Assembly (NCBI GenBank): GCA_016926155.1
Contig: JAFGPC010000145.1
Span: 1-62,109, forward strand
From: Sedimentisphaerales bacterium
Lineage (GTDB): Bacteria; Planctomycetota; Phycisphaerae; Sedimentisphaerales; Anaerohalosphaeraceae
DNA length: 62,109 nucleotides
Direction: 5' to 3'
Notes under the pieces: generated by a model
What the model saw: only the letters and a program-made list of their open reading frames with translations
Told to the model about the DNA's origin: nothing
Databases searched by the model: none
Position numbers and translations under genes: made by a program
Part shown: piece by piece, positions 1 through 62,109 of the stretch
Layout of the letters: every line of letters starts with the position of its first letter
Position numbering within the stretch: position 1 is the stretch's first letter

Positions 1-584
1 GTTCGAGAGTATTCCCAGGCGGGGGTGGAGATATAAATAGCGCCGATCGCTTCATTGCGATTAAAGGGGGCAGGCGATGTCTCAGGATTGTGGCAGGTCA
101 GGCAGGCATCTGTAGCTGATACTATCCGGATGTATTCATTCTGTGCGGGTCGGATATCCAGATTGATCCACCCGTGTTCCTGGCGATCCGGATCGTCAAG
201 GATATCCCGGATCTGCGTTGCGATGGATTTGGATAGTGGTAAAGGACTATCGGGCTTGGCTTTGTCGAAACGAATCCACTGGATCGTTGTCTGGTTAGGA
301 TCTGTGACGACTCCGTTTTCCATAAGTACGGGCAGGCTCTGTCCGTTGCGTCGGTTAATTCGAAAATGATGTTCATACACCGTCTCAGCGACGGCGCGCC
401 CGGCATCAATGGCAATCTTCTGAGTGAGCTTGCCCATCCATAGATAAGGGACCAGCAATGCCACAACCAGGCTTAGAAGAACCGCCGCTCCGAATTGCAA
501 ACGGCACTTCTCGGCAAGACTCAAGGGTTTGAGCCGTAGTTTGTGCAGCAGCTTGTCCGCTTTACGGCGCAGACGACGAAACAT
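1..584 (-). CDS. Membrane sensor with periplasmic heme-c (Tll0287/DUF3365-like) domain, C-terminus missing
   Basis: The gene starts at an ATG at 584 and runs off the left edge, so only about 194 N-terminal residues are visible. A GAGGAAG Shine-Dalgarno lies a few bases before the start. The protein opens with a basic segment, then one membrane helix at about residues 30-50, then an extracytoplasmic domain. That domain contains a CLTCH heme-c attachment motif (C161, C164, H165) followed by a stretch ending in GAIYIS. This layout is that of the DUF3365/Tll0287-like heme sensor that precedes histidine kinase, cyclase or phosphatase modules. The effector part is beyond the window, so the output is unknown. 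The gene lies 40 bases after aspS on the same strand and may share its transcript. The heme attachment site is seen; redox or gas sensing is inferred. Confidence 0.7.
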   Translation of the reverse strand, partial: MFRRLRRKADKLLHKLRLKPLSLAEKCRLQFGAAVLLSLVVALLVPYLWMGKLTQKIAIDAGRAVAETVYEHHFRINRRNGQSLPVLMENGVVTDPNQTTIQWIRFDKAKPDSPLPLSKSIATQIRDILDDPDRQEHGWINLDIRPAQNEYIRIVSATDACLTCHNPETSPAPFNRNEAIGAIYISTPAWEYSR

Positions 585-624
585 GGTTTCTTCCTCGTTC
601 CTGAAGTCGAATCTATTGTCGCAA

Positions 625-2439
625 TCAGGGCCGCTGGGTATCCGAAGGCGTATGCGAATGTTTCTGGACCCGCAGGTTCAGCTCATCGAGCTGCGCCTTA
701 TCCACTTCGCTGGGGGCCTCGGTCAGAAGGCACTGGCCGCGCTGGGTTTTGGGAAACGCGATCACATCGCGGATATTGTCAGTATCGGTTAGGAGCATCA
801 CCATGCGGTCCAATCCAAATGCGATGCCGCCATGAGGCGGGGCACCGTATTCGAGGGCCTTGAGAAAGAAGCCGAAGCGTTCCTGTGCCTGCTGACGTGA
901 AATATTGAGCAGGTCAAAGACTTTGGCTTGAATGGCCGGATCATGGATACGAACACTTCCGCCTCCGATTTCCGATCCGTTGACTACCATGTCGTATGCC
1001 TGGGAACAAATCGAGGCCGGATCAGTATCGAGCTTGGGGATGTCCTGAGGAATCGGTGCCGTAAACGGATGATGCAACGAATCATACCGCTTTTCACCTT
1101 CATTCCATTCAAAGAGAGGAAAATCCACAACCCAGACGAATTCGAATTGGCTGGGCCGGATCAGGCCAAGTTCGTGACCAAGCCGGACGCGAAGCGGCGC
1201 CAGAGCCTTGTTAACGGTAGCTTCCTTATCGGCGACAAACAGCAGAAGATCGCCTTCTTTGGCTTCGAAACGCTGAACAAGTTGTTCCAGTTGTTCGGCG
1301 GAGAAGAACTTGGAAATGCTACTTTTGGGTACTAGGCCGGAACCGTCGTCGCCTTTTTCAACTTTCATCCAAGCCAGTCCTTTGGCCCCGAAGTCGGCGA
1401 TGAAATTGGTCAGGGTCTTCTCGATGTCACTGCGGGAAAACTTGCCGCCGCCGGGAGCACAGAGGCCCTTGACAATACCGCCTTTTTCTATGGTGCCTGT
1501 AAAAACCTTGAATGTACACGCCGCAGCGATGTCACTGATATCCTTGAGTTTCATATCGAAGCGCAGGTCCGGCCGATCAATACCATAGTTATCCATGGCT
1601 TCCTTGTAGCTTATCCTTGGCACAGGCACAGGCAAATTGACATCGAGCACTTCTTTAAAGATGCGAGCGACCAAGCGTTCGTTGACACTTATCACGTCGT
1701 CGGCCTGGACGAAACTCATTTCGACGTCAATCTGCGTGAACTCGGCCTGACGGTCAGCTCGAGGATCTTCATCACGGAAACAGCGGACAATTTGGAAATA
1801 TTTGTCTGTTCCGGCAACCATGAGGATCTGTTTGAAGAGCTGAGGCGATTGGGGCAGGGCGTAAAAAGTCCCTTTATACAACCGGCTGGGCACGAGAAAG
1901 TCGCGAGCCCCTTCGGGTGTACTTTTGCCGAGCATGGGTGTCTCAATCTCCCAGTAACCTTCTTCATCGAAGAAATCGCGAACGATCTTGGCGACCCGGT
2001 GACGGACGCGAAGTTTGTTTTGCATTTCGGGTCGGCGCAGGTCGATGTAACGATGCGTCAATCGCAATTCTTCATTTACTTTTTCGAAAACATCGATATC
2101 AAAAGGCGGCGTTTTGGCCTTGTTCAGAATCTCGATCTTGTCGATGGCGACCTCGATCTGTCCGGTGGCCAGCTTGGGATTTTCCAGCCCCTCACCCCGG
2201 GGCCGGACGACGCCGTGCGCGGCGATAACCCATTCGCAGCGGAGATCCCGGCTGATGCGATGTACTTCTTTCTGTATTTCAGGATTGAAAACGAGTTGCG
2301 TAAGTCCTTCCCGGTCTCGCAAATCGATAAAAACCAGGTTTCCATGGTCGCGGTAGCTGTTGACCCAACCGGACAGGATGACCTGAATCCCGACATCGCT
2401 GAGCCGAAGCTGCCCGCAATTGTGTGTACGTTTGAGCAT
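625..2439 (-). CDS. aspS: Aspartyl-tRNA synthetase
   Basis: This 604-residue class II synthetase charges tRNA-Asp (and possibly tRNA-Asn in a non-discriminating form, which cannot be decided here). Residues 1-105 are the OB-fold anticodon-binding domain. The catalytic core shows motif 2 with FRDEDPRADRQAEFTQID (from about residue 221) and motif 3 with AFGLDRMVMLL near residue 545. A bacterial GAD insertion fills roughly residues 310-410. The open frame extends 151 codons upstream of the chosen ATG, but that part overlaps efp on the other strand and has no family similarity, so the start MLKRTHNCG at 2439 is used. It fits the usual length. A divergent promoter lies at 2491-2519. Confidence 0.96.
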   Translation of the reverse strand: MLKRTHNCGQLRLSDVGIQVILSGWVNSYRDHGNLVFIDLRDREGLTQLVFNPEIQKEVHRISRDLRCEWVIAAHGVVRPRGEGLENPKLATGQIEVAIDKIEILNKAKTPPFDIDVFEKVNEELRLTHRYIDLRRPEMQNKLRVRHRVAKIVRDFFDEEGYWEIETPMLGKSTPEGARDFLVPSRLYKGTFYALPQSPQLFKQILMVAGTDKYFQIVRCFRDEDPRADRQAEFTQIDVEMSFVQADDVISVNERLVARIFKEVLDVNLPVPVPRISYKEAMDNYGIDRPDLRFDMKLKDISDIAAACTFKVFTGTIEKGGIVKGLCAPGGGKFSRSDIEKTLTNFIADFGAKGLAWMKVEKGDDGSGLVPKSSISKFFSAEQLEQLVQRFEAKEGDLLLFVADKEATVNKALAPLRVRLGHELGLIRPSQFEFVWVVDFPLFEWNEGEKRYDSLHHPFTAPIPQDIPKLDTDPASICSQAYDMVVNGSEIGGGSVRIHDPAIQAKVFDLLNISRQQAQERFGFFLKALEYGAPPHGGIAFGLDRMVMLLTDTDNIRDVIAFPKTQRGQCLLTEAPSEVDKAQLDELNLRVQKHSHTPSDTQRP

Positions 2440-2490
2440 ATTTGTACTTTCTAATCCAGAATAACTATTCTTGTGAGGACGAAAACGGAC

Positions 2491-2519
2491 ACTGTAGCGA
2501 AAAAGCGGATATAAGTCAA
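2491..2519 (-). promoter_or_regulatory. Sigma-70-type promoter for aspS
   Basis: On the minus strand TTGACT (2519-2514) and TACAGT (2496-2491) are separated by exactly 17 bases, about 50 bases before the aspS start. It is read by eye against the consensus. Confidence 0.55.
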
Positions 2520-2576
2520 TCCCTCGCCGGCGGATATGGTGTTCTGATTTCCAAACAGGACAGCAGCAGTGGATTC

Positions 2577-2605
2577 TTGACTTCTTTGGGCCATTCTGCG
2601 ATACT
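2577..2605 (+). promoter_or_regulatory. Sigma-70-type promoter for efp-secA
   Basis: TTGACT (2577-2582) and GATACT (2600-2605) are separated by 17 bases and lie about 50 bases before the efp start. Together with the aspS promoter it makes a compact divergent promoter region. Confidence 0.5.
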
Positions 2606-2655
2606 ACCTGGTTTGATAGTAAGACAAGCAAATGAGTCCTGTTCTGGAGTAAGGA

Positions 2656-3210
2656 ATGAAAGCGTCGGATATGAAAAAGGGGATGACCGTCAAAATTGAC
2701 GGAAACCTGTATACAATCGTCGATTATCAGCATGTCAAGCTTGGTAAGGGCGGAGCGGTCTATCAGACCAAATTCAAGGGCCTCAATGACGGATCGATCA
2801 TGGACAAGCGCATCCGGGCCGAGGAAAACATCGAGGATGCCTACCTGGAAAAACGTAATTACGAATATCTGTATTCTTCGCCCGGCGAGCATGTCCTGAT
2901 GGACATGGAAACATATGACCAGATATCATTGGACGATGATGCGTTTGGTGACGGCCCCAAGTATCTCAAACCCAACAGCCAACTCCTGGTCAGTATGTAT
3001 CAGGGCAAGCCGGTTGTGGTTCAGCTTCCCAATACAGTCGATCTGAAAGTAACCGATACGGCTCCGGAGATCAAGGGCGCCACGGCAACCAACCAGTACA
3101 AACCGGCGACGATGGAGACGGGTCTGACAATTCAGGTTCCACCTTTCATCAAGGTCGGCGATCTGGTTCGTGTAGATACGCGCACCGGTGAATACGTCAC
3201 ACGGGCATAA
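2656..3210 (+). CDS. efp: Translation elongation factor P
   Basis: The 184-residue protein has the full three-domain EF-P length and relieves ribosome stalling at polyproline stretches. The N-terminal KOW-like domain carries the loop KLGKGGA; Lys31 is in the position that is post-translationally modified in many bacteria (Lys34 in E. coli), but the usual proline two residues before the glycine is a leucine here. No modification enzyme (EpmA/B, EarP, YmfI) is seen in the window. A GGAG six bases before the ATG at 2656 supports this start over the in-frame ATG 18 bases later. secA follows after 30 bases, so the two are probably co-transcribed. Confidence 0.95.
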   Translation: MKASDMKKGMTVKIDGNLYTIVDYQHVKLGKGGAVYQTKFKGLNDGSIMDKRIRAEENIEDAYLEKRNYEYLYSSPGEHVLMDMETYDQISLDDDAFGDGPKYLKPNSQLLVSMYQGKPVVVQLPNTVDLKVTDTAPEIKGATATNQYKPATMETGLTIQVPPFIKVGDLVRVDTRTGEYVTRA

Positions 3211-3240
3211 CAACAGTCTCAATTCAGACAGGCGGACAGG

Positions 3241-6200
3241 ATGGCCCTGGAAAAAATCGGAAAACTGCTGGTTGGCATTTTCGGCTCAAGGAACGAGCGT
3301 CTGGTCAAGAGCTACATGAATATCGCGATGGAGGCCGTCCGGTTCGAACCGGACATGCAGGGCCTGAGCGATGAACAGCTCAAAGGCAAGACGGCCGAAT
3401 TCAAAACGATGCTGCAGAAAGGCAAGCAACCCGAAGACATCCTGCTTGAGGCGTTTGCCGTTGTTCGGGAAGCGGCTCGGCGCACAGTAAACATGCGGCA
3501 TTTCGATGTGCAACTGGTCGGAGGCAACGTACTCTATGACGGCAAGATTGCCGAGATGGCTACAGGTGAGGGAAAGACCCTGGTCGCCACGCTGGCGGCC
3601 TATCTGGTGCACCTGACCGGACGAAAGGTGCATATCGTCACGGTCAATGACTACCTGGCCAAACGCGACGCCGAATGGATGGGCCCGGTCTACCGGGCAC
3701 TGGGACTGACCGTCGGTGCAATCCAGGCTGATATGGACACGGTGGGTGAAGAAAGACGGCAACAGTATGCCTGCGATATTACCTATGGTACCAACAATGA
3801 GTTCGGCTTTGATTATCTCCGCGACAATATGAAGACTTCCCTGGAACAGATGGTGCAGAGCCCCCTGGAATACGCTATCATCGACGAGGTGGACTCGATC
3901 CTGATCGATGAGGCCAGGACGCCGCTGATCATTTCCGGTCCGGCATATGACGATGTGACCCGTTATAAAAAAGCCGACAGCGTTTCTCGCCAACTCATTC
4001 AACTGCAATCCAGTCGAACCAGGACCAAAAAGCAGATTGAGGAAGCGGAACGAACCCTGGCTACAGCACAGGGGGAACTAAGTGATGCCAAAAAGGCTAA
4101 AGATGGTGTCCGTATTGCCAAGGCGGAAAAACAGATCGAGCAAACCGAAAGTCGGCTTGCCGAAGATCGCGCCATGCTGGAAACAATGACCGAATACTAT
4201 GAAGTCGAGCACGATAAGAAAAGCGTACACCTGACCCATGAAGGCATCGGAGCGGCGCAGGACATTGCGGGAGTAGGCTCGTTCTTTACCGGCTCCAATA
4301 TGGAATGGCCCCATATGCTCGAACAGGCTTTGCGAGCGCATGTCGTATTCGAGCGGGAAAAAGATTATGTCGTGATGGACGGCAAGGTTGTAATTGTCGA
4401 CGAATTTACAGGCCGACTGATGCACGGACGACAATGGTCGGATGGATTGCATCAGGCCGTCGAAGCCAAAGAGACCGTGCAGGTTAAAGAAGAGACACAG
4501 ACACTGGCGACAATCACATTACAGAATTTCTTTAAGCTCTATGGCAGCATAGCGGGCATGACCGGTACGGCAACAACCGAAGCCGATGAGTTTATGAAGA
4601 TTTACAAGCTGGATGTCGTGGCGATTCCCACCAACCGTCCTTGCATTCGTGATGACCGCAACGATCTGGTCTATAAGAGCCTCAAGGAAAAATTCAACGG
4701 TATCGTTGATGATATCTTTGAAGTCCATAACGAAGGCCGTCCCATACTGGTCGGTACCGTCAGTATCGAAAAAAGTGAAGCCCTCTCTGAAGCCCTGAAG
4801 CGCCGGTATGGTCTGGAACATGAAGTACTTAACGCCAAACAACATGAACGAGAGGCCAGTATCGTCGAAAAAGCCGGCCAGCAGCATCAGGGACGGGACG
4901 GAAAGATGCGCGGCAATGTGACCATCGCCACGAATATGGCCGGTCGCGGCACCGATATCAAATTAGGCCCCGGAGTGGCGGATATCGGTGGATTACATAT
5001 TGTCGGTACCGAACGCCACGAGGCCCGTCGGATCGATAACCAGCTTCGGGGCCGTGCCGGGCGGCAGGGTGACGCCGGCTCAAGCCAGTTCTTTGTCAGC
5101 TTTGATGACGATCTGATTCGTTATTTCGCCTCGGAATGGATGCTCAAGATGCTCTCGCGTGTCTGGGCTGAGGAAGGAGCGCCGATTTATGCGCGTCAGT
5201 TAAGTAAGGGCATCGAACGGGCCCAGAAAAAGGTCGAGGAACGCAACTTTGAGATTCGCAAAAGCCTGCTCGAATACGACGAGGTAATGGACTATCAACG
5301 TAAGACCTTTTACGGTCGGCGAAGAAAGATTCTGACTGGCAAAGGGCTCAAGGTGATCATCCAGGACATGGTGGATGCCATGGTCGAGGGCAGTTGTGAA
5401 AACATTCTGTCTGCCGAGTATCCCCAGCGATGCATTTCCGAATGGGCCCGCGGCAATTTTGGCGTGGATCTCGATCCTCGACGGATCCGGAATTTGACCG
5501 CCGAAGAGATCGAGGACCAAATCAAGGAACAGGCACGAAAGAACGCTGAAAATGACATCACCATTTCGCTGGGAGAGTATCTGGAGGATTATGAGGATCC
5601 CAAGAGCTGGAATCTGGATGGATTGTGCCGATGGGCGATGAGCACCTATAGCGCGGGCATTTCGGCAGGCAAGCTGCGTCAGGCCGATCCGGAACAGATT
5701 GAGCATATGATCGTCGAAGCGGCCCAGGAACAAATCGACAAGAAGGATTGTTCGCAACTGACAGAGTTTCTGGACGATGATTTTTCCATACGCACCTTTG
5801 TCCAGTGGGCCAATGCAAAGTTCGATATTCGACTTGCTGTGGAAGATCTTAAAGGGCTTCGCAAGGATCAGGTCCAACAAAAGCTGGCCGAGGCTGTCCA
5901 GGACAAGTATCGACAGCGGGAGATCGAATATCCGGTAGAGTTTGCTATGAGCATGGCCTATGGACCGCAGGGCGCGAACGTGTATGGTTTTCAGGCCCTG
6001 GCCGACTGGGCAAAAAAGCGATATGATGCCAAACTTACGGCCGAAGAACTCCAGGAAATGAAACCACAGAAGGTTTACGAAAAGATTCTGGAGCTGAGCC
6101 GCCGATATCATGATGGCTATCTGGAAGAAGAAGTTCTCGAAAAGATAAAGAACGGTGTCTCAGCGGAAGATCTGGCTGACTGGTCCAATAAACACTTCGA

Positions 6201-6732
6201 ATCCAATTTCACGGCCGACGAACTGTCCGACAGAGAGACGGCTGAAGCCAAAGTACTTAATGCAGCAAGGGAGTTCCTTCGCAAGGAATTGTCCGATCTG
6301 GAGAAGTACGTGCTTCTGCAAATCTACGACAGTGCATGGAAGGACCATCTCTATGCAATGGATCATTTAAAGGAAAGTATCTTCCTGCGGGCCTTTGCCG
6401 AAAAGGATCCGAAGATCGAATATAAACACGAAGGCTACCGCATGTTCAACGAAATGCTCGAAAGCATCGATGATCGTGTGACCGGAACTATCTTCAAGGT
6501 CCGGTTGGATGCCGGTGCCCGTGCGCGAAGCGTGTGGAATGTCAGCCAGACCAAACACGATGAAGTGGGTCAGTTTGCTATGACCGAACGTCAGCGGGCA
6601 GCGGCGACCGCTCCCCAGGGCGAGCAGAAGGTCAAGCCCATTAAACTCGAACAACCCAAAGTCGGTCGTAATGATCCTTGTCCCTGTGGCAGCGGAAAAA
6701 AATACAAAAAATGCTGTGGCAAGAATATATAA
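3241..6732 (+). CDS. secA: Preprotein translocase ATPase SecA, enlarged
   Basis: SecA is the motor that pushes unfolded proteins through SecYEG. This copy is 1163 residues, against about 900 in E. coli. The Walker A ATGEGKT is at residues 107-113, and DEVDSILIDEARTPL follows in the first nucleotide-binding domain. A charged, heptad-like segment at about 250-320 is a predicted coiled-coil insertion. The second motor domain has TNMAGRGTDIKLG. The region between the scaffold helix and the late helical scaffold (residues about 715-1015) holds five copies of a W(A/S)xxxF...L...Y module with tryptophans at 735, 798, 856, 923 and 981. The C-terminus is a SEC-C zinc motif (C1147, C1149, C1158, C1159). 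It follows efp by 30 bases. The identity is certain; the roles of the two insertions are unknown. Confidence 0.97.
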   Translation: MALEKIGKLLVGIFGSRNERLVKSYMNIAMEAVRFEPDMQGLSDEQLKGKTAEFKTMLQKGKQPEDILLEAFAVVREAARRTVNMRHFDVQLVGGNVLYDGKIAEMATGEGKTLVATLAAYLVHLTGRKVHIVTVNDYLAKRDAEWMGPVYRALGLTVGAIQADMDTVGEERRQQYACDITYGTNNEFGFDYLRDNMKTSLEQMVQSPLEYAIIDEVDSILIDEARTPLIISGPAYDDVTRYKKADSVSRQLIQLQSSRTRTKKQIEEAERTLATAQGELSDAKKAKDGVRIAKAEKQIEQTESRLAEDRAMLETMTEYYEVEHDKKSVHLTHEGIGAAQDIAGVGSFFTGSNMEWPHMLEQALRAHVVFEREKDYVVMDGKVVIVDEFTGRLMHGRQWSDGLHQAVEAKETVQVKEETQTLATITLQNFFKLYGSIAGMTGTATTEADEFMKIYKLDVVAIPTNRPCIRDDRNDLVYKSLKEKFNGIVDDIFEVHNEGRPILVGTVSIEKSEALSEALKRRYGLEHEVLNAKQHEREASIVEKAGQQHQGRDGKMRGNVTIATNMAGRGTDIKLGPGVADIGGLHIVGTERHEARRIDNQLRGRAGRQGDAGSSQFFVSFDDDLIRYFASEWMLKMLSRVWAEEGAPIYARQLSKGIERAQKKVEERNFEIRKSLLEYDEVMDYQRKTFYGRRRKILTGKGLKVIIQDMVDAMVEGSCENILSAEYPQRCISEWARGNFGVDLDPRRIRNLTAEEIEDQIKEQARKNAENDITISLGEYLEDYEDPKSWNLDGLCRWAMSTYSAGISAGKLRQADPEQIEHMIVEAAQEQIDKKDCSQLTEFLDDDFSIRTFVQWANAKFDIRLAVEDLKGLRKDQVQQKLAEAVQDKYRQREIEYPVEFAMSMAYGPQGANVYGFQALADWAKKRYDAKLTAEELQEMKPQKVYEKILELSRRYHDGYLEEEVLEKIKNGVSAEDLADWSNKHFESNFTADELSDRETAEAKVLNAAREFLRKELSDLEKYVLLQIYDSAWKDHLYAMDHLKESIFLRAFAEKDPKIEYKHEGYRMFNEMLESIDDRVTGTIFKVRLDAGARARSVWNVSQTKHDEVGQFAMTERQRAAATAPQGEQKVKPIKLEQPKVGRNDPCPCGSGKKYKKCCGKNI

Positions 6733-7248
6733 GCCCTTTCTAACCTCATCCCTGGATGCTTCGGATCAGCAATTCGAAAAATATTGGGAGAGAAAGAAAT
6801 AGGATTATTTTATACTTGAATTTCCTGTAGATAAAAAGAAAACATCAAGCAACCTGAGCTGCCCGATGTTTTCCGGAGGGGAGAAAACTCTTTCTATTCA
6901 TTCATCGGTTATAAACTTAATGATTCTTTAGCAAAAAACCAATCCGGCCGCAATAATCAAAATCGAAAAAACGTCCGATATTTCCATTTATTTTAAAAGC
7001 ATATTGCACAAAATGAGTTGTAAATGGAACATTCAATTTCGCGTAATTATCGCTTTTTTAACCACTTATGACGAAAAACGTTCCTGATTCTGCCTGTCAT
7101 TCTCAGACCTATTCTTTGGGAATTATTTTTAAACTCCATATGTGAAAAAACCTCACAGTCCGGTCTGTGAAATCTCTTAGAAAGCCATAGGACAAGGATA
7201 GATGCCAGATGGATTCGAATGGATTTTATGGGCTGTTTTTTCACTGTA
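6733..7248. other. AT-rich intergenic gap between convergent secA and the 7.2-9.1 kb minus-strand pair
   Basis: This 516-base stretch is noticeably richer in A and T than the flanking genes. It holds one inverted repeat (listed separately). A 65-codon open frame with a GTG at 7244 begins five bases after the upstream minus-strand stop, but it has no convincing ribosome-binding site and an arginine-rich composition, so I do not call it a gene. I see no tRNA or other recognisable feature. Confidence 0.5.
6833..6873 (-). terminator. Weak rho-independent terminator candidate
   Basis: GAAAACATC (6838-6846) pairs perfectly with GATGTTTTC (6865-6873), giving a 9-base-pair stem with an 18-base loop. 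Read on the minus strand the stem is followed by TTTTT, as expected for the end of the tyrS transcript. The stem is AT-rich and the loop long, so it may be inefficient. Confidence 0.35.
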
Positions 7249-7830
7249 TTATCGGACGATAGCTCGTCGAGTTGCGTTTAGAAGTTCTTGTCCCGTCAAT
7301 GCTTCATTGGATGGGGTAGGGAATAATTGTTCTCGACGTAGCACCTCTATATTCTGCTCATAATATTGCTCTACGGCTCCCGCCCCGCCTTCGACCGGAC
7401 CTCTTGTGGAGAATTGGCCATCAAGGAGCCACTGACTGAACTCGTCATCGAATTCGGCCGGATAGATCAGGGCCGTTACATATTGTCCGTCAGGACAATG
7501 GGCCAGATGGACCTTGACCCGACTTGGTGCAGGCGTGCCCGTTGCCCAGGACAGAATCCGCTCAAAATCTTCTATTGCGTTCTGTTCCTCAACAGCATAA
7601 AAGAACATTCCTTTTTCCAGTTGAAACTCCTCCCGACGGATTCCCTTCAATTCCATTGTACCGTCCGGCTGGGCATTATAAACCTTATATACTGAAATGT
7701 CTGTAAATTGCTCACTTTCGAGAAGCTCGGCTACCTCAGCAGCGGTAAATCCCACCCCGCAGTGATCACCGAAATCGACGATGTATAATCCCGTATATTT
7801 ATCCGCGTTCTTAACTTCAGGAAGCTTCAT
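7249..7830 (-). CDS. Uncharacterised 193-residue protein downstream of tyrS
   Basis: I do not recognise this family. The protein has no signal peptide or membrane helix and is acidic, with alternating beta-strand-like and helical segments; it begins MKLPEVKNADKYTGLYIVDF and ends in ALTGQELLNATRRAIVR. It reads like a small cytoplasmic alpha/beta protein. The frame opens at 7842, but the second ATG at 7830 has GAGGGA at good spacing and the first has none, so 7830 is chosen. It lies 24 bases after tyrS on the same strand and is probably co-transcribed with it. Codon use resembles its neighbours, which supports a real gene. Confidence 0.6.
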   Translation of the reverse strand: MKLPEVKNADKYTGLYIVDFGDHCGVGFTAAEVAELLESEQFTDISVYKVYNAQPDGTMELKGIRREEFQLEKGMFFYAVEEQNAIEDFERILSWATGTPAPSRVKVHLAHCPDGQYVTALIYPAEFDDEFSQWLLDGQFSTRGPVEGGAGAVEQYYEQNIEVLRREQLFPTPSNEALTGQELLNATRRAIVR

Positions 7831-7854
7831 GGAGTCCCTCATGGAACTTAGGTT

Positions 7855-9060
7855 TTATTTGACGATTAATCTGGCAAACTTTCGCTTTCCGACTTGAATA
7901 ACAACGCCATCTGATGGGGTAATTTTAGCATTTGGATCTTGTGCTTTCTCACCATCAATTCTTACACCACCACTTCTCACCATTCGTTTAGCTTCACTAC
8001 TACTCAATCCAAAGCAGGTAGTTACAATTGTAGTTGTGGTTGTTGTTCCTGGACCAATAGTTATTACTGGAATCTCATCCGGGAGTTGTTTTTGTGCAAA
8101 AACCTTTTCAAATTCAGCAGCCGCGGCCTCGGCGGCGGATGCATTGTAAAACTGCGACACAATCATTTTACCCAATGTAACTTTGGCCTCTTTGGGATGT
8201 GTTTTTGACGTGTCGGTTAATATAACAATTTTCTCAGTGGGCACATCCGTAAGCAGGGTGAAGTAATTATCCATCAATTCATCCGGAATGCTCATCGTCT
8301 TGCCGAACATGTCTTTGGGGGCGTCGGTGACACCAATATAGTTGCCTTTGGACTTGCTCATCTTTTCCTTGCCGTCCAGCCCGACCAGGATGGGCATGGT
8401 GATCACGATCTGCGGCTCCTGCCCATCCAGCCTCTGCAGATCTCGTCCCACCAGGTTATTGTAAGTCTGGTCCGTGCCTCCCAGTTCGACATCGCTCTTG
8501 ATCATTACCGAATCATACCCCTGCATAAGCGGGTAGAGGAACTCATGGACGCCGATCGGATCCCCCTTTTTATAACGAAGCTCAAATGTGTCCCGCTCCA
8601 GCATTCGTGCGACAGTCATCGAAGCAGTCAGCTTGATGATGTCGGCCAGTTTCAGATCCGCCAGCCATTCGCTGTTATAGCGGATCTCCGCCTTCTCGGG
8701 AGACATGTCAAGAATCTTGCCGGCCTGCTGAAAATAGGTCTCTGCATTGGCCTTGATCTGTTCGGGCCCCAACATGGGGCGGGTTGTGTTCTGTCCGGTC
8801 GGATCGCCGATCCGGGCTGTGTAGTCCCCAATGATCAGTACGGCTTTATGCCCCATATCCTGAAACTGGCGGAGTTTACGCAGTACTACCGTATGCCCCA
8901 GGTGGATATCCGGGGCGGTAGGATCCATACCCAGCTTCACACGAAGCGGTCGGCCTTCCTTGCCGGCTTTGCCCAGACGTTGAGCAAGCTCCTGCTCTGT
9001 AAAGACCTCCACGGTTCCGCGTTTCAGCAACTGCACCTGTTCAAGAATTTCCTGGCTCAT
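7855..9060 (-). CDS. tyrS: Tyrosyl-tRNA synthetase
   Basis: The 401-residue class I enzyme charges tRNA-Tyr. The HIGH-type signature is HLGH (residues 53-56), the tyrosine-pocket segment GGTDQ is near 194-198, and KMSKS is at 233-237. An S4-type RNA-binding domain fills about residues 350-401 (GLSSSEAKRMVRSGGVRIDG). The linker before S4 contains a run of six threonines (about 339-344) followed by more threonines, encoded by a low-complexity ACA/ACC/ACT stretch near 8020-8045. This length and the KMSKS form match the TyrZ-like subgroup more than the E. coli enzyme; that subgroup call is tentative. The ribosome-binding site is AGAGAGCGGG and the promoter is at 9121-9148. Confidence 0.96.
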   Translation of the reverse strand: MSQEILEQVQLLKRGTVEVFTEQELAQRLGKAGKEGRPLRVKLGMDPTAPDIHLGHTVVLRKLRQFQDMGHKAVLIIGDYTARIGDPTGQNTTRPMLGPEQIKANAETYFQQAGKILDMSPEKAEIRYNSEWLADLKLADIIKLTASMTVARMLERDTFELRYKKGDPIGVHEFLYPLMQGYDSVMIKSDVELGGTDQTYNNLVGRDLQRLDGQEPQIVITMPILVGLDGKEKMSKSKGNYIGVTDAPKDMFGKTMSIPDELMDNYFTLLTDVPTEKIVILTDTSKTHPKEAKVTLGKMIVSQFYNASAAEAAAAEFEKVFAQKQLPDEIPVITIGPGTTTTTTIVTTCFGLSSSEAKRMVRSGGVRIDGEKAQDPNAKITPSDGVVIQVGKRKFARLIVK

Positions 9061-9092
9061 CCCGCTCTCTCAAAGATTCTTATTGTTTGTTT

Positions 9093-9120
9093 AAAAAAAG
9101 CTGTACTTGGAAAACACAGC
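9093..9120 (-). terminator. Short hairpin plus T-run between the PPC cluster and tyrS
   Basis: On the minus strand GCTGT pairs with ACAGC across an 11-base loop and is followed by seven T residues. It directly abuts the tyrS -10 box, so transcripts started there would begin inside the stem and escape it, while read-through from the upstream exported-protein cluster would meet the full hairpin. The stem is only five pairs, so efficiency is doubtful. Confidence 0.35.
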
Positions 9121-9148
9121 ATTATAACGGTATAACAGGTAGATGCAA
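9121..9148 (-). promoter_or_regulatory. Sigma-70-type promoter for tyrS
   Basis: Minus-strand TTGCAT (9148-9143) and a perfect TATAAT (9126-9121) are 16 bases apart, about 60 bases before the tyrS ATG. Confidence 0.55.
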
Positions 9149-9205
9149 GAGGCCGCTCCGCGGGAAAGGATCCTTTGGTCATACGGAAATACCGAATGAA
9201 AACGC

Positions 9206-11194
9206 TTACTTTGATTTGGTTTGGGTGGCAGTTGTAAGCTTTGTGTTTTTTGCAGGGGGATTCTGGGCCGGGGCTCTGGCGTTGGCGGGTCTTATGACAG
9301 CCACCTTCAGCTCCTGAGCAGGGACAAGATGCCGGTAAATGAATGCCTGCATTCGGTCATCGGCGGGCACAGCGGAGCGTACGATTGTCTTATCCTGAAT
9401 CTTGGCCTGACCTTCCAGACTCAGACAAATCGGCTCCTTGGTGGGCGTTCTCGGTACTTTCAGCCGGAGTATGGCCTGCTCCTGTGACGCCGGTATTCGT
9501 CCATTGGTCAACTGGAAACCATTTGGCGCATCCTTGATCATCACATTGATAGCGTCGGAAAAACCATCCTTTCGCAGGGCATATACTGTGATTGGGACCG
9601 AAGTCCCAGGTCGGGCGTTGATGCTGGACGGTACGATCCGCAGATCAAAATCCGGCCGGGGAGAGCTGACTCGCAGACGGTAGGCGTAGGCAGACCCTCC
9701 TTTGTATTGAGAATCTCTCAGACAGAGAGTGTAAATCCCGTCGGCGGGCAATTTGACCTGCAGCAGAGAATCGGCATGATGGGTAAGCAACCCCGTACCT
9801 TTGTCTTCATGATCGTCATTAACCAGCAGTTCTTTGCCGTTGGAATCCGTCAGCGTAAGTATAGAATCCAGAGGAGAGGCAAGACGGCGGGCATATACTT
9901 CCGCAACGATTTCCTGACCTTCTTTCCCTTCGAAACAGAACCTATCCTTGTCACCAGGGGAATCAATCCGTCCATTCAGAGTGACGGGAAGAGTGATTTT
10001 CTGAGCCCGCTCCTCCTTTTGATTCGATTTCTGTTCGAGACATTCCGGAAATGTATCCACAGCGAACGGTAGACGATTGGATTCCAAAGCGCCCTTACGC
10101 AAAACCACTGATTGGATATCCGGCTCCTGTTTCGTGGGAGTAAAAGTTAAAGTATTCGCCGGAAGATTCCAGCCCTGGACTTCAACGGTGGTTGAAGTGC
10201 CGACCCGACCTCCGAGTGGGAAGATGCTCGTGATAAACGGCATTTCCCCGAGAGTGATGCGATAGACAAAGTCTTCACGACCGCGATAGATGGCGTCTTT
10301 GATCTCCAGCACATACTCACCGTCTTTGGGAATCTCGCAAAGCAGGACCGGATCGGGCTGATAGCGGTAGTCATCTGCATAAGCCAGTTCCTGACCGTCA
10401 GCATCATAGATCGCCAATGTGGCCTGAAACCAGCCCGGAACCGCATCAGCCAGATATGGAATCAATTCCCGGGCGCTCGCCTTCACTACCAGCCGCATGC
10501 CCTTGTTGAACCGAAGACGAAAACAATCCACGTCTCCGGGCAGTATCTGTCCGTTGATCACCACCGGAGATGCAGAAATCATTTCCGTTTCCTTCGTTGT
10601 TTCATTCGGCTCTTTTTCGGAAAACTCAGGCAGCTTGCCCACATAAAATAGAAGCGGATTGGACAGGCCAAAGGACGCCTTCAGTCTCAGCTCCCGCGTA
10701 CCCGGCTCTGCATCGGGAGCCAGCTTGATCCGAAGAACAACATCTTCCGAGAGCTGGCGATTGTCTCGATTTCGATTTTTAGGATTGGCCAGTTTTCCCC
10801 TGATGTCGGTGATTTCTTTTTGGATTGCCTCTCGATCTATTTTTGAGGGAGTGTCTGTTTCAGAATCCTGTGAAAGGTTTTTGGAATCAGCCTGTTTGGA
10901 GTCAGCCATCATCTTTTGAAGTTCCTTGAGTTGATCCCGAAGCAGGTTGATCTCTTTTCCATTCAAGGGTTTGATGTGTTCGACTACCGAAGCTTCTACT
11001 CCTGACCCGGAAATGTCCACGGCATTTATACCGTCCAGGTACTGCCCGGCGATTGCCAGTTCCAAAGTAGTTCCCTGCTGCCCCCCGGCGGGATAGACAT
11101 ACCCTATATAGGGAGTCCGCTGGGATCGAACGACAGAAACGGCAATCAGGATCGCCGTTATACAAACCAATTGTTGACATCGGAATCGTCTCAT
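9206..11194 (-). CDS. Secreted protein with pre-peptidase C-terminal (PPC) domains
   Basis: The 662-residue protein starts with a hydrophobic signal sequence (VCITAILIAVSVV). The mature part alternates IPT/TIG-like strands (YPAGGQQGTTLELAIAG; FPLGGRVGTSTTVEVQG) with two PPC-type beta-sandwiches, each introduced by a GQILPGDVDCFRL or GRIDSPGDKDRFCF pattern. A lysine/glutamate-rich spacer lies at about residues 85-140. Such proteins are a regular planctomycete companion of DUF1501 and DUF1549/DUF1553 genes; their substrate is not known, and binding to carbohydrate or protein at the cell surface is a guess. The start is taken at the ATG at 11194, which has GGAGAG four bases upstream; an earlier TTG overlaps that site. 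It is the last gene of a three-gene minus-strand operon. Confidence 0.8.
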   Translation of the reverse strand: MRRFRCQQLVCITAILIAVSVVRSQRTPYIGYVYPAGGQQGTTLELAIAGQYLDGINAVDISGSGVEASVVEHIKPLNGKEINLLRDQLKELQKMMADSKQADSKNLSQDSETDTPSKIDREAIQKEITDIRGKLANPKNRNRDNRQLSEDVVLRIKLAPDAEPGTRELRLKASFGLSNPLLFYVGKLPEFSEKEPNETTKETEMISASPVVINGQILPGDVDCFRLRFNKGMRLVVKASARELIPYLADAVPGWFQATLAIYDADGQELAYADDYRYQPDPVLLCEIPKDGEYVLEIKDAIYRGREDFVYRITLGEMPFITSIFPLGGRVGTSTTVEVQGWNLPANTLTFTPTKQEPDIQSVVLRKGALESNRLPFAVDTFPECLEQKSNQKEERAQKITLPVTLNGRIDSPGDKDRFCFEGKEGQEIVAEVYARRLASPLDSILTLTDSNGKELLVNDDHEDKGTGLLTHHADSLLQVKLPADGIYTLCLRDSQYKGGSAYAYRLRVSSPRPDFDLRIVPSSINARPGTSVPITVYALRKDGFSDAINVMIKDAPNGFQLTNGRIPASQEQAILRLKVPRTPTKEPICLSLEGQAKIQDKTIVRSAVPADDRMQAFIYRHLVPAQELKVAVIRPANARAPAQNPPAKNTKLTTATQTKSK

Positions 11195-11209
11195 GCATCT
11201 CTCCAATGC

Positions 11210-12610
11210 TTACATGATTTCTTCCAGCCGTCCTCCGACCGTTGCTCCATCGGCAGGAGAGGGCGTCGCATAGACGGTCAGGCCCTGTGGGTGAGGCAGT
11301 TTTGCATCGGGATCGATCCCCAGAAGCTCATACATGCTTCCGATCAGGTCCACCGGATACACAGGTCGATCCTTTACGGTTTCCCCTTTTTCATCCGAAG
11401 CCCCGACGACATGGCCTCCTTTGAAACCACCACCTGCTACGACCGTAGAAAAGACTTTTCCATAATGACCGCGGCCGCCGTTCCAGGGCGCCTGCCAATC
11501 GACTTTAGGTGTCCTTCCGAATTCCCCGCCCCACCAGACGATCGTGCTGCCCAGTAAATCCCGATCCGACAAATCCTGTAAAAGTGTCGCGAATCCTTTG
11601 TCGAGTTCCGGCAATTTTCTGCGCATAGCCTGGAAATGATCCTTGTGCGTATCCCAACCTTTATAGTTGATTGTCACATACGGAACTCCCCGCTCCACCA
11701 GACGCCGGGCAACCAGGCAGGATTGTCCGAAGGTGTTCATCCCGTATTGATCACGCAATTCTTTTTTCTCTTCCGACAGATCGAATACTTTGCCCGCGTC
11801 TCCCAGGATTAGATCGTAAGCCTGTTTTTCGCACTGTTCCAGAGCCTCGATTTCCGGATTGCCCTGCAAGGATTGACGAAGTGTGTCGAGCTTGCCAAGA
11901 AGCTCTCGGCGGCTGCTTTGCCGTTTTTCCGTGATGCCCTGGGCTACGACGCCTTCGACAACAAACGGCGTTCGTGCCGGATCTCCACCGGTAGCAAAAG
12001 GTTTGTATTTTGAACCCAGAAAACCCGCTTCAGAAAAGCGGCCCTGTGGTCCGGTTAACACAATGTATGGAGGGATCAGGCCGGTATATCCGGCCTCATA
12101 TCCTTTGAATAAGGCTGTTACTGCACCGACACAAGGATAGACTTGACCGTCTCCTGGTTTGCGACCGGTCTGAACCAGGTATGAGGCTGTTTCATGGCTG
12201 TTATTTCCATGGGTCATACTGCGAATGATCGAGTACTTGTCGGCCTGTTTTGCCAACAGGGGCAGCAGCTCGTTGATCATGATCCCTTCTACATTCGTGG
12301 CAATCGGCTTGTTGAACGGACCGGTATAATCGTTTCCCGCATCCGGCTTGGGATCGAAGGTATCCAGATGGGACGGTCCTCCCCACATCCAGATCTGGAT
12401 AACCGATTTAGCGGGCACTATCGACTTGATAGGTTTCGTATTCGCCAGAATGGGGAATCTAAGTCCGCTTGTAATATACAGACCTGCCGCTCCTACAATC
12501 CCGCGTTGAATTGCTTCACGCCTAGATATTACCTCGCCTAGCCTGCTTGTTTTTCCAGTCGTCCGTCTGGGGTATGATGATAGAACGCCTGAATTTCCAT
12601 CCGAATTCAT
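11210..12610 (-). CDS. DUF1501 family protein with Tat signal (sulfatase-like fold)
   Basis: The 466-residue protein carries a twin-arginine export signal (SRREAIQRG, R30-R31, followed by a hydrophobic stretch), so it should cross the membrane folded. The body shows DUF1501 landmarks: IWMWGGPSHLDTFDPKPD near the start, MTHGNNSHETASYL, NYKGWDTHKDHF, and STIVWWGGEFGRTPKV with GRGHYG near the end. The family has an alkaline-phosphatase/sulfatase-like fold with metal-binding Asp and His residues, but no reaction has been established. It lies between the DUF1549/DUF1553 gene (30 bases upstream) and the PPC gene (15 bases downstream), the standard planctomycete arrangement, which suggests the three act together outside the cytoplasm. 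Confidence 0.9.
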   Translation of the reverse strand: MNSDGNSGVLSSYPRRTTGKTSRLGEVISRREAIQRGIVGAAGLYITSGLRFPILANTKPIKSIVPAKSVIQIWMWGGPSHLDTFDPKPDAGNDYTGPFNKPIATNVEGIMINELLPLLAKQADKYSIIRSMTHGNNSHETASYLVQTGRKPGDGQVYPCVGAVTALFKGYEAGYTGLIPPYIVLTGPQGRFSEAGFLGSKYKPFATGGDPARTPFVVEGVVAQGITEKRQSSRRELLGKLDTLRQSLQGNPEIEALEQCEKQAYDLILGDAGKVFDLSEEKKELRDQYGMNTFGQSCLVARRLVERGVPYVTINYKGWDTHKDHFQAMRRKLPELDKGFATLLQDLSDRDLLGSTIVWWGGEFGRTPKVDWQAPWNGGRGHYGKVFSTVVAGGGFKGGHVVGASDEKGETVKDRPVYPVDLIGSMYELLGIDPDAKLPHPQGLTVYATPSPADGATVGGRLEEIM

Positions 12611-12640
12611 TCTATGTCCCTTTGTTTCATTCCCGTTCGA

Positions 12641-14251
12641 TTAGTGCCGATAAAGGAATTCTGTACTGTTGATCAATGCCCAGATCAGATCGATCATAGC
12701 CTCACGCCCTTTGACGACACCGGATTGTGAATATGCCTGGATAATTTTTTGCTCTTCCTCCCTGGGGTACCGGGAAAGAATCATTAAATATAAAGTGTTA
12801 GTAATCTCGTGTATTCCGGTTTTAGACTCCATCAATTTCCGGAGCCTGGCACTCTGTTCGATTTTACGCTGGATATGACTGGAATTGAGCATGTGCAGTC
12901 GTTGGGAGGCTGTCGGGCTGTTATTCCTCTCCGATTCCAGGCCGGTATCGCGCGAAGGCCGCCCGAATAATTCCAGAAATGGGCTGGTAATGCTGCCGTC
13001 AGCCAGGGCGATGGAACGCTGGTTTTCGGGAATAAAGGTAAACGGTTCCGGAATCGCGCTGGAATATTTCTCCGTGGTTCCGGTGATCTGGTTCAGGGCG
13101 TCGATCAGCACCTCCGCTTCCAACCGGCGCAGGGGGTAATAGGCAAAATTGGCCCGGGCCTGGGGTGAATCGGTTTTGGGAATACAGGAAAGCTGATACG
13201 TTCGCGAATTCAGGATCAGTCTGAACAGATGCTTCAGGTCATATTGAGCCTTGATCAATTCCTGCTCCAGATACGCCAGCAAGTGAGGATTAACGGGTGG
13301 ATTATCCGGGCGGATGTCGTCCGGCTCATGAATGATTCCATGCCCCAGCAACCAGTACCAGATGCGATTGGCGATGTTCTTGGTAAACCAGGGATTTTCA
13401 GGATCAATGAGCCAGTCGGAAAAAATGTTCCTTGGGTCCAGTCCGGGAGAAAGACGAGTACGAGTCCCATCGGGAAAAAATGCCAGGATCGTCTCATCCT
13501 CAGAAGACGGAGTAATCGCTTTGCCCGGATCGAAGGCGACGATCTCCTCTTTCCACTCGCCGGTGGATTTATAGCTCAGTTGGGAAAAAAAGACGCTCAT
13601 TTTTTCGAGCCGGCCGGTTTCCCAGTTTTCAGCTCGACTTCCCATGAAAGTCAGAGCTACAGCCTGGGCAATCGTCTGGGGTTCATTGCCTTGTACGGCG
13701 CGATAAAAGTTTACGGGGGGGTCGCGGAAATTGCTGCCATTGGCGGTCAGCATCTCCCGAACGAACCGGTCATAGGGCTTGTTTTCATGGATACTTGTCC
13801 GAATCCAGCGATGATAGGCCTGCACGGCATTGGGCCACAGATTAATGGGAAATTCCGCCTTTATCCGGAGCAGGTTGCTCCATTTCATGGCCCAATAATC
13901 GGCAAATTCATCCCGTTCCAGCAATTCATCAATCAGGACGGCTCGTTTGTTCAGGTTCCGGTCCAGAAGGAATCTTCGGGCTTCCTGTGTGGTGGGAAGT
14001 GTACCGATGACATCCAGATATGCCCGGCGCACAAATACCGCGTCCGTACAGAAATCGGCAGGAGCAATACCCAACCGCTCCAGCTTACCGAATACCAAAT
14101 CGTCGATCCGACTTTTTTGCTGATTTTCAAGGAATGACCGGATTAAAGCCGGTTCGGTTCGGTTGATTACCGGTTCCTTCTCCTGCTGGGCTTGAGAAAA
14201 AAAGCCTGCCAAAGACATAAATAACACTGGGACAATCCATCGGATTCCCAT
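12641..14251 (-). CDS. Exported DUF1549/DUF1553 protein
   Basis: The 536-residue protein has a signal peptide (IVPVLFMSLAGFFSQAQ). Residues about 45-250 match DUF1549 (VFVRRAYLDVIGTLPTTQEARRFL, WAMKWSNLLR, YDRFVREMLTANGS), and about 275-520 match DUF1553 (NPWFTKNIANRIWYWLLGHGI, SRTYQLSC, RRLEAEVLIDALNQITG). The two domains always occur together in planctomycetes, often behind a cytochrome-c domain; that N-terminal cytochrome part is absent here, making this a short form. The function is unknown. It is the first gene of the operon, with AGGGG before the ATG at 14251. Confidence 0.9.
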   Translation of the reverse strand: MGIRWIVPVLFMSLAGFFSQAQQEKEPVINRTEPALIRSFLENQQKSRIDDLVFGKLERLGIAPADFCTDAVFVRRAYLDVIGTLPTTQEARRFLLDRNLNKRAVLIDELLERDEFADYWAMKWSNLLRIKAEFPINLWPNAVQAYHRWIRTSIHENKPYDRFVREMLTANGSNFRDPPVNFYRAVQGNEPQTIAQAVALTFMGSRAENWETGRLEKMSVFFSQLSYKSTGEWKEEIVAFDPGKAITPSSEDETILAFFPDGTRTRLSPGLDPRNIFSDWLIDPENPWFTKNIANRIWYWLLGHGIIHEPDDIRPDNPPVNPHLLAYLEQELIKAQYDLKHLFRLILNSRTYQLSCIPKTDSPQARANFAYYPLRRLEAEVLIDALNQITGTTEKYSSAIPEPFTFIPENQRSIALADGSITSPFLELFGRPSRDTGLESERNNSPTASQRLHMLNSSHIQRKIEQSARLRKLMESKTGIHEITNTLYLMILSRYPREEEQKIIQAYSQSGVVKGREAMIDLIWALINSTEFLYRH

Positions 14252-14529
14252 GGAACACCCCTAAAAGAATGAAAGTCTCAACTTCTGCAGGGCGTTGCTT
14301 CCATCCCCCGCCCTCGACAAGTAAATACGAAAATAACCTGTCTCTAATACAGTAAACGCCGGATCATGACGTTTTATTTCCCCTATCAGACGTAATCACA
14401 CTAAACTTTAATTATACCAAATAGGACGTATCCATAAAAGCGGTTTCGGACATCGAGCAAGGGAATGTTTTAGATTATGAGGATTGGTAAAGTGCGAGCC
14501 TTGTTTTTGACTGCGATACAACTGCTATG

Positions 14530-14774
14530 GATAGAAAAGGGCCGCAGGCGTTACGCCTGTGGCCCTTCTTTGGTCAACACGATCTATTGTCTTGCCTGGG
14601 TTGGAGGCAATGCGATGTTCCCGAATTCAGGAGGAGGAGAAGGAGGAGAGTTACTGATCCGGGTTTGTTGATCGTGCTGCATCCGTATAACGCATCACAG
14701 AACAGACCGTTGTCCGGCGGCAGATCCCCCCGTGCCGCCGGCGGTTCGTGGCGAAACTCTGTTCCAAACAGGGT
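14530..14774 (-). ncRNA. Candidate small structured RNA
   Basis: In minus-strand order the region holds a GC-rich hairpin (9 pairs, 14741-14733 with 14722-14714), then a 7-pair closing stem (14676-14670 with 14584-14578) that encloses two hairpins. One is CCCG/TCAG pairing with CTGA/CGGG around a 23-base loop at 14631-14653 that reads as a CU-rich run with several CCTCC blocks on the minus strand. The other is a 6-pair stem at 14592-14610. The region ends in a strong terminator-like hairpin (14537-14567) followed by TTTTCT. A weak promoter, TGAACA then TGTAAT at 17 bases, could start it near 14774. The stems are seen; that it is an RNA gene is inferred. The plus strand would instead show a GGAGG-rich loop. 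Confidence 0.35.
14533..14567 (-). terminator. Strong 14-bp hairpin, likely terminator
   Basis: Bases 14537-14550 pair with 14554-14567 (one G-U pair) around a TTA loop. On the minus strand the stem runs into TTTTCTAT; on the plus strand it is followed by CTTTGG, so the minus-strand reading is better. Confidence 0.6.
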
Positions 14775-14983
14775 CGATTACATTTTAAAGAGCATCTTTT
14801 GTTCATTTATCAGGAGTATGATTCTGGCAGGAGTGTTACGGGATTTTCATTGTTTTTTGTTTTTCTCAGTAGCATCCCGATACTATTTGTGATGGTTTAT
14901 AACGATTCTGTTGATTATGGTGTCTTTTGTTGTGAAATATTAAACAATTTATGCAAAAGGTTATGGGTTCCGGTATCGGAGAA

Positions 14984-15024
14984 TAAAAAAAGGGTGGCAC
15001 AATCCAGTGGATTGTGCCACCCTT
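14984..15024 (-). terminator. Rho-independent terminator of the beta-helix gene
   Basis: A perfect 16-base-pair stem (14990-15005 with 15009-15024) with a 3-base loop is followed on the minus strand by seven T residues. It lies about 22 bases after the stop of the 999-residue gene. Confidence 0.9.
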
Positions 15025-15046
15025 GGTCTCAGAGTATCTCAAATCT

Positions 15047-18046
15047 TTATGGTGCAGGACATTCCGGTCCGCATTCGTTGAGCCATTCAGCGGCAACCCG
15101 GGCCAGATCACCCAGATCGACACGCCCGCTGCGGTTCACGTCAGCCCCGCCGCACCAGCCACAATCACTGAACTCAAGGAAATAATGATCGTTAAATTCA
15201 TCGCTGTAATTATAAACGGTGGATGTCAGATAACCATATCCATTGGTTGCCCTGGTCCAGGCCCGGAGCCGGAACTGGTAAGCACATCGCTCCCATGGCG
15301 TCAGCGAGCCATCGGCGGAGTTGAACTCCTGGTTAATCACGCCCGGCCAATCATCCGGCGGGACCGTTCCGGGGTAGGTATCCTGGGCGATAACACCGGC
15401 GTAATGATTTTTACCCCATATGGCATCCAGAATCCAGTGTCGCAGGTAACCATCAGGGTGCTGTGCCGTGATGGTGAATCGCAGATTCTCGGTGTCATTC
15501 TGGAGGCTGATAATACCACATTCCGGGATTTCTCCGTCGGAAAGCGAATCCCAATTCGGGCTGGAAGGATCATATTTGACATTATGGATGATCGCTTCCA
15601 CAGGACTGTTGTTCACCAGGATCGTTAGGTGATCTAGGTCATTGGGCGCCAAGGCCATCTGCAGCAGGATCGTTCCGATCGGATAGATGCTGACGGGACG
15701 ATAAGCCTTATAGGTCAGCGTGTACTTTCCATTAGCCAGACTTCGTGTGTTTAATAGGATGCGAAGGTCGATGCTGGACCACCATCCATTATAAGTCAGC
15801 TCATACACATTGGCCACACCTCCCACTTCCTTCGGGCCGAGCTGAACCACCTCAGTCAGGACCGTACCATCCGGCTGGGGAAGATAACGAACCTTGTGTA
15901 AGGCAGTTGTGATAGGCTCATAATCCGCCGGATCCGGAGGTGTATTCTCATCGGGCCATTGCGCGATCAGAATCTGGTAATACCGCAAACCGTTGGCAAT
16001 GTCGACATCTCCGAACAGGCCATGAATTCGGAGGGTTGCTCCGAAGGGCGCATCCAGATACGCAGGAATCGCCAGGTCAGATGCGGTAGATGGATCAACA
16101 ACCGCCAGTCCATGGGATGGATTGCCGGAATCCTGTACGATCTCGGATGTCGGAATGTTACCGATGTTGGTGAAGATAAAGCCCGAGCCGGGATGCGTGG
16201 TGGGGCCGCCGGCTTCCGGTCCACCCCAGACACCCATGTCGTTTCGAGTGCCGTCGGGATCATTGTACGAAGGAGCGGGATTTCCGGTATCTTTACAGGG
16301 AGATTCGTCGGTGAGATAATAGAAGCCGGGGTATTCCGGATCAAACAACGGATCGGCGCTGATCTGGCCTGTGCCGGGTGAGGGCATAAAGGTCGATGCA
16401 GTAGAGTTGTCGTGATAATTACGGTACGAATTGCCCCATACATCGTTATAGAGAATCTGCCCATCGCCGGTGTAGGCGTAGTAAAAGATTCCCGTTGTGT
16501 TGTTGACGATTATGTTGTTCATAATGGTATGGGTTATGCGCGGTTCAATCTGCGGCGTAACCAGATTCGATTGCCAGACAACTCCGCAGCGGCGGTCTAT
16601 CATTTCAATATAAATCTGTGGAGGTTCCTCCCCTGCGTTGTGTCCGAACCATAAATAGGTCAAACCGCCGGCAGATGGTATTGCACAAAAACCGTAGAGC
16701 TGGGTGCCGTCCTCGGCATGGATATTGACATCAGTTCGGGATGCGTTCGGATTGATACCACAGGGTGGAAGATCCGGCGCCGGTTCGAACAGCTCATCCG
16801 GATATTGGAACCAGTTATCCACTCGAAACTCGTAACGGATCCTGTCTTCTCCTATGAGCTCACTGCCTGTAGCGACAAGTTCCGGATCGGGCAGATTGGG
16901 ATAACAGGTAATCATCAGATAACGAACAACATTGAGAAACAATTCTGCTCCCACTTCAGTCAAAGCACCGCCTGTTCCCGTGAATCCCCAGAACATGTAC
17001 CGTTGGTTTTCCCGTGTCAGGAGATAGTGGTATGGGCTGTCTGGAAATCGCCCAAGAACTTCGACATTTCTGGGTATGGGATTCAGATTGATCTCCACGC
17101 TGCCGCTTCGTGTGTAAAGGGACAAGATCCCGCTTTTGGGAATGGAGATCGGATTGGGATACAGGTAGATCAAATGTTCCGGATCCATGACATACATGTC
17201 TGTATTAGTGCCGCTGTGAGAACCATGGGGATATCCTGTGGCCAGTTGGAGTTTTCCCAGAAACGCATATCCACCCTCCCCCATGGCCAGAATCGGCTTG
17301 CCGCTTTCGGCAATTCGGGCGACAACCTGTGGTGTCCCCCAAGCGTCTCCGTCACCGGTATCGGTCCCGATCAGGATAGCACGATACTGATTGAGAGAAT
17401 ACTTGGCCACTTCTTCGAGAGGAATCAAATCAACATCGATTCCATCCATACCGAGAAGTTCGGCATACTCCTTGGCCAGGGTCAGGTTGGTATCAAAAAT
17501 AAAAGCTACCTTTTGAGGAGGGGTGTAGGGGGTGTAACTGGAGGCAAAGATAATCCCATTGGTGTTGTTGATAATCGTATTATTGATAATAGAAGGTCTG
17601 CCTTCGGTTTCCACGGCGATACCGGCCTTGTTGTCTTCGATAATATTGTTGCGGATCGTCAATGGACCGACCTGGCAATACACGCCCCCATAATGCCAGG
17701 TGCCCCCTGCCGAGGAAGTGGCGGAGCCGATAATCCGAAAGCCGGACAACGTAGCGGGCTCAGCCCCATCATAGGTAACGACATGCACTGCCGTACCCTG
17801 TCCGTCAATCGTGGTATTGTGCGGCGAATATCCCGTCAGGTTGACACCGTCCTGCATCACGATCTGTTCTGCGTACGTACCGGGAAAGACGTATACGGTG
17901 TCTCCGGGATTGGCGTCGTTGATGGCATCCTGGATACTCGTGTACGGCTGCCCTCCGCTGTCGTCCACGGTCAGCGTGGCGGCGGGAAGAAAACCGGCCA
18001 TACCAATACTCAAAAAACAGAGGATAAGAAAATGCTGTCTGGTCAT
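15047..18046 (-). CDS. Secreted parallel beta-helix protein with inserted Rossmann-like domain and dockerin-like end
   Basis: The 999-residue protein has a signal peptide (about 1-22) and then right-handed beta-helix repeats at about 25-170 (VDDSGGQPYTSIQDAINDA, IRNNIIEDNKAGIAVE, IINNTIINNTNGI). Residues about 179-380 are different: AFIFDTNLTLAKEYAELL, YRAILIGTDTG, KPILAMGEGGYAFL and MFWGFTGTGGALTEVG suggest a flavodoxin or class I amidotransferase-like fold. Beta-helix strands resume (MNNIIVNNTTGIFYY), ending in the Phycisphaerae-type phrase DTGNPAPSYNDPDGTRNDMG. After Ig-like segments the last 35 residues (ADVNRSGRVDLGDLARVAAEWL) form a dockerin-like calcium module. It is probably a surface or secreted polysaccharide-binding protein; no catalytic site is clear. 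AGGAGGG precedes the ATG, and promoter and terminator are both visible. Confidence 0.8.
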   Translation of the reverse strand: MTRQHFLILCFLSIGMAGFLPAATLTVDDSGGQPYTSIQDAINDANPGDTVYVFPGTYAEQIVMQDGVNLTGYSPHNTTIDGQGTAVHVVTYDGAEPATLSGFRIIGSATSSAGGTWHYGGVYCQVGPLTIRNNIIEDNKAGIAVETEGRPSIINNTIINNTNGIIFASSYTPYTPPQKVAFIFDTNLTLAKEYAELLGMDGIDVDLIPLEEVAKYSLNQYRAILIGTDTGDGDAWGTPQVVARIAESGKPILAMGEGGYAFLGKLQLATGYPHGSHSGTNTDMYVMDPEHLIYLYPNPISIPKSGILSLYTRSGSVEINLNPIPRNVEVLGRFPDSPYHYLLTRENQRYMFWGFTGTGGALTEVGAELFLNVVRYLMITCYPNLPDPELVATGSELIGEDRIRYEFRVDNWFQYPDELFEPAPDLPPCGINPNASRTDVNIHAEDGTQLYGFCAIPSAGGLTYLWFGHNAGEEPPQIYIEMIDRRCGVVWQSNLVTPQIEPRITHTIMNNIIVNNTTGIFYYAYTGDGQILYNDVWGNSYRNYHDNSTASTFMPSPGTGQISADPLFDPEYPGFYYLTDESPCKDTGNPAPSYNDPDGTRNDMGVWGGPEAGGPTTHPGSGFIFTNIGNIPTSEIVQDSGNPSHGLAVVDPSTASDLAIPAYLDAPFGATLRIHGLFGDVDIANGLRYYQILIAQWPDENTPPDPADYEPITTALHKVRYLPQPDGTVLTEVVQLGPKEVGGVANVYELTYNGWWSSIDLRILLNTRSLANGKYTLTYKAYRPVSIYPIGTILLQMALAPNDLDHLTILVNNSPVEAIIHNVKYDPSSPNWDSLSDGEIPECGIISLQNDTENLRFTITAQHPDGYLRHWILDAIWGKNHYAGVIAQDTYPGTVPPDDWPGVINQEFNSADGSLTPWERCAYQFRLRAWTRATNGYGYLTSTVYNYSDEFNDHYFLEFSDCGWCGGADVNRSGRVDLGDLARVAAEWLNECGPECPAP

Positions 18047-18198
18047 GGTACTGCCCTCCTGAAAAAGGAATATGGATCGATGCGCGCAACCTTTGCGCGA
18101 ATCATGATAAAACGGACTTTAAACTCCTCGAAACGTCACATTCATCTTCTCACAACTCCGCTTGGGCGAAACATAGTAATCCCACCCAATTGAAAATT

Positions 18199-18226
18199 AT
18201 TGTATTTATCGTAGACACAAATGCAA
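18199..18226 (-). promoter_or_regulatory. Sigma-70-type promoter for the beta-helix gene
   Basis: Minus-strand TTGCAT (18226-18221) and TACAAT (18204-18199) are 16 bases apart, about 150 bases before the ATG. The 314-base gap between this gene and rmuC otherwise shows only AT-rich DNA and the rmuC promoter. Confidence 0.45.
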
Positions 18227-18303
18227 GGAGAAAAAAACTTTAAAAGAGCGATTCATGAAAGAACAATAAATGAGTAACATTTGTTTCCGATAAGAATGAC
18301 GAT

Positions 18304-18332
18304 TTGACCTGAGATACCTGCCTCTTTATAAT
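18304..18332 (+). promoter_or_regulatory. Sigma-70-type promoter for rmuC
   Basis: TTGACC (18304-18309) and a perfect TATAAT (18327-18332) are 17 bases apart, 28 bases before the start codon. Confidence 0.7.
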
Positions 18333-18360
18333 CCTTCTGAAAGTAGTTTCGGAGGTATGT

Positions 18361-19395
18361 ATGCAGATTCTTATAGTGATCCTTGTTATAGTTCTGATTC
18401 TGGCTGTTGTAGCGGTTTTGAGCCTGTTGCTGTGGTTGATCAAAGATCAAACGGCCCAGAAAGAGGAAATTGTTCGTCAAAGCGCGACTGTCGGTCTTTT
18501 GCAGCAGCAGCTTGAGGCGGTACGCGGATCCCAGGAAAAAACCGGACAGGTCCTCGAGACGAATCTCAAATCCGGCCAGGAAAATATAGGGCGGTATTTG
18601 CAAACCAGCCAGCAGACCCTGATACAGCTTCATGAGCAGATTGGCCGGCTTCGCGAATCGGGCAAGCAGATGCTCCAGCTTGGTGTCGATGTACGCAGCC
18701 TGCAGGATATCCTGAAAAATCCCAAGCTCCGCGGACAGATGGGCGAGCGGTCCCTGGAAAATATTCTTTCCAATATCCTGCCTCAGAACAGCTTCACCCT
18801 GCAGTATACTTTCAAGTCCGGCCAGATCGTGGATGCTCTGGTTAAACTCCCGGATTATAGTGTCCCTGTCGATGCCAAGTTTCCCCTGCCGGCGTTTGAG
18901 GCGATGGTCAAGGCCGAAAACGAGGATGAGAAAGGACGCCTGCGCCGTCGCTTTCAGGCGGACGTTACAAAACATATCGACAAGATCGCTCAGTCCTACG
19001 TCTGCCCGGATGAGGGAACGCTGGATTTTGCCCTGATGTATATCCCCGCCGAGAATGTGTATTACGAAACCGTGGTCACCTACGGCTCGGATAAGACCGA
19101 TCTGCTGGACTATGCCCTGCAGAAGAAGGTGATTCCCGTTTCCCCGAATCTGCTGTATGCATATCTGATGACGATTGTGATGGGCCTGCACGGTTTGCAG
19201 ATTGAAAAGCAGGCAGCCGAGATCCGTCGGGATCTGGGTCGGCTGGCGGCGGGCTTTGAGGCCTTTACGACGACCTGGGAAGTTCTCGGACGGCATCTGC
19301 GAAACGCCCAGGGCCAGTATGACGAGGGACAGATTCGCCTGGGCCGGTTCCAAGTCGAACTCGAGCAGGTCAAAGGCAAGCAGATCGAATGCTAG
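18361..19395 (+). CDS. rmuC: RmuC family DNA recombination protein
   Basis: The 344-residue protein begins with one membrane helix (residues 2-25), followed by a coiled coil (about 30-110) and the RmuC nuclease-like domain: GQMGERSLENIL, QYTFKSGQIVDALVKLP, VDAKFPLPAFEAM, and FALMYIPAENVYYE. RmuC limits DNA rearrangement at repeats and is thought to be a PD-(D/E)XK-type nuclease; that activity is known only by inference for the family. GGAGG precedes the ATG by four bases. A long antisense frame covers the gene but has no independent support. Confidence 0.93.
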   Translation: MQILIVILVIVLILAVVAVLSLLLWLIKDQTAQKEEIVRQSATVGLLQQQLEAVRGSQEKTGQVLETNLKSGQENIGRYLQTSQQTLIQLHEQIGRLRESGKQMLQLGVDVRSLQDILKNPKLRGQMGERSLENILSNILPQNSFTLQYTFKSGQIVDALVKLPDYSVPVDAKFPLPAFEAMVKAENEDEKGRLRRRFQADVTKHIDKIAQSYVCPDEGTLDFALMYIPAENVYYETVVTYGSDKTDLLDYALQKKVIPVSPNLLYAYLMTIVMGLHGLQIEKQAAEIRRDLGRLAAGFEAFTTTWEVLGRHLRNAQGQYDEGQIRLGRFQVELEQVKGKQIEC

Positions 19396-19578
19396 TATCT
19401 GCCATTGAAACATCGAAAATGTTACAATAGAAATACGGCTATGTTCTTTGGGTCGTGTGTATCTTATCTGTGCCGGTAAAATTTCCTGAAAACACAAAAG
19501 GGAATTTCTCTACACGGTCGATACAATAATAAGTGCCCTATAAAGGAATGTCTCGATTCTGAATAGCGAGATTGTTTC

Positions 19579-20199
19579 ATGGAGGTGTCAGAAGCAATCG
19601 CAATACTCTTGCGACACACAATGCTGCTTTTGGCAGTGGTCAATCCTATCGGAAATATCCCCGTGTTTGCAGACCTGACATGGCGGCTGGAAATGCGGGA
19701 ACGACGTCATGTATTAAACCTGGCAGTCCTGACGGGATTGGGAATCATCGTGGTCTTTGCATTGATCGGCAACTGGGCCCTGGTTCATCTGTTCAATGTC
19801 ACGGTGATGGAGTTACGAATTGCCGGAGGCATACTGCTGTTTGTTGTGGCGATTAACGGCGTGATGCCTCGGCATAAGCCGTATGGGCGTGTGGAGGATC
19901 CCCGTATGGTGGCCGTATTTCCGATCGCCTGTCCCATGCTTGTGGGTCCGGGCGCGATCACGATGACCATTATTATGACCCAGTCCAACGGGCATGTTCT
20001 GATGATCGTTACGGCCCTCATAACGTTCATGATCGTTTTTCTGGTCGTCCGTAATGCCTATCGACTCTCCCGCCTGCTCGGGCCTTACGTGGGAGCGGTT
20101 ATCGCCCGTCTTCTCTATATTCTCTTGGCGGCCAAGGCCGTCGCATTGGTCCTCGACGGGATCCGGGAATTCTACAGACAATTGCAGACTGCCGGATAA
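19579..20199 (+). CDS. MarC family integral membrane protein
   Basis: The 206-residue protein has about six membrane helices and the family's opening signature LLLAVVNPIGNIPVFADLT, plus FPIACPMLVGPGAITMTI around residue 115. MarC (UPF0056) proteins sit in the inner membrane; despite the name no transport substrate or link to antibiotic resistance is proven. No strong Shine-Dalgarno precedes the ATG at 19579. The gene follows rmuC by 183 bases in an AT-rich gap. Confidence 0.9.
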   Translation: MEVSEAIAILLRHTMLLLAVVNPIGNIPVFADLTWRLEMRERRHVLNLAVLTGLGIIVVFALIGNWALVHLFNVTVMELRIAGGILLFVVAINGVMPRHKPYGRVEDPRMVAVFPIACPMLVGPGAITMTIIMTQSNGHVLMIVTALITFMIVFLVVRNAYRLSRLLGPYVGAVIARLLYILLAAKAVALVLDGIREFYRQLQTAG

Positions 20200-20416
20200 G
20201 TACGCAGTGGTTTCGTTTTTTATATGACAAAATCCTCCATTTCTTCCAAAAACAGATCGAATGTGATGCCCTGTTGTTTATCTGTAAATGTAAACGAACC
20301 AGCGACTTTCCAATTTCGTATCAGTATTGACGGCTGATCGGCATCGGCCCCTTCGGAAAGAGTTGAATCCGTTTTGCAGAGATTCTCTGTATATAGGCAG
20401 CGTCGGAGGGATGGTT

Positions 20417-21268
20417 ATGCAGCTATGGTTTGAAACCGTTGGAATCGTTGCTGTACTTATTCTGGGATTATTGGCCGGTCTTCATTTTTCCCGTTATAAA
20501 CGTCCGGTCTGGCTTGTCGGGTACACCATCCCGTTGTTTGTGTTGCTTTGCATCGGTTTTCTGCGGCATTTTCCGAAATATAGCTTTGTGCCGGGCTTTT
20601 CTCTTATTCTCGGCGGGCGCAATGAGTTTACACTCCTGGCTTTGGTGGTGCCCATGCTGTTCGGCACGCTCCTGCCGCGTGTGGAGACACGGCGACTCAA
20701 GATACTCCTGAGTATTTTCCTGCTTGTTGTTTCGGCCAATTATTGTGTATGTCCGTTTCTGCTGCCGGCGCTACTGCAGGGAATTCATGCCAAACTGCGG
20801 ACTACCTTTGACCAGGATGGGATCTGTCTGCAGACCAGACACTATACCTGCGGTCCCGCGGCGGCAGTTACCGCATTGAAACAGCTTGGTGTTGATGCCG
20901 ATGAAGGCCTGCTGGCTGTGCAGGCCCGCACCTCCCCGACCAGCGGTACGCCCGACGACTGGCTTTGTGCGGCGATCGAGCGATTATGCGGTTCTGCCGG
21001 TTTGCGTTGCGAGTATCGCTGCTTCGATTCGGTCGATTCGCTCAAGGGCCTTTGCCCTGTCGTGGCGACGATCCGATACGCGCCTCTGGTTGATCATTAT
21101 GTCACGATTCTCGAGGTGAATTCGGATCATATTGTTGTGGGAGATCCCATTACAGGCAAGGAGGTCTATTCCTTCGCCGATTTTCGGAAGAAATGGAGAG
21201 CCGTGGGGATTATAATACAACATGATGGCATGAGCAGGCCGGTTGCCTTGAAAGATAAGAAGGACTGA
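20417..21268 (+). CDS. Membrane-anchored C39-like cysteine peptidase
   Basis: The 283-residue protein has three or four membrane helices in its first 110 residues, then a C39-like peptidase domain. The catalytic residues expected of that fold are visible: C145 in HYTCGPAAAVTAL, H227 in LVDHYVTIL, and D243 in VVGDPITGKEVY. C39 domains cut after double-glycine leaders of exported peptides; here the fold is alone, without an ABC transporter. The start is set at the second of two nearby ATGs because GGAGG at 20405-20409 is seven bases before it and directly abuts the first. The next gene starts two bases after the stop, so the two are translationally linked. The peptidase fold is well supported; the substrate is unknown. 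Confidence 0.8.
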   Translation: MQLWFETVGIVAVLILGLLAGLHFSRYKRPVWLVGYTIPLFVLLCIGFLRHFPKYSFVPGFSLILGGRNEFTLLALVVPMLFGTLLPRVETRRLKILLSIFLLVVSANYCVCPFLLPALLQGIHAKLRTTFDQDGICLQTRHYTCGPAAAVTALKQLGVDADEGLLAVQARTSPTSGTPDDWLCAAIERLCGSAGLRCEYRCFDSVDSLKGLCPVVATIRYAPLVDHYVTILEVNSDHIVVGDPITGKEVYSFADFRKKWRAVGIIIQHDGMSRPVALKDKKD

Positions 21269-21270
21269 CG

Positions 21271-22905
21271 ATGGGGCAACATGACAACAGTTCAGACAAC
21301 AGGATCGGCAAGCCTCGAAGGCGGAGGTTTCGAATTCTTCGGAACCTGCTGTTTTCCTTTCTTATTGTATTAGCTGTTTTGGCGGCATGGATATCGCGTT
21401 ATTATTTCGGCAAGCCCACGATCAAAGTCGATTACGTGCAGAAACTCAACGATCTGACCCGCCCGGCCGATTACGATCCCAATGAAAACGCCGCCCCCCT
21501 CTACGAAAAGGCCTTTGCCGCCTTTAACAGGATGCCGCTTTACCGTTATAAAGTAACCTATGATCCGAATACGTATGCGAATTTAGATCCGAGGTACATG
21601 GATGGGATGGATCTTCGCTATATTATGATGAGTATGCACCCTATATCAGGTTCCACTTCAGCATGGCCCTGGCCGGGGGATCTCGATCCCAATAACTTAC
21701 GGATTCTTGAAGAATGGATACATTCCAACGAAGAAAGTATGAAATACACAAAACAAGCAACTCAAAAACCGTATTACTGGATCGAGCAATTGGCCCCAAA
21801 CGACGAATTGTTTGAATTGTCCAGAAGAAAAACTCATAGAATACCAGAATTGACGAGACTCTTATCCTGGGAAATGAAACTATTGGCCTTTCAGGGTGAA
21901 GATCGAGAGGTATTGGATAATTATTTGAAAACTCTTATCATGGCGGATCATCTTAAGGGTCAAAGGCGATACATCGATCATGTGATTACCCTTGCCGTGC
22001 TTCGTACTCCCTATGAAGATCTGCTGTTGATTCTCAATCGCAGCGATATCGATGTGAAGATTCTAGAGGAAATGCAAAAGACCATCGAAGCGAAAGAGCT
22101 GGACACTACCTTCCACCTGCAAGCAGAACGATTTAATATGCAGGATTTATTACAGCGGACTTTCACAGATGATGGACGGGGAAACGGCCACTTTCTTCTC
22201 AGGGAATACAATGCCCTACGAAAACGGACCTACGGCGATTTAGAGATCGGTTTCCATTTGTCGGATCTGGATGACTGGAGTGATTTTTTTAGTTCTATTT
22301 GGGATCGGGATAAAGAACCAGGCATCCTGAGCTTTTGCTTTTGGGGAGAAGACCGAAAAGCCACTCAGGCCCGGATTGATAAACTTCTCATGATATGGAA
22401 TGAGGTCAATGAACAACCATTTTATTGGATTGAAAGATCTTCAACTTTAAAGAAAGTAGAATCCATATATTTTTCAAAAGGCAATCTTTTCATACAAACA
22501 TTTTTTCCTCTGTTGAGGATGAAGGATGATTCGGAAATAATAGCCAAAACACTTACGCTTCGGGAAGCCGTGATTACTGTGTTGGCTCTGCTTCGCTATA
22601 AGGCCGAGTATAATGCATACCCGGACGATCTGGAAAGTCTCATCGAAGCAGGATTTCTCCGTACCGTGCCGATTGATCATTTCAACGGCAATCCGATCTT
22701 GTATCGAAAGATGGGGGATGATTTCATTCTTTATAGTGTAGGAAATGATGGTATGGATAACATCAGTTTTCAACTCGACCAGAAAAACATTGAATTTACT
22801 ACCAAAGAGATTGGATTGATTTCAATGGATGACATTCTATACTGGCCAGTGCTTGACGATTTTTCTCCTATGAGACCGGGTTTCTATCGGGGGTATCCGA
22901 GATAA
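21271..22905 (+). CDS. Membrane-anchored protein with pseudopilin-like C-terminus, partner of the C39-like peptidase
   Basis: The 544-residue protein starts with a basic segment (PRRRRFRILRN) and one membrane helix at about 26-44, placing the rest outside the cytoplasm. The long middle part is helical and unrecognised. Near the C-terminus, YKAEYNAYPDDLESLIEAGFL, DHFNGNPILYRKMGDDFILYSVGNDGMD resembles the calcium-binding end of type II secretion pseudopilin GspG, a segment common in planctomycete exported proteins. There is no prepilin cleavage site. Coding starts two bases after the C39-like gene. It could be a substrate, scaffold or partner of that peptidase; no direct evidence decides this. 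The middle of the gene is more AT-rich than the flanks. Confidence 0.65.
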   Translation: MGQHDNSSDNRIGKPRRRRFRILRNLLFSFLIVLAVLAAWISRYYFGKPTIKVDYVQKLNDLTRPADYDPNENAAPLYEKAFAAFNRMPLYRYKVTYDPNTYANLDPRYMDGMDLRYIMMSMHPISGSTSAWPWPGDLDPNNLRILEEWIHSNEESMKYTKQATQKPYYWIEQLAPNDELFELSRRKTHRIPELTRLLSWEMKLLAFQGEDREVLDNYLKTLIMADHLKGQRRYIDHVITLAVLRTPYEDLLLILNRSDIDVKILEEMQKTIEAKELDTTFHLQAERFNMQDLLQRTFTDDGRGNGHFLLREYNALRKRTYGDLEIGFHLSDLDDWSDFFSSIWDRDKEPGILSFCFWGEDRKATQARIDKLLMIWNEVNEQPFYWIERSSTLKKVESIYFSKGNLFIQTFFPLLRMKDDSEIIAKTLTLREAVITVLALLRYKAEYNAYPDDLESLIEAGFLRTVPIDHFNGNPILYRKMGDDFILYSVGNDGMDNISFQLDQKNIEFTTKEIGLISMDDILYWPVLDDFSPMRPGFYRGYPR

Positions 22906-22973
22906 TAATGATATATAGCGATTTGAAGGGCAAGTGCGTACCAATGGCGGGCTGTATATGCGGGCTTGAGCGA

Positions 22974-23002
22974 TTGACAAACGACCTGCGAATCCGTACG
23001 AT
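22974..23002 (+). promoter_or_regulatory. Sigma-70-type promoter for recJ
   Basis: A perfect TTGACA (22974-22979) and TACGAT (22997-23002) are 17 bases apart, about 50 bases before the recJ start. Confidence 0.55.
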
Positions 23003-23053
23003 GACTTGGAAGGATTTTAACGGATTCGTAATCCACGGAAGGTTCGACAGGCA

Positions 23054-24802
23054 GTGGCTGGTGGTTTGAAAATACAAAAAAAACAATGGCACATCTGCCC
23101 CGGTGCGCCCGGTGCGGAAGAACTGGCTTCCCAATTGGGTGTTAGCCCCCTTGTGGCACAGGTGCTGATCAATCGGGGCCTGTCTTCCGGCCAGGAGGCT
23201 CGCTCCTTCGTTTCTCCTAAACTGATCGAGTTAATCGAACCGGAAAAAATGCCCGGTGTCGGTCCGGCCGTGCAGAGAATCCGCAAGGCCCTGGCCGACA
23301 ACGAGAAAATCACAGTCTACGGTGATTATGACGTGGACGGCATTACCAGCGTCTCGATCCTTTGGCACCTCCTGACCGTGCTTGGCGGTAATGTCAACTA
23401 TTACATTCCGCATCGCGTGGAGGAGGGCTATGGCCTCAATACGGATGCGATCCGTCAGATTGCCGCTGATGGAACTAATCTCCTGATCACCGTCGATTGT
23501 GGCGTGACCGCCGTCGAGGATATCACGGTTGCGGGCGAATTGGGTATGGATGTGATCGTGACCGACCATCACCGCCCGCACGAGACGCTGCCGACCGCCG
23601 TTTCCATCGTGCACCCGAATATCGATTCGACGTATCCCAATCCGGATTCGGCCGGGGCGATGGTCGCGTTCAAGCTGGCCTGGGCCGTGGTCAACGCCTC
23701 CAACGGGGGAGGCCGGGCCAGCGGCGATCTGCGGCAATTCCTGCTCAATGCCACGACACTTGCCGCGATCGGGACGGTTGCCGATGTGGTCGATCTTCGT
23801 GGTGAAAACCGCATACTGACGAGTTTCGGATTAAGGGCACTGCAGCAGACCGAAATGTGCGGTATCCGGGCCCTGATCGAATCTGCAGACCTGGCCGCAG
23901 GAACCTTGGACAGCTATGATATTGGCTTTCGCCTGGCCCCCATGCTCAACGCCGCCGGTCGTATGGGGCATGCCCGCCTTGCCGTGGAGTTGCTGACTTG
24001 TGACAATGCCATGCGGTGTATGCAGATTGCCCGTTATCTCAAGGACCAGAACCGCCTGCGCCAGCAGTGCCAGCGGAAGATCTTCAAAGAGGCCAAACAG
24101 ATGGTCACAGCGATGGGTCTGAACCACCCGAATCGTAAAACGATCGTCCTGGCCGGAGAGAACTGGCACAGCGGTGTTGTCGGCATTGTGGCGGCCCGTC
24201 TTGTGGAGGAGTTCCTGCGTCCGACCATCATGATCAATACCGGCGATGGAAATGGAATCGCGCAGGGCTCGGGCCGATCCGTCGAGGGATTCAATCTGTA
24301 CGAGGCGATCCACGCCTGCTCGGACCATTTGTCCAGTTATGGAGGACATGCCATGGCTGCGGGTCTACGGATCGAACCGGGACGAGTGACCCACTTCGCC
24401 GAGGCGATGGAGCAGTATGCACAGGAAAACCTCGATCATGATACGTTGGAGGCTGTACTGGAAATCGATGCCGAATGCAGTATCGGCGACCTGAGTCATA
24501 TGGTCGTCGGGCAGCTAATGAAACTGGAACCGTTTGGTCAGGGCAATCCACATCCGATGTTTGCCACGCGGGGTGTCCGCTGGATCAGCCCGCCGCGTAC
24601 AGTTGGCCAAAAGGGCGATCATTTGCAGATTGCGATCACCGACGGGACCGGTGCGGTGCGATGCATCGGTTTCGGCATGGGGCGGCTGGAAAAGAAACTG
24701 CTCGAATCGGACTCGTTCAGTATCGCCTATGAACCGAAGTTTAACACCTATCGCGGCACGACCAGCATTCAGTTTGTCCTGTCCGATATCCAGTTCGACT
24801 GA
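23054..24802 (+). CDS. recJ: Single-stranded-DNA-specific exonuclease RecJ
   Basis: The 582-residue enzyme degrades single-stranded DNA 5' to 3' in recombination and mismatch repair. DHH-superfamily motifs are present: VYGDYDVDGITSV, VDCGVTA, VTDHHRP and LNAAGRMGHA; the DHHA1 domain follows with GSGRSVEGFNLYEAI and SSYGGHAMAAGLRI. A C-terminal OB-like domain completes the usual length. The start is a GTG at 23054; a TTG four codons later is a possible alternative, and neither has a strong Shine-Dalgarno. Confidence 0.95.
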   Translation: MAGGLKIQKKQWHICPGAPGAEELASQLGVSPLVAQVLINRGLSSGQEARSFVSPKLIELIEPEKMPGVGPAVQRIRKALADNEKITVYGDYDVDGITSVSILWHLLTVLGGNVNYYIPHRVEEGYGLNTDAIRQIAADGTNLLITVDCGVTAVEDITVAGELGMDVIVTDHHRPHETLPTAVSIVHPNIDSTYPNPDSAGAMVAFKLAWAVVNASNGGGRASGDLRQFLLNATTLAAIGTVADVVDLRGENRILTSFGLRALQQTEMCGIRALIESADLAAGTLDSYDIGFRLAPMLNAAGRMGHARLAVELLTCDNAMRCMQIARYLKDQNRLRQQCQRKIFKEAKQMVTAMGLNHPNRKTIVLAGENWHSGVVGIVAARLVEEFLRPTIMINTGDGNGIAQGSGRSVEGFNLYEAIHACSDHLSSYGGHAMAAGLRIEPGRVTHFAEAMEQYAQENLDHDTLEAVLEIDAECSIGDLSHMVVGQLMKLEPFGQGNPHPMFATRGVRWISPPRTVGQKGDHLQIAITDGTGAVRCIGFGMGRLEKKLLESDSFSIAYEPKFNTYRGTTSIQFVLSDIQFD

Positions 24803-24825
24803 TTTCCAAAATGAGGAGAGGTATG

Positions 24826-26088
24826 ATGTCGATTCAGTTCTTCCGTCTGTTTCTGCTCTTGACGGTCCTGTCAGGATTGTCTTTGGAAGGATTCGGACAA
24901 GAGAAAAGATCGGATGGATTCCTGCAGCGTCAGGGGACGGAACTGGTTCTGGACGGCAGACCCGTGCGAATGGTCTCAGTGAACAAGTACGACCTGTTTG
25001 GGCAGTTTGTGCTGGAAGGGATTGTCCCGATGCCTGCCGGGCAGCGCCAAAAGGCGGTCGAGGCTCTGGATGAGCTGGCGGCCCACGGTTTTAAAATCAT
25101 CCGTGTCAACTGCTCACCCTATTGGGCCGGTTGGTGGCAGCAGGCGTGGTTCGATGAGGATCCCGCAGAACAACAACGAAAGCGAGAGCGATATCTCCAG
25201 CGTTTCGATACAATGATCCGGGAATGCGCCAAACGTGACATCCGTATCATTGCATTATTGTGCTGGTACGTGGGCAACCTGGCCGACCTGGGACATCATG
25301 ATCTGCATGAAGGGATTACAAATGCCCAATCGCAAGCTCGTAGGCGGCTGGATGAATACATCCGTGCGGTGGTTCTGCGCTATAAGGACAGCCCTGCGAT
25401 TGCGATGTGGGAAATCGGCAACGAATGGAACCTGGATGCGGATCTGCAATTTCCTCAGGGCGTGCTCAAACCTGTCCCGGCGAGTCTGGCTCCGGCGCCG
25501 GTCGTTCGTGATGGCCGAAACAACTTTACTTCCGACGAGTTGGCTCAGTGTGTCGGACAGATTGCCGCATTCATCAAATCGCTGGATTCGAATCATTTAG
25601 TTACGACCGGCCACAGCTCTCCCCGGCCAGCGGCAATGCATCTGTTAAAGGCAGTTCGTGCAGGTAAACCGAAGGACTGGGCTCAGGACAACGAGGCTGA
25701 GTTAGAGCAGTACTTTCGCCTCAGTCATCCCGATCCGATCGATGTCATCAGTATCCATTTCTATGGCGAGGCGATGTCAGCTTTGGGTAAAGCCAAAGGA
25801 GACGTGTCCAATATTGCCGTATACAAACGGATCGCCGACCGGATCGGAAAGCCTCTGTTGATCGGCGAGATCGGATTGCATGAAGAGATCGGGGACGATT
25901 ATTCCACCCCCGAAGCTATCGCTCTTGTCCAAAAACAGCTTGCCGCCGTGACTTCCGCTCGAATACCCATCACGCTGTATTGGACCTTTCGGGACGAGAG
26001 TGGACGGATCGATCCGATGGCCGGACAATACCAGCTTCGCTTCGACCGAACTGAGACGGTGCTCAAGCTGTTGCAGGCAGCAAACTGA
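24826..26088 (+). CDS. Secreted clan GH-A glycoside hydrolase (GH5-like)
   Basis: The 420-residue protein has a signal peptide (FFRLFLLLTVLSGLSLEGFG). The mature part is a TIM barrel starting with a substrate-pocket strand (FKIIRVNCSPYWAGWW). The acid/base glutamate is E200 in IGNEWN and the nucleophile is E348 in LLIGEIGLHEE, the spacing expected for clan GH-A retaining enzymes such as GH5-type mannanases and glucanases. The exact family and sugar cannot be told by eye. The start is taken at 24826 since AGGAG lies seven bases before it; earlier ATGs overlap that site. It follows recJ by 23 bases and precedes an oxidoreductase that may act on the released sugar. Confidence 0.75.
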   Translation: MSIQFFRLFLLLTVLSGLSLEGFGQEKRSDGFLQRQGTELVLDGRPVRMVSVNKYDLFGQFVLEGIVPMPAGQRQKAVEALDELAAHGFKIIRVNCSPYWAGWWQQAWFDEDPAEQQRKRERYLQRFDTMIRECAKRDIRIIALLCWYVGNLADLGHHDLHEGITNAQSQARRRLDEYIRAVVLRYKDSPAIAMWEIGNEWNLDADLQFPQGVLKPVPASLAPAPVVRDGRNNFTSDELAQCVGQIAAFIKSLDSNHLVTTGHSSPRPAAMHLLKAVRAGKPKDWAQDNEAELEQYFRLSHPDPIDVISIHFYGEAMSALGKAKGDVSNIAVYKRIADRIGKPLLIGEIGLHEEIGDDYSTPEAIALVQKQLAAVTSARIPITLYWTFRDESGRIDPMAGQYQLRFDRTETVLKLLQAAN

Positions 26089-26126
26089 ATAAACGTTTTT
26101 CAAGCGGACAATCGGAAGAGTAAATC

Positions 26127-27173
26127 ATGATTCGTATTGGAATTGTTGGAACCGGGCAGTGGGCTAATGATCACGCCAAAGGATACGCCTCGATCCGAGG
26201 AGCCAGGGTGGCTGCCTGTTGTGATGTCGACGAGCCAAAAGCGCAGGCCTTTGCCCGGAAACACGACATTCCTCAGGTCTATACCGGTTACATGCAGATG
26301 CTTCGTGAGGAAAAGCTCGATGCGGTCGATGTGGTTACAACCGATGCAATGCATGCCGAGGTCAGTATAGCCGCCGCCAAAGCCGGTCTGGCGGTATTTT
26401 GTGAAAAGCCATTGGCCACGTCCGTTGCCCAGGCCCGAAAGATGGCCCAGGCTGTCCGGCGGGCCGGCGTCGTAAACATGGTCAACTTCACCAATCGAAA
26501 TGCTTCGGCTCTGCACAAGGCACAACGGATGATCACACAGGGCCGACTCGGACGGATTATCCATGTCGAAGCGGGGTACATGCAGTCGTGGCTGAGCAGC
26601 CGGATCTGGGGCGACTGGCGAAACGATCCCGGCTGGCTCTGGCGGCTCTCCACCAGACACGGTTCGGGAGGCGTGCTCTATGATATCGGCTGTCATGTGC
26701 TGGATTTTGTCACCTTTGCCGTCGGCGATATCGCAAGTCTGTCATGCAGGCTCGAAACATTCGACAAAGGTGTCGGAACCAAAAAGTACAAGGGCTATGT
26801 GCTCGATGCCAACGACTCAGCCATCACCACAGCCAAATTCGCCAACGGGGCAATCGGGACGATTCGCTGCAGCCGCTGGGCGGCAGGTTTTATCAATACC
26901 CTCTATCTTGATGTCTTTGGCTCCAAAGGGAGCCTGCGTATCAATCTGGATGACGGCCGGGATCGGATCAGGATCTGTCTGGGTAAAGATATCCATACAG
27001 GAACATGGAACACTTTACGCTGTGGCAAGGGCAAATCCACCTATCGGTGTTTTGTGGAAAGCGTCCGGACAGGTCGGAATGACTCTCCCACCTTTACCGA
27101 GGGGCTCAAGATACAACAGTATCTTGAAAAATGTGAACAGGCCGCCCAACTTGCGCGGGAGATCAAAGCCTGA
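26127..27173 (+). CDS. Gfo/Idh/MocA family NAD(P)-dependent oxidoreductase
   Basis: The 348-residue protein has the N-terminal Rossmann nucleotide-binding motif IGIVGTGQWANDHAKGY, the catalytic EKP motif (CEKPLATSVAQA), and the C-terminal alpha/beta domain with YDIGCHVLDFVTF supplying the usual histidine. These enzymes oxidise or reduce sugars and cyclitols. It has no signal peptide, so it acts in the cytoplasm, while the glycosidase 38 bases upstream is exported; together they suggest a small carbohydrate-use unit. The substrate is not identifiable. Confidence 0.88.
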   Translation: MIRIGIVGTGQWANDHAKGYASIRGARVAACCDVDEPKAQAFARKHDIPQVYTGYMQMLREEKLDAVDVVTTDAMHAEVSIAAAKAGLAVFCEKPLATSVAQARKMAQAVRRAGVVNMVNFTNRNASALHKAQRMITQGRLGRIIHVEAGYMQSWLSSRIWGDWRNDPGWLWRLSTRHGSGGVLYDIGCHVLDFVTFAVGDIASLSCRLETFDKGVGTKKYKGYVLDANDSAITTAKFANGAIGTIRCSRWAAGFINTLYLDVFGSKGSLRINLDDGRDRIRICLGKDIHTGTWNTLRCGKGKSTYRCFVESVRTGRNDSPTFTEGLKIQQYLEKCEQAAQLAREIKA

Positions 27174-27203
27174 TCGTTTACGACTTATCACCCAGATCCT
27201 ATA

Positions 27204-28658
27204 TTATTTTACATCCACCTTATCTATGGTAAAGTAGCCTAAGGTATTGATCATACTGAAAAAGTCTTTTGGATCCCCGTTGCCGACTCCCAGAGTGATA
27301 TATCCTGCCCCGAAACCTTCTCTGCTTCGGGTGGCATCCAGACCAACCCATTTTCCACCGACATACGCCTCGGTCCAGGCATGTCCGCCGAAGACGTTCC
27401 GATGTCCCAGAAACTCGTCTACGTAAATCAATCCGAATACGATCCGGGCCGGGATCCCGACTGCCCGACACAATGCCGCTGTCAGCACTGCATGTTCGGT
27501 GCAGTCACCCTGTTTGCTCGTGGCCACTTCCAGTGCCGTGGCATACCCGACCGACAAGTCCTTTCCTGTGACGTACTGATCCACAAAGGCTTCGATTTTT
27601 TTGACGGCCTCGGCTGCATCGGTCGTGGCTCCAATAGCACGTCCGGCCAGATCCTTAATTTCCTGCTGGTCGCATTGCAAATAAGGTGTCGGCTCAAGGG
27701 CTTCCAAGAGCTTCGGGTCCTTTCCGCGATACGGTAATTTTGTTCCTTTGGATGGTTTGACAGGCTTGACCATTACAAGAAAACGTCCACCGACAGCCCG
27801 TTGAACCGTCTGGTTGTTGGTTGTCGGAAATTGTACATCTGTACTGTTTTCCTTGGCGATAAGAGTATATTCGGCCGTCTTATTTTGAAGATTCCCCAGC
27901 GTCTGTGGGCTGAGAACCAGCATCTTGTCCAGGAAATCCACCACATCATTGGGACTCAGGGCGAATTCCTTGTCGCAGGCAATCAGTTCCAGCTTCATCC
28001 CCAGCATCTCCATGACGGTTTTAAGAGCGTTCATGTCCTTATCAAGATAAGTGATTACTGTCATCTGTCCGGTTGGGGCCTTCATGACCACTTCGGCTTC
28101 CGTTAATTCCACCACGCGACCAAGCAGATCGACTTGTTTTTTACCCCCTACGTTGACTGTGGTTTCAAGGGCAGAGACCATGCTCGGTTCGAAGATGGTG
28201 GCGGTAAAGGAGGCCCCCTCCTTCATTTCTTTTTCCAGTTCCAGCAGGCGAAGCCCTTCCGGCAGCAAAGCTCCTTTGGGCCAGGGAATCTTCTGGGTCT
28301 GGGTGGTTCCCATGACCTCGGTAGTCACAGTTAACATCCCATCCGGACCGACCTTGCCGGTTATTTTTTGCTGCATAATAGCGGCATTCATTACATACTC
28401 AAATCCCAGGGGTTTTCCTTTCGGAGTCTCAATCGCTGTCGAATCGACGGAGATTTTCAGTTCCATTCCCCCGCGTGCAATCGCCATGTGGATAGTCTCG
28501 GTCGTGCGCACTTCGGTCGCCGTCGCTTGGCGCTCATGAACCATATGCCCAATCTTGGCTCCGTCGGCGAAAACCGCTCCGTATTCGATCTCCGATTCGG
28601 CCGCGAATCCCCAACTGTTGCACAAGAGAATTACCAGAAGTATCTTCAAAGCTTTCAT
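27204..28658 (-). CDS. Secreted transglutaminase-like protein
   Basis: The 484-residue protein has a signal peptide (MKALKILLVILLCNSWGFA). The N-terminal 280 residues are a beta-rich domain common in planctomycete exported proteins. The C-terminal domain is transglutaminase-like with a full catalytic triad: C386 in QGDCTEHAVL, H426 in GGHAWTEAYV and D441 in GLDATRS. Bacterial members are usually peptidases or amidases rather than crosslinkers; the substrate is unknown. The start is set at 28658, where AGGAAGGG lies five bases upstream, rather than at an earlier in-frame ATG. It is convergent with the oxidoreductase, 30 bases apart, with no visible terminator between them. Confidence 0.82.
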   Translation of the reverse strand: MKALKILLVILLCNSWGFAAESEIEYGAVFADGAKIGHMVHERQATATEVRTTETIHMAIARGGMELKISVDSTAIETPKGKPLGFEYVMNAAIMQQKITGKVGPDGMLTVTTEVMGTTQTQKIPWPKGALLPEGLRLLELEKEMKEGASFTATIFEPSMVSALETTVNVGGKKQVDLLGRVVELTEAEVVMKAPTGQMTVITYLDKDMNALKTVMEMLGMKLELIACDKEFALSPNDVVDFLDKMLVLSPQTLGNLQNKTAEYTLIAKENSTDVQFPTTNNQTVQRAVGGRFLVMVKPVKPSKGTKLPYRGKDPKLLEALEPTPYLQCDQQEIKDLAGRAIGATTDAAEAVKKIEAFVDQYVTGKDLSVGYATALEVATSKQGDCTEHAVLTAALCRAVGIPARIVFGLIYVDEFLGHRNVFGGHAWTEAYVGGKWVGLDATRSREGFGAGYITLGVGNGDPKDFFSMINTLGYFTIDKVDVK

Positions 28659-28712
28659 GGACACCCTTCCTTTCGTATTTGTCATTATTGGCTCTTTTGT
28701 GTTCACAAGATC

Positions 28713-28741
28713 ATTCTACCAGTATATCTACACCGAGTCAA
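28713..28741 (-). promoter_or_regulatory. Sigma-70-type promoter for the transglutaminase-like gene
   Basis: Minus-strand TTGACT (28741-28736) and TAGAAT (28718-28713) are 17 bases apart, about 55 bases before the chosen start. Confidence 0.6.
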
Positions 28742-28847
28742 AAAACCAGTGCGCCCATTCATTGTGTCGATTTTTTAAACAAATATTGACTAAGGGAAGC
28801 CTCCGATGCACCGATAAGTGTAATGGGGATGTTTTTAATCATCCGGC

Positions 28848-29096
28848 ATGACAGTTGCACAAAAAGATACGGAGAATCCACGGGGACAAATGGATATGCC
28901 AGAAATTAAACAGGAATGGGTCAAACGATACGCCAATCAGGCTTTGGATGCCTGGCGCAGCCGGGAAAGCGCTCTGGATATTTCCGACGAATATCTCCAG
29001 CAGCTCGAAGCCGATCTGGATATCCAATATGAGAATCCCCTGATTCGCGAATTCATTGAATCGCTCTGGGAATCCCCCGCGAAACAATGTCCTTAG
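28848..29096 (+). CDS. Small acidic hypothetical protein, 82 residues or fewer
   Basis: I do not recognise it. The sequence is soluble, helical and acidic (EWVKRYANQALDAWRSRE, EYLQQLEADLDIQY), with amino-acid use typical of a real protein rather than a mirror frame. An ATG at 28848 has no good Shine-Dalgarno; in-frame ATGs 14 and 16 codons later are alternatives. Its stop overlaps by four bases the end of the convergent aminopeptidase gene. Confidence 0.5.
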   Translation: MTVAQKDTENPRGQMDMPEIKQEWVKRYANQALDAWRSRESALDISDEYLQQLEADLDIQYENPLIREFIESLWESPAKQCP

Positions 29097-30190
29097 CCCA
29101 GAACGGGCAATGTTTTACGGCTGAAACCAAATTCCTTATCTTCCGAGAGAACCTTGCAGCCGGTTTTTGTAACCAAGACATCGTCTTCAATCCGAATCCC
29201 GAATTTACCGGGGATATAGATACCGGGCTCGACGGTAACGACCTGGCCGGCCTGGAGTTTTCCTTTTGCCTTTTTAGCCAGATAAGGATCTTCGTGTACC
29301 TGTAAGCCCAGTCCATGGCCCGTTCCGTGACCGTAAGGCTCGAATCCTTCGGTGGCAATTGTTTCACGGGCGACGGCATCAATCTGCTTCAACTCCACGC
29401 CGTGGCGGATCTCGGCAATAGCGGCATGTTGGGCCTTAAGAACGGCATAATAGGCTTTTTCGTATTCTTTTGAGGGTTTTCCATAGGAAAAACTGCGGGT
29501 GGTATCGCTGATATATCCCTGGTAGCGAACACCGAAGTCGATCAGGATCGTGTCTTTTTTACGCAGTTTTCTCGACCCGGGCTGATGATGGTTTCGTGAT
29601 CCGTTAGGGCCGAAACAAATAATCGTCGGAAAACCGGGAGACATCCCCAGCCGCCGCATCTGATATTCAAGCACCCCGGTCAATTCGCTTTCGGTAATAC
29701 CCGGTAGAATATGGGCTGTCGTGTGTGCCAGGGCACGCCAGGCGGTTCTAGCTGCCTTTTGCAGAATCCGGGTCTCTGTGTCGTCCTTAGTCTGCCGAAG
29801 CGACTCTACCATATTGTCGACAATCAAAAGTTTGGATTTCAGGGCTTTGCGGATGATCTTATGGGTCTGAAAAGTGCAGCTTGACTCGATACCCATAGTA
29901 TTGGTTTTTCTATGCTTCCACTTATCAAGAACCTGTCTAACTGTCTGGGCCAGCGGATCGATCCGCTCAATGATCTTGCAGCCTACGCATTCACCCCGGG
30001 CCTGCTCGGTATATCGGCTGTCGGTTACCAGGCAAACCTGGCGGCCGACAAGGAGCCAACTGTCCTCGCCCAGAAAACCGGTCAGATAAGTCACATTTTG
30101 GGGATGGGTGACAAGTAAGGCGTCAATTTCATTTTTGCGCATAAGGTTCCGCAGTTTGCGAATCCGTGCTTTTGCGGTTTCTGTATTCAT
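29093..30190 (-). CDS. M24B family aminopeptidase (Xaa-Pro type)
   Basis: The 365-residue protein has a creatinase-like N-terminal domain and a pita-bread metallopeptidase domain. The metal ligands are visible: two aspartates in IDFGVRYQGYISDTTRSF, a histidine in GHGTGHGLGLQVHE, and two glutamates in VTVEPGIYIP and IRIEDDVLVT. Such enzymes remove N-terminal residues before proline in the cytoplasm. The start is the ATG at 30190, which has AAGGAG seven bases upstream; the open frame extends further but without support. Confidence 0.92.
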   Translation of the reverse strand: MNTETAKARIRKLRNLMRKNEIDALLVTHPQNVTYLTGFLGEDSWLLVGRQVCLVTDSRYTEQARGECVGCKIIERIDPLAQTVRQVLDKWKHRKTNTMGIESSCTFQTHKIIRKALKSKLLIVDNMVESLRQTKDDTETRILQKAARTAWRALAHTTAHILPGITESELTGVLEYQMRRLGMSPGFPTIICFGPNGSRNHHQPGSRKLRKKDTILIDFGVRYQGYISDTTRSFSYGKPSKEYEKAYYAVLKAQHAAIAEIRHGVELKQIDAVARETIATEGFEPYGHGTGHGLGLQVHEDPYLAKKAKGKLQAGQVVTVEPGIYIPGKFGIRIEDDVLVTKTGCKVLSEDKEFGFSRKTLPVLG

Positions 30191-30215
30191 AATCGTCTCC
30201 TTATTTTTAATCCAT

Positions 30216-30244
30216 GTTCTACTGCCCGTTGGTGTTGCGGTCAA
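30216..30244 (-). promoter_or_regulatory. Sigma-70-type promoter for the M24B aminopeptidase
   Basis: Minus-strand TTGACC (30244-30239) and TAGAAC (30221-30216) are 17 bases apart, about 26 bases before the start codon. Confidence 0.55.
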
Positions 30245-30388
30245 GAAAGCTTTACGAAAACGCCGAAGTAATCATACGAAGCTTAGGAGAAGGCTTTTGC
30301 GGGTTATGGATTGCCAAACACCCCCTTAGGGGGTACAAGAGCAGCCATTTAACAAGTTGGATATGACCAAAGATACGTTGGAGCAAGA

Positions 30389-31366
30389 TTGGCGCGAAGA
30401 AAAAAGAAAAAAGACTCCTGGTGGTCCATGCTTCCATTTCTGGCCGATTTCGGGAAAACCGGCAAACGAAGGCGAAAAAAAACTGCGGAGACGACTGGAC
30501 AAATTTGGATGGTGCTTCGTATTGTAGCGGTTTTTATCGTACTTAGTGGGGTGGCGACCGGATTTGTGTATCTGGACCGATATGCTCAGTCTATTGAAGA
30601 CCTGACACGGTTTGGTCCACTGGAGTATTATCATTTGCCGGAGTGGGTTAAAGCCAGTCCGGCAATTGGAGAACAGATTGACAAAATCGTTGGAGAGGCC
30701 GTTGCCCTGGAGCCGGGCACGGCCGAAGCTGTCGCGGTCCGGCTGGGAGCACTGCCATGGTTATACAATGTATACACCCAGACGGCACAAGAAAGCGTTC
30801 GGGTTCGAGCGGACTGGCGAAAGCCTATGGCCATAGTCCAACAAGGAAAAAATAAAGTCCATATTGCCTGGATCGAAAAGGAGGATCCTCTGTATGATCT
30901 CGATCAGAGGCGAGTCAATGTCATTGACTTTGTGCCTGTGGAAGGGATTACCATGGTAGAGATTACGGGTTCTGGAGTCTCAATTCCGCGAATGCAGAAC
31001 GGCCTGGGAACATGGTCGGCCCCGGAAATCGTAACCACAGCCGAAATGCTTAAAGCTTTGGGCAATATGGATAGGAAGTATTTTTCCCAAAAACCTTTAC
31101 TGGGTCAGATTCAACGGGTGGATATCAGCAATTTCGGCGGCCGTAAGGATTCCAAAGCGGCCCACATAATGCTCTATGCCACCGATGGGACGGAAATCCG
31201 ATGGGGAGCAGCGTTTGGCCAAGCGTCCACCTATGCCGAGGCAACAGAGGTGGAAAAAGTCGGATCCCTCTATGGCTTCTATCGCAAGTACGGTACACTG
31301 ATCGGCAAGGTTAAATGCATCGACCTGAGAATCGCTCAAGTCATTCCGCCTCGACCGATGGATTAA
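30389..31366 (+). CDS. Single-pass membrane protein, FtsQ-like
   Basis: The 325-residue protein has a very basic cytoplasmic start (MARRKKKKDSWW), one membrane helix at about 50-70 and a large outer domain. The outer part has the order expected of FtsQ: a POTRA-like unit (LPWLYNVYTQ, VRVRADWRKPMAIV, KVHIAWIEKEDPLYD) and a beta domain ending IRWGAAFG, KVGSLYGFYRKYG, KCIDLRIAQVIPP. FtsQ links the early and late division proteins; this assignment is by pattern only, and similarity is low. The start is a TTG at 30389 preceded by GGAG. It is not in a division cluster: neighbours are an aminopeptidase and cysteine-cluster genes. Confidence 0.55.
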   Translation: MARRKKKKDSWWSMLPFLADFGKTGKRRRKKTAETTGQIWMVLRIVAVFIVLSGVATGFVYLDRYAQSIEDLTRFGPLEYYHLPEWVKASPAIGEQIDKIVGEAVALEPGTAEAVAVRLGALPWLYNVYTQTAQESVRVRADWRKPMAIVQQGKNKVHIAWIEKEDPLYDLDQRRVNVIDFVPVEGITMVEITGSGVSIPRMQNGLGTWSAPEIVTTAEMLKALGNMDRKYFSQKPLLGQIQRVDISNFGGRKDSKAAHIMLYATDGTEIRWGAAFGQASTYAEATEVEKVGSLYGFYRKYGTLIGKVKCIDLRIAQVIPPRPMD

Positions 31367-31875
31367 TTGCCAGGACGCCCTTTGGTAAGCTGGTTTAATG
31401 CGGTTTTCAGGTCGCAATAGCGATAGGGCAGATCGTGTATATGACATATTGCTTTGAAGCGGCGAATGGATTCTTCACTGAATTGCCCCTGAAGTTGAGA
31501 AGAAAGGGTGTTTTTACATAAATAAATCCGACAGCCTGCAAACCGATGAACGTGAATGGAACATTTCCCGTTATCAAGATAGGGACAGATACCACTGGTC
31601 ATAGCCCGCAAATTGTCCAGACCGATATGGGTGAGAAAATATACCAATTCGGGAGTGGTTACAAACAAACGATGATCGTAGGTTTCGAAATCGCAGCATT
31701 TACCGCAAGCCAGGCAGCCCTCCTCATCCGAGATAGAGTAGAAACGGATTTGCTCATCGATCCATTGGTAGATGGTTTCTACCTCGTGAGCAATCTGATT
31801 GGCTACTTCAACAGGCAGAGACTGGATATCAAGCGAGTCTGGATCGGATTCCATCGGTATGCTATTTCTCGTCAT
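31363..31875 (-). CDS. YkgJ family cysteine-cluster protein (second copy)
   Basis: The roughly 170-residue protein has the clustered cysteines CLACGKCC, then CPYLDNGKCSIH and FAGCRIYLC, typical of the YkgJ zinc or iron-sulfur binding family. No enzymatic role is proven for the family. The start at 31875 overlaps the end of the upstream paralog by 14 bases, so the two are probably translationally coupled. The stop overlaps the end of the convergent FtsQ-like gene by four bases. Confidence 0.8.
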   Translation of the reverse strand: MTRNSIPMESDPDSLDIQSLPVEVANQIAHEVETIYQWIDEQIRFYSISDEEGCLACGKCCDFETYDHRLFVTTPELVYFLTHIGLDNLRAMTSGICPYLDNGKCSIHVHRFAGCRIYLCKNTLSSQLQGQFSEESIRRFKAICHIHDLPYRYCDLKTALNQLTKGRPGN

Positions 31876-32326
31876 CCCACCATTGTTTCTGCTTGAGGAT
31901 TGCTTCAATCTCCTTAAAATTATAATGCCGTCCTTGGTTGATGCCGGGGCATTTCATCGCCGCTTCATTCCAGTTGTCAGGATGTTTCAGGTTTATGGAC
32001 CAGAATGGCCAGGTGCGGCATTGATTGGGCCGGACCGGATAAATGGCACAACCTCGCCCTTCGGCAGTAGGTATAAGAAAAATGCAATCCTTTGTTCTGC
32101 GTTCCTCCCGGATGCTGGATCGTATTCCATAACGGCGCAGATATTTCTTTCGTACTTCATTTACAGGGATATGCAGATAATCAGCGAGCCTTTCGATTTC
32201 CCGGCGACAGATCCAGATATATCCCTCGTCCGGACCGGCGCAGCAATTACCGCACCCGGTGCATTCAAAGTGCAATCCGCCAACGTACCATTTCGGCTTT
32301 GGACCGATCATTGTTCCAACTTTCAC
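31862..32326 (-). CDS. YkgJ family cysteine-cluster protein (first copy)
   Basis: The 154-residue protein carries FECTGCGNCCAG near its start, then EGRGCAIYPVRPNQCRTWPFW and a late MKCPG, which is the standard YkgJ pattern of eight conserved cysteines. It probably binds zinc or an iron-sulfur cluster. The start is GTG at 32326 or, equally possible, ATG at 32311. It lies 18 bases after ilvD on the same strand. Its partner downstream keeps only part of the same pattern, so they are divergent paralogs. Confidence 0.82.
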   Translation of the reverse strand: MKVGTMIGPKPKWYVGGLHFECTGCGNCCAGPDEGYIWICRREIERLADYLHIPVNEVRKKYLRRYGIRSSIREERRTKDCIFLIPTAEGRGCAIYPVRPNQCRTWPFWSINLKHPDNWNEAAMKCPGINQGRHYNFKEIEAILKQKQWWDDEK

Positions 32327-32344
32327 AGGATTAGATGATGCATC

Positions 32345-34012
32345 TCACCATTTCAGGACGGCACCGGTATCGGCGGAGGTGGCCATGGAGGCATATTTAG
32401 CCAGGTAGCCCTTCGTGATGCTCGCTGGTCGCGGTTGCCAACGGGCCTTCCGGACGGTCAAATCATTATCACTGAGTTTGACGTTAATCGTATTGTTGGG
32501 GATGTCTATTTCGATGATATCCCCCGGTTCGATTAGCCCGATGGGACCGCCTACGGCTGCTTCCGGACTGACATGACCGATGCAGGCGCCGCGGGTGCCC
32601 CCGGAAAAGCGTCCGTCAGTGACCAACGCTACCGATTCACCAAGGCCGGCGCCCATAATATAACTGGTAGGTGAAAGCATCTCCTGCATACCGGGACCGC
32701 CCTTGGGGCCTTCATAACGAATGACGACGACATCACCGGCTTTGACCTTACCGGCCAGGATACCGTCGCAGGCCTCTTCCTGGCTCTCAAAAATGACGGC
32801 CGGTCCGGAATGAGTCAGCATGGACGGCATTACACCGGCGCTTTTAACGACACAGCCGTTCGGGGCGAGATTACCGTAGAGGATCGCTAAGCCGCCGGTT
32901 TTCGAATAGGGATTGTCTATCGTATGAATACACTCTGTATTCTTCACCTTCGCATCTTTGAGCCGTTCGCCCAGAGTGACCCCACTGACGGTCATGCAAT
33001 CCAGTTTCAATAGACCGTTCGTTTTACTAACTTCCTTCAGAATCGCACTGATCCCCCCCGCAGCGTCCACATCCTCAACATGCCAGGTGCTGGATGGGGA
33101 AACCTTGCAGATATTCGGACACTTGCGGCTGATCTCGTTGATGCGATTCAGGTTATATTCTACGCCGGCCTCATTAGCGATTGCCAGTGAATGCAGAACC
33201 GTATTGGTCGAACCGCCCATCGCCATATCCAGTACAAAAGCGTTGTCCAATGAATCGCGTGTGATGATATCCAGCGGCTTGATATCCTTCTTAATCAATT
33301 CGATAATCTGTCTACCGGCTTGTTTGTAGAGTTCCTGGCGCTTCGGATCTACGGCCAGGACGGTACCGTTTCCGGGCAAAGCCATACCAATCGCCTCGCA
33401 CAGGCAGTTCATACTGTTGGCGGTAAACATGCCCGAACAGCTTCCCTGGGTGGGACAACCTGTACATTCCAGTTCGTGAAGGTCGTTTTCGCTGATCTTG
33501 CCCGCATTGTACTGTGCGACGCCTTCAAAGATGCTGATCAGGTCGACGGTTTTGCCCTGTTTTGTTTTGCCGGCCGCCATCGGTCCGCCCGAGACGAACA
33601 ATGTGGGAATATTCAGCCGAACCGAGGCCATGAGCATACCCGGCACGATTTTGTCGCAGTTGGGGATGCAGATCATACCGTCGAAGCAATGAGCCCGGAT
33701 CATGGTTTCGACCGCGTCGGCGACGATTTCGCGCGAGGCCAGTGAGTATTTCATACCCGTGTGGCCCATGGCAACTCCATCGCAGACGGCGATCGTATTG
33801 AACTCGAATGGAACGCCCCCCGCGTCACGGACGGTCTGCTTAACCACCTCGGCGACTTTGTTGAGGTGGACGTGGCCGGGAACGATCTCGCAAAAGCTGT
33901 TGGCGATCGCAATAAACGGCTTGTTGATATCTGTATCCTTCAGACCGCAGGCCCGCATCAGCCCACGGTGGGGTGCTCGCTGGAATCCTTTTTTTACGAC
34001 ATCACTGTTCAT
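32345..34012 (-). CDS. ilvD: Dihydroxy-acid dehydratase
   Basis: The 555-residue enzyme dehydrates 2,3-dihydroxy acids in valine, isoleucine and pantothenate synthesis, using an iron-sulfur cluster. Cysteine motifs are present in [12 protein letters not shown] and [21 protein letters not shown]. The C-terminal phrases [20 protein letters not shown] and [13 protein letters not shown] are diagnostic. No other ilv gene is in the window. The ATG at 34012 gives the normal N-terminus; GGAGCAAG is upstream. Confidence 0.97.
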
Positions 34013-34250
34013 ATTCTTGCTCCGATAGAATCTTGGTGGGCAGTATTATCGCCCTATGTTCCATGCTTTCTGATTTTAAAGATAGATCAAAACATTGGAT
34101 TATATACTCACCAGCGGTCTTGATAAACCTTAAAATCACCCGAAAAATCAGCCTCTTTGATTCCGTAAAGGGGTGGTTATTTTCATGATTGCCCCTTTGT
34201 CTACCGATATTTACAACAGTTTCAAAGGCCATGCGAGTTGAAGAATTAGG

Positions 34251-34278
34251 TTGTGTATCCTTCGGCAATGGCTATAAT
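34251..34278 (+). promoter_or_regulatory. Sigma-70-type promoter for the tandem lipoprotein genes
   Basis: TTGTGT (34251-34256) and a perfect TATAAT (34273-34278) are 16 bases apart, 40 bases before the first lipoprotein start. The 305-base divergent gap between ilvD and this gene holds nothing else that I can recognise. Confidence 0.5.
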
Positions 34279-34317
34279 TTCCGGAATGCAAATGGATCTT
34301 TTTGGAAGGAGAAGACA

Positions 34318-35286
34318 ATGTCCCGAAATGTGATAGCAACGGTTATTGGCCTGGTTGGAGTTATGATCTTAACCGGTTGTGGAGCGTCCCAGGTCAACCT
34401 TGCCATGCAGTTTAAGGTCAACGATGTGGATACCTACCGTGTAACCACCGAGCAAATCAAAGATTACAAATTTGAGCAACCCAGCGAAGAACCGCCCAAA
34501 GTGACCGAAAATCAGTCGGCCACAGTCATATCAGTCGTTTTTGATCAGAGGGTTGACAACATCGATGCCAAAGGTAATGCGATTGCCGATATCACCGTCA
34601 AAGGATTGCAATATACCGTCACAGAAAAGGATGCAACCAAGTTTGATTTTGACAGCGCCCGCGAAGCCGACAAAAGCAAACCATTGGCCAAACTGGTCGG
34701 GGCAACATATAAAATCAATATCTCACCCGATGGAAGAGTTTCCGTTCTGGAAGCACAACAGGCCCGCAAGCTCCTGACCGGGGCCACAACTGATGCTAAG
34801 GTGGCATCCAATCTGTTCAAGGATGATACGATTATTCAAAGGCACGAGGTTCTGGCCCTCCCCAAAGGCGTACAAAGTACGGTAAAAGTCGGCAGCGCCT
34901 GGAGTGAAGTGGTCGCTTCTCCCCCCGGATTGCTGGCGCCCAAATCCTATGAGAAGGTGTATACTTTAAAGGAGATCGAAGGCGGCAAAGAATCCGGTAC
35001 CGCACAAGTGGTTATGACCGCGCAGGAAAGCGCTGTCCAGGCCGAAGGAGTGGCCAAGGATGCGCCCGGAATGGGTTTTATGGCCAAGATGTTCGACACC
35101 GAAGAAAGCTACAACGGATCAATGAAGTTTCATCTGGGCAGCGGTAAGGTCAGCGAATATATGGAAAAGCTGGCTGTACGATATATCGCCGCCGAATCAC
35201 CGGCCAACCAGAAACCGGATAAGGGTCCCGATACGCTGATCATGGGGCTGACATATACGGTTTCGGGACAGATGCTGACACAATAG
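34318..35286 (+). CDS. Lipoprotein of unknown function, first of a tandem pair
   Basis: The 322-residue protein has a lipoprotein signal with the lipobox LTGC (cysteine about residue 21). The mature part is a beta-rich domain: MQFKVNDVDTYRVTTEQIKD, IADITVKGLQYTV, LVGATYKINISPDGRVSVLEAQ and a C-terminal VSGQMLTQ. I do not recognise the family. The downstream gene has the same architecture, including LAGKTFTFKVSPTGKLADTTEM at the equivalent place, so the two are paralogs. AAGGAG precedes the chosen ATG at 34318; the frame opens 43 codons earlier without support. Confidence 0.72.
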   Translation: MSRNVIATVIGLVGVMILTGCGASQVNLAMQFKVNDVDTYRVTTEQIKDYKFEQPSEEPPKVTENQSATVISVVFDQRVDNIDAKGNAIADITVKGLQYTVTEKDATKFDFDSAREADKSKPLAKLVGATYKINISPDGRVSVLEAQQARKLLTGATTDAKVASNLFKDDTIIQRHEVLALPKGVQSTVKVGSAWSEVVASPPGLLAPKSYEKVYTLKEIEGGKESGTAQVVMTAQESAVQAEGVAKDAPGMGFMAKMFDTEESYNGSMKFHLGSGKVSEYMEKLAVRYIAAESPANQKPDKGPDTLIMGLTYTVSGQMLTQ

Positions 35287-35320
35287 GATTACATTGCCAA
35301 GGGCAGGGAAGGGGAAAACC

Positions 35321-36304
35321 GTGCGACATATTCTGACAATGACATCTCTGGCAGTCCTGGTTATTCTAACCGGTTGTCAGCCGGGTTCAACGACCGGAGA
35401 TAAGAACTTTCTGGTCCTCGAATTCAAGGAGGATCAACCTGTCACATACAAGGCCACTTCACAGCGAGAGATTTTGATCGAATTACTGGATGGGGAAGGC
35501 AAGCCTCAGCAAAACCAGTCACATAAGATGAGTGAACAGCTGGAGTTGGAACTGACCTTTCAGGCGAAAGAGGTAAACCTGTTCGGTCTGACCACTGTCC
35601 AGGCCACGGTGAATTCGGCCAAAGTAACACGTCAGGCCTTTCGCACACGGGGACCGGAACCGGCGGATATTACGGGAAAATTGGCCGGCAAGACATTTAC
35701 TTTTAAGGTGTCCCCCACGGGAAAGCTTGCCGACACGACCGAAATGGATGCTGCGATAAACGATTTTATTGAAAGCGGTTTTGTGACCCGTTCGGGACCG
35801 GTAAAGCGAATCAAGGACCCGGATATGATGGTGGATGTCGTCATGCTGATGCATCATCTTTGGGATCCGGTAGTGGCTATAAAAAATCCTTCCCGGGTAA
35901 AGATAGGAACGACATGGAACGTTGATCAACTCGTCCCACTTCCGTTTCCTCTGCCGATGATGCGCGAAACCAATTATGCTCTTGCCGAGGTGACCGAAGA
36001 AAACGGCCGCAAAGCGATCATAGACAGTTCCTTCGGCCTGACCGAGAATGAACCGGCCTATTGGCCCAAGGCATACCAGGAAGTGTTCAACCTGCGGGGA
36101 AGCCTCTTTGCCGTGCTTCGCAATTATCGGTTTGAATCCATCGAAGGTGAGGGAAAGGCCGTATTTGATATCGATCAGGGGATACTCGAAAAGGAGTCAC
36201 AGCAGTGGAAGCTTAAGGTTAAGGCCGATTTCATGCTTCCATTGGGCAACACACGACCCGTGATTTCCATCGATCAGAAGATCCATGTCGAACGTGTCCA
36301 GTAA
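35321..36304 (+). CDS. Lipoprotein of unknown function, second of a tandem pair
   Basis: The 327-residue protein starts at a GTG at 35321 preceded by GAAGGGGA and has the lipobox LTGC followed by QPGSTTGDK. It repeats the layout of its upstream paralog: an opening strand after the lipid anchor (FLVLEFKEDQPVTYKATSQ), a threonine-rich middle, the segment LAGKTFTFKVSPTGKL and a strand-rich C-terminus ending VISIDQKIHVERVQ. It would be anchored in a membrane and face the periplasm. Duplication followed by divergence is inferred. The HIT gene starts 24 bases later. Confidence 0.72.
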   Translation: MRHILTMTSLAVLVILTGCQPGSTTGDKNFLVLEFKEDQPVTYKATSQREILIELLDGEGKPQQNQSHKMSEQLELELTFQAKEVNLFGLTTVQATVNSAKVTRQAFRTRGPEPADITGKLAGKTFTFKVSPTGKLADTTEMDAAINDFIESGFVTRSGPVKRIKDPDMMVDVVMLMHHLWDPVVAIKNPSRVKIGTTWNVDQLVPLPFPLPMMRETNYALAEVTEENGRKAIIDSSFGLTENEPAYWPKAYQEVFNLRGSLFAVLRNYRFESIEGEGKAVFDIDQGILEKESQQWKLKVKADFMLPLGNTRPVISIDQKIHVERVQ

Positions 36305-36328
36305 CAATATGCGTTCGACGGAGGTACA

Positions 36329-36844
36329 TTGAGCTTGGAGCGTAAGAATCTATGGGCGCCTTGGCGCATGGAATATATACGCGGTTTGACCGAAGAGACT
36401 GATTGTTTTTTATGTGACTATATTTCTTCTCCGGATAAGGATACCGAAAATCTGGTTCTCTGGCGCACTGAGCGAAATATCGTTGTCTTCAATCGATTTC
36501 CTTATAATAATGGACATCTTCTGATTGCTCCAAGGCGGCATATTGGAGAATTAGATCAAGCGGAACCGCCTGAACTCCTGGAATTCATGCTATTGACACG
36601 AGACTGTCAGCAGGTGCTGAAACAGGCGGTCCACCCCCATGGTTTTAATGTCGGAATTAATTTCGGCCGCTGTGCCGGAGCCGGGCTTCCCGAGCATCTT
36701 CATTTGCACATTGTTCCGCGATGGAATGGCGACACAAACTACATGGCCGTGTGTGCCCAGACCGAAGTCATCAGTCAGAGCCTGTCCGAGCTATATCAGC
36801 GACTTCGGGAAATCAGCGAAACAGAGAGTTTTCCCAGGTTATAG
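36329..36844 (+). CDS. HIT family hydrolase (diadenosine phosphate type)
   Basis: The 171-residue protein begins with LWAPWRMEYIRG, the signature of the bacterial Ap4A-phosphorylase-like HIT subgroup, and has the catalytic triad H123-L-H125-L-H127 in EHLHLHIVPRW. It contains CFLCDY, which may bind zinc with a second cysteine. It hydrolyses or phosphorolyses dinucleoside polyphosphates in the cytoplasm. The start is a TTG with GGAGG upstream. dgt begins one base after the stop. Confidence 0.9.
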   Translation: MSLERKNLWAPWRMEYIRGLTEETDCFLCDYISSPDKDTENLVLWRTERNIVVFNRFPYNNGHLLIAPRRHIGELDQAEPPELLEFMLLTRDCQQVLKQAVHPHGFNVGINFGRCAGAGLPEHLHLHIVPRWNGDTNYMAVCAQTEVISQSLSELYQRLREISETESFPRL

Positions 36845-36845
36845 C

Positions 36846-37943
36846 ATGTCCGAGAAGCCGGTTCTGTATGCAGTAACGAGTTCTCAAAGTAAAGGTCGAG
36901 TCTATCCCCAGCCTCAACATTCTTATCGTACTGAATTCGAACGGGATCGGGACCGGATCATTCATTGCTCGGCGTTTCGAAGGTTGGAGGGGAAGACCCA
37001 GGTCTTTACGCCGGGATGGAATGAAAATTATCGCACTCGACTCACGCACAGCATCGAAGTGGCTCAAATCGGACGAACCATTGCCAAGGCTCTGGATCTG
37101 AACGAAAGCCTGACCGAGGCAATCTGTCTGGGGCACGATCTGGGGCACAGTCCGTTCGGCCATGCGGGTGAGAAAGTGCTGAATGAATTGATGTCGGATT
37201 TCGGTGGCTTTGAGCATAATCGCCAATCATTACGAATCGTGGATTGGCTCGAGCATCCTTATCCGGATTTTCCCGGATTGAATCTGATGTATGAAACACG
37301 GCTGGGTTTTGCACGGCATTATAGTCCATACGATCAGCCTGAAAGAGACAATTTCAAGGAGAGACAATGCACCCTGGAAGGGCAGGTCGCCAATGTGGCA
37401 GACCGCATTGCATACAACTGTCATGACCTGGAGGATGGATTGCGGGGCCGTTTGTTGAATGAAGAAAAACTTCGAGAAATCCGTCTTTGTGTAGAAGCGC
37501 AAAAGCGGATTGAAGCGGATCGTTTAACAGATCGGATCGTTCGGCAGACCCGAACGGCCAAGACGATCATCGACATGCTGGTGAGTGATGCGATCCAGAC
37601 AAGTCGCAATGCGATCGTAAAATCGGGTGTACAATCGGTTCGTGAAGTAGTAATGCGGAAAGAGCCGTTGGTTCAACTTGACAAATCCTCCGAAAAAAAA
37701 TTATGTGAACTGGAAGCGTTTCTTCTTGAAAGGATGTATCATCATCCTTCCATTATAGAGGTGACTGATAAAGTTGAGAAATGGATGAAATCTGTATTTG
37801 ACAAGCTGTGCAAGTCTCCGGATCAGATGCCTCGCTATTTTCAGTCGATGATTGAAAGCCAGGGATTGCAGCGAGTCGTGTGTGATTATATGGCGGGAAT
37901 GACAGATCGTTTTTGTCTGTCTCTTGTGGAAGAGAGATTATGA
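36846..37943 (+). CDS. dgt: dGTP triphosphohydrolase (HD superfamily)
   Basis: The 365-residue enzyme removes triphosphate from deoxynucleotides. Its HD metal site is seen in TRLTHSIEVAQ, CLGHDLGHSPFGHAGE and ADRIAYNCHDLEDG, and FRRLEGKTQVF matches the conserved N-terminal segment. The length fits the dGTPase-like type-2 subfamily. The ATG at 36846 follows the HIT stop by one base. Its stop overlaps the pgpA start (ATGA), which suggests coupling. Confidence 0.93.
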   Translation: MSEKPVLYAVTSSQSKGRVYPQPQHSYRTEFERDRDRIIHCSAFRRLEGKTQVFTPGWNENYRTRLTHSIEVAQIGRTIAKALDLNESLTEAICLGHDLGHSPFGHAGEKVLNELMSDFGGFEHNRQSLRIVDWLEHPYPDFPGLNLMYETRLGFARHYSPYDQPERDNFKERQCTLEGQVANVADRIAYNCHDLEDGLRGRLLNEEKLREIRLCVEAQKRIEADRLTDRIVRQTRTAKTIIDMLVSDAIQTSRNAIVKSGVQSVREVVMRKEPLVQLDKSSEKKLCELEAFLLERMYHHPSIIEVTDKVEKWMKSVFDKLCKSPDQMPRYFQSMIESQGLQRVVCDYMAGMTDRFCLSLVEERL

Positions 37944-38431
37944 AGAATTTCAGACGAGTGTTGACTTCTTGCTTTGGGTTGGGCTGGCTTCCGATCGCTC
38001 CAGGCACATGGGGTTCTTTGCCGCCGGTTGTGCTGTTTGCCGGGTTATCACTACTGAAAACGCCGCCTTGGTGTATCACGATTGCCATGACTGTCTTAGT
38101 TATTTTGGCTTCGTGGGGGTGCATAGCTTTTGCATCATCTGCCATCTCGGCTTGTGGGAAAGAAGATCCCGGGGAAGTAGTACTGGATGAAGTAGCCGGC
38201 CAGGCGATAACTTTTATGGTCATTCCTGCATTACCATCAGTCGGTTCTGTATGGATTATCGCAGCAGCGGGATTTTTGTCCTTTCGCTTTTTTGACATCC
38301 TTAAGTTATGGCCATGCAAGAGGTTAGAGAAATTCCCGGCCGGGTGGGGCATCCTGCTGGACGATCTTATGGCCGGGGTGTATGCTGCCGTAGTAGTCCA
38401 GTTGATTATCCGGCTATGGCTTATTGGATAG
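37940..38431 (+). CDS. pgpA: Phosphatidylglycerophosphatase A
   Basis: The 163-residue membrane enzyme makes phosphatidylglycerol from its phosphate. It has the motif GLGWLPIAPGTWGSLP near the start, VVLDEVAGQ with the metal-binding Asp and Glu, FRFFDILKLWP and GILLDDLMAGVYA. Three or four membrane helices are visible. The ATG at 37940 overlaps the dgt stop by four bases. It is a core phospholipid gene, together with cdsA further downstream. Confidence 0.93.
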   Translation: MKNFRRVLTSCFGLGWLPIAPGTWGSLPPVVLFAGLSLLKTPPWCITIAMTVLVILASWGCIAFASSAISACGKEDPGEVVLDEVAGQAITFMVIPALPSVGSVWIIAAAGFLSFRFFDILKLWPCKRLEKFPAGWGILLDDLMAGVYAAVVVQLIIRLWLIG

Positions 38432-38509
38432 GGTCATGAAGGCAGGTGGGCTTTTTGTCGATAAGGTATCCATCGATCAAAGTTTGCGCAGAATGACGAA
38501 AGGCCCAAA

Positions 38510-41098
38510 ATGCCCGTTGAGACACTGGAAATAGGACAGACGCAGGAATTATCCATGGATCAGGACCACTCGATACAGATAGCTCAAAAACTGAGGCAGC
38601 GGTTTGACCATCTCAATTTACATCGCCCCGCCCGAGTGGTTCGGTATGAGCCGGGAGACGAACTGAGCTATAATATGTCCAGTGTGGAAGGGGATCAGAA
38701 GGCTTCGGTTCGATTGGTGATTGAGAAATTTGTCGGAGGAGGCTTTGCCGGACAGGTTTACCGAGTCAAAGTGCTTGGGATGGAAGCAGATTCCGGTCCA
38801 CTCGAGAGAATGGGTGGGATCGAAGTCAACAGCGTCTATGCCATGAAGATCCTGATTCCGCCATCGGGTTTTTCAGTCCTGTTTCGCAATTTTGTCTATT
38901 GGCTGGGTTTTCAAGGACCATTCCAGCTTCAAGTCAATCCGGAGGCCGCTCGAGCCGGAGCGATCTGGCAAAAGTTCATCCGCAGAGCCGCCCAAATCCG
39001 TTTTGGTGACGAATCCTGTATCAATGATATCCATGTTACCTTTGTTGATCCGATCCTGGGCAGTTGTGGGGAGTTGAGCGATTGGGTGGAGGGACGAACA
39101 TGGCGGCTGGAGGTGGATGAAAATCTGGATACCCTCAAACGCTGGAAAAAAGACAAGCCATACCAGCCGGATCGACTGGGTTCACCGGAGTACCGATCCA
39201 AGAAAAAGTTTATGGCCGAGTTGGTCACTTTATTGTATGATGTGGGGGCCCATGAGTTTGCCCGGCAGTACGAATGGTCCACCTGCAAAAGTCAGCCGAA
39301 TGCCTTGAAACGGACGGAAACGAACCAGGATCCGGTGGCTGGATTGATTGCGGTCGATTTTCGGGCAGGACTGGCCCTGCTGCCGTTTTTACCTATGAGT
39401 CCAGGTGACTTCAAGCTGATCTGGCAGGGACTCAAACGAGGTTCCCTGGTACAGTTTGACCGAGGCAATCTTGATACGCTCGAGGCCTTTGTGAATACAC
39501 ATCGAGAGGCCTTTTCAGACATGCTGCCGCTTCTGGAGGAATTAAAGCAATGTGAGGAAATCTATCGCAATTCTCTGCCCGATGTGACACACAATCACCT
39601 GAGGTTATTCTATAGCGGGAAATTGTGGCGAACCATACTGGATAGTGCTGTCACCGGATGGAAGGTGCGTAATCTTGTCGACGAAGCCGGCGAACGAAAA
39701 CTGCGAGACAGTCGGTTCAAGACAATCGTATTTCTCCTGTTGGGATTGATTCCGTTCCTGGGCAGGGCTCTGCGGAAGAACTGGTGCCATGCGGCATGGA
39801 GAAGCCATTATAAATCGATGCTGGGTAGTTGGGACTATTTCAAGCGGGCTGTCAAAGGCCGCATCGCCGAACGGGTATTGGCATGGTATCGGGCAGGACG
39901 GATCGGGCCTGAGCAGGTTCAGAGGATCGCCTTCAATGTCCGCTCTTTTATGTCTCATAAACTTCTTTCGATAATTACCTGGGCCGGATTGCATCGGTTC
40001 ATCACGGACGGGCAGGTTCGAAGGGAAAAGCTCTATATCATTTTTGTTCGGCCGATTCGACTCTATTTTAATTCCGAACTGCGCGAGCAATGGATGCGCG
40101 ACATGGTGCAGGAAGGTCGGCGTAAACATATTCTAACCGATGAAGATGCCGCTACGATTATTTCACGTCTAGATGAACCTTATATCCAGCGATATCTGAT
40201 TAGCTTGGTTGTGCATCTATTAACCCTTCCGATTACTCAAGTTGTATCTGTTCTGATTGCAACAATCTACTGTTATATTCATCGAGGCGAACCGAATGCA
40301 TGGGCGGTTGGATTGGGGATTATCGGATTATTTCAGGTGGTTCCAATTTCTCCTGGCTCGTTCTGCCGTGGATTATATACAACGATCCTGGCGATTTATG
40401 ATCGCAACTTTAAAGACTACAATATTGCCCTGTTCCTGAGCTACTTCAAATATGTGGGGTATCTTGCCTTTCCGATCCAGATGACGCATCATTATCCAAC
40501 GATTTCGAGGTTTATGGCGGGGCACTGGGCGACGGATGCCGTGCATATCGTACCGGTTTTTGGAGAACGGGGTGCGCTGTTGGAACATTGGGTATTTTGC
40601 CTATTTTACAATTGGCCGCTGACAATCCGCCGCCGGATGCAGGCCCGGGCTCAGGTTCGCGCTTTACAGTCTCCAAGGTATTTCCATATCCCCTTCTTTG
40701 CAATTCTTGGAGCGATAGTATTGGCAATTGCTCATTCAATCGCTTTGAATCATGGTCTGGTGCCGTCCCGTGATAATAAATGGTTTCTGACCGGTTTGTG
40801 GTATGTGATGCTCACAACGCCGGTTTTAGCCGGCTGGGGATTGACCGTATTTGCCGGTGGATTATCTCTAGGCCGCAGGATCATCGCCTCTCCGATGTGC
40901 GGGGTGGTTCTCGGTGTGCTGTACTCGATTGCCGCCGCCGTTCTTGAGGATCGTTCTCAGATAGAATCTACGGCTTTCTGGGTACCCATGATCTGGCGGA
41001 GCTTCTTTTTCACGGTTTTTTGCACAATAGGGGCACTCGTTACCGAATTGCTTTTACCCGATCCAAACATTGCCGTTGAAGAAAAAGTTGGCCTGTAA
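38510..41098 (+). CDS. ABC1/UbiB-like pseudokinase fused to a multi-pass membrane domain
   Basis: The 862-residue protein starts with a cytoplasmic domain that resembles an atypical protein kinase: glycine-rich loop GGGFAGQVY (residues 76-84), a lysine in YAMKI (K113), and CKSQPNALK (about 259-267) followed by LIAVDFRAGLALL (D283). The last two align by order with DPHPGN and LLDFG of the ABC1/UbiB family, but the first aspartate and histidine of DPHPGN are lost, so catalysis is doubtful. From about residue 400 on there are nine or so membrane helices, with charged loops such as SPGSFCRGLY. I do not recognise that membrane family. The ATG at 38510 has AAAGG upstream. The fold call is inference; the coding status is sure. 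Confidence 0.6.
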   Translation: MPVETLEIGQTQELSMDQDHSIQIAQKLRQRFDHLNLHRPARVVRYEPGDELSYNMSSVEGDQKASVRLVIEKFVGGGFAGQVYRVKVLGMEADSGPLERMGGIEVNSVYAMKILIPPSGFSVLFRNFVYWLGFQGPFQLQVNPEAARAGAIWQKFIRRAAQIRFGDESCINDIHVTFVDPILGSCGELSDWVEGRTWRLEVDENLDTLKRWKKDKPYQPDRLGSPEYRSKKKFMAELVTLLYDVGAHEFARQYEWSTCKSQPNALKRTETNQDPVAGLIAVDFRAGLALLPFLPMSPGDFKLIWQGLKRGSLVQFDRGNLDTLEAFVNTHREAFSDMLPLLEELKQCEEIYRNSLPDVTHNHLRLFYSGKLWRTILDSAVTGWKVRNLVDEAGERKLRDSRFKTIVFLLLGLIPFLGRALRKNWCHAAWRSHYKSMLGSWDYFKRAVKGRIAERVLAWYRAGRIGPEQVQRIAFNVRSFMSHKLLSIITWAGLHRFITDGQVRREKLYIIFVRPIRLYFNSELREQWMRDMVQEGRRKHILTDEDAATIISRLDEPYIQRYLISLVVHLLTLPITQVVSVLIATIYCYIHRGEPNAWAVGLGIIGLFQVVPISPGSFCRGLYTTILAIYDRNFKDYNIALFLSYFKYVGYLAFPIQMTHHYPTISRFMAGHWATDAVHIVPVFGERGALLEHWVFCLFYNWPLTIRRRMQARAQVRALQSPRYFHIPFFAILGAIVLAIAHSIALNHGLVPSRDNKWFLTGLWYVMLTTPVLAGWGLTVFAGGLSLGRRIIASPMCGVVLGVLYSIAAAVLEDRSQIESTAFWVPMIWRSFFFTVFCTIGALVTELLLPDPNIAVEEKVGL

Positions 41099-41309
41099 CA
41101 GAAATCAGCTTTTAAAAATTCACATCTTATTTTCCTGTATGGACTTACAACAAGAATAGGAGAGTTTTGTCATCCCTGTCCCTGAACCGGCCATTCATCG
41201 AATGGGTAGGATTTTTGCATGGTTTCTGGAACGTTCCCTCTTGCCAAGCCGGTTTGAATGTGCGAATATAAAGCGTTTTGGTATTTGACAGTAGGAACGT
41301 TGAGGAAAG

Positions 41310-42062
41310 ATGGCCAATAGCTATAGTTCACTGTGCGACGATTTTTTCGTCGATCTGCACGTTAATACGGAACTGGACCTGCCGACGGAGCGGGATACAA
41401 TACTGCATTTTTTTGAGCGTATCGAAAAGCAGTTTCCAGGGATGGGGAATTTTCGTCGTCGAGACAACGGCGATTTCAACCTGGAAGAAGAACGCGAAGG
41501 GCAGCGCTACCGCTGGATTACCTTGGAAATGGATCGGCTCTGTGTCGGCTGCGCCAATCCGCTTGTGATGGAGGATGCGTACAGCCTGCAGCGGACGGCA
41601 CTGGAATTATCGCCGTATATGCTGGGAATCAACCACCTGGATATTGATTCGTTGGATGTGACCTTTACAATGGATTTTGACTTCCAGGGCAACCACGACG
41701 AGGTAATTTCCGAAGCCTTATATGGCAACAGTGCATTTTCTTCTTTACTGGAAATTCCGAAAGCCCGGCCATTGGGATTTTCGCCCAGTGCGATTGTGTC
41801 GTTGAGCCAGGATTGCTATTGCCAGGCTCGGATTGCGATTGAGTCAAGAACCACGGTATACGAGGTTCGTAACGGCAAATTCAAACCGGATGAGCCGATC
41901 AGCCTTTATTTCACTGTCCGGCGGTATCCTCGTCCGGGGGAAAGGTTCGATGCACCCAAGTCATTCGACATGCAATGCCGCATCGCCGAAGACCTGATGG
42001 CCGAAAAAATCTTTCCGAGTTTCGCCGCGCCCTTGATAAATGCGATTGCCCAGAGGAGGTAG
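41310..42062 (+). CDS. Uncharacterised 250-residue protein
   Basis: I do not recognise this family. The protein is soluble, acidic and alpha/beta, starting SSLCDDFFVDLHVNTELDLP and containing FTVRRYPRPGERFDAPKSF near the end. It has conserved-looking cysteines in CVGCANPL and DCYCQAR. GAGGA lies before the ATG at 41310. The preceding 210-base gap contains a perfect palindrome GGAACGTTCC (41228-41237) and a second GGAACGT at 41294, possibly an operator. A small membrane gene follows 41 bases later. Confidence 0.6.
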   Translation: MANSYSSLCDDFFVDLHVNTELDLPTERDTILHFFERIEKQFPGMGNFRRRDNGDFNLEEEREGQRYRWITLEMDRLCVGCANPLVMEDAYSLQRTALELSPYMLGINHLDIDSLDVTFTMDFDFQGNHDEVISEALYGNSAFSSLLEIPKARPLGFSPSAIVSLSQDCYCQARIAIESRTTVYEVRNGKFKPDEPISLYFTVRRYPRPGERFDAPKSFDMQCRIAEDLMAEKIFPSFAAPLINAIAQRR

Positions 42063-42103
42063 GGGGTGTATGGGTATCGGGGAATCAATGTTAGGAGGTA
42101 TAA

Positions 42104-42562
42104 ATGGCTATTATTGCACCGTTGAGCAAGTATAAGAGAGGTAACTTCAAGATCGTTATTGCCGTGTTAATCGGTTTAGCCGTGTGGTTCGCTTACGATG
42201 GGTATCTCAACAAGAGTTTTATCGAAAAACACACTCAGGAGGATGGAAAGCCGGACATTACACTTGCAACCAATAGACATATACCGCCTTTTCTGGCCGC
42301 AGCGGCCATTCTGATGGGCGTATGGTATTTTGCAGTCAAAGAAAAAAAAGTGATTGCCGATGAATCGGCGTTAATTGCAGGCAAAATCCGTATTCCATTT
42401 GATTCGATAGAACGAATTGACAAGACGCATTTTGATTCGAATGGATACTTTATTGTTACCTATAAAAAGGAAACCGGGGGGGAAGCTGAACTTCGGCTAA
42501 ACGAGCGAACCTATGATAATCTTCCGGCCATTCTGGAAGAACTGATCCGCCAGATTACCTGA
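42104..42562 (+). CDS. Small membrane protein with PH-like domain
   Basis: The 152-residue protein has two membrane helices (about 17-34 and 63-80), followed by a 70-residue domain with the strand pattern KVIADESALIAGKIRIPFDSIERID and YFIVTYKKETGGEAELRL, like the bacterial PH (bPH2) fold. A nearly perfect Shine-Dalgarno (TTAGGAGG) lies six bases before the ATG. It follows the unknown 250-residue gene and precedes purA by 40 bases. The function is not known. Confidence 0.62.
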   Translation: MAIIAPLSKYKRGNFKIVIAVLIGLAVWFAYDGYLNKSFIEKHTQEDGKPDITLATNRHIPPFLAAAAILMGVWYFAVKEKKVIADESALIAGKIRIPFDSIERIDKTHFDSNGYFIVTYKKETGGEAELRLNERTYDNLPAILEELIRQIT

Positions 42563-42602
42563 TCCGGTACAACTCGAAATCAACAGAGAAGAAGCCTATT
42601 TT

Positions 42603-43886
42603 ATGAATTATTGTGTTGTGGGATTACAATGGGGTGACGAGGGCAAGGGAAAAGTGGTCGATATCCTTGCCGAAAACAGCGATATAGTTGTGCGCTATGC
42701 GGGCGGAGCAAATGCGGGCCATACCGTAATTATCGGTGACGAACGGTTCGCATTGCATCTGATGCCCAGCGGGGCGGTTCGTCCGGGTATGGCATGTGTG
42801 ATCGGCAATGGCGTGGTGGTTGATCCGGAGGTGCTGAACGGCGAAATCGAAGGCCTGTCTAAGCGGGGAATCTCCCTGGAGGGTCGTCTTTTTATCAGTG
42901 AGAATGCTCACGTTGTCCTGGACTACCATAAACAGGAAGACCGGCTTCGGGAAGAAGCATTGGGCAAAAACAAGATTGGCACGACGGCAAGAGGAATCGG
43001 GCCATGTTATGCCGACAAGGTTGGCCGCAGCTTTGCGATCCGTATGGCCGATTTCCGCGATATGGATGGATTGTATAATAAGCTTGTGCAAATAGCGGAA
43101 TACAAAAATAAAATCCTTAACGCTTTGTATAATGTTCCGCCGGTGGATACCGAATCCATTTTTACGAAATGCAGAATGTATCGGGAGAACCTTTTACGAT
43201 ACGTGTGTAATACAACACGGTATCTGCATGAGGCGATGGAGCAGGGGAAAAAAGTGCTATTTGAGGGAGCACAAGGTTCTTTGCTGGACCTCGATCATGG
43301 GACCTTCCCTTTCGTTACCAGTTCCAATTCCAGTTCACTGGGCATGGGTGCCGGCTGTGGTGTTCCGATGAAAATGATCGATACGTTTATCGGATTGGTG
43401 AAAGCCTATTCCACTCGGGTTGGAGCAGGGCCTTTCCCGACCGAGCAGGATAATGAGATTGGCAATCGAATCCGGGAAAAGGGTCACGAATACGGCACAA
43501 CGACCGGTCGACCCAGACGGTGCGGTTGGTTCGATGCCGTGGCCGTTGCCTATTCCGCGCGGATCGGCGGTATCGATGAGATTGCGATGATGCATCTGGA
43601 TACCCTGGCAGGTTTGCCCGAATTGCAGGTGTGCCGAGCATATCGAATCGATGGGCATGAAACAACATTTTTCCCCTGCGATGCCGAGGAATTAAGTCAG
43701 GTTGAGTGTGTATACGAAACGCTTCCCGGCTGGGATGCGGATGTGTCAGGGATTACACAGTACAGGGATCTGCCCACTGAGATGCGTCATTATATTGAGT
43801 TGATTGAGAGTATTGTCAGGACTCCAATTACGATTCTAGGTGTGGGACCACGACGAAGTCAGGCGATTTTTCGGAACCGAAGCTAG
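42603..43886 (+). CDS. purA: Adenylosuccinate synthetase
   Basis: The 427-residue enzyme joins IMP and aspartate with GTP hydrolysis, the first committed step to AMP. The P-loop is WGDEGKGKVVDIL near residue 11-23; FEGAQGSLLDLDHGTFPFVTSS is the signature of the IMP-binding region, and GVGPRRSQAIF closes the GTP-binding part. Full length. The ATG at 42603 opens the conserved N-terminus. Confidence 0.97.
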   Translation: MNYCVVGLQWGDEGKGKVVDILAENSDIVVRYAGGANAGHTVIIGDERFALHLMPSGAVRPGMACVIGNGVVVDPEVLNGEIEGLSKRGISLEGRLFISENAHVVLDYHKQEDRLREEALGKNKIGTTARGIGPCYADKVGRSFAIRMADFRDMDGLYNKLVQIAEYKNKILNALYNVPPVDTESIFTKCRMYRENLLRYVCNTTRYLHEAMEQGKKVLFEGAQGSLLDLDHGTFPFVTSSNSSSLGMGAGCGVPMKMIDTFIGLVKAYSTRVGAGPFPTEQDNEIGNRIREKGHEYGTTTGRPRRCGWFDAVAVAYSARIGGIDEIAMMHLDTLAGLPELQVCRAYRIDGHETTFFPCDAEELSQVECVYETLPGWDADVSGITQYRDLPTEMRHYIELIESIVRTPITILGVGPRRSQAIFRNRS

Positions 43887-43941
43887 TACTTGTATTATAA
43901 ATAATCGAAGATCAGATGGCCAACGGTATAAAGGATAAACA

Positions 43942-44718
43942 TTGAATCGGAGTTTTTCTGAAAAACGAGAAAAAACCGCCGAGCGATTGGGAATCGAGAC
44001 CGATCATGTGCCGCGTCATATTGCGATTATTATGGACGGTAATGGCCGCTGGGCGCAGCGACAAAACCTCCCCCGATTCCGAGGCCACGAAAAAGGCGCC
44101 AAGACCGTCGAAGAGATCGCCAAATATTGCGTAGATGTAGGGCTGGAATGTCTGAGCTTGTATTCCTTCAGCATGCAGAACTGGAAACGACCCAAAGAGG
44201 AAATCGACTTTTTGATGTTTCTGTACAGTTCCTACCTGAAGGGCATTCAGCCGACCCTGATGGAAAACCATGTTCGGCTTGTGCATCTGGGTCGTCGGGA
44301 TCGTTTGCCACAGGATGTGCTGGATGCGTTGGATGATACTCTCGCAGTAACGCAGAATAATACGGGCATGGCTTTGGGGCTGGCTTTGAATTACGGTTCG
44401 CGATCCGAAATCGTGGATGCGGTGTCCCGGATTGCCCGGGAATGTAAAGAAGGGGGTCTTTTACCGGAAGATATTGATGAAGACTGTATAAGCAGACATC
44501 TTTACACTGCCGACTTGCTCGATCCGGATCTCTTGATTCGTACTTCGGGTGAACTGCGGATCAGTAACTTTCTGCTTTGGCAAATCTCATACACGGAATT
44601 CTATGTGACGGATACGCTTTGGCCCGATTTTTCCACCGACTCGATCGACGAAGCAATTTTGACATATGCCGCTCGTTCCCGTCGTTTCGGGGATATCAAA
44701 GCGCAACCGGCAAGCTGA
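43942..44718 (+). CDS. uppS: Isoprenyl transferase (undecaprenyl diphosphate synthase type)
   Basis: The 258-residue cis-prenyltransferase makes the C55 lipid carrier for cell-wall and lipopolysaccharide units. Signatures are HIAIIMDGNGRWAQ (Asp and Gly loop), LSLYSFSMQNWKRP, NYGSRSEIVDAV and LIRTSGELRISNFLLWQ. The start is a TTG at 43942 with AAGGA upstream. cdsA starts nine bases later, the usual envelope-lipid neighbourhood. Confidence 0.95.
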   Translation: MNRSFSEKREKTAERLGIETDHVPRHIAIIMDGNGRWAQRQNLPRFRGHEKGAKTVEEIAKYCVDVGLECLSLYSFSMQNWKRPKEEIDFLMFLYSSYLKGIQPTLMENHVRLVHLGRRDRLPQDVLDALDDTLAVTQNNTGMALGLALNYGSRSEIVDAVSRIARECKEGGLLPEDIDEDCISRHLYTADLLDPDLLIRTSGELRISNFLLWQISYTEFYVTDTLWPDFSTDSIDEAILTYAARSRRFGDIKAQPAS

Positions 44719-44727
44719 TTTCTACTC

Positions 44728-45594
44728 ATGCTTAGATATCGACTTATTTTCGGCACATTGATGGTGGTCTTGTTTGTTGGCCTGATCCTTCTGGATGGAT
44801 ATCTGGATGGTTCCCTCACACTTCAAATACCCGACAAGACGCCTCAGGGGACGATTCTTTGTGTCTTGGTAGCTTTGCTGGCATTGCCTGCAATGTGGGA
44901 GATGAAAGGACTAGTGAAGACTACAGGAGCTTGTCTCTGGCTGCCGGTTGCGATTCCGGCGGCTGTTTTATTGGCGACCAGTTGGTATTGGGCCCAATTT
45001 TCTTCGTCATCCGGCAGGTTTCTGTCGCTGCATCTGGCGGGAGTACTAGCCGGGACATTATTGCTTCTTTTTCTTTTTCAGGCCCGACGTTATGGGACCA
45101 GAGGGACAATTCTTAATTGCGGGGCGAATTATTTTTCGATTATCTATCTGGGGCTTTTCAGCAGTTTTGTATTGGCCATTCGAATCGAATACGGGCCGTG
45201 GTTTCTTTTATTGTTCATTTTTACCGTAAAGTCTTCTGATACAGGAGCTTACGCGATTGGAAGGTGGCTGGGGAAACATCCGTTCTCCCCTTCTATCAGC
45301 CCAAAAAAGACTTGGGAAGGCGTTATGGGGGGGATATTCTTTGCTGTCGTGACAGCCATCCTATTTAGTGTCTTTTGTGGTATAATGGATTGGTGGCTAA
45401 GTATCCTGTTCGGGATGTTGTTTGCTTTGCTTGGGCAACTGGGCGATTTGGCCGAATCCATGATAAAGAGAGATGCTCAGCAAAAGGATTCCGCTGGCCA
45501 TGTGCCGGGATTTGGCGGCGTGCTGGATGTCATCGATTCGCCCCTGGCGACAGCGCCGCTGGCATATCTGTTTTTTGCTGTGTTCTGTCGATAA
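44728..45594 (+). CDS. cdsA: Phosphatidate cytidylyltransferase
   Basis: The 288-residue integral membrane enzyme makes CDP-diacylglycerol. It has about eight membrane helices and the family signature near the end: SISPKKTWEGVMGG and DLAESMIKRDAQQKDS with FGGVLDVIDSPL. It is coupled to uppS upstream and to phoH downstream (10 bases). The genes dxr and rseP that often follow are not here. Confidence 0.94.
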   Translation: MLRYRLIFGTLMVVLFVGLILLDGYLDGSLTLQIPDKTPQGTILCVLVALLALPAMWEMKGLVKTTGACLWLPVAIPAAVLLATSWYWAQFSSSSGRFLSLHLAGVLAGTLLLLFLFQARRYGTRGTILNCGANYFSIIYLGLFSSFVLAIRIEYGPWFLLLFIFTVKSSDTGAYAIGRWLGKHPFSPSISPKKTWEGVMGGIFFAVVTAILFSVFCGIMDWWLSILFGMLFALLGQLGDLAESMIKRDAQQKDSAGHVPGFGGVLDVIDSPLATAPLAYLFFAVFCR

Positions 45595-45604
45595 GAGAGG
45601 ACAT

Positions 45605-46558
45605 TTGGAGATTAGACTACAACTGGAATCGGATGCAAAGCGTTTGGAGCTGTTTGGATCTCGCGACAGTCACTTGCGGATGGTGCGCCAGGCGACAGGG
45701 GCTGAAATTGTCGCTCGTAGTGACACGATCCTGATTACCGGAGAGGATACCCCCGTAGCTCGTGCTGGTAAAGTGATCGACCAAATGCAAAAACGGCTTG
45801 TCAAACGAGGACGGCTTCGCGAAGAAGATGTGAAGGATCTGTTAACCCAATTTGAACATGAAATACAGCCCGGGCAAAGCGAAGCGATCACAGTATATTC
45901 GCATAAAGCAGTGATCGAGCCGTTTACCCACGGACAACTGCGTTATATTGAAACGATGCAGAAAAATGACCTGACGTTCTGTACGGGGCCTGCCGGGACG
46001 GGAAAGACTTATCTTGCGGTTGCGATGGCTGTTTCCATGCTGAAAAAACGGCAGATCCGTAAGATTGTTCTGGCCCGACCCGCTGTGGAAGCCGGTGAAA
46101 AACTCGGTTTTCTGCCAGGGGATTTGCAGGCCAAAGTGAATCCGTATTTGCGCCCTCTGTTTGACAGTCTGGAAGACATGATGGAGTTCTCCCAAATGCG
46201 AAAATTTATGGAAATGGACATCATTGAGGTTATTCCACTGGCGTTTATGCGGGGGCGGACTCTTAACGAGGCCGTAGTGATCTGCGATGAAGCTCAAAAT
46301 ACCAGCCCCTCCCAGATGCTGATGGTGCTGACCCGCTTGGGAAGGGAATCCAAGATGATCATTACCGGTGATACGACACAGACGGATCTGGAGCGAGGAC
46401 AGGTCAGCGGAATGATCGACGCACAGCGAACCCTGCGGGGAATCCGGGGTATAGGTTTTGTGGAGTTGAATGAGGCGGACATTGTGCGCCATAAACTGGT
46501 GCAGAATATCGTTAACGCGTATGAACGCCGTAAGACATTGGGCGAGTTACAGGAATAA
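45605..46558 (+). CDS. phoH: PhoH-like ATPase
   Basis: The 317-residue protein has an N-terminal KH-like RNA-binding segment (LELFGSRDSHLRMVRQ) and a P-loop domain with Walker A GPAGTGKT (128-135) and Walker B AVVICDEAQNTSP. PhoH proteins act in RNA metabolism beside YbeY. The start is a TTG at 45605 with GAGAGGA upstream; the open frame extends into cdsA but without support. The next gene starts directly at the stop. Confidence 0.93.
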   Translation: MEIRLQLESDAKRLELFGSRDSHLRMVRQATGAEIVARSDTILITGEDTPVARAGKVIDQMQKRLVKRGRLREEDVKDLLTQFEHEIQPGQSEAITVYSHKAVIEPFTHGQLRYIETMQKNDLTFCTGPAGTGKTYLAVAMAVSMLKKRQIRKIVLARPAVEAGEKLGFLPGDLQAKVNPYLRPLFDSLEDMMEFSQMRKFMEMDIIEVIPLAFMRGRTLNEAVVICDEAQNTSPSQMLMVLTRLGRESKMIITGDTTQTDLERGQVSGMIDAQRTLRGIRGIGFVELNEADIVRHKLVQNIVNAYERRKTLGELQE

Positions 46559-48136
46559 ATGGCTCTGAAAAAGAAAAAAAAGATAAGTGCGCGTCGGAAA
46601 CTGGTACGGGAGACAATCTCCGCGGAACGTTCCACGCGATTGAATCTGTTTCTGAATAGCGATCTTCCGGTTGCGCTAATGGTGCTTTTTCTTTTTGTGA
46701 TTGTATCGACGGTTGTATTGAGTATTTTGCCTCCCGGAGACCGCAGCAGCGACAAAGCATTTGAGGGTATGTGGCGACCCTACCCGGATATGGTCGCTCT
46801 GGGAGTCGTAGTGTTTTTTGTCTCGCTGGGGATGGCGCTTTATTTGCAACATTATCAACCGCGGATTATAACCCGTCCTACGCGCATGATGGCCCTTGCA
46901 TGTCTGTTTCTATTGTTGCTGGGTTTGACTAAGGCAGGGGCTTTGTATCAGAAAGAAACCTATCTGGCAACGGCAACTGCCGTAACCTGTGCGATCATCC
47001 TGACTATTGCCTATGATCAACGTTTTTCGCTGGGTATGACGTTGTTTTATTCCATTCTTGTCTGTTTGGCGATCAGCGGTGGAAAATCCACTCGTATTGC
47101 CACGGTTTCTCATTTTATCACGATGGCCGCCGGCGCTGTACCATGCTGTTTTGCTCTGCGCGAAATCAGGACACGGATGAAACTGATCGAGGTTGCTACC
47201 ATCGCCTCGGTGATCGTATTTGTCACGGCCGCCGCCATGGGACGACTGGAAGACAGAGTCCTGGCGGATCTGATCTGGAATGCTGCCATCGCAGCATTGG
47301 TAACGATCGTTGTCGGTGTCATGATCCAGAGTTTTCTTCCATTAATTGAGAAGGTATTTGGGATTGCGACCAGTATGACCCTATTGGACTACAGTGACGC
47401 CAATCAGCCATTGCTCAAGAAGCTGGCAATGGAAGCGCCGGGAACCTTCAGCCATAGCCTGTTGATTGGAACTATTGCCGAAGCAGCCGCCGAAGCCATT
47501 GGCGCCAACGGCCTGCTCTGCCGCGTTGGTGCATATTATCATGACGTGGGAAAGATCAACAAGCCAGTGTACTTCGGTGAGAATCAGATGGGATCGGCCA
47601 GTCGTCATGAGCAACTTTCACCGGCGATGAGCCAGTTGATCATTGTCGGACATGTCAAGGATGGAATCGAGATTGCCAGGGAATACGGTCTTCCGGCGCC
47701 GCTTCGTCAGTTCATCGAGACGCACCATGGCACAACGCTGATCGAATATTTTTATAACGAAGCCCGAAAGAAGCAAACCGACCGGGATACTCCCATATCT
47801 GAAACAGAATTCCGCTACCCCGGTCCCAAGCCCCGAACCAAGGAAGCGGCGATTGTGATGCTTGCCGATTGTATCGAAAGTGCGGTTCGTTCGATGACCG
47901 AACTGACGCCGACACGGATTGAGGTGATTGTGCATAATATGGTAATGAAGCGATTGCAGGACGGTCAATTTGATGAATGTGACCTGACTCTGCGGGAACT
48001 GAGCCAGATCGAAGCGGCGATTGCCAAGTCTCTGGCAGCACACCATCACGGGCGGGTGGCCTATCCCCAGCCTCCGGACAAGCCGGCGGAAAAGCCTAAA
48101 TCCGAAACCCCGTTACAGGAAACTCAAAAGAGCTAG
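46559..48136 (+). CDS. PgpH-type HD-domain membrane phosphodiesterase, short form
   Basis: The 525-residue protein has a basic N-terminus, about eight membrane helices (residues 38-280) and a cytoplasmic HD domain. The metal site is GTFSHSLLIG and YYHDVGKINKP (H328, D329), then ETHHGTTLIEYF and AIVMLADCIESAVRS. PgpH enzymes in Firmicutes hydrolyse cyclic di-AMP and carry a large N-terminal outer domain (7TM-HDED); that part is absent here, so the input must differ. The ATG follows the phoH stop with no gap, implying coupling. Cyclic di-AMP is the inferred substrate, from family and neighbours. Confidence 0.85.
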   Translation: MALKKKKKISARRKLVRETISAERSTRLNLFLNSDLPVALMVLFLFVIVSTVVLSILPPGDRSSDKAFEGMWRPYPDMVALGVVVFFVSLGMALYLQHYQPRIITRPTRMMALACLFLLLLGLTKAGALYQKETYLATATAVTCAIILTIAYDQRFSLGMTLFYSILVCLAISGGKSTRIATVSHFITMAAGAVPCCFALREIRTRMKLIEVATIASVIVFVTAAAMGRLEDRVLADLIWNAAIAALVTIVVGVMIQSFLPLIEKVFGIATSMTLLDYSDANQPLLKKLAMEAPGTFSHSLLIGTIAEAAAEAIGANGLLCRVGAYYHDVGKINKPVYFGENQMGSASRHEQLSPAMSQLIIVGHVKDGIEIAREYGLPAPLRQFIETHHGTTLIEYFYNEARKKQTDRDTPISETEFRYPGPKPRTKEAAIVMLADCIESAVRSMTELTPTRIEVIVHNMVMKRLQDGQFDECDLTLRELSQIEAAIAKSLAAHHHGRVAYPQPPDKPAEKPKSETPLQETQKS

Positions 48137-48140
48137 GATC

Positions 48141-48620
48141 ATGGAAGATCACCCATCTGATATCAGCGTTCAATGCACCTGTATGATGGATGATCCGGCG
48201 ATAGATGTGGATTGCCTTTGCAAGCTTGCCCGTCGGATTTGCCAACAATTTCAAGCGTATCAGGCCGAAGTAAGTCTGGTAGTGGTGGATGATGAAGGAA
48301 TCCGACAGGTTCATGAACGTTTTCTACATAGTGAAGCCGTAACGGATGTGATCAGTTTTGACTTAACGGACGCGGATGGAATCCCTTCATTTGAGATTGT
48401 TGTAAACGCCCAGGAAGCAGCACGTCAGGCAAATACTCGGGGACATCAAACAGCGGCGGAATTGGCCTTATACGTTACACACGGGCTGCTGCACCAGCTT
48501 GGATTCGATGACACCGACGAGCCGACGGCCCAAAAAATGCATCAAATGGAAGATAAAATTTTACTTCAGGCGGGATTTGGAACCGTATACAATACAACAC
48601 CGCAGGATCAGGACGAATAA
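48141..48620 (+). CDS. ybeY: Endoribonuclease YbeY
   Basis: The 159-residue protein is the 16S rRNA maturation and ribosome quality-control factor. The metal site is THGLLHQLGFDD: H114 and H118 are present, but the third ligand position, usually His, is Asp124. The middle VTDVISFDL matches the family. The start at 48141 lies four bases after the pgpH-like stop; the open frame extends upstream without support. Confidence 0.9.
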   Translation: MEDHPSDISVQCTCMMDDPAIDVDCLCKLARRICQQFQAYQAEVSLVVVDDEGIRQVHERFLHSEAVTDVISFDLTDADGIPSFEIVVNAQEAARQANTRGHQTAAELALYVTHGLLHQLGFDDTDEPTAQKMHQMEDKILLQAGFGTVYNTTPQDQDE

Positions 48621-48637
48621 CGAAAGGATAACAACAA

Positions 48638-49915
48638 GTGGACGATGTTGGATGGTCATTGCTGGGGATTTTACTTCTTACGGCAGGATCACTGTTTTTT
48701 TCGCTGAATCATCTGGCTCTTCGCAGTTTCTCGCGGGTTAAGCTGCAGGATATGTTCAAGGATGCCAATAAAGGCGATATTCCACCGGCCTTTCTGGATA
48801 AGCAGGAAAAGATACTGGCCATGTGTCTGTTTTTGGCTTTGGCAGCTGATGTGGGCATCATTATCTTTCTGGTTCGGCTGTTGTCCGATTCCTCCTTGCC
48901 GTATGTGCTGTCGTACATTGCAGGTTTTATCCTGCTTACCATTGTTCATGCGAGCATCCCCCAGGCATGGTCCAAGTATACACCTGAAGCGGTTCTATTC
49001 CGTACCCAGCGTTTGCTTCGCGTCCTGGCCTATCTGACCGGGCCCTTCTGGTGGGCCTGCTCATTGCACGATCGTCTTGTTCGACGACTGGCCGGAGTGA
49101 CCGACGTCAACGGGGATCAAAGCCATGAAGAAAAGCAGGAGGAGTTTTTGAATGTCGTCGAGCAGATCCATATGGAGGGTGGGGTCGATGAAGAAGAAAT
49201 GGAAATGATCGAGAACGTACTGGAGTTGAGCGAGACCACGGCCGAGGAGATCATGACCCCTCGTACCGATCTGGTGGTGCTTAGTATAGATGACAACCGT
49301 GAGACAGTGCTGCATACGATCAGCGAGGCGGGCCATTCACGAATCCCGGTCTACGAAGGAAATATCGACAATATCATCGGATTGGTCTATGCCAAGGATC
49401 TGCTTTCTGAAGTAGGTCGGGAAGGGCAGGAATTCCGTCTGCGCGACAAGATTCGCAAGGCCTATTTTGTTCCTGAGAGCAAACCCCTGCGGGCTCTTCT
49501 TCATGAGTTCCAAAATCAGAAACTGCATATCGCTGTCGTACTGGATGAATACGGCGGAACGGCCGGAATCGTGACCATTGAAGATATTCTGGAAGAACTG
49601 GTCGGCGAGATCGTGGATGAGTATGAAGAGACGCCACCGGAATCCATGAAGAAAGTGGATGAACGGACCGTGGAAATCGACGCACGAACCTATGTCGACG
49701 ATCTCAATGATGAGTTCGATCTTTCTCTTCCGGAAGATGACGATTACGATACGGTCGGCGGATTTGTCTTTTCCCATCTGGGCTATATTCCCAGAAAGGG
49801 TGAAATGTTTCAGTATGAAAACCTTAAGTTTACTATCGTGGATGCCGAGACGCGAAAGATCAATCAGATTCGGATTGAGAAACTTCCCGTTCAAGAGTCT
49901 CCCGGGCAGGTCTGA
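48638..49915 (+). CDS. CNNM/CorC family membrane protein with CBS pair
   Basis: The 425-residue protein has an N-terminal CNNM transmembrane domain (about 1-150), a CBS pair (EEIMTPRTDLVVL, HSRIPVYEGNIDNIIGLVYAKDLL; LDEYGGTAGIVTIEDILEELVGE) and a C-terminal CorC_HlyC domain (DDYDTVGGFVFSHLGYIP). Such proteins move magnesium or sodium ions outward and bind nucleotides at the CBS pair. The start is GTG at 48638 with AAAGGA upstream. Three bases separate it from recO. Confidence 0.92.
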   Translation: MDDVGWSLLGILLLTAGSLFFSLNHLALRSFSRVKLQDMFKDANKGDIPPAFLDKQEKILAMCLFLALAADVGIIIFLVRLLSDSSLPYVLSYIAGFILLTIVHASIPQAWSKYTPEAVLFRTQRLLRVLAYLTGPFWWACSLHDRLVRRLAGVTDVNGDQSHEEKQEEFLNVVEQIHMEGGVDEEEMEMIENVLELSETTAEEIMTPRTDLVVLSIDDNRETVLHTISEAGHSRIPVYEGNIDNIIGLVYAKDLLSEVGREGQEFRLRDKIRKAYFVPESKPLRALLHEFQNQKLHIAVVLDEYGGTAGIVTIEDILEELVGEIVDEYEETPPESMKKVDERTVEIDARTYVDDLNDEFDLSLPEDDDYDTVGGFVFSHLGYIPRKGEMFQYENLKFTIVDAETRKINQIRIEKLPVQESPGQV

Positions 49916-49918
49916 GCC

Positions 49919-50650
49919 ATGTTGAGCCGGGATCGGGCGATCTGTCTTCGTACAGTTGACTTTTCCGAGACATCTCAGGTTGTAACCTTATTCGCACGCC
50001 GTATGGGAAAATATGGGGCGATGGCCAAGGGATCTCGTCGGGCCAAGTCCGCTTTTGACGGTCCCATCGAAATATTTTCCTGTGGAGAGGTTCAGTTTTC
50101 CCCGAATCTATCCGGAAGTCTGGCGACATTGACGGAGTTTCAGCAGCAACCGAGGTTCGTTCTGCTACGACGCAATCTGCATGCAATGGACTGTGCTTTG
50201 TTTGCCGCCGAGTTGGTGGATTCCATGACACAACAGTACGATCCTCATCCGGATCTGTATGATCGATTTATCACGTTTCTGGAGGATGTACAGCACTCAC
50301 CGGATTCAAATGAAAGTATGGCCTTTTTGATTGTGTTTCAACTAACATTACTGAGGGAAGTGGGCGGCATCCCGGTCTTGAATCAATGTGCCAATTGCAG
50401 CCGATCTTACAAGCCAAACTGGCAGGAAGTCTTTTTCAGCAGTCGAGCCAACGGGCTGGTTTGTGCGGATTGTGAATCCGTATTTACCGAACGGATTCGG
50501 CTTGCTCCTGCTGTCGCCTCGTGTTTTGCCGATTTGAAACGAATACCCCGGGCCGATGAGGCGATCTTACGAAAAATGGAAAAAATTTTAATCGGTCATT
50601 TTACTGAGATACTGCATCGCCGTCCGAAACTAGCATCTCATTTTCTATAA
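49919..50650 (+). CDS. recO: DNA repair protein RecO
   Basis: The 243-residue protein loads RecA with RecF and RecR. The N-terminal OB-fold has ICLRTVDFSETSQVVTLFARRMGKYGAMAKGSRR; a zinc site is formed by CANCSRSY and LVCADCES. The start is ATG at 49919, three bases after the CNNM/CorC stop. recA itself lies 3.3 kb downstream. Confidence 0.93.
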   Translation: MLSRDRAICLRTVDFSETSQVVTLFARRMGKYGAMAKGSRRAKSAFDGPIEIFSCGEVQFSPNLSGSLATLTEFQQQPRFVLLRRNLHAMDCALFAAELVDSMTQQYDPHPDLYDRFITFLEDVQHSPDSNESMAFLIVFQLTLLREVGGIPVLNQCANCSRSYKPNWQEVFFSSRANGLVCADCESVFTERIRLAPAVASCFADLKRIPRADEAILRKMEKILIGHFTEILHRRPKLASHFL

Positions 50651-50709
50651 TAAGCAAACAGGATTCTGTATCACTCATGGTAACATCAATAAGGGAAGTG
50701 ATGTGTTTC

Positions 50710-50738
50710 TTGACATTTTTCCCGATCCAGCGTAGAGT
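50710..50738 (+). promoter_or_regulatory. Sigma-70-type promoter for gltX
   Basis: A perfect TTGACA (50710-50715) and TAGAGT (50733-50738) are 17 bases apart, about 40 bases before the gltX start. Confidence 0.6.
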
Positions 50739-50776
50739 CTTCCTGCTGAATGGAAGATGTTTTATGAGGACTTTGC

Positions 50777-52405
50777 ATGGTTGTTACACGATTTGCTCCG
50801 TCACCGACGGGGTACCTGCATGTCGGCGGGGCCCGGACGGCGTTGTTTAACTGGCTGTATGCCCGCCGGATGGGCGGGACGTTTATCCTGCGCATCGAGG
50901 ATACGGACCTTAAACGCAATACACCCACAGCCATGCAGCAGGTGATTCAGGACCTGCGCTGGTTGGGGATCGATTGGGACGAGGGTCCCGAAGTGGGCGG
51001 GCCGAACGGGCCTTATCTGCAATCCCGGCGACGGGATATTTACGATCAATATATTACCAAACTCCTGGACCAGGGTAAGGCATATTACTGTTTTGACACA
51101 CCCGAGGAACTGGAGGCTTTGCGACGGGAAGCATCGGAAGGAAAACAGGGATTTGTCTATCAGCGTCCCGATCAGTTTCCCGATACCAGGGATGTCGAAC
51201 GGGCACGGTCCGAGGGCCGGCCGGTTACAGTACGTTTTGCCGTACCGCAGGATCAGCCGATTATCGTGCAGGATGTCATTCGTGGAGATGTAACTTTTGG
51301 GCCGGGTGAAGTGCAGGATTTCATCATTCAAAAAAGCGATGGATTTCCCACCTATCATTTCGCTGTCGTAGTGGATGATGAGCTGATGGGCGCCACACAT
51401 GTCATCCGGGGCCAGGAGCATTTGATGAACACGCCAAGCCATCAGGCCCTGCAGGCCGCCCTTGGTTTTCGCACACCGGTGTATGCTCACATGTCGGTAA
51501 CGGTCAGCGAAAGTGGTGGCAAGCTGAGCAAACGAGAACGCCCCAAAGCCCTGCGAGAGAGAATCAAATCCATGAATGATCCTGATCTGGAATCCCTGGC
51601 TCTGGCCGGCGGGATCAGCACTGAGGAAATGGAATCGTTTCTTAACAAAAAAACGACTCCTGACATGCCTGCTATTGATGCAATGGCGGCCCATCTGGGA
51701 GTACATCTTCCGGAAATCAATGTGGTTGATTTTTTTCGCAGTGGGTATCTGCCCGAGACCATGGTCAATTTCCTGGCCCTTCTGGGTTGGAATCCTGGCG
51801 ATGATCGGGAGGTAATGGATCGAGAGGAACTGATCGCAGCTTTTAATCTGGACCGATTGAGCAAGTCCAACAGCCTTTTTGACCGTAAAAAGCTGATGTC
51901 TTTCAACACCGAGCATATTAAACGCGTTTCTCCTGCTGCTCTTTTGGGGCATTATAAGGCTTTTCTGGCGGAAATCGGCAGTCCTGCCGCTAGGGCGGAA
52001 GACGAGCGGCTGACTCGCATCCTGAAGGTTTGCCTGGGGGCCCGGACGCTGGAAGAGATCGAACAAAAGACGCGGTTTCTTTTTGTCGATAATACGAAAG
52101 TAGACTACGATGAAACGGCAGTCGAAAAAGTGCTTTTCAAGCATAACGGATTGGGGGTGCTGGCGGAAGTGGGCGATCAGTTCAAGGCCCTGGCTGAAAT
52201 CACCGCTGAGTCGATTGAGCAGGTATTGCGTGGTTTGGCCGACCAAAAACAGATCGGGTTGGGTAAAGTTGCTCAACCGCTTCGTGTGGCGATTTGCGGA
52301 ACGACGATCAGTCCGCCTATTTTTGATTCGGTGGATATGCTGGGAATGGATAATACACTGGCACGAATACGAATAGCCATTGAGAAATTTGATAATAAAA
52401 ATTGA
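50777..52405 (+). CDS. gltX: Glutamyl-tRNA synthetase with an insertion after KLSKR
   Basis: The 542-residue class I synthetase has RFAPSPTGYLHVGGARTA with the HIGH-type motif, and KLSKR at 249-253. In most enzymes 12 residues separate this motif from GYLPE; here 69 do, so about 57 residues are inserted (about 254-310, acidic and helical, ending in HLGVHLPE). The C-terminal anticodon-binding domain is of bacterial length. Downstream are a PfkB kinase and thpR. The insertion is in frame and codon use matches, so it is likely to be translated. The normal GlnRS/GatCAB question cannot be decided here. Confidence 0.95.
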   Translation: MVVTRFAPSPTGYLHVGGARTALFNWLYARRMGGTFILRIEDTDLKRNTPTAMQQVIQDLRWLGIDWDEGPEVGGPNGPYLQSRRRDIYDQYITKLLDQGKAYYCFDTPEELEALRREASEGKQGFVYQRPDQFPDTRDVERARSEGRPVTVRFAVPQDQPIIVQDVIRGDVTFGPGEVQDFIIQKSDGFPTYHFAVVVDDELMGATHVIRGQEHLMNTPSHQALQAALGFRTPVYAHMSVTVSESGGKLSKRERPKALRERIKSMNDPDLESLALAGGISTEEMESFLNKKTTPDMPAIDAMAAHLGVHLPEINVVDFFRSGYLPETMVNFLALLGWNPGDDREVMDREELIAAFNLDRLSKSNSLFDRKKLMSFNTEHIKRVSPAALLGHYKAFLAEIGSPAARAEDERLTRILKVCLGARTLEEIEQKTRFLFVDNTKVDYDETAVEKVLFKHNGLGVLAEVGDQFKALAEITAESIEQVLRGLADQKQIGLGKVAQPLRVAICGTTISPPIFDSVDMLGMDNTLARIRIAIEKFDNKN

Positions 52406-52419
52406 CGGGAGGTCTGAAT

Positions 52420-53325
52420 ATGTCGCTATTGGTGACAGGATCCATAGGGATTGATACAGTCAAAACACCCTACGGATACAGTGAAAATTGTGTGGGGGGG
52501 TCGGCCATTCATTTCAGCATGGCGGCGAGTTTTTTTTCTCCCGTTCGTTTTGTCGGGGTAGTAGGGGAGGATTGCCCATTTGCACTGCAGGAGATTTTTG
52601 AGGGTAGGGATGTGGATCTGGGCGGCCTTGAATTTCGTCAGGGAAGCAAAACCTTTCGATGGAATGGCTCATATGAAGGTGATATGAACGAAGCGAAAAC
52701 CGATGCGGTGGAGTTGAATGTGCTGGCGGAAAATCCACCGGAAGTACCGGATTCCTTCAAGGACAGCGATTACGTATTTCTGGCAAATACCGCACCGGCT
52801 TTGCAGATGCAGCTTCTGGATCAACTGGCCCGGCCGAAATTTGTTGCGGCCGATACGATGAACCACTGGATTATCACGGCCCAGGATGACTTGAAACTCC
52901 TTCTGGATCGAATCAACATGTTGGTACTTAACGAAGGGGAGGCCAAACTGTTGACCGGGCAGAAGAATCTGATGAGCGCAGCGCAGAACATATTGGACCT
53001 AGGGCCTAAAGTAGTGATTATTAAGAAGGGCGAGTATGGTTCTATGATGGTCAACTCGGACGGAGATTGTTTTATCCTGCCAGGATTTCCGACCTCGGTT
53101 GTAATCGATCCGACAGGCGCGGGGGATTCGTTTGCCGGGGCCATGATGGGATATCTGGCCAAGGCTGGAGCCGTGGATGTAATCAGTCTGCGGAAGGCCA
53201 TTGGGTATGGCACCGTTGTTTCTTCCTTTACCATTAGTGATTTTTCCATTCATGGGATCAAGGCGATCACCATGGACGATATCGAGGAGCGGTTTGATAC
53301 GTTGAAAAAGGTGACCCAGTTTTAG
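52420..53325 (+). CDS. PfkB family sugar or nucleoside kinase
   Basis: The 301-residue protein has the ribokinase fold: GGSAIHFSMAASFFSPVRFVGVVGED near the start, MLVLNEGEAKLLTG, and the catalytic signature DPTGAGDSFAGAM with Asp236 as base. The substrate (ribose, adenosine or another sugar) cannot be told from these motifs. GGGAGG lies before the ATG at 52420. It follows gltX by 14 bases. Confidence 0.9.
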   Translation: MSLLVTGSIGIDTVKTPYGYSENCVGGSAIHFSMAASFFSPVRFVGVVGEDCPFALQEIFEGRDVDLGGLEFRQGSKTFRWNGSYEGDMNEAKTDAVELNVLAENPPEVPDSFKDSDYVFLANTAPALQMQLLDQLARPKFVAADTMNHWIITAQDDLKLLLDRINMLVLNEGEAKLLTGQKNLMSAAQNILDLGPKVVIIKKGEYGSMMVNSDGDCFILPGFPTSVVIDPTGAGDSFAGAMMGYLAKAGAVDVISLRKAIGYGTVVSSFTISDFSIHGIKAITMDDIEERFDTLKKVTQF

Positions 53326-53340
53326 TTATTTTGTACTCCA

Positions 53341-53901
53341 ATGCGTTGTTTTATTGCGATTAATCTTGATGATTCTATTCGTTCCCACCTGAAGCGGATT
53401 CAGGAAACATTGCGGGAGCAATCCGAAATTAAGAAATCGGATGCCAAATGGGTCCGGCCGGACTCAATCCACCTGACGCTCAAGTTCCTGGGAGAAGTAC
53501 GAGATTCCTTTCTATCCGAAGTCTGTTCGGCCCTTGAACAGACGGTCTGTTCCCACACCCGATTCTCGCTTGAGGTTGCCGGATTGGGCACATTCGGTTC
53601 GCCGGCTCGTGTGGTTTGGGTAGGCATGCAGGAACACCCAATCCTGGTCAATTTGAGAAATGATTTAAATAAAGCGTTTGAATCATTGGGCTTTTTACCT
53701 GAATCCCGTCCGTTTTCTCCCCACCTGACCTTATGCCGGGTGCGTTCTCGATCCGCAGGTTTTAAAATGGGTAATGTTGTAAAGGGATTTCCCTCTCCAA
53801 ATCTTGGCACTCTTAGTGTCGATTCGGTCTGTCTGTACAAAAGTGATTTGACAAAAACAGGCCCAATCTATACAGTATTGAGCAAGGTAGCCTTGGGTTG
53901 A
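53341..53901 (+). CDS. thpR: RNA 2',3'-cyclic phosphodiesterase
   Basis: The 186-residue protein has the two HxTx motifs of the 2H phosphoesterase superfamily: HLTLKFLGE and [19 protein letters not shown] at the start and the length fit ThpR (LigT). It opens 2',3'-cyclic phosphates in RNA. The 15-base gap from the kinase gene lacks a clear Shine-Dalgarno. Confidence 0.9.
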
Positions 53902-53951
53902 CGGAAATCCTGGGCGTAATGTGTTGCTCACATCCTCAAAAGGGAGAAACC

Positions 53952-54983
53952 ATGGCCAAGAAGACCAGCCAATCCGCTTCGTCCAGCAAGGGCTCGGCCG
54001 CCAGTTCAGCACTGGATCGTGCTATCGCCCAGATCGAAAAACAATATGGGGCCGGCTCAATCATGAAGATGAATGAGTCGAAAATCGCCGCCATTGAGGG
54101 GATCAGCACGGGAGCCTTATCTCTAGATATCGCCTTGGGGGGTCGTGGTGTGCCAAGAGGACGGGTGTGCGAATTTTTTGGACCGGAATCCTCAGGGAAA
54201 ACAACCCTGGCGTTGCATGTCGTGGCCAATGCCCAAAAACAGGGGGGAGTAGCGGCCTTTATCGATGCCGAACACGCCCTGGATACGACCTGGACCCGCA
54301 AGCTCGGTGTAAATATAAACAGCCTGCTTGTCAGCCAGCCCGATACAGGGGAACAAGCCCTGGACATCGCTGAGATGCTGGTTAAGTCCAATGCGGTCGA
54401 TGTAATCGTAGTCGATTCGGTCGCGGCTCTTGTGCCCCAGGCGGAGATGCAGGGAGAGATGGGGCAGAGCCATGTCGGTTTGCAAGCCCGCCTGATGAGC
54501 CAGGCTCTGCGGAAATTGACTGGAGCAATCAGCAAGAGTAAATGCTGCCTGATTTTTATCAATCAGATCCGTATGAAGATTGGGGTGATGTTCGGCAATC
54601 CGGAGACGACACCGGGTGGTAATGCATTGAAGTTCTACAGTTCTGTGCGAATTGATGTACGACGTGTCCAGACGCTGAAGGATTCGGCCGGACAGGCCAT
54701 TGCCAATCGTGTTCGGGCTCGGGTTGTTAAAAATAAAGTAGCCGCCCCCTTCAAGCAGGCCGAATTTGACCTGACTTTTGAAGGTGGAATCAGCCGGGAA
54801 GGAGATTTGCTCGATCTGGGTGTGGAATGCGATATCGTCCAGAAAAGCGGCGCCTGGCTGAATTATGGCGAAATACGCCTTGGTCAAGGTCGCGAAAACG
54901 CCAAGGCCTTTTTAACCGAAAATCCGGACCTGATGATTGAAATCGAAGAAAAAATTCTCAAGGCCAAAGGCCTGACAGAATAA
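53952..54983 (+). CDS. recA: Recombinase RecA
   Basis: The 343-residue protein has an N-terminal domain, Walker [10 protein letters not shown] (77-85), the L1/L2 DNA-binding loops ([13 protein letters not shown]) and [13 protein letters not shown] as Walker B. RecA drives strand exchange and SOS induction. I do not see an obvious LexA box in the 50 bases before the ATG, which is chosen over an upstream frame because of GGGAGA and family length. Confidence 0.97.
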
Positions 54984-55047
54984 ATACACTTTAATAGCGT
55001 TTGTATTCCGACTAGACTTTGACTTTGTTCAAAGAGCGGAATTTGCG

Positions 55048-55491
55048 ATGACAATCTTAAAAGCACTTTTGGTCTATCTTGTATCGATTGTTGTTTTCGC
55101 AGTGGGTGATGTGTTTCTGTTGCCGTTTGCACTGCTCTATCGAATTCGAATATTTCGACGGGAACCAATTTCTTTGGTACTGCGAGTCTTGTCCTGCGGT
55201 ACGGTCTATTGTCTGATAGTGGGTGGAATTGTCTGGTTGTGTAATGTTTTGTCGGTTGAGCCGGCGTATTTGATGGTCTTGATTCCTTTGATTTTATCAA
55301 CCCTGACCGACCGACGACGAATAGAAGAGGCGCGAGCGGGTAACAGCAAACTGGCTCGGGCGATGGAAATCCATGGCTATACATATAGCCAAACAGTACA
55401 TATCCGTCAGGAATATGCCAATGCGATAGGCACGTTGACTGGATTCGGTATTGGCATGGTTCTGTTCATGCAGGATGCCTCATGGATATAA
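55048..55491 (+). CDS. Small membrane protein of unknown function
   Basis: The 147-residue protein has two or three hydrophobic segments (KALLVYLVSIVVFAVGDVFLL, VLSCGTVYCLIVGGIVWLC, YLMVLIPLILSTL) and a charged C-terminal half. I do not recognise it. It follows recA by 64 bases with no terminator visible between them, and ends before a convergent hydrolase gene. Confidence 0.55.
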   Translation: MTILKALLVYLVSIVVFAVGDVFLLPFALLYRIRIFRREPISLVLRVLSCGTVYCLIVGGIVWLCNVLSVEPAYLMVLIPLILSTLTDRRRIEEARAGNSKLARAMEIHGYTYSQTVHIRQEYANAIGTLTGFGIGMVLFMQDASWI

Positions 55492-55583
55492 TTTGCAGAA
55501 CAAAATGGGGATGCCAGTTTTTTCTTTCCAGTATCCTTTCTCTTTCTACCGGCTGGAACTTTTAGCCTTTTATCCTCTCAGTA

Positions 55584-56477
55584 TCAGTTTTTTAGTTTTA
55601 CAAGAAAAGCACGAATCTGGAGTTCGGTTTCATAAGGTTTATCCAGACGAACCAGATGACCGGCACCATCGATATGTATAAGCTTTCCATTGGGCAGAAG
55701 TCCCGCGATCTTAAGATTTTTCTTTCGGTGTTCGGGATCGGTATCGGCCTTGAGGATGAGCGCGGGGATCGTGATTTTTGGGTAGATCCGGGCCGGATCA
55801 CGGAGATTTTCATCGAGGAGGACATCGACCACGTTTGAACAGACCAGCAGCTTGGCTTCGGCCCAGTGGTCATATTCAAAAACACTCCAGCCGGGATGCC
55901 GCTTGGAACGGGCCAGCTTCATGAGTGCCTGTTTGCCCATGGCTTTGTCGGATTCGATCCAGCCCTTCCATTCCTGAACATGAAAATCCTTGAGATATTC
56001 AAGCAATTCGGTCAGAGGCGGATCTTCCATGATGATGGCTCGAGGAATATTGGGATAGGTTGCTGCGGTCAGGGCAACGGTTCCACTGCCCATGGAGTGG
56101 CCTATCAGGATGGGCTTTTGGATGTCCAGCGCCTTGATCAATCCTACAAGGTCCTCTACATGCGTGGTCAGGTCGTACGGTCCTTCAGGTTTCTCAGAAA
56201 ATCCATGCCCGCGGGCATCAAACATAATGACGTCATATTCGGTTTGGAATTTTGCGGCAAGAGAAGACCAGCTCAAACCATAATCTGTGACACCGTGGGC
56301 CATGATCATGACCGGTTTGCCGGCACCACCCGTACGCCAGTAATGAATGCGAATTCCATTGCTTATAACGGAAGCTGATTCCCAATTGACATACGGTACG
56401 GGCATAGGATCTTCTGGGCTAACCTCACAGCCCACGAAGACCGACAGGATTGCCACATAGGGACAAAGGTATTTCAT
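55584..56477 (-). CDS. Lipoprotein alpha/beta hydrolase
   Basis: The 297-residue protein has a lipoprotein signal ending SVFVGC, then the alpha/beta hydrolase fold: oxyanion region MAHGVTDYG, nucleophile Ser in IGHSMGSG, acid Asp in LKADTD and His in GAGHLV. It would be membrane-anchored and face the periplasm. Substrate unknown; esterase or lactonase are possible. AAAGGAG lies eight bases before the ATG. Confidence 0.85.
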   Translation of the reverse strand: MKYLCPYVAILSVFVGCEVSPEDPMPVPYVNWESASVISNGIRIHYWRTGGAGKPVMIMAHGVTDYGLSWSSLAAKFQTEYDVIMFDARGHGFSEKPEGPYDLTTHVEDLVGLIKALDIQKPILIGHSMGSGTVALTAATYPNIPRAIIMEDPPLTELLEYLKDFHVQEWKGWIESDKAMGKQALMKLARSKRHPGWSVFEYDHWAEAKLLVCSNVVDVLLDENLRDPARIYPKITIPALILKADTDPEHRKKNLKIAGLLPNGKLIHIDGAGHLVRLDKPYETELQIRAFLVKLKN

Positions 56478-56518
56478 CCCAAAACTCCTTTCTTAGTAGA
56501 GATACCTCTGTGCATTAT

Positions 56519-56546
56519 TTTATACTGAAGTCAGTTTTTCTTACAA
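56519..56546 (-). promoter_or_regulatory. Sigma-70-type promoter for the lipoprotein hydrolase
   Basis: Minus-strand TTGTAA (56546-56541) and TATAAA (56524-56519) are 16 bases apart. The -35 box overlaps the stop of the upstream gene. Confidence 0.4.
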
Positions 56547-58622
56547 ACCTCCTTGCGATTGACAGCCGGGATTATCCGGATTGCTCATGCAATCCAAGAG
56601 CCAGTGTGCCGCCATGATCGAAAGGTCCTTCAGGTCCACTTTGCAGTCAAAGTTATTATCCCCGGGCGGTGAGGGATGATCAGCATCTCCGCATGCCGGT
56701 TCATCGATGTCCTCGTCCTGGTTCGTGTCGCAGACATCTCCCAATCCGTCCCTATCCTCGTCTGCCTGATCGGGATTCGGCTCCTCAATGCAATTGTCAC
56801 ACACATCTCCCACACCATCCTTGTCACTGTCCAGTTGATCCGTATTAGCCCTGTTGGGACAGTTGTCCTGGCTGTCGGGAATACCATCCATGTCTTTGTC
56901 ATCTTCCAAACCTTGAATTGCCGGTTCATCGAACAATCGCCCGATAAACTCGTCCAGAATCGCCACCCGCATCATAGGTACATAATCCGGGCCCACTCGC
57001 GAAAAGCCCAATTGAGCGCTGCGTGCTTGCACGGGAGCACCGTTGTAGGCATTGAGCAATTGTGCTGCCAGTCGATTTAAAATATCCGTCCTACTACGCA
57101 GGCCCATATCGCCGTTCCATTTAAGTTTAAATTGCGGCCAGTCGAACACCATCATTCGGGTGGCCTCGCCCTTGTTTGAGATAGCCACGCGGGCGAATGA
57201 ATCAAACACGGGAAATTCCTTCACCATGCGCGGCAGCGTTACGAGTTGCTCGACGTCGAATACTTCGTTACTTTTAGCATTGCTGTCACTTTCGCCTCCT
57301 ACCGTTGCGACATCGGGGTTGCCCCACTCCGCATCCGGTACTCCCAGGTTGCCCAGGGCATTCAGAGCCAATTGCATAGCTTCTTTTTCGTCCACTGCCT
57401 GGCGCGGTGACGTAAGATAATCGAATGTTCGCTCTGCATTCAAATAACGAATCCGACCGCGATTCAAGTCCATCTTAACGACCTTTGTTTCCGCCTTGTT
57501 CTGCGCATAGGTTACCCCGCCTTCCTGAAAGACCTCCGTGAGTCTTTCCTGATCGTCTGCGGCACCAGATACCTTTGGCACAGCCATTTCGGCCAGCCAG
57601 TCCTGTCCGGATGGGACTTTGATAATCTCTGAAGGAATTGCGGCAGGCAGTATCTTATCGAGCACTTCTCGATACGCTCGAATGTCCCATGGATCAGCCG
57701 GGGGCGGAAGAATCGTCGTAGAGTCGGGCTCGGCCGGGGGTTCGGACGGTGGTAGAGGGCTTTCACCGGCCGGATCGCAATTGCGAATGTAGATAATACC
57801 GTGTACATTCGGTGTTGGATCCGAATCCGCCTGCCAGTCATACTGTTCATGGAACATGCGATTCCACAGGTCCGATTCCGTCGCACCAACACCACGGGCA
57901 CAGGGACACTCATCCTCCGAGCCTGAGACGTTATTAATATACAGGTTGTCTATCCAGGCCATGGCGATACCGCAGGAATCAAAACCATCATCCGCAAAAT
58001 CCTTATAGCGACCCGTGAAGGACGTTGAAATCCACATCCATCCGTGGAAACCGTCAATCTGGCGAACTCGTTTAAATGAGGTGGACCATCCGTTTCCCCA
58101 CCAGACAGGCCGATTCATACTGTTACACGAGGACAGGTGCAAGAATTCCAGATCAGAATCCAACTCCATATGTCCCTGGTACGCATTGCAGTTACCCGAA
58201 CCTGACTCATCCACTCGTACCCGACCGAACCATCGCCCGTCATCACTGACGCCTCCATGCAGGCCGACCATCAGGGCGTCCGGTTCGTCAATGCCCGTAT
58301 CGTCCAGGTAATCCCGGCCCCAACTAACGATAGAGGGATCGGCAAAATCGCTGTCTACGATATTGCCATTGTGATAAAAGCCGTCTTTCCACCAGGCCCG
58401 ATCCCAATGGCCTATGGGCGTAGGCCAGGGATTTGTGATATCATTATACCAGCCTCGGACCATGTTGTCCCAGGACTCGACATTGTTGCCGGAACACGAT
58501 GAGTTCCATGTGGTGACGACCTTTACCAGCGCCCCTTTTTCAGATTCCGGCGGCCTGTGAAATGCCCCTGCTGTTGCACAATAAGAAAATACAATTACCA
58601 ATAACAAAATCCTGCTTTTCAT
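56541..58622 (-). CDS. Secreted DUF6345-like protein with calcium-binding repeats and dockerin-like end
   Basis: The 693-residue protein has a signal peptide (ILLLVIVFSYCATAGAF). The first 280 residues contain WWKDGFYHNGNIVD, LMVGLHGGVS and LHLSSCNSMN, which resemble DUF6345 and caspase-like folds with a His and Cys pair; whether it is a peptidase is not known. Near the end lie thrombospondin type-3 style calcium repeats (DKDMDGIPDSQDNCP, DSDKDGVGDVCDNC, DEDRDGLGDVCDTN). The last 40 residues, FDCKVDLKDLSIMAAHWLLDC, match the dockerin-like module of the 999-residue protein. The start at 58622 has GGAGG upstream; the frame opens 21 codons earlier. Confidence 0.7.
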   Translation of the reverse strand: MKSRILLLVIVFSYCATAGAFHRPPESEKGALVKVVTTWNSSCSGNNVESWDNMVRGWYNDITNPWPTPIGHWDRAWWKDGFYHNGNIVDSDFADPSIVSWGRDYLDDTGIDEPDALMVGLHGGVSDDGRWFGRVRVDESGSGNCNAYQGHMELDSDLEFLHLSSCNSMNRPVWWGNGWSTSFKRVRQIDGFHGWMWISTSFTGRYKDFADDGFDSCGIAMAWIDNLYINNVSGSEDECPCARGVGATESDLWNRMFHEQYDWQADSDPTPNVHGIIYIRNCDPAGESPLPPSEPPAEPDSTTILPPPADPWDIRAYREVLDKILPAAIPSEIIKVPSGQDWLAEMAVPKVSGAADDQERLTEVFQEGGVTYAQNKAETKVVKMDLNRGRIRYLNAERTFDYLTSPRQAVDEKEAMQLALNALGNLGVPDAEWGNPDVATVGGESDSNAKSNEVFDVEQLVTLPRMVKEFPVFDSFARVAISNKGEATRMMVFDWPQFKLKWNGDMGLRSRTDILNRLAAQLLNAYNGAPVQARSAQLGFSRVGPDYVPMMRVAILDEFIGRLFDEPAIQGLEDDKDMDGIPDSQDNCPNRANTDQLDSDKDGVGDVCDNCIEEPNPDQADEDRDGLGDVCDTNQDEDIDEPACGDADHPSPPGDNNFDCKVDLKDLSIMAAHWLLDCMSNPDNPGCQSQGGL

Positions 58623-59090
58623 AGTACACCTCCGCTTCCACCATACAATTAGAGATATTCTGTCCTGAGTGAAGCACCTTTCCAAATGATGCCTCGATTA
58701 TTCGTTGGATATATTGTTTTTTTGGAATATATCCAGATGGATTTTAAGAAATCACAAGCCTTGTTCGACTTGTAAGAAGATATTCTAGACAGGGCACAGT
58801 TATGATAAGATATCACCCACATCTTTTTGTCCTGAATACTCGACAGCGATTAGGACCCTTCGAGTTCGAACGCAAGATACCTCTCTTTGCTGATCGGAAA
58901 TCAACGTCACTGGTATCAAATTACTCGCAATAGAATCATATTGTCAAGAAAAAAAGAAAGTACTCGAAACGATAAAGAGAAAGACATATTTCTCGGGTTG
59001 ACCTGGATACTTTTTTTGAGTGTAATGGAAGCAGATCCGGCGTCGCAGTGACGAAGGATGAAGAAACCTTTATTAAGAAGGAAGATCGGG
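58623..59090. other. AT-rich divergent intergenic region
   Basis: This 468-base stretch separates the DUF6345-like gene and the methyltransferase gene. It is AT-rich and has one recognisable promoter (58998-59026). I see no RNA gene or repeat. Confidence 0.5.
58998..59026 (+). promoter_or_regulatory. Sigma-70-type promoter for the O-methyltransferase gene
   Basis: TTGACC (58998-59003) and TGTAAT (59021-59026) are 17 bases apart, about 65 bases before the chosen start. Confidence 0.5.
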
Positions 59091-59741
59091 ATGAAGAAAA
59101 GCAAATGGATCATTCTTGCATCATGTGTTGGTATTCTGAGTCTGGCGGTAATGCTCGTTTCTGCAGTGGAGACCGACAAACGCAAAACACAGACCTTTCG
59201 TGACCAGTTTATCAAGGATTTTCACCGAACCGGACTTAACACCACACCCGGGGATGCGATAATGCTGCGGATTCTGGTCGAGAGCGCCCGGGCCAAACAG
59301 GGAGTGGAAGTGGGCTCGGCAACCGGATTCGGCGCTATCAACATGGGTATCGCCTTCGAACGGACCGGCGGGCATCTGTATACGCTGGACATCGATTCGC
59401 AAATGGTTAAGGCCACCCGTGAGAATCTGGAAAAGGTCGGTCTGGAAGATGTAGTGACCGTCATTGAAGGGGATGCGCTCAAGACACTTCCTACTATCGA
59501 AGGGCCGATTGACTTTATCTTTATCGATGCTCTCAAACAGGATTATTTTAAATACTTAAAACTAATCGAGCCCAAGCTCAAGCCCGGCGCGGTCATCGTT
59601 GGCGACAACGTAATCCGCTCGGAGAGAGCGATGAGAGACTTTCTGGACTATATCCAGAACAGTCCGGATTACGACACGGTTATCATCCGGGCATCCATGG
59701 AAAAGGGTGACGGCATGTCGATCAGTTACAAGATCCGGTAA
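59091..59741 (+). CDS. O-methyltransferase with an N-terminal signal or membrane anchor
   Basis: The 216-residue protein begins MKKSKWIILASCVGILSL, a signal peptide or anchor. The remainder is a class I SAM-dependent O-methyltransferase of the COMT type: GVEVGSATGFGAINMGIAFE (SAM loop), LYTLDID, VIEGDALKTLP, FIFIDALKQDYFKYL (metal-binding Asp) and VGDNVIRS. By charge rule the enzyme would face the periplasm, where SAM is not expected; a cytoplasmic location if the segment is not inserted is an alternative. The start at 59091 is preferred to an in-frame ATG at 59058, which is crowded by its own purine run. Confidence 0.72.
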   Translation: MKKSKWIILASCVGILSLAVMLVSAVETDKRKTQTFRDQFIKDFHRTGLNTTPGDAIMLRILVESARAKQGVEVGSATGFGAINMGIAFERTGGHLYTLDIDSQMVKATRENLEKVGLEDVVTVIEGDALKTLPTIEGPIDFIFIDALKQDYFKYLKLIEPKLKPGAVIVGDNVIRSERAMRDFLDYIQNSPDYDTVIIRASMEKGDGMSISYKIR

Positions 59742-59773
59742 GGCATATATAAAATCAATACGAGGAGACAGCG

Positions 59774-61201
59774 ATGTCGACCGCAGTGCAGGGGCGGTAT
59801 AAAGTGGTAGTATGGTTTCTGCTGTTGTCCGCTTCAACCGCAATGGCGGAGAGTAAGATCGATATCGGTTCACGATGGGAGTTGTTCGTCGATTCCTATC
59901 TGATTCATGGAATGAAGGGGGATGCCGAACTGCATTTACACCGTCCGATTCCCAGAGAGGTGGCGCTGGTTCATGACAAGCCGTGGGAGGGCAATACCTG
60001 CGGCTATCACACGATCTTTCAGGATGGGGATCTGTATCGGATGTATTACCGCGGATGGGGGCATGACGATGAAACACAGAAACAGCTTCATCCGCCCGTG
60101 GTCTGTTATGCCGAAAGCCGGGATGGAATCCGGTGGACCCGGCCGACTCTCAAATTGGTTGACTTTAACGGATCAAAAGAAAACAATATCATCTGGGCCG
60201 GAACGGGAACACACAATTTTGTGCCTTTCAAGGATGTCAATCCGGCCTGTTTACCTGAAGCGAGGTACAAGGCCGTAGCACGCGGCGAGGATGAATATCA
60301 CCAGGCTCTTCTGGCCTTTCAGAGTCCGGATGGCATTCACTGGAAGCAGATACAGTCAAAACCGATTCTCACGGAAGGCGCTTTCGATTCACAGAATCTG
60401 GCCTTCTGGGATTCGGTTCGCGGCCAGTATCGCTGCTATTTTCGCGATTTTCATGAGGGAGTGCGGGACATCAAAATGGCTGCATCAAAGGATTTTATAC
60501 ATTGGACAAAACCGGTTTGGCTTGTCTATCCGGACGCCCCCAAGCAGCATCTTTATACCAACCAGATACAGCCGTACTACCGTGCGCCGCATATCGATAT
60601 CGGTTTTCCCACGCGTTATCTTCCCGACCGCGATTCTCTGACGGAAGGTCTGTTTATGGGCAGTCGGGATGGGATCGTCTTCCATCGCTGGTCCGAAGCC
60701 GTTGTCCCGCCCGGCCGGAACCGCGACAAGTGGCATAACCGAAGTAATTATATCTGGCTGGGAATGGTCGAGACCCAATCGGAACTTCCCGGTGCCGGCA
60801 AGGAACTTTCGTTGTACAGCAATGAACGATATTATGAAGGGGCGGGAGGAAAGATCCGTCGTTATACGTATCGGATTGACGGCTTTGTATCGCTCCGGGC
60901 CGGTTTTTCCGGGGGCCGTGTCATTACAAAACCGTTGCTCTTTGAGGGCGATACATTACGCATCAATTTTTCTACATCAGCCGCCGGTTCTGTACAAGTA
61001 GAAATACAGGATACAGACGGTAACGCGATCCCCGGGCACAGTCTGGCCGACTGTCCTGAAATTTACGGCGATGATATTGAAAAAGCGGTAGCATGGAATT
61101 CCGGTAGTGATGTACGTGCATTGGCCGGCAAACCTGTCCGGTTGCATTTTGTTTTGCGGGACGCCGATCTCTTTGCCTTCGGTTTTCGCAGAAAACCATA
61201 G
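59774..61201 (+). CDS. Secreted five-bladed-propeller glycosidase-like protein
   Basis: The 475-residue protein has a signal peptide (VVVWFLLLSASTAMA). The mature part has repeated propeller strands typical of GH32/GH43/GH130-like folds: LFVDSYLIHGMKGDAELHLHRP, HTIFQDGDLYRMYYRG, YAESRDGIRWTRP, LAFQSPDGIHWKQI and FDSQNLAFWDSVRGQYRCYF. A C-terminal beta-sandwich follows (LRINFSTSAAGSVQVEIQD). It is a common planctomycete type, probably cutting a complex sugar; the catalytic residues are not certain. GAGGAGA lies before the ATG. It follows the methyltransferase by 32 bases. Confidence 0.72.
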   Translation: MSTAVQGRYKVVVWFLLLSASTAMAESKIDIGSRWELFVDSYLIHGMKGDAELHLHRPIPREVALVHDKPWEGNTCGYHTIFQDGDLYRMYYRGWGHDDETQKQLHPPVVCYAESRDGIRWTRPTLKLVDFNGSKENNIIWAGTGTHNFVPFKDVNPACLPEARYKAVARGEDEYHQALLAFQSPDGIHWKQIQSKPILTEGAFDSQNLAFWDSVRGQYRCYFRDFHEGVRDIKMAASKDFIHWTKPVWLVYPDAPKQHLYTNQIQPYYRAPHIDIGFPTRYLPDRDSLTEGLFMGSRDGIVFHRWSEAVVPPGRNRDKWHNRSNYIWLGMVETQSELPGAGKELSLYSNERYYEGAGGKIRRYTYRIDGFVSLRAGFSGGRVITKPLLFEGDTLRINFSTSAAGSVQVEIQDTDGNAIPGHSLADCPEIYGDDIEKAVAWNSGSDVRALAGKPVRLHFVLRDADLFAFGFRRKP

Positions 61202-61373
61202 ACAAACCAGCCCCGGATTATAGGAGGAGTGTTGTGCCAGTCTGTCTGTGCACCGGGACGCAACCGGGTGTCTTTGTCGAAGGGGAACGACATTTTGGTT
61301 GTCCATCCAATAAATCAATTGACTGTCCATCAATCCATATCACAGAGGGCAAGTGTAAGGCAGGCATTTACGA

Positions 61374-61402
61374 TTGACAGACACCTGTAAAAGCCGTACC
61401 GT
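61374..61402 (+). promoter_or_regulatory. Sigma-70-type promoter for hldD
   Basis: A perfect TTGACA (61374-61379) and TACCGT (61397-61402) are 17 bases apart, 40 bases before the hldD start. The 240-base gap has no other recognised feature. Confidence 0.5.
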
Positions 61403-61441
61403 GTCGCTCGGAAATGTGAAAATGACATTGTGGAGATTGGT

Positions 61442-62109
61442 ATGATTATAGTCACCGGTGGGGCGGGATTCATCGGTTCGGCGATTGTCGCCGGGCTCAA
61501 TGCACGCGGGATTGAAGATGTCCTGATCGTCGATATACTGGGCGAGGACGCCAAGTGGAAAAACCTGCGCCGGCTTCGTTATATGGACTATCTTGAGGCC
61601 GACGAATTTTATGAGATGGTTGCTGATGGACGGGTGGACTGGCCAATCGAGGCGATTTTTCATATGGGGGCCTGTTCCTCGACGACCGAGACCGATTGTT
61701 CTTATCTGGTTCGCAACAACTACAACTGCTCAAGGCTGCTGGCCGGTTTTGCCGGAGATCATGATATACGATTGATCTATGCCTCCAGCGCGGCCACTTA
61801 CGGTAACGGGACGAAGGGCTTTAACGACAATGAAGAACGGCTCGAAGAGCTGACACCGCTGAACATGTACGCCTATTCCAAGCATATGTTCGATCTATGG
61901 GCCTGGCGTTCGGGCCTGCTGGAATCGGCAGTGGGGCTGAAATTTTTCAACGTGTTCGGGCCCAACGAATATCATAAGGCCGAGATGCGAAGCTTCGTGA
62001 TCAAGGCCTATGAGCAGATCTGCCGGACGGGGCGCGTGGGCCTGTTCAAGTCCTGCCGGCCCGACTACGCCGACGGCGAGCAGCTTCGCGACTTTATCTA
62101 TGTCAAGGA
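61442..62109 (+). CDS. hldD: ADP-glyceromanno-heptose 6-epimerase, C-terminus missing
   Basis: About 222 residues are visible before the right edge. The NAD-binding motif IIVTGGAGFIGSAIVAGLN is at the very start; the catalytic Tyr and Lys are in MYAYSKHMFDLW, with SSAATYG before and FFNVFGPNEYHKAEMRSF after. This is the family-specific pattern of HldD (RfaD), which makes ADP-L-glycero-D-manno-heptose for the lipopolysaccharide inner core. GGAG lies five bases before the ATG. Its presence suggests heptose-containing LPS. Confidence 0.93.
   Translation, partial: MIIVTGGAGFIGSAIVAGLNARGIEDVLIVDILGEDAKWKNLRRLRYMDYLEADEFYEMVADGRVDWPIEAIFHMGACSSTTETDCSYLVRNNYNCSRLLAGFAGDHDIRLIYASSAATYGNGTKGFNDNEERLEELTPLNMYAYSKHMFDLWAWRSGLLESAVGLKFFNVFGPNEYHKAEMRSFVIKAYEQICRTGRVGLFKSCRPDYADGEQLRDFIYVK

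Follow-up and report, generated by a model that had tools for sequence, protein, structure and literature searches.

The window analysed here (the whole stretch of DNA, 62,109 nucleotides from a Sedimentisphaerales bacterium) carries an intact 862-aa reading frame, here called X, which is a genuine gene and raises the question of what a protein with a kinase-like domain and a polytopic membrane domain is doing at this locus. The local gene order is pgpA, X, a gene for a 250-aa protein, a gene for a 152-aa protein, purA, uppS and cdsA, where purA is named from its sequence and pgpA, uppS and cdsA are backed by Pfam matches.

37913..38431, + strand: pgpA, directly upstream of X (PF04608, E 2.6e-38)
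38510..41098, + strand: X, kinase-like domain and polytopic membrane domain (open reading frame, 862 aa, ATG start)
41310..42062, + strand: conserved 250-aa protein, right border of the slot filled by X or uppP (same place beside either)
42104-42562: conserved 152-aa protein, beyond the 250-aa gene
43942..44718, + strand: uppS, undecaprenyl-diphosphate synthase (PF01255, E 1e-80)
44728..45594, + strand: cdsA-like cytidylyltransferase (PF01148, E 1e-48)

In the window uppS is the fourth gene after X, and it also follows X in many syntenic loci. Its product makes C55-PP, which must be dephosphorylated, so the window's genome should both produce C55-PP and need an activity that dephosphorylates it. 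The two conserved proteins at 41310-42562 have no Pfam match, and adjoin the slot whether X or uppP fills it. At 34189-36304 there are two tandem lipoprotein-like genes, probably paralogous and with weak matches to DUF6263; the pair is kept upstream of pgpA in many relatives.

Where X is lacking, relatives carry uppP (bacA) between pgpA and the 250-aa gene, giving a shared slot of the form pgpA-[X or uppP]-...-purA-uppS-cdsA. Wherever the locus was traced in BacA genomes, uppP adjoins pgpA or is fused to it, at the position held by X in the window; PgpA-UppP fusion proteins are seen at L268:1959-3287 (-), L269:2008-3348 (+) and L232:1270-2625 (+). Because of this sharing, X and BacA were compared genome-wide, using matches to X and the PF02673 profile for BacA in the same 59 related Planctomycetota genomes. 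X is matched in 37 of them, mostly at 53-61% identity, a range that holds across orders and phyla. Intact X alone occurs in 36 genomes, BacA alone in 20, both in none and neither in three, which are drafts (Fisher p = 6e-13, a value that ignores relatedness); most of the genomes are draft MAGs, and calls of absence carry error accordingly. BacA is absent from G000, the window's own genome. The exchange recurs within single genera: in g13, G033 has BacA while G012, G021, G029, G031 and G034 have X; in g16, G015 has X while G023 and G026 have BacA; and in g17, G035 has BacA while G045 and G053 have X. Since such swaps occur inside these genera, and in several families (f1, f2, f5, f7), relatedness is not an easy explanation of the exclusion.

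The BacA genome G023 also holds a remnant of X, a 250-aa reading frame (L268:3287-4039, - strand) directly upstream of its PgpA-UppP fusion. About residues 450-520 of X (read by eye) are joined there to the C-terminal helices (match E 1.5e-10), and the kinase half and the core are gone. To judge from its sequence, this looks like a decayed X and would be a telling intermediate in the X/uppP swap. The close relative G026 has a PgpA-UppP fusion and no X remnant. X and BacA (PF02673) have in common the slot next to pgpA, reciprocal presence and an integral membrane nature, whereas BacA is about 270 aa long with no kinase-like domain and X about 840 aa with no PF02673 match. In genomic terms, X replaces UppP.

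When one genome per species was scanned, at least 314 loci encoding relatives of X were found in about ten phyla, and 80 of these loci were kept for further work. Going by the names in record titles, the carriers are Planctomycetota (mainly Phycisphaerae/Sedimentisphaerales), Desulfobacterales and other Thermodesulfobacteriota, Armatimonadota, Latescibacterota, Aminicenantes, Cloacimonadota, Chitinivibrionales, Gemmatimonadetes and Deferribacteres. A quick tree of X mixes the phyla, with at least three label changes for Planctomycetota even on well-supported branches; this is consistent with transfer between phyla, and binned genomes hold some misplaced contigs. Of 40 genomes that gave X loci in the species scan, 38 have no BacA. 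One exception, G444, has a genuine BacA some 32 kb away from X on a MAG chromosome (C1; L271, L272) with several 100-base runs of N, and the other, G472, has a BacA scrap of 26 positions, below the cut-off. G444 is the only genome with X and a full BacA, which has dTDP-rhamnose genes and clpX/lon around it. Of the 40, 26 are not labelled Planctomycetota; 25 of these 26 have no BacA, and X lies there in unrelated neighbourhoods (the frequency of BacA in X-negative genomes was measured in Planctomycetota only). A function for X based on its partners was set aside, since outside Planctomycetota no gene is a constant neighbour of X.

The exclusion does not extend to the most distant relatives. All four genomes of f91, f77 and f37 (about 46-55% identity to X) are without BacA. 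The divergent relatives f57 and f29 are 35-40% identical to X (f57 about 40%) and have no C-terminal helices, and a sister family, B, of about 500-600 aa from other Planctomycetota, is homologous to X over the kinase-like and membrane parts (hhalign probability 98, E 9e-14); BacA is present in 2/2 f57, 1/2 f29 and 14/14 family B genomes, and in 17 of 18 Planctomycetota controls with neither X nor B. As these divergent groups coexist with BacA, it is canonical X that shows the replacement, and not the superfamily as a whole. Two of the divergent X relatives (L028:1-3603, - strand; L030:1399-4959, + strand) have frames that continue into more membrane segments and a part resembling an SGNH hydrolase. 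Across 246 sampled Planctomycetota genomes, the membrane half always came together with the kinase half. Family B genes lie beside a type III polyketide synthase, an ICMT-type methyltransferase, an AMP ligase and an FAD enzyme at L146:3359-9951 and L145:1976-9526, a cluster of phenolic-lipid type that occurs in two f64 genomes in two different arrangements. In f41 the family B gene lies upstream of genes named by eye as PseB-like and otherwise pseudaminic-acid-like (L147:8826-11619, L148:2316-5266). These settings offer no more than a lead, that several different membrane lipids may be targets of the superfamily.

The most probable answer to the question, in our judgment, is that X is a replacement for UppP/BacA that converts C55-PP to C55-P, a third type of UppP unrelated to BacA and PAP2, where the chemistry is what we infer. 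The preliminary description thought a role in lipid metabolism plausible, with ubiquinone precursors as the example; the lipid role stands, while the replacement of uppP by X points to undecaprenyl (di)phosphate in place of ubiquinone. What speaks against X as a UppP is the one genome with both X and BacA (G444), the retention of BacA in f57, in one of two f29 genomes and in all 14 family B genomes, and the kinase fold, which is unexpected for a phosphatase. The parts of the protein are as follows.

38510..39754, + strand: kinase-like domain, residues 1-415 (AlphaFold2 pLDDT 80, pTM 0.81)
38735..38761, + strand: glycine-rich loop GGGFAGQVY, residues 76-84 (near-invariant in 81 homologues)
38846..38848, + strand: beta3 lysine K113, in AMKIL (>97% in 81 homologues, kept in family B)
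39275..39301, + strand: degenerate catalytic loop W-S-T-C-K-S-Q-P-N, residues 256-264 (Asn kept)
39356..39370, + strand: DFRAG, residues 283-287, equivalent of DFG, Asp kept (D283 100% in 81 homologues)
40082..40645, + strand: conserved membrane core, residues 525-712, with SPGSxxRGLY, KYxGYLAFPIQM and PVFGERGALLEH (81 homologues)
40673..41059, + strand: variable C-terminal four-helix membrane module (hydropathy)

Residues 1-415 are predicted to form a two-lobed protein-kinase-like fold, as the preliminary description had supposed of the N-terminal part: with this model, Foldseek gives a probability of 1.00 to protein kinases (best E 2.3e-4), and VIA a Z of 11.4 and an rmsd of 3.4 over 163 residues to HIPK2. 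G76, G78, G81, K113, K260-S-Q-P-N264, D283, R285 and G287 are invariant or above 97% in 81 homologues, and residues 250-264 (FARQYEW.TCKSQPN) are near-identical in all of them. The GxGxxGxV pattern is also common to the sister families, and the residue set for Mg-ATP (GxGxxGxV, beta3 Lys, catalytic-loop Asn, DFG Asp) is present in both X and family B, which retains the Asp equivalent to D283. Marks of an active canonical kinase are missing in the 81 homologues and in family B: there is no HRD Asp, and no conserved alphaC Glu in segment 144-165. The position of that Asp, at N-5, is Cys in the window's X, Cys, Trp, Leu or Ala among X relatives and Pro in family B. By its motifs the kinase-like half is thus inferred to be a pseudokinase, and should still bind Mg-nucleotide.

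For the membrane half, hydropathy averaged over the X family gives about seven or eight membrane segments. They comprise a short hydrophobic segment at 405-418, two to three in the core (567-584, 600-620 and a weak one at 642-652) and four clear C-terminal segments at about 727-744, 762-780, 791-809 and 826-845, the last four being missing from the f57 and f29 relatives. The protein is therefore polytopic as first described, with a count somewhat below the "about nine" helices proposed. Conservation is superfamily-wide at R525, V568, G616xxxR620xxY623, G650, P655xQ657, P682xxG685 and E692, and specific to canonical X at R514, Q577, N638, K647 and H679. The model of residues 380-862 is helical (pLDDT 87, pTM 0.62). 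The early impression that this half matches nothing known held when the halves were searched separately: X and its halves gave nothing usable in Pfam, NCBIfam or the PDB sequences, none of the 66 or 63 family members scanned has a Pfam family above cut-off, and a fold search of the membrane half against the PDB gave no match at E <0.5. Two candidates were discarded, NCBIfam PRK10578 (E 0.0044), the match to which sits in the variable C-terminal helices, and an FtsX/LolC-like match (Z 9.5) that covers only the variable four-helix end and scores below what helical bundles reach by chance.

If X acts as a UppP, the membrane core, with R525, H569, R620, R667, E692 and H693, would bind the polyprenyl pyrophosphate, and the kinase-like half would bind ATP or ADP, coupled to the C55-PP in the core. 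The nucleotide-bound half could either drive a conformational step or join in phosphoryl transfer. Conversion of C55-PP to C55-P would then allow the lipid carrier of cell-wall synthesis to be made and reused.

Among other explanations, the one that survives best, and is still unlikely, is that X carries C55-PP or C55-P from one side of the membrane to the other, or serves as a pseudokinase that regulates the lipid cycle, while an unknown phosphatase acts and the loss of BacA follows a changed topology of recycling. The large polytopic domain and the pseudokinase-like catalytic loop would suit it, and in Mycobacterium tuberculosis the MviN/MurJ protein is a membrane protein of peptidoglycan synthesis and the lipid-carrier cycle with an attached pseudokinase, ActPs3 (PMC12599244). 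ActPs3, however, is C-terminal, has all its catalytic motifs degraded and does not bind ATP (PMC12599244), whereas the kinase-like domain of X is N-terminal and keeps the Lys, Asn and Asp, and X has no match to the Pfam family of that flippase. This explanation calls for a further unknown protein in each X genome without PAP2, and the simple exchange of X for uppP, one gene for one in a single slot, points to the phosphatase step itself.

Quite unlikely, in our estimate, is a variant of the UppP reading in which X is an energy-conserving recycler of the lipid carrier, its kinase-like half moving the terminal phosphate of C55-PP to ADP to give C55-P and ATP. Known UppPs hydrolyse the terminal phosphate bond of C55-PP. 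Transfer to ADP would suit X in that the Lys, Asn and Asp are kept and the HRD base is lost, since a phosphate-phosphate reaction needs no general base, and many X-carrying groups are usually regarded as anaerobic or energy-limited.

The papers found name only BacA and PAP2 as families of C55-PP phosphatases (PMC4641660, PMC12401180). A search of an open-access subset of the literature turned up no description of X or of a third family of UppP, though this says little about whether one exists. It is very improbable that PAP2 phosphatases supply the UppP activity while X, unrelated to it, merely happens to sit in the uppP slot. PAP2 is present in 9 of 21 tested X relatives and in many X genomes of other phyla, but the other 12 have neither PAP2 nor BacA, many of them being 98-99% complete; the relatives with X do not carry PAP2 more often than those with BacA, and in other phyla X lies outside the uppP slot and BacA is still missing. 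Both BacA and PAP2 are absent from 21 X genomes (G000, G001, G012, G015, G016, G021, G024, G027, G029, G030, G044, G048, G440, G442, G443, G449, G451, G469, G475, G476 and G478), in which X is the sole visible candidate for a UppP; G000 has no match to PF01569 anywhere. The PAP2 phosphatases of C55-PP (PgpB, YbjG, BcrC, HupA) share with X the reaction proposed for it, and differ in architecture, with no PAP2 profile match in X in the Pfam scan of family members.

Membership of the ABC1/UbiB family had been proposed from the order of glycine-rich loop, lysine, KSQPN and DFRAG. The order itself is conserved in 81 homologues; it is no proof of ABC1, as the same order is general to all kinases. 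The proposed change in the DPHPGN catalytic residues is confirmed, with Cys for the Asp at N-5 and Asn264 kept. The Pfam ABC1 profile (PF03109) finds six other places in G000 and misses X, and an hmmscan of 66 N-domains gave no match to it above the curated cut-off. KxGQ is absent from residues 1-75 of X, and the DPHPGN Asp is replaced in KSQPN, whereas the local ABC1 proteins do carry DPHPGN. Profile-profile comparison of X with the local ABC1 proteins aligned only a few N-lobe residues, and comparison with ABC1 and Pkinase alignments from relatives gave N-lobe matches only, at low probability. COQ8/UbiB structures are not among the fold matches listed for the kinase-like half, and X may yet resemble them. 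ABC1/UbiB/COQ8 proteins share with X a kinase-like fold, a GQVYR-type loop and an association with membrane lipids, and differ in that the membrane part of X is far larger and conserved. That X is an ABC1/UbiB-type atypical kinase or ATPase for isoprenoid quinones or other lipids, with the absence of BacA a coincidence of lineage, is the least probable explanation of all, for the fold, the loop and the enzymes beside the distant family B in two genomes stand against the missed profile and motifs, and against repeated same-genus BacA swaps, in several families and with a cross-phylum association, that are not lineage effects.

Peptidoglycan and most surface glycans depend on the dephosphorylation of C55-PP, an essential step. 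If X is indeed a UppP, it would be a third family of C55-PP phosphatases besides BacA and PAP2, of unrelated architecture with a kinase-like fold and spread over about ten phyla. It would account for the survival of many uncultured bacteria that have neither BacA nor PAP2, would assign a concrete and testable lipid substrate to a domain of pseudokinase type, and would bear on antibiotics aimed at the C55-PP step, such as bacitracin, in the bacteria that carry it.
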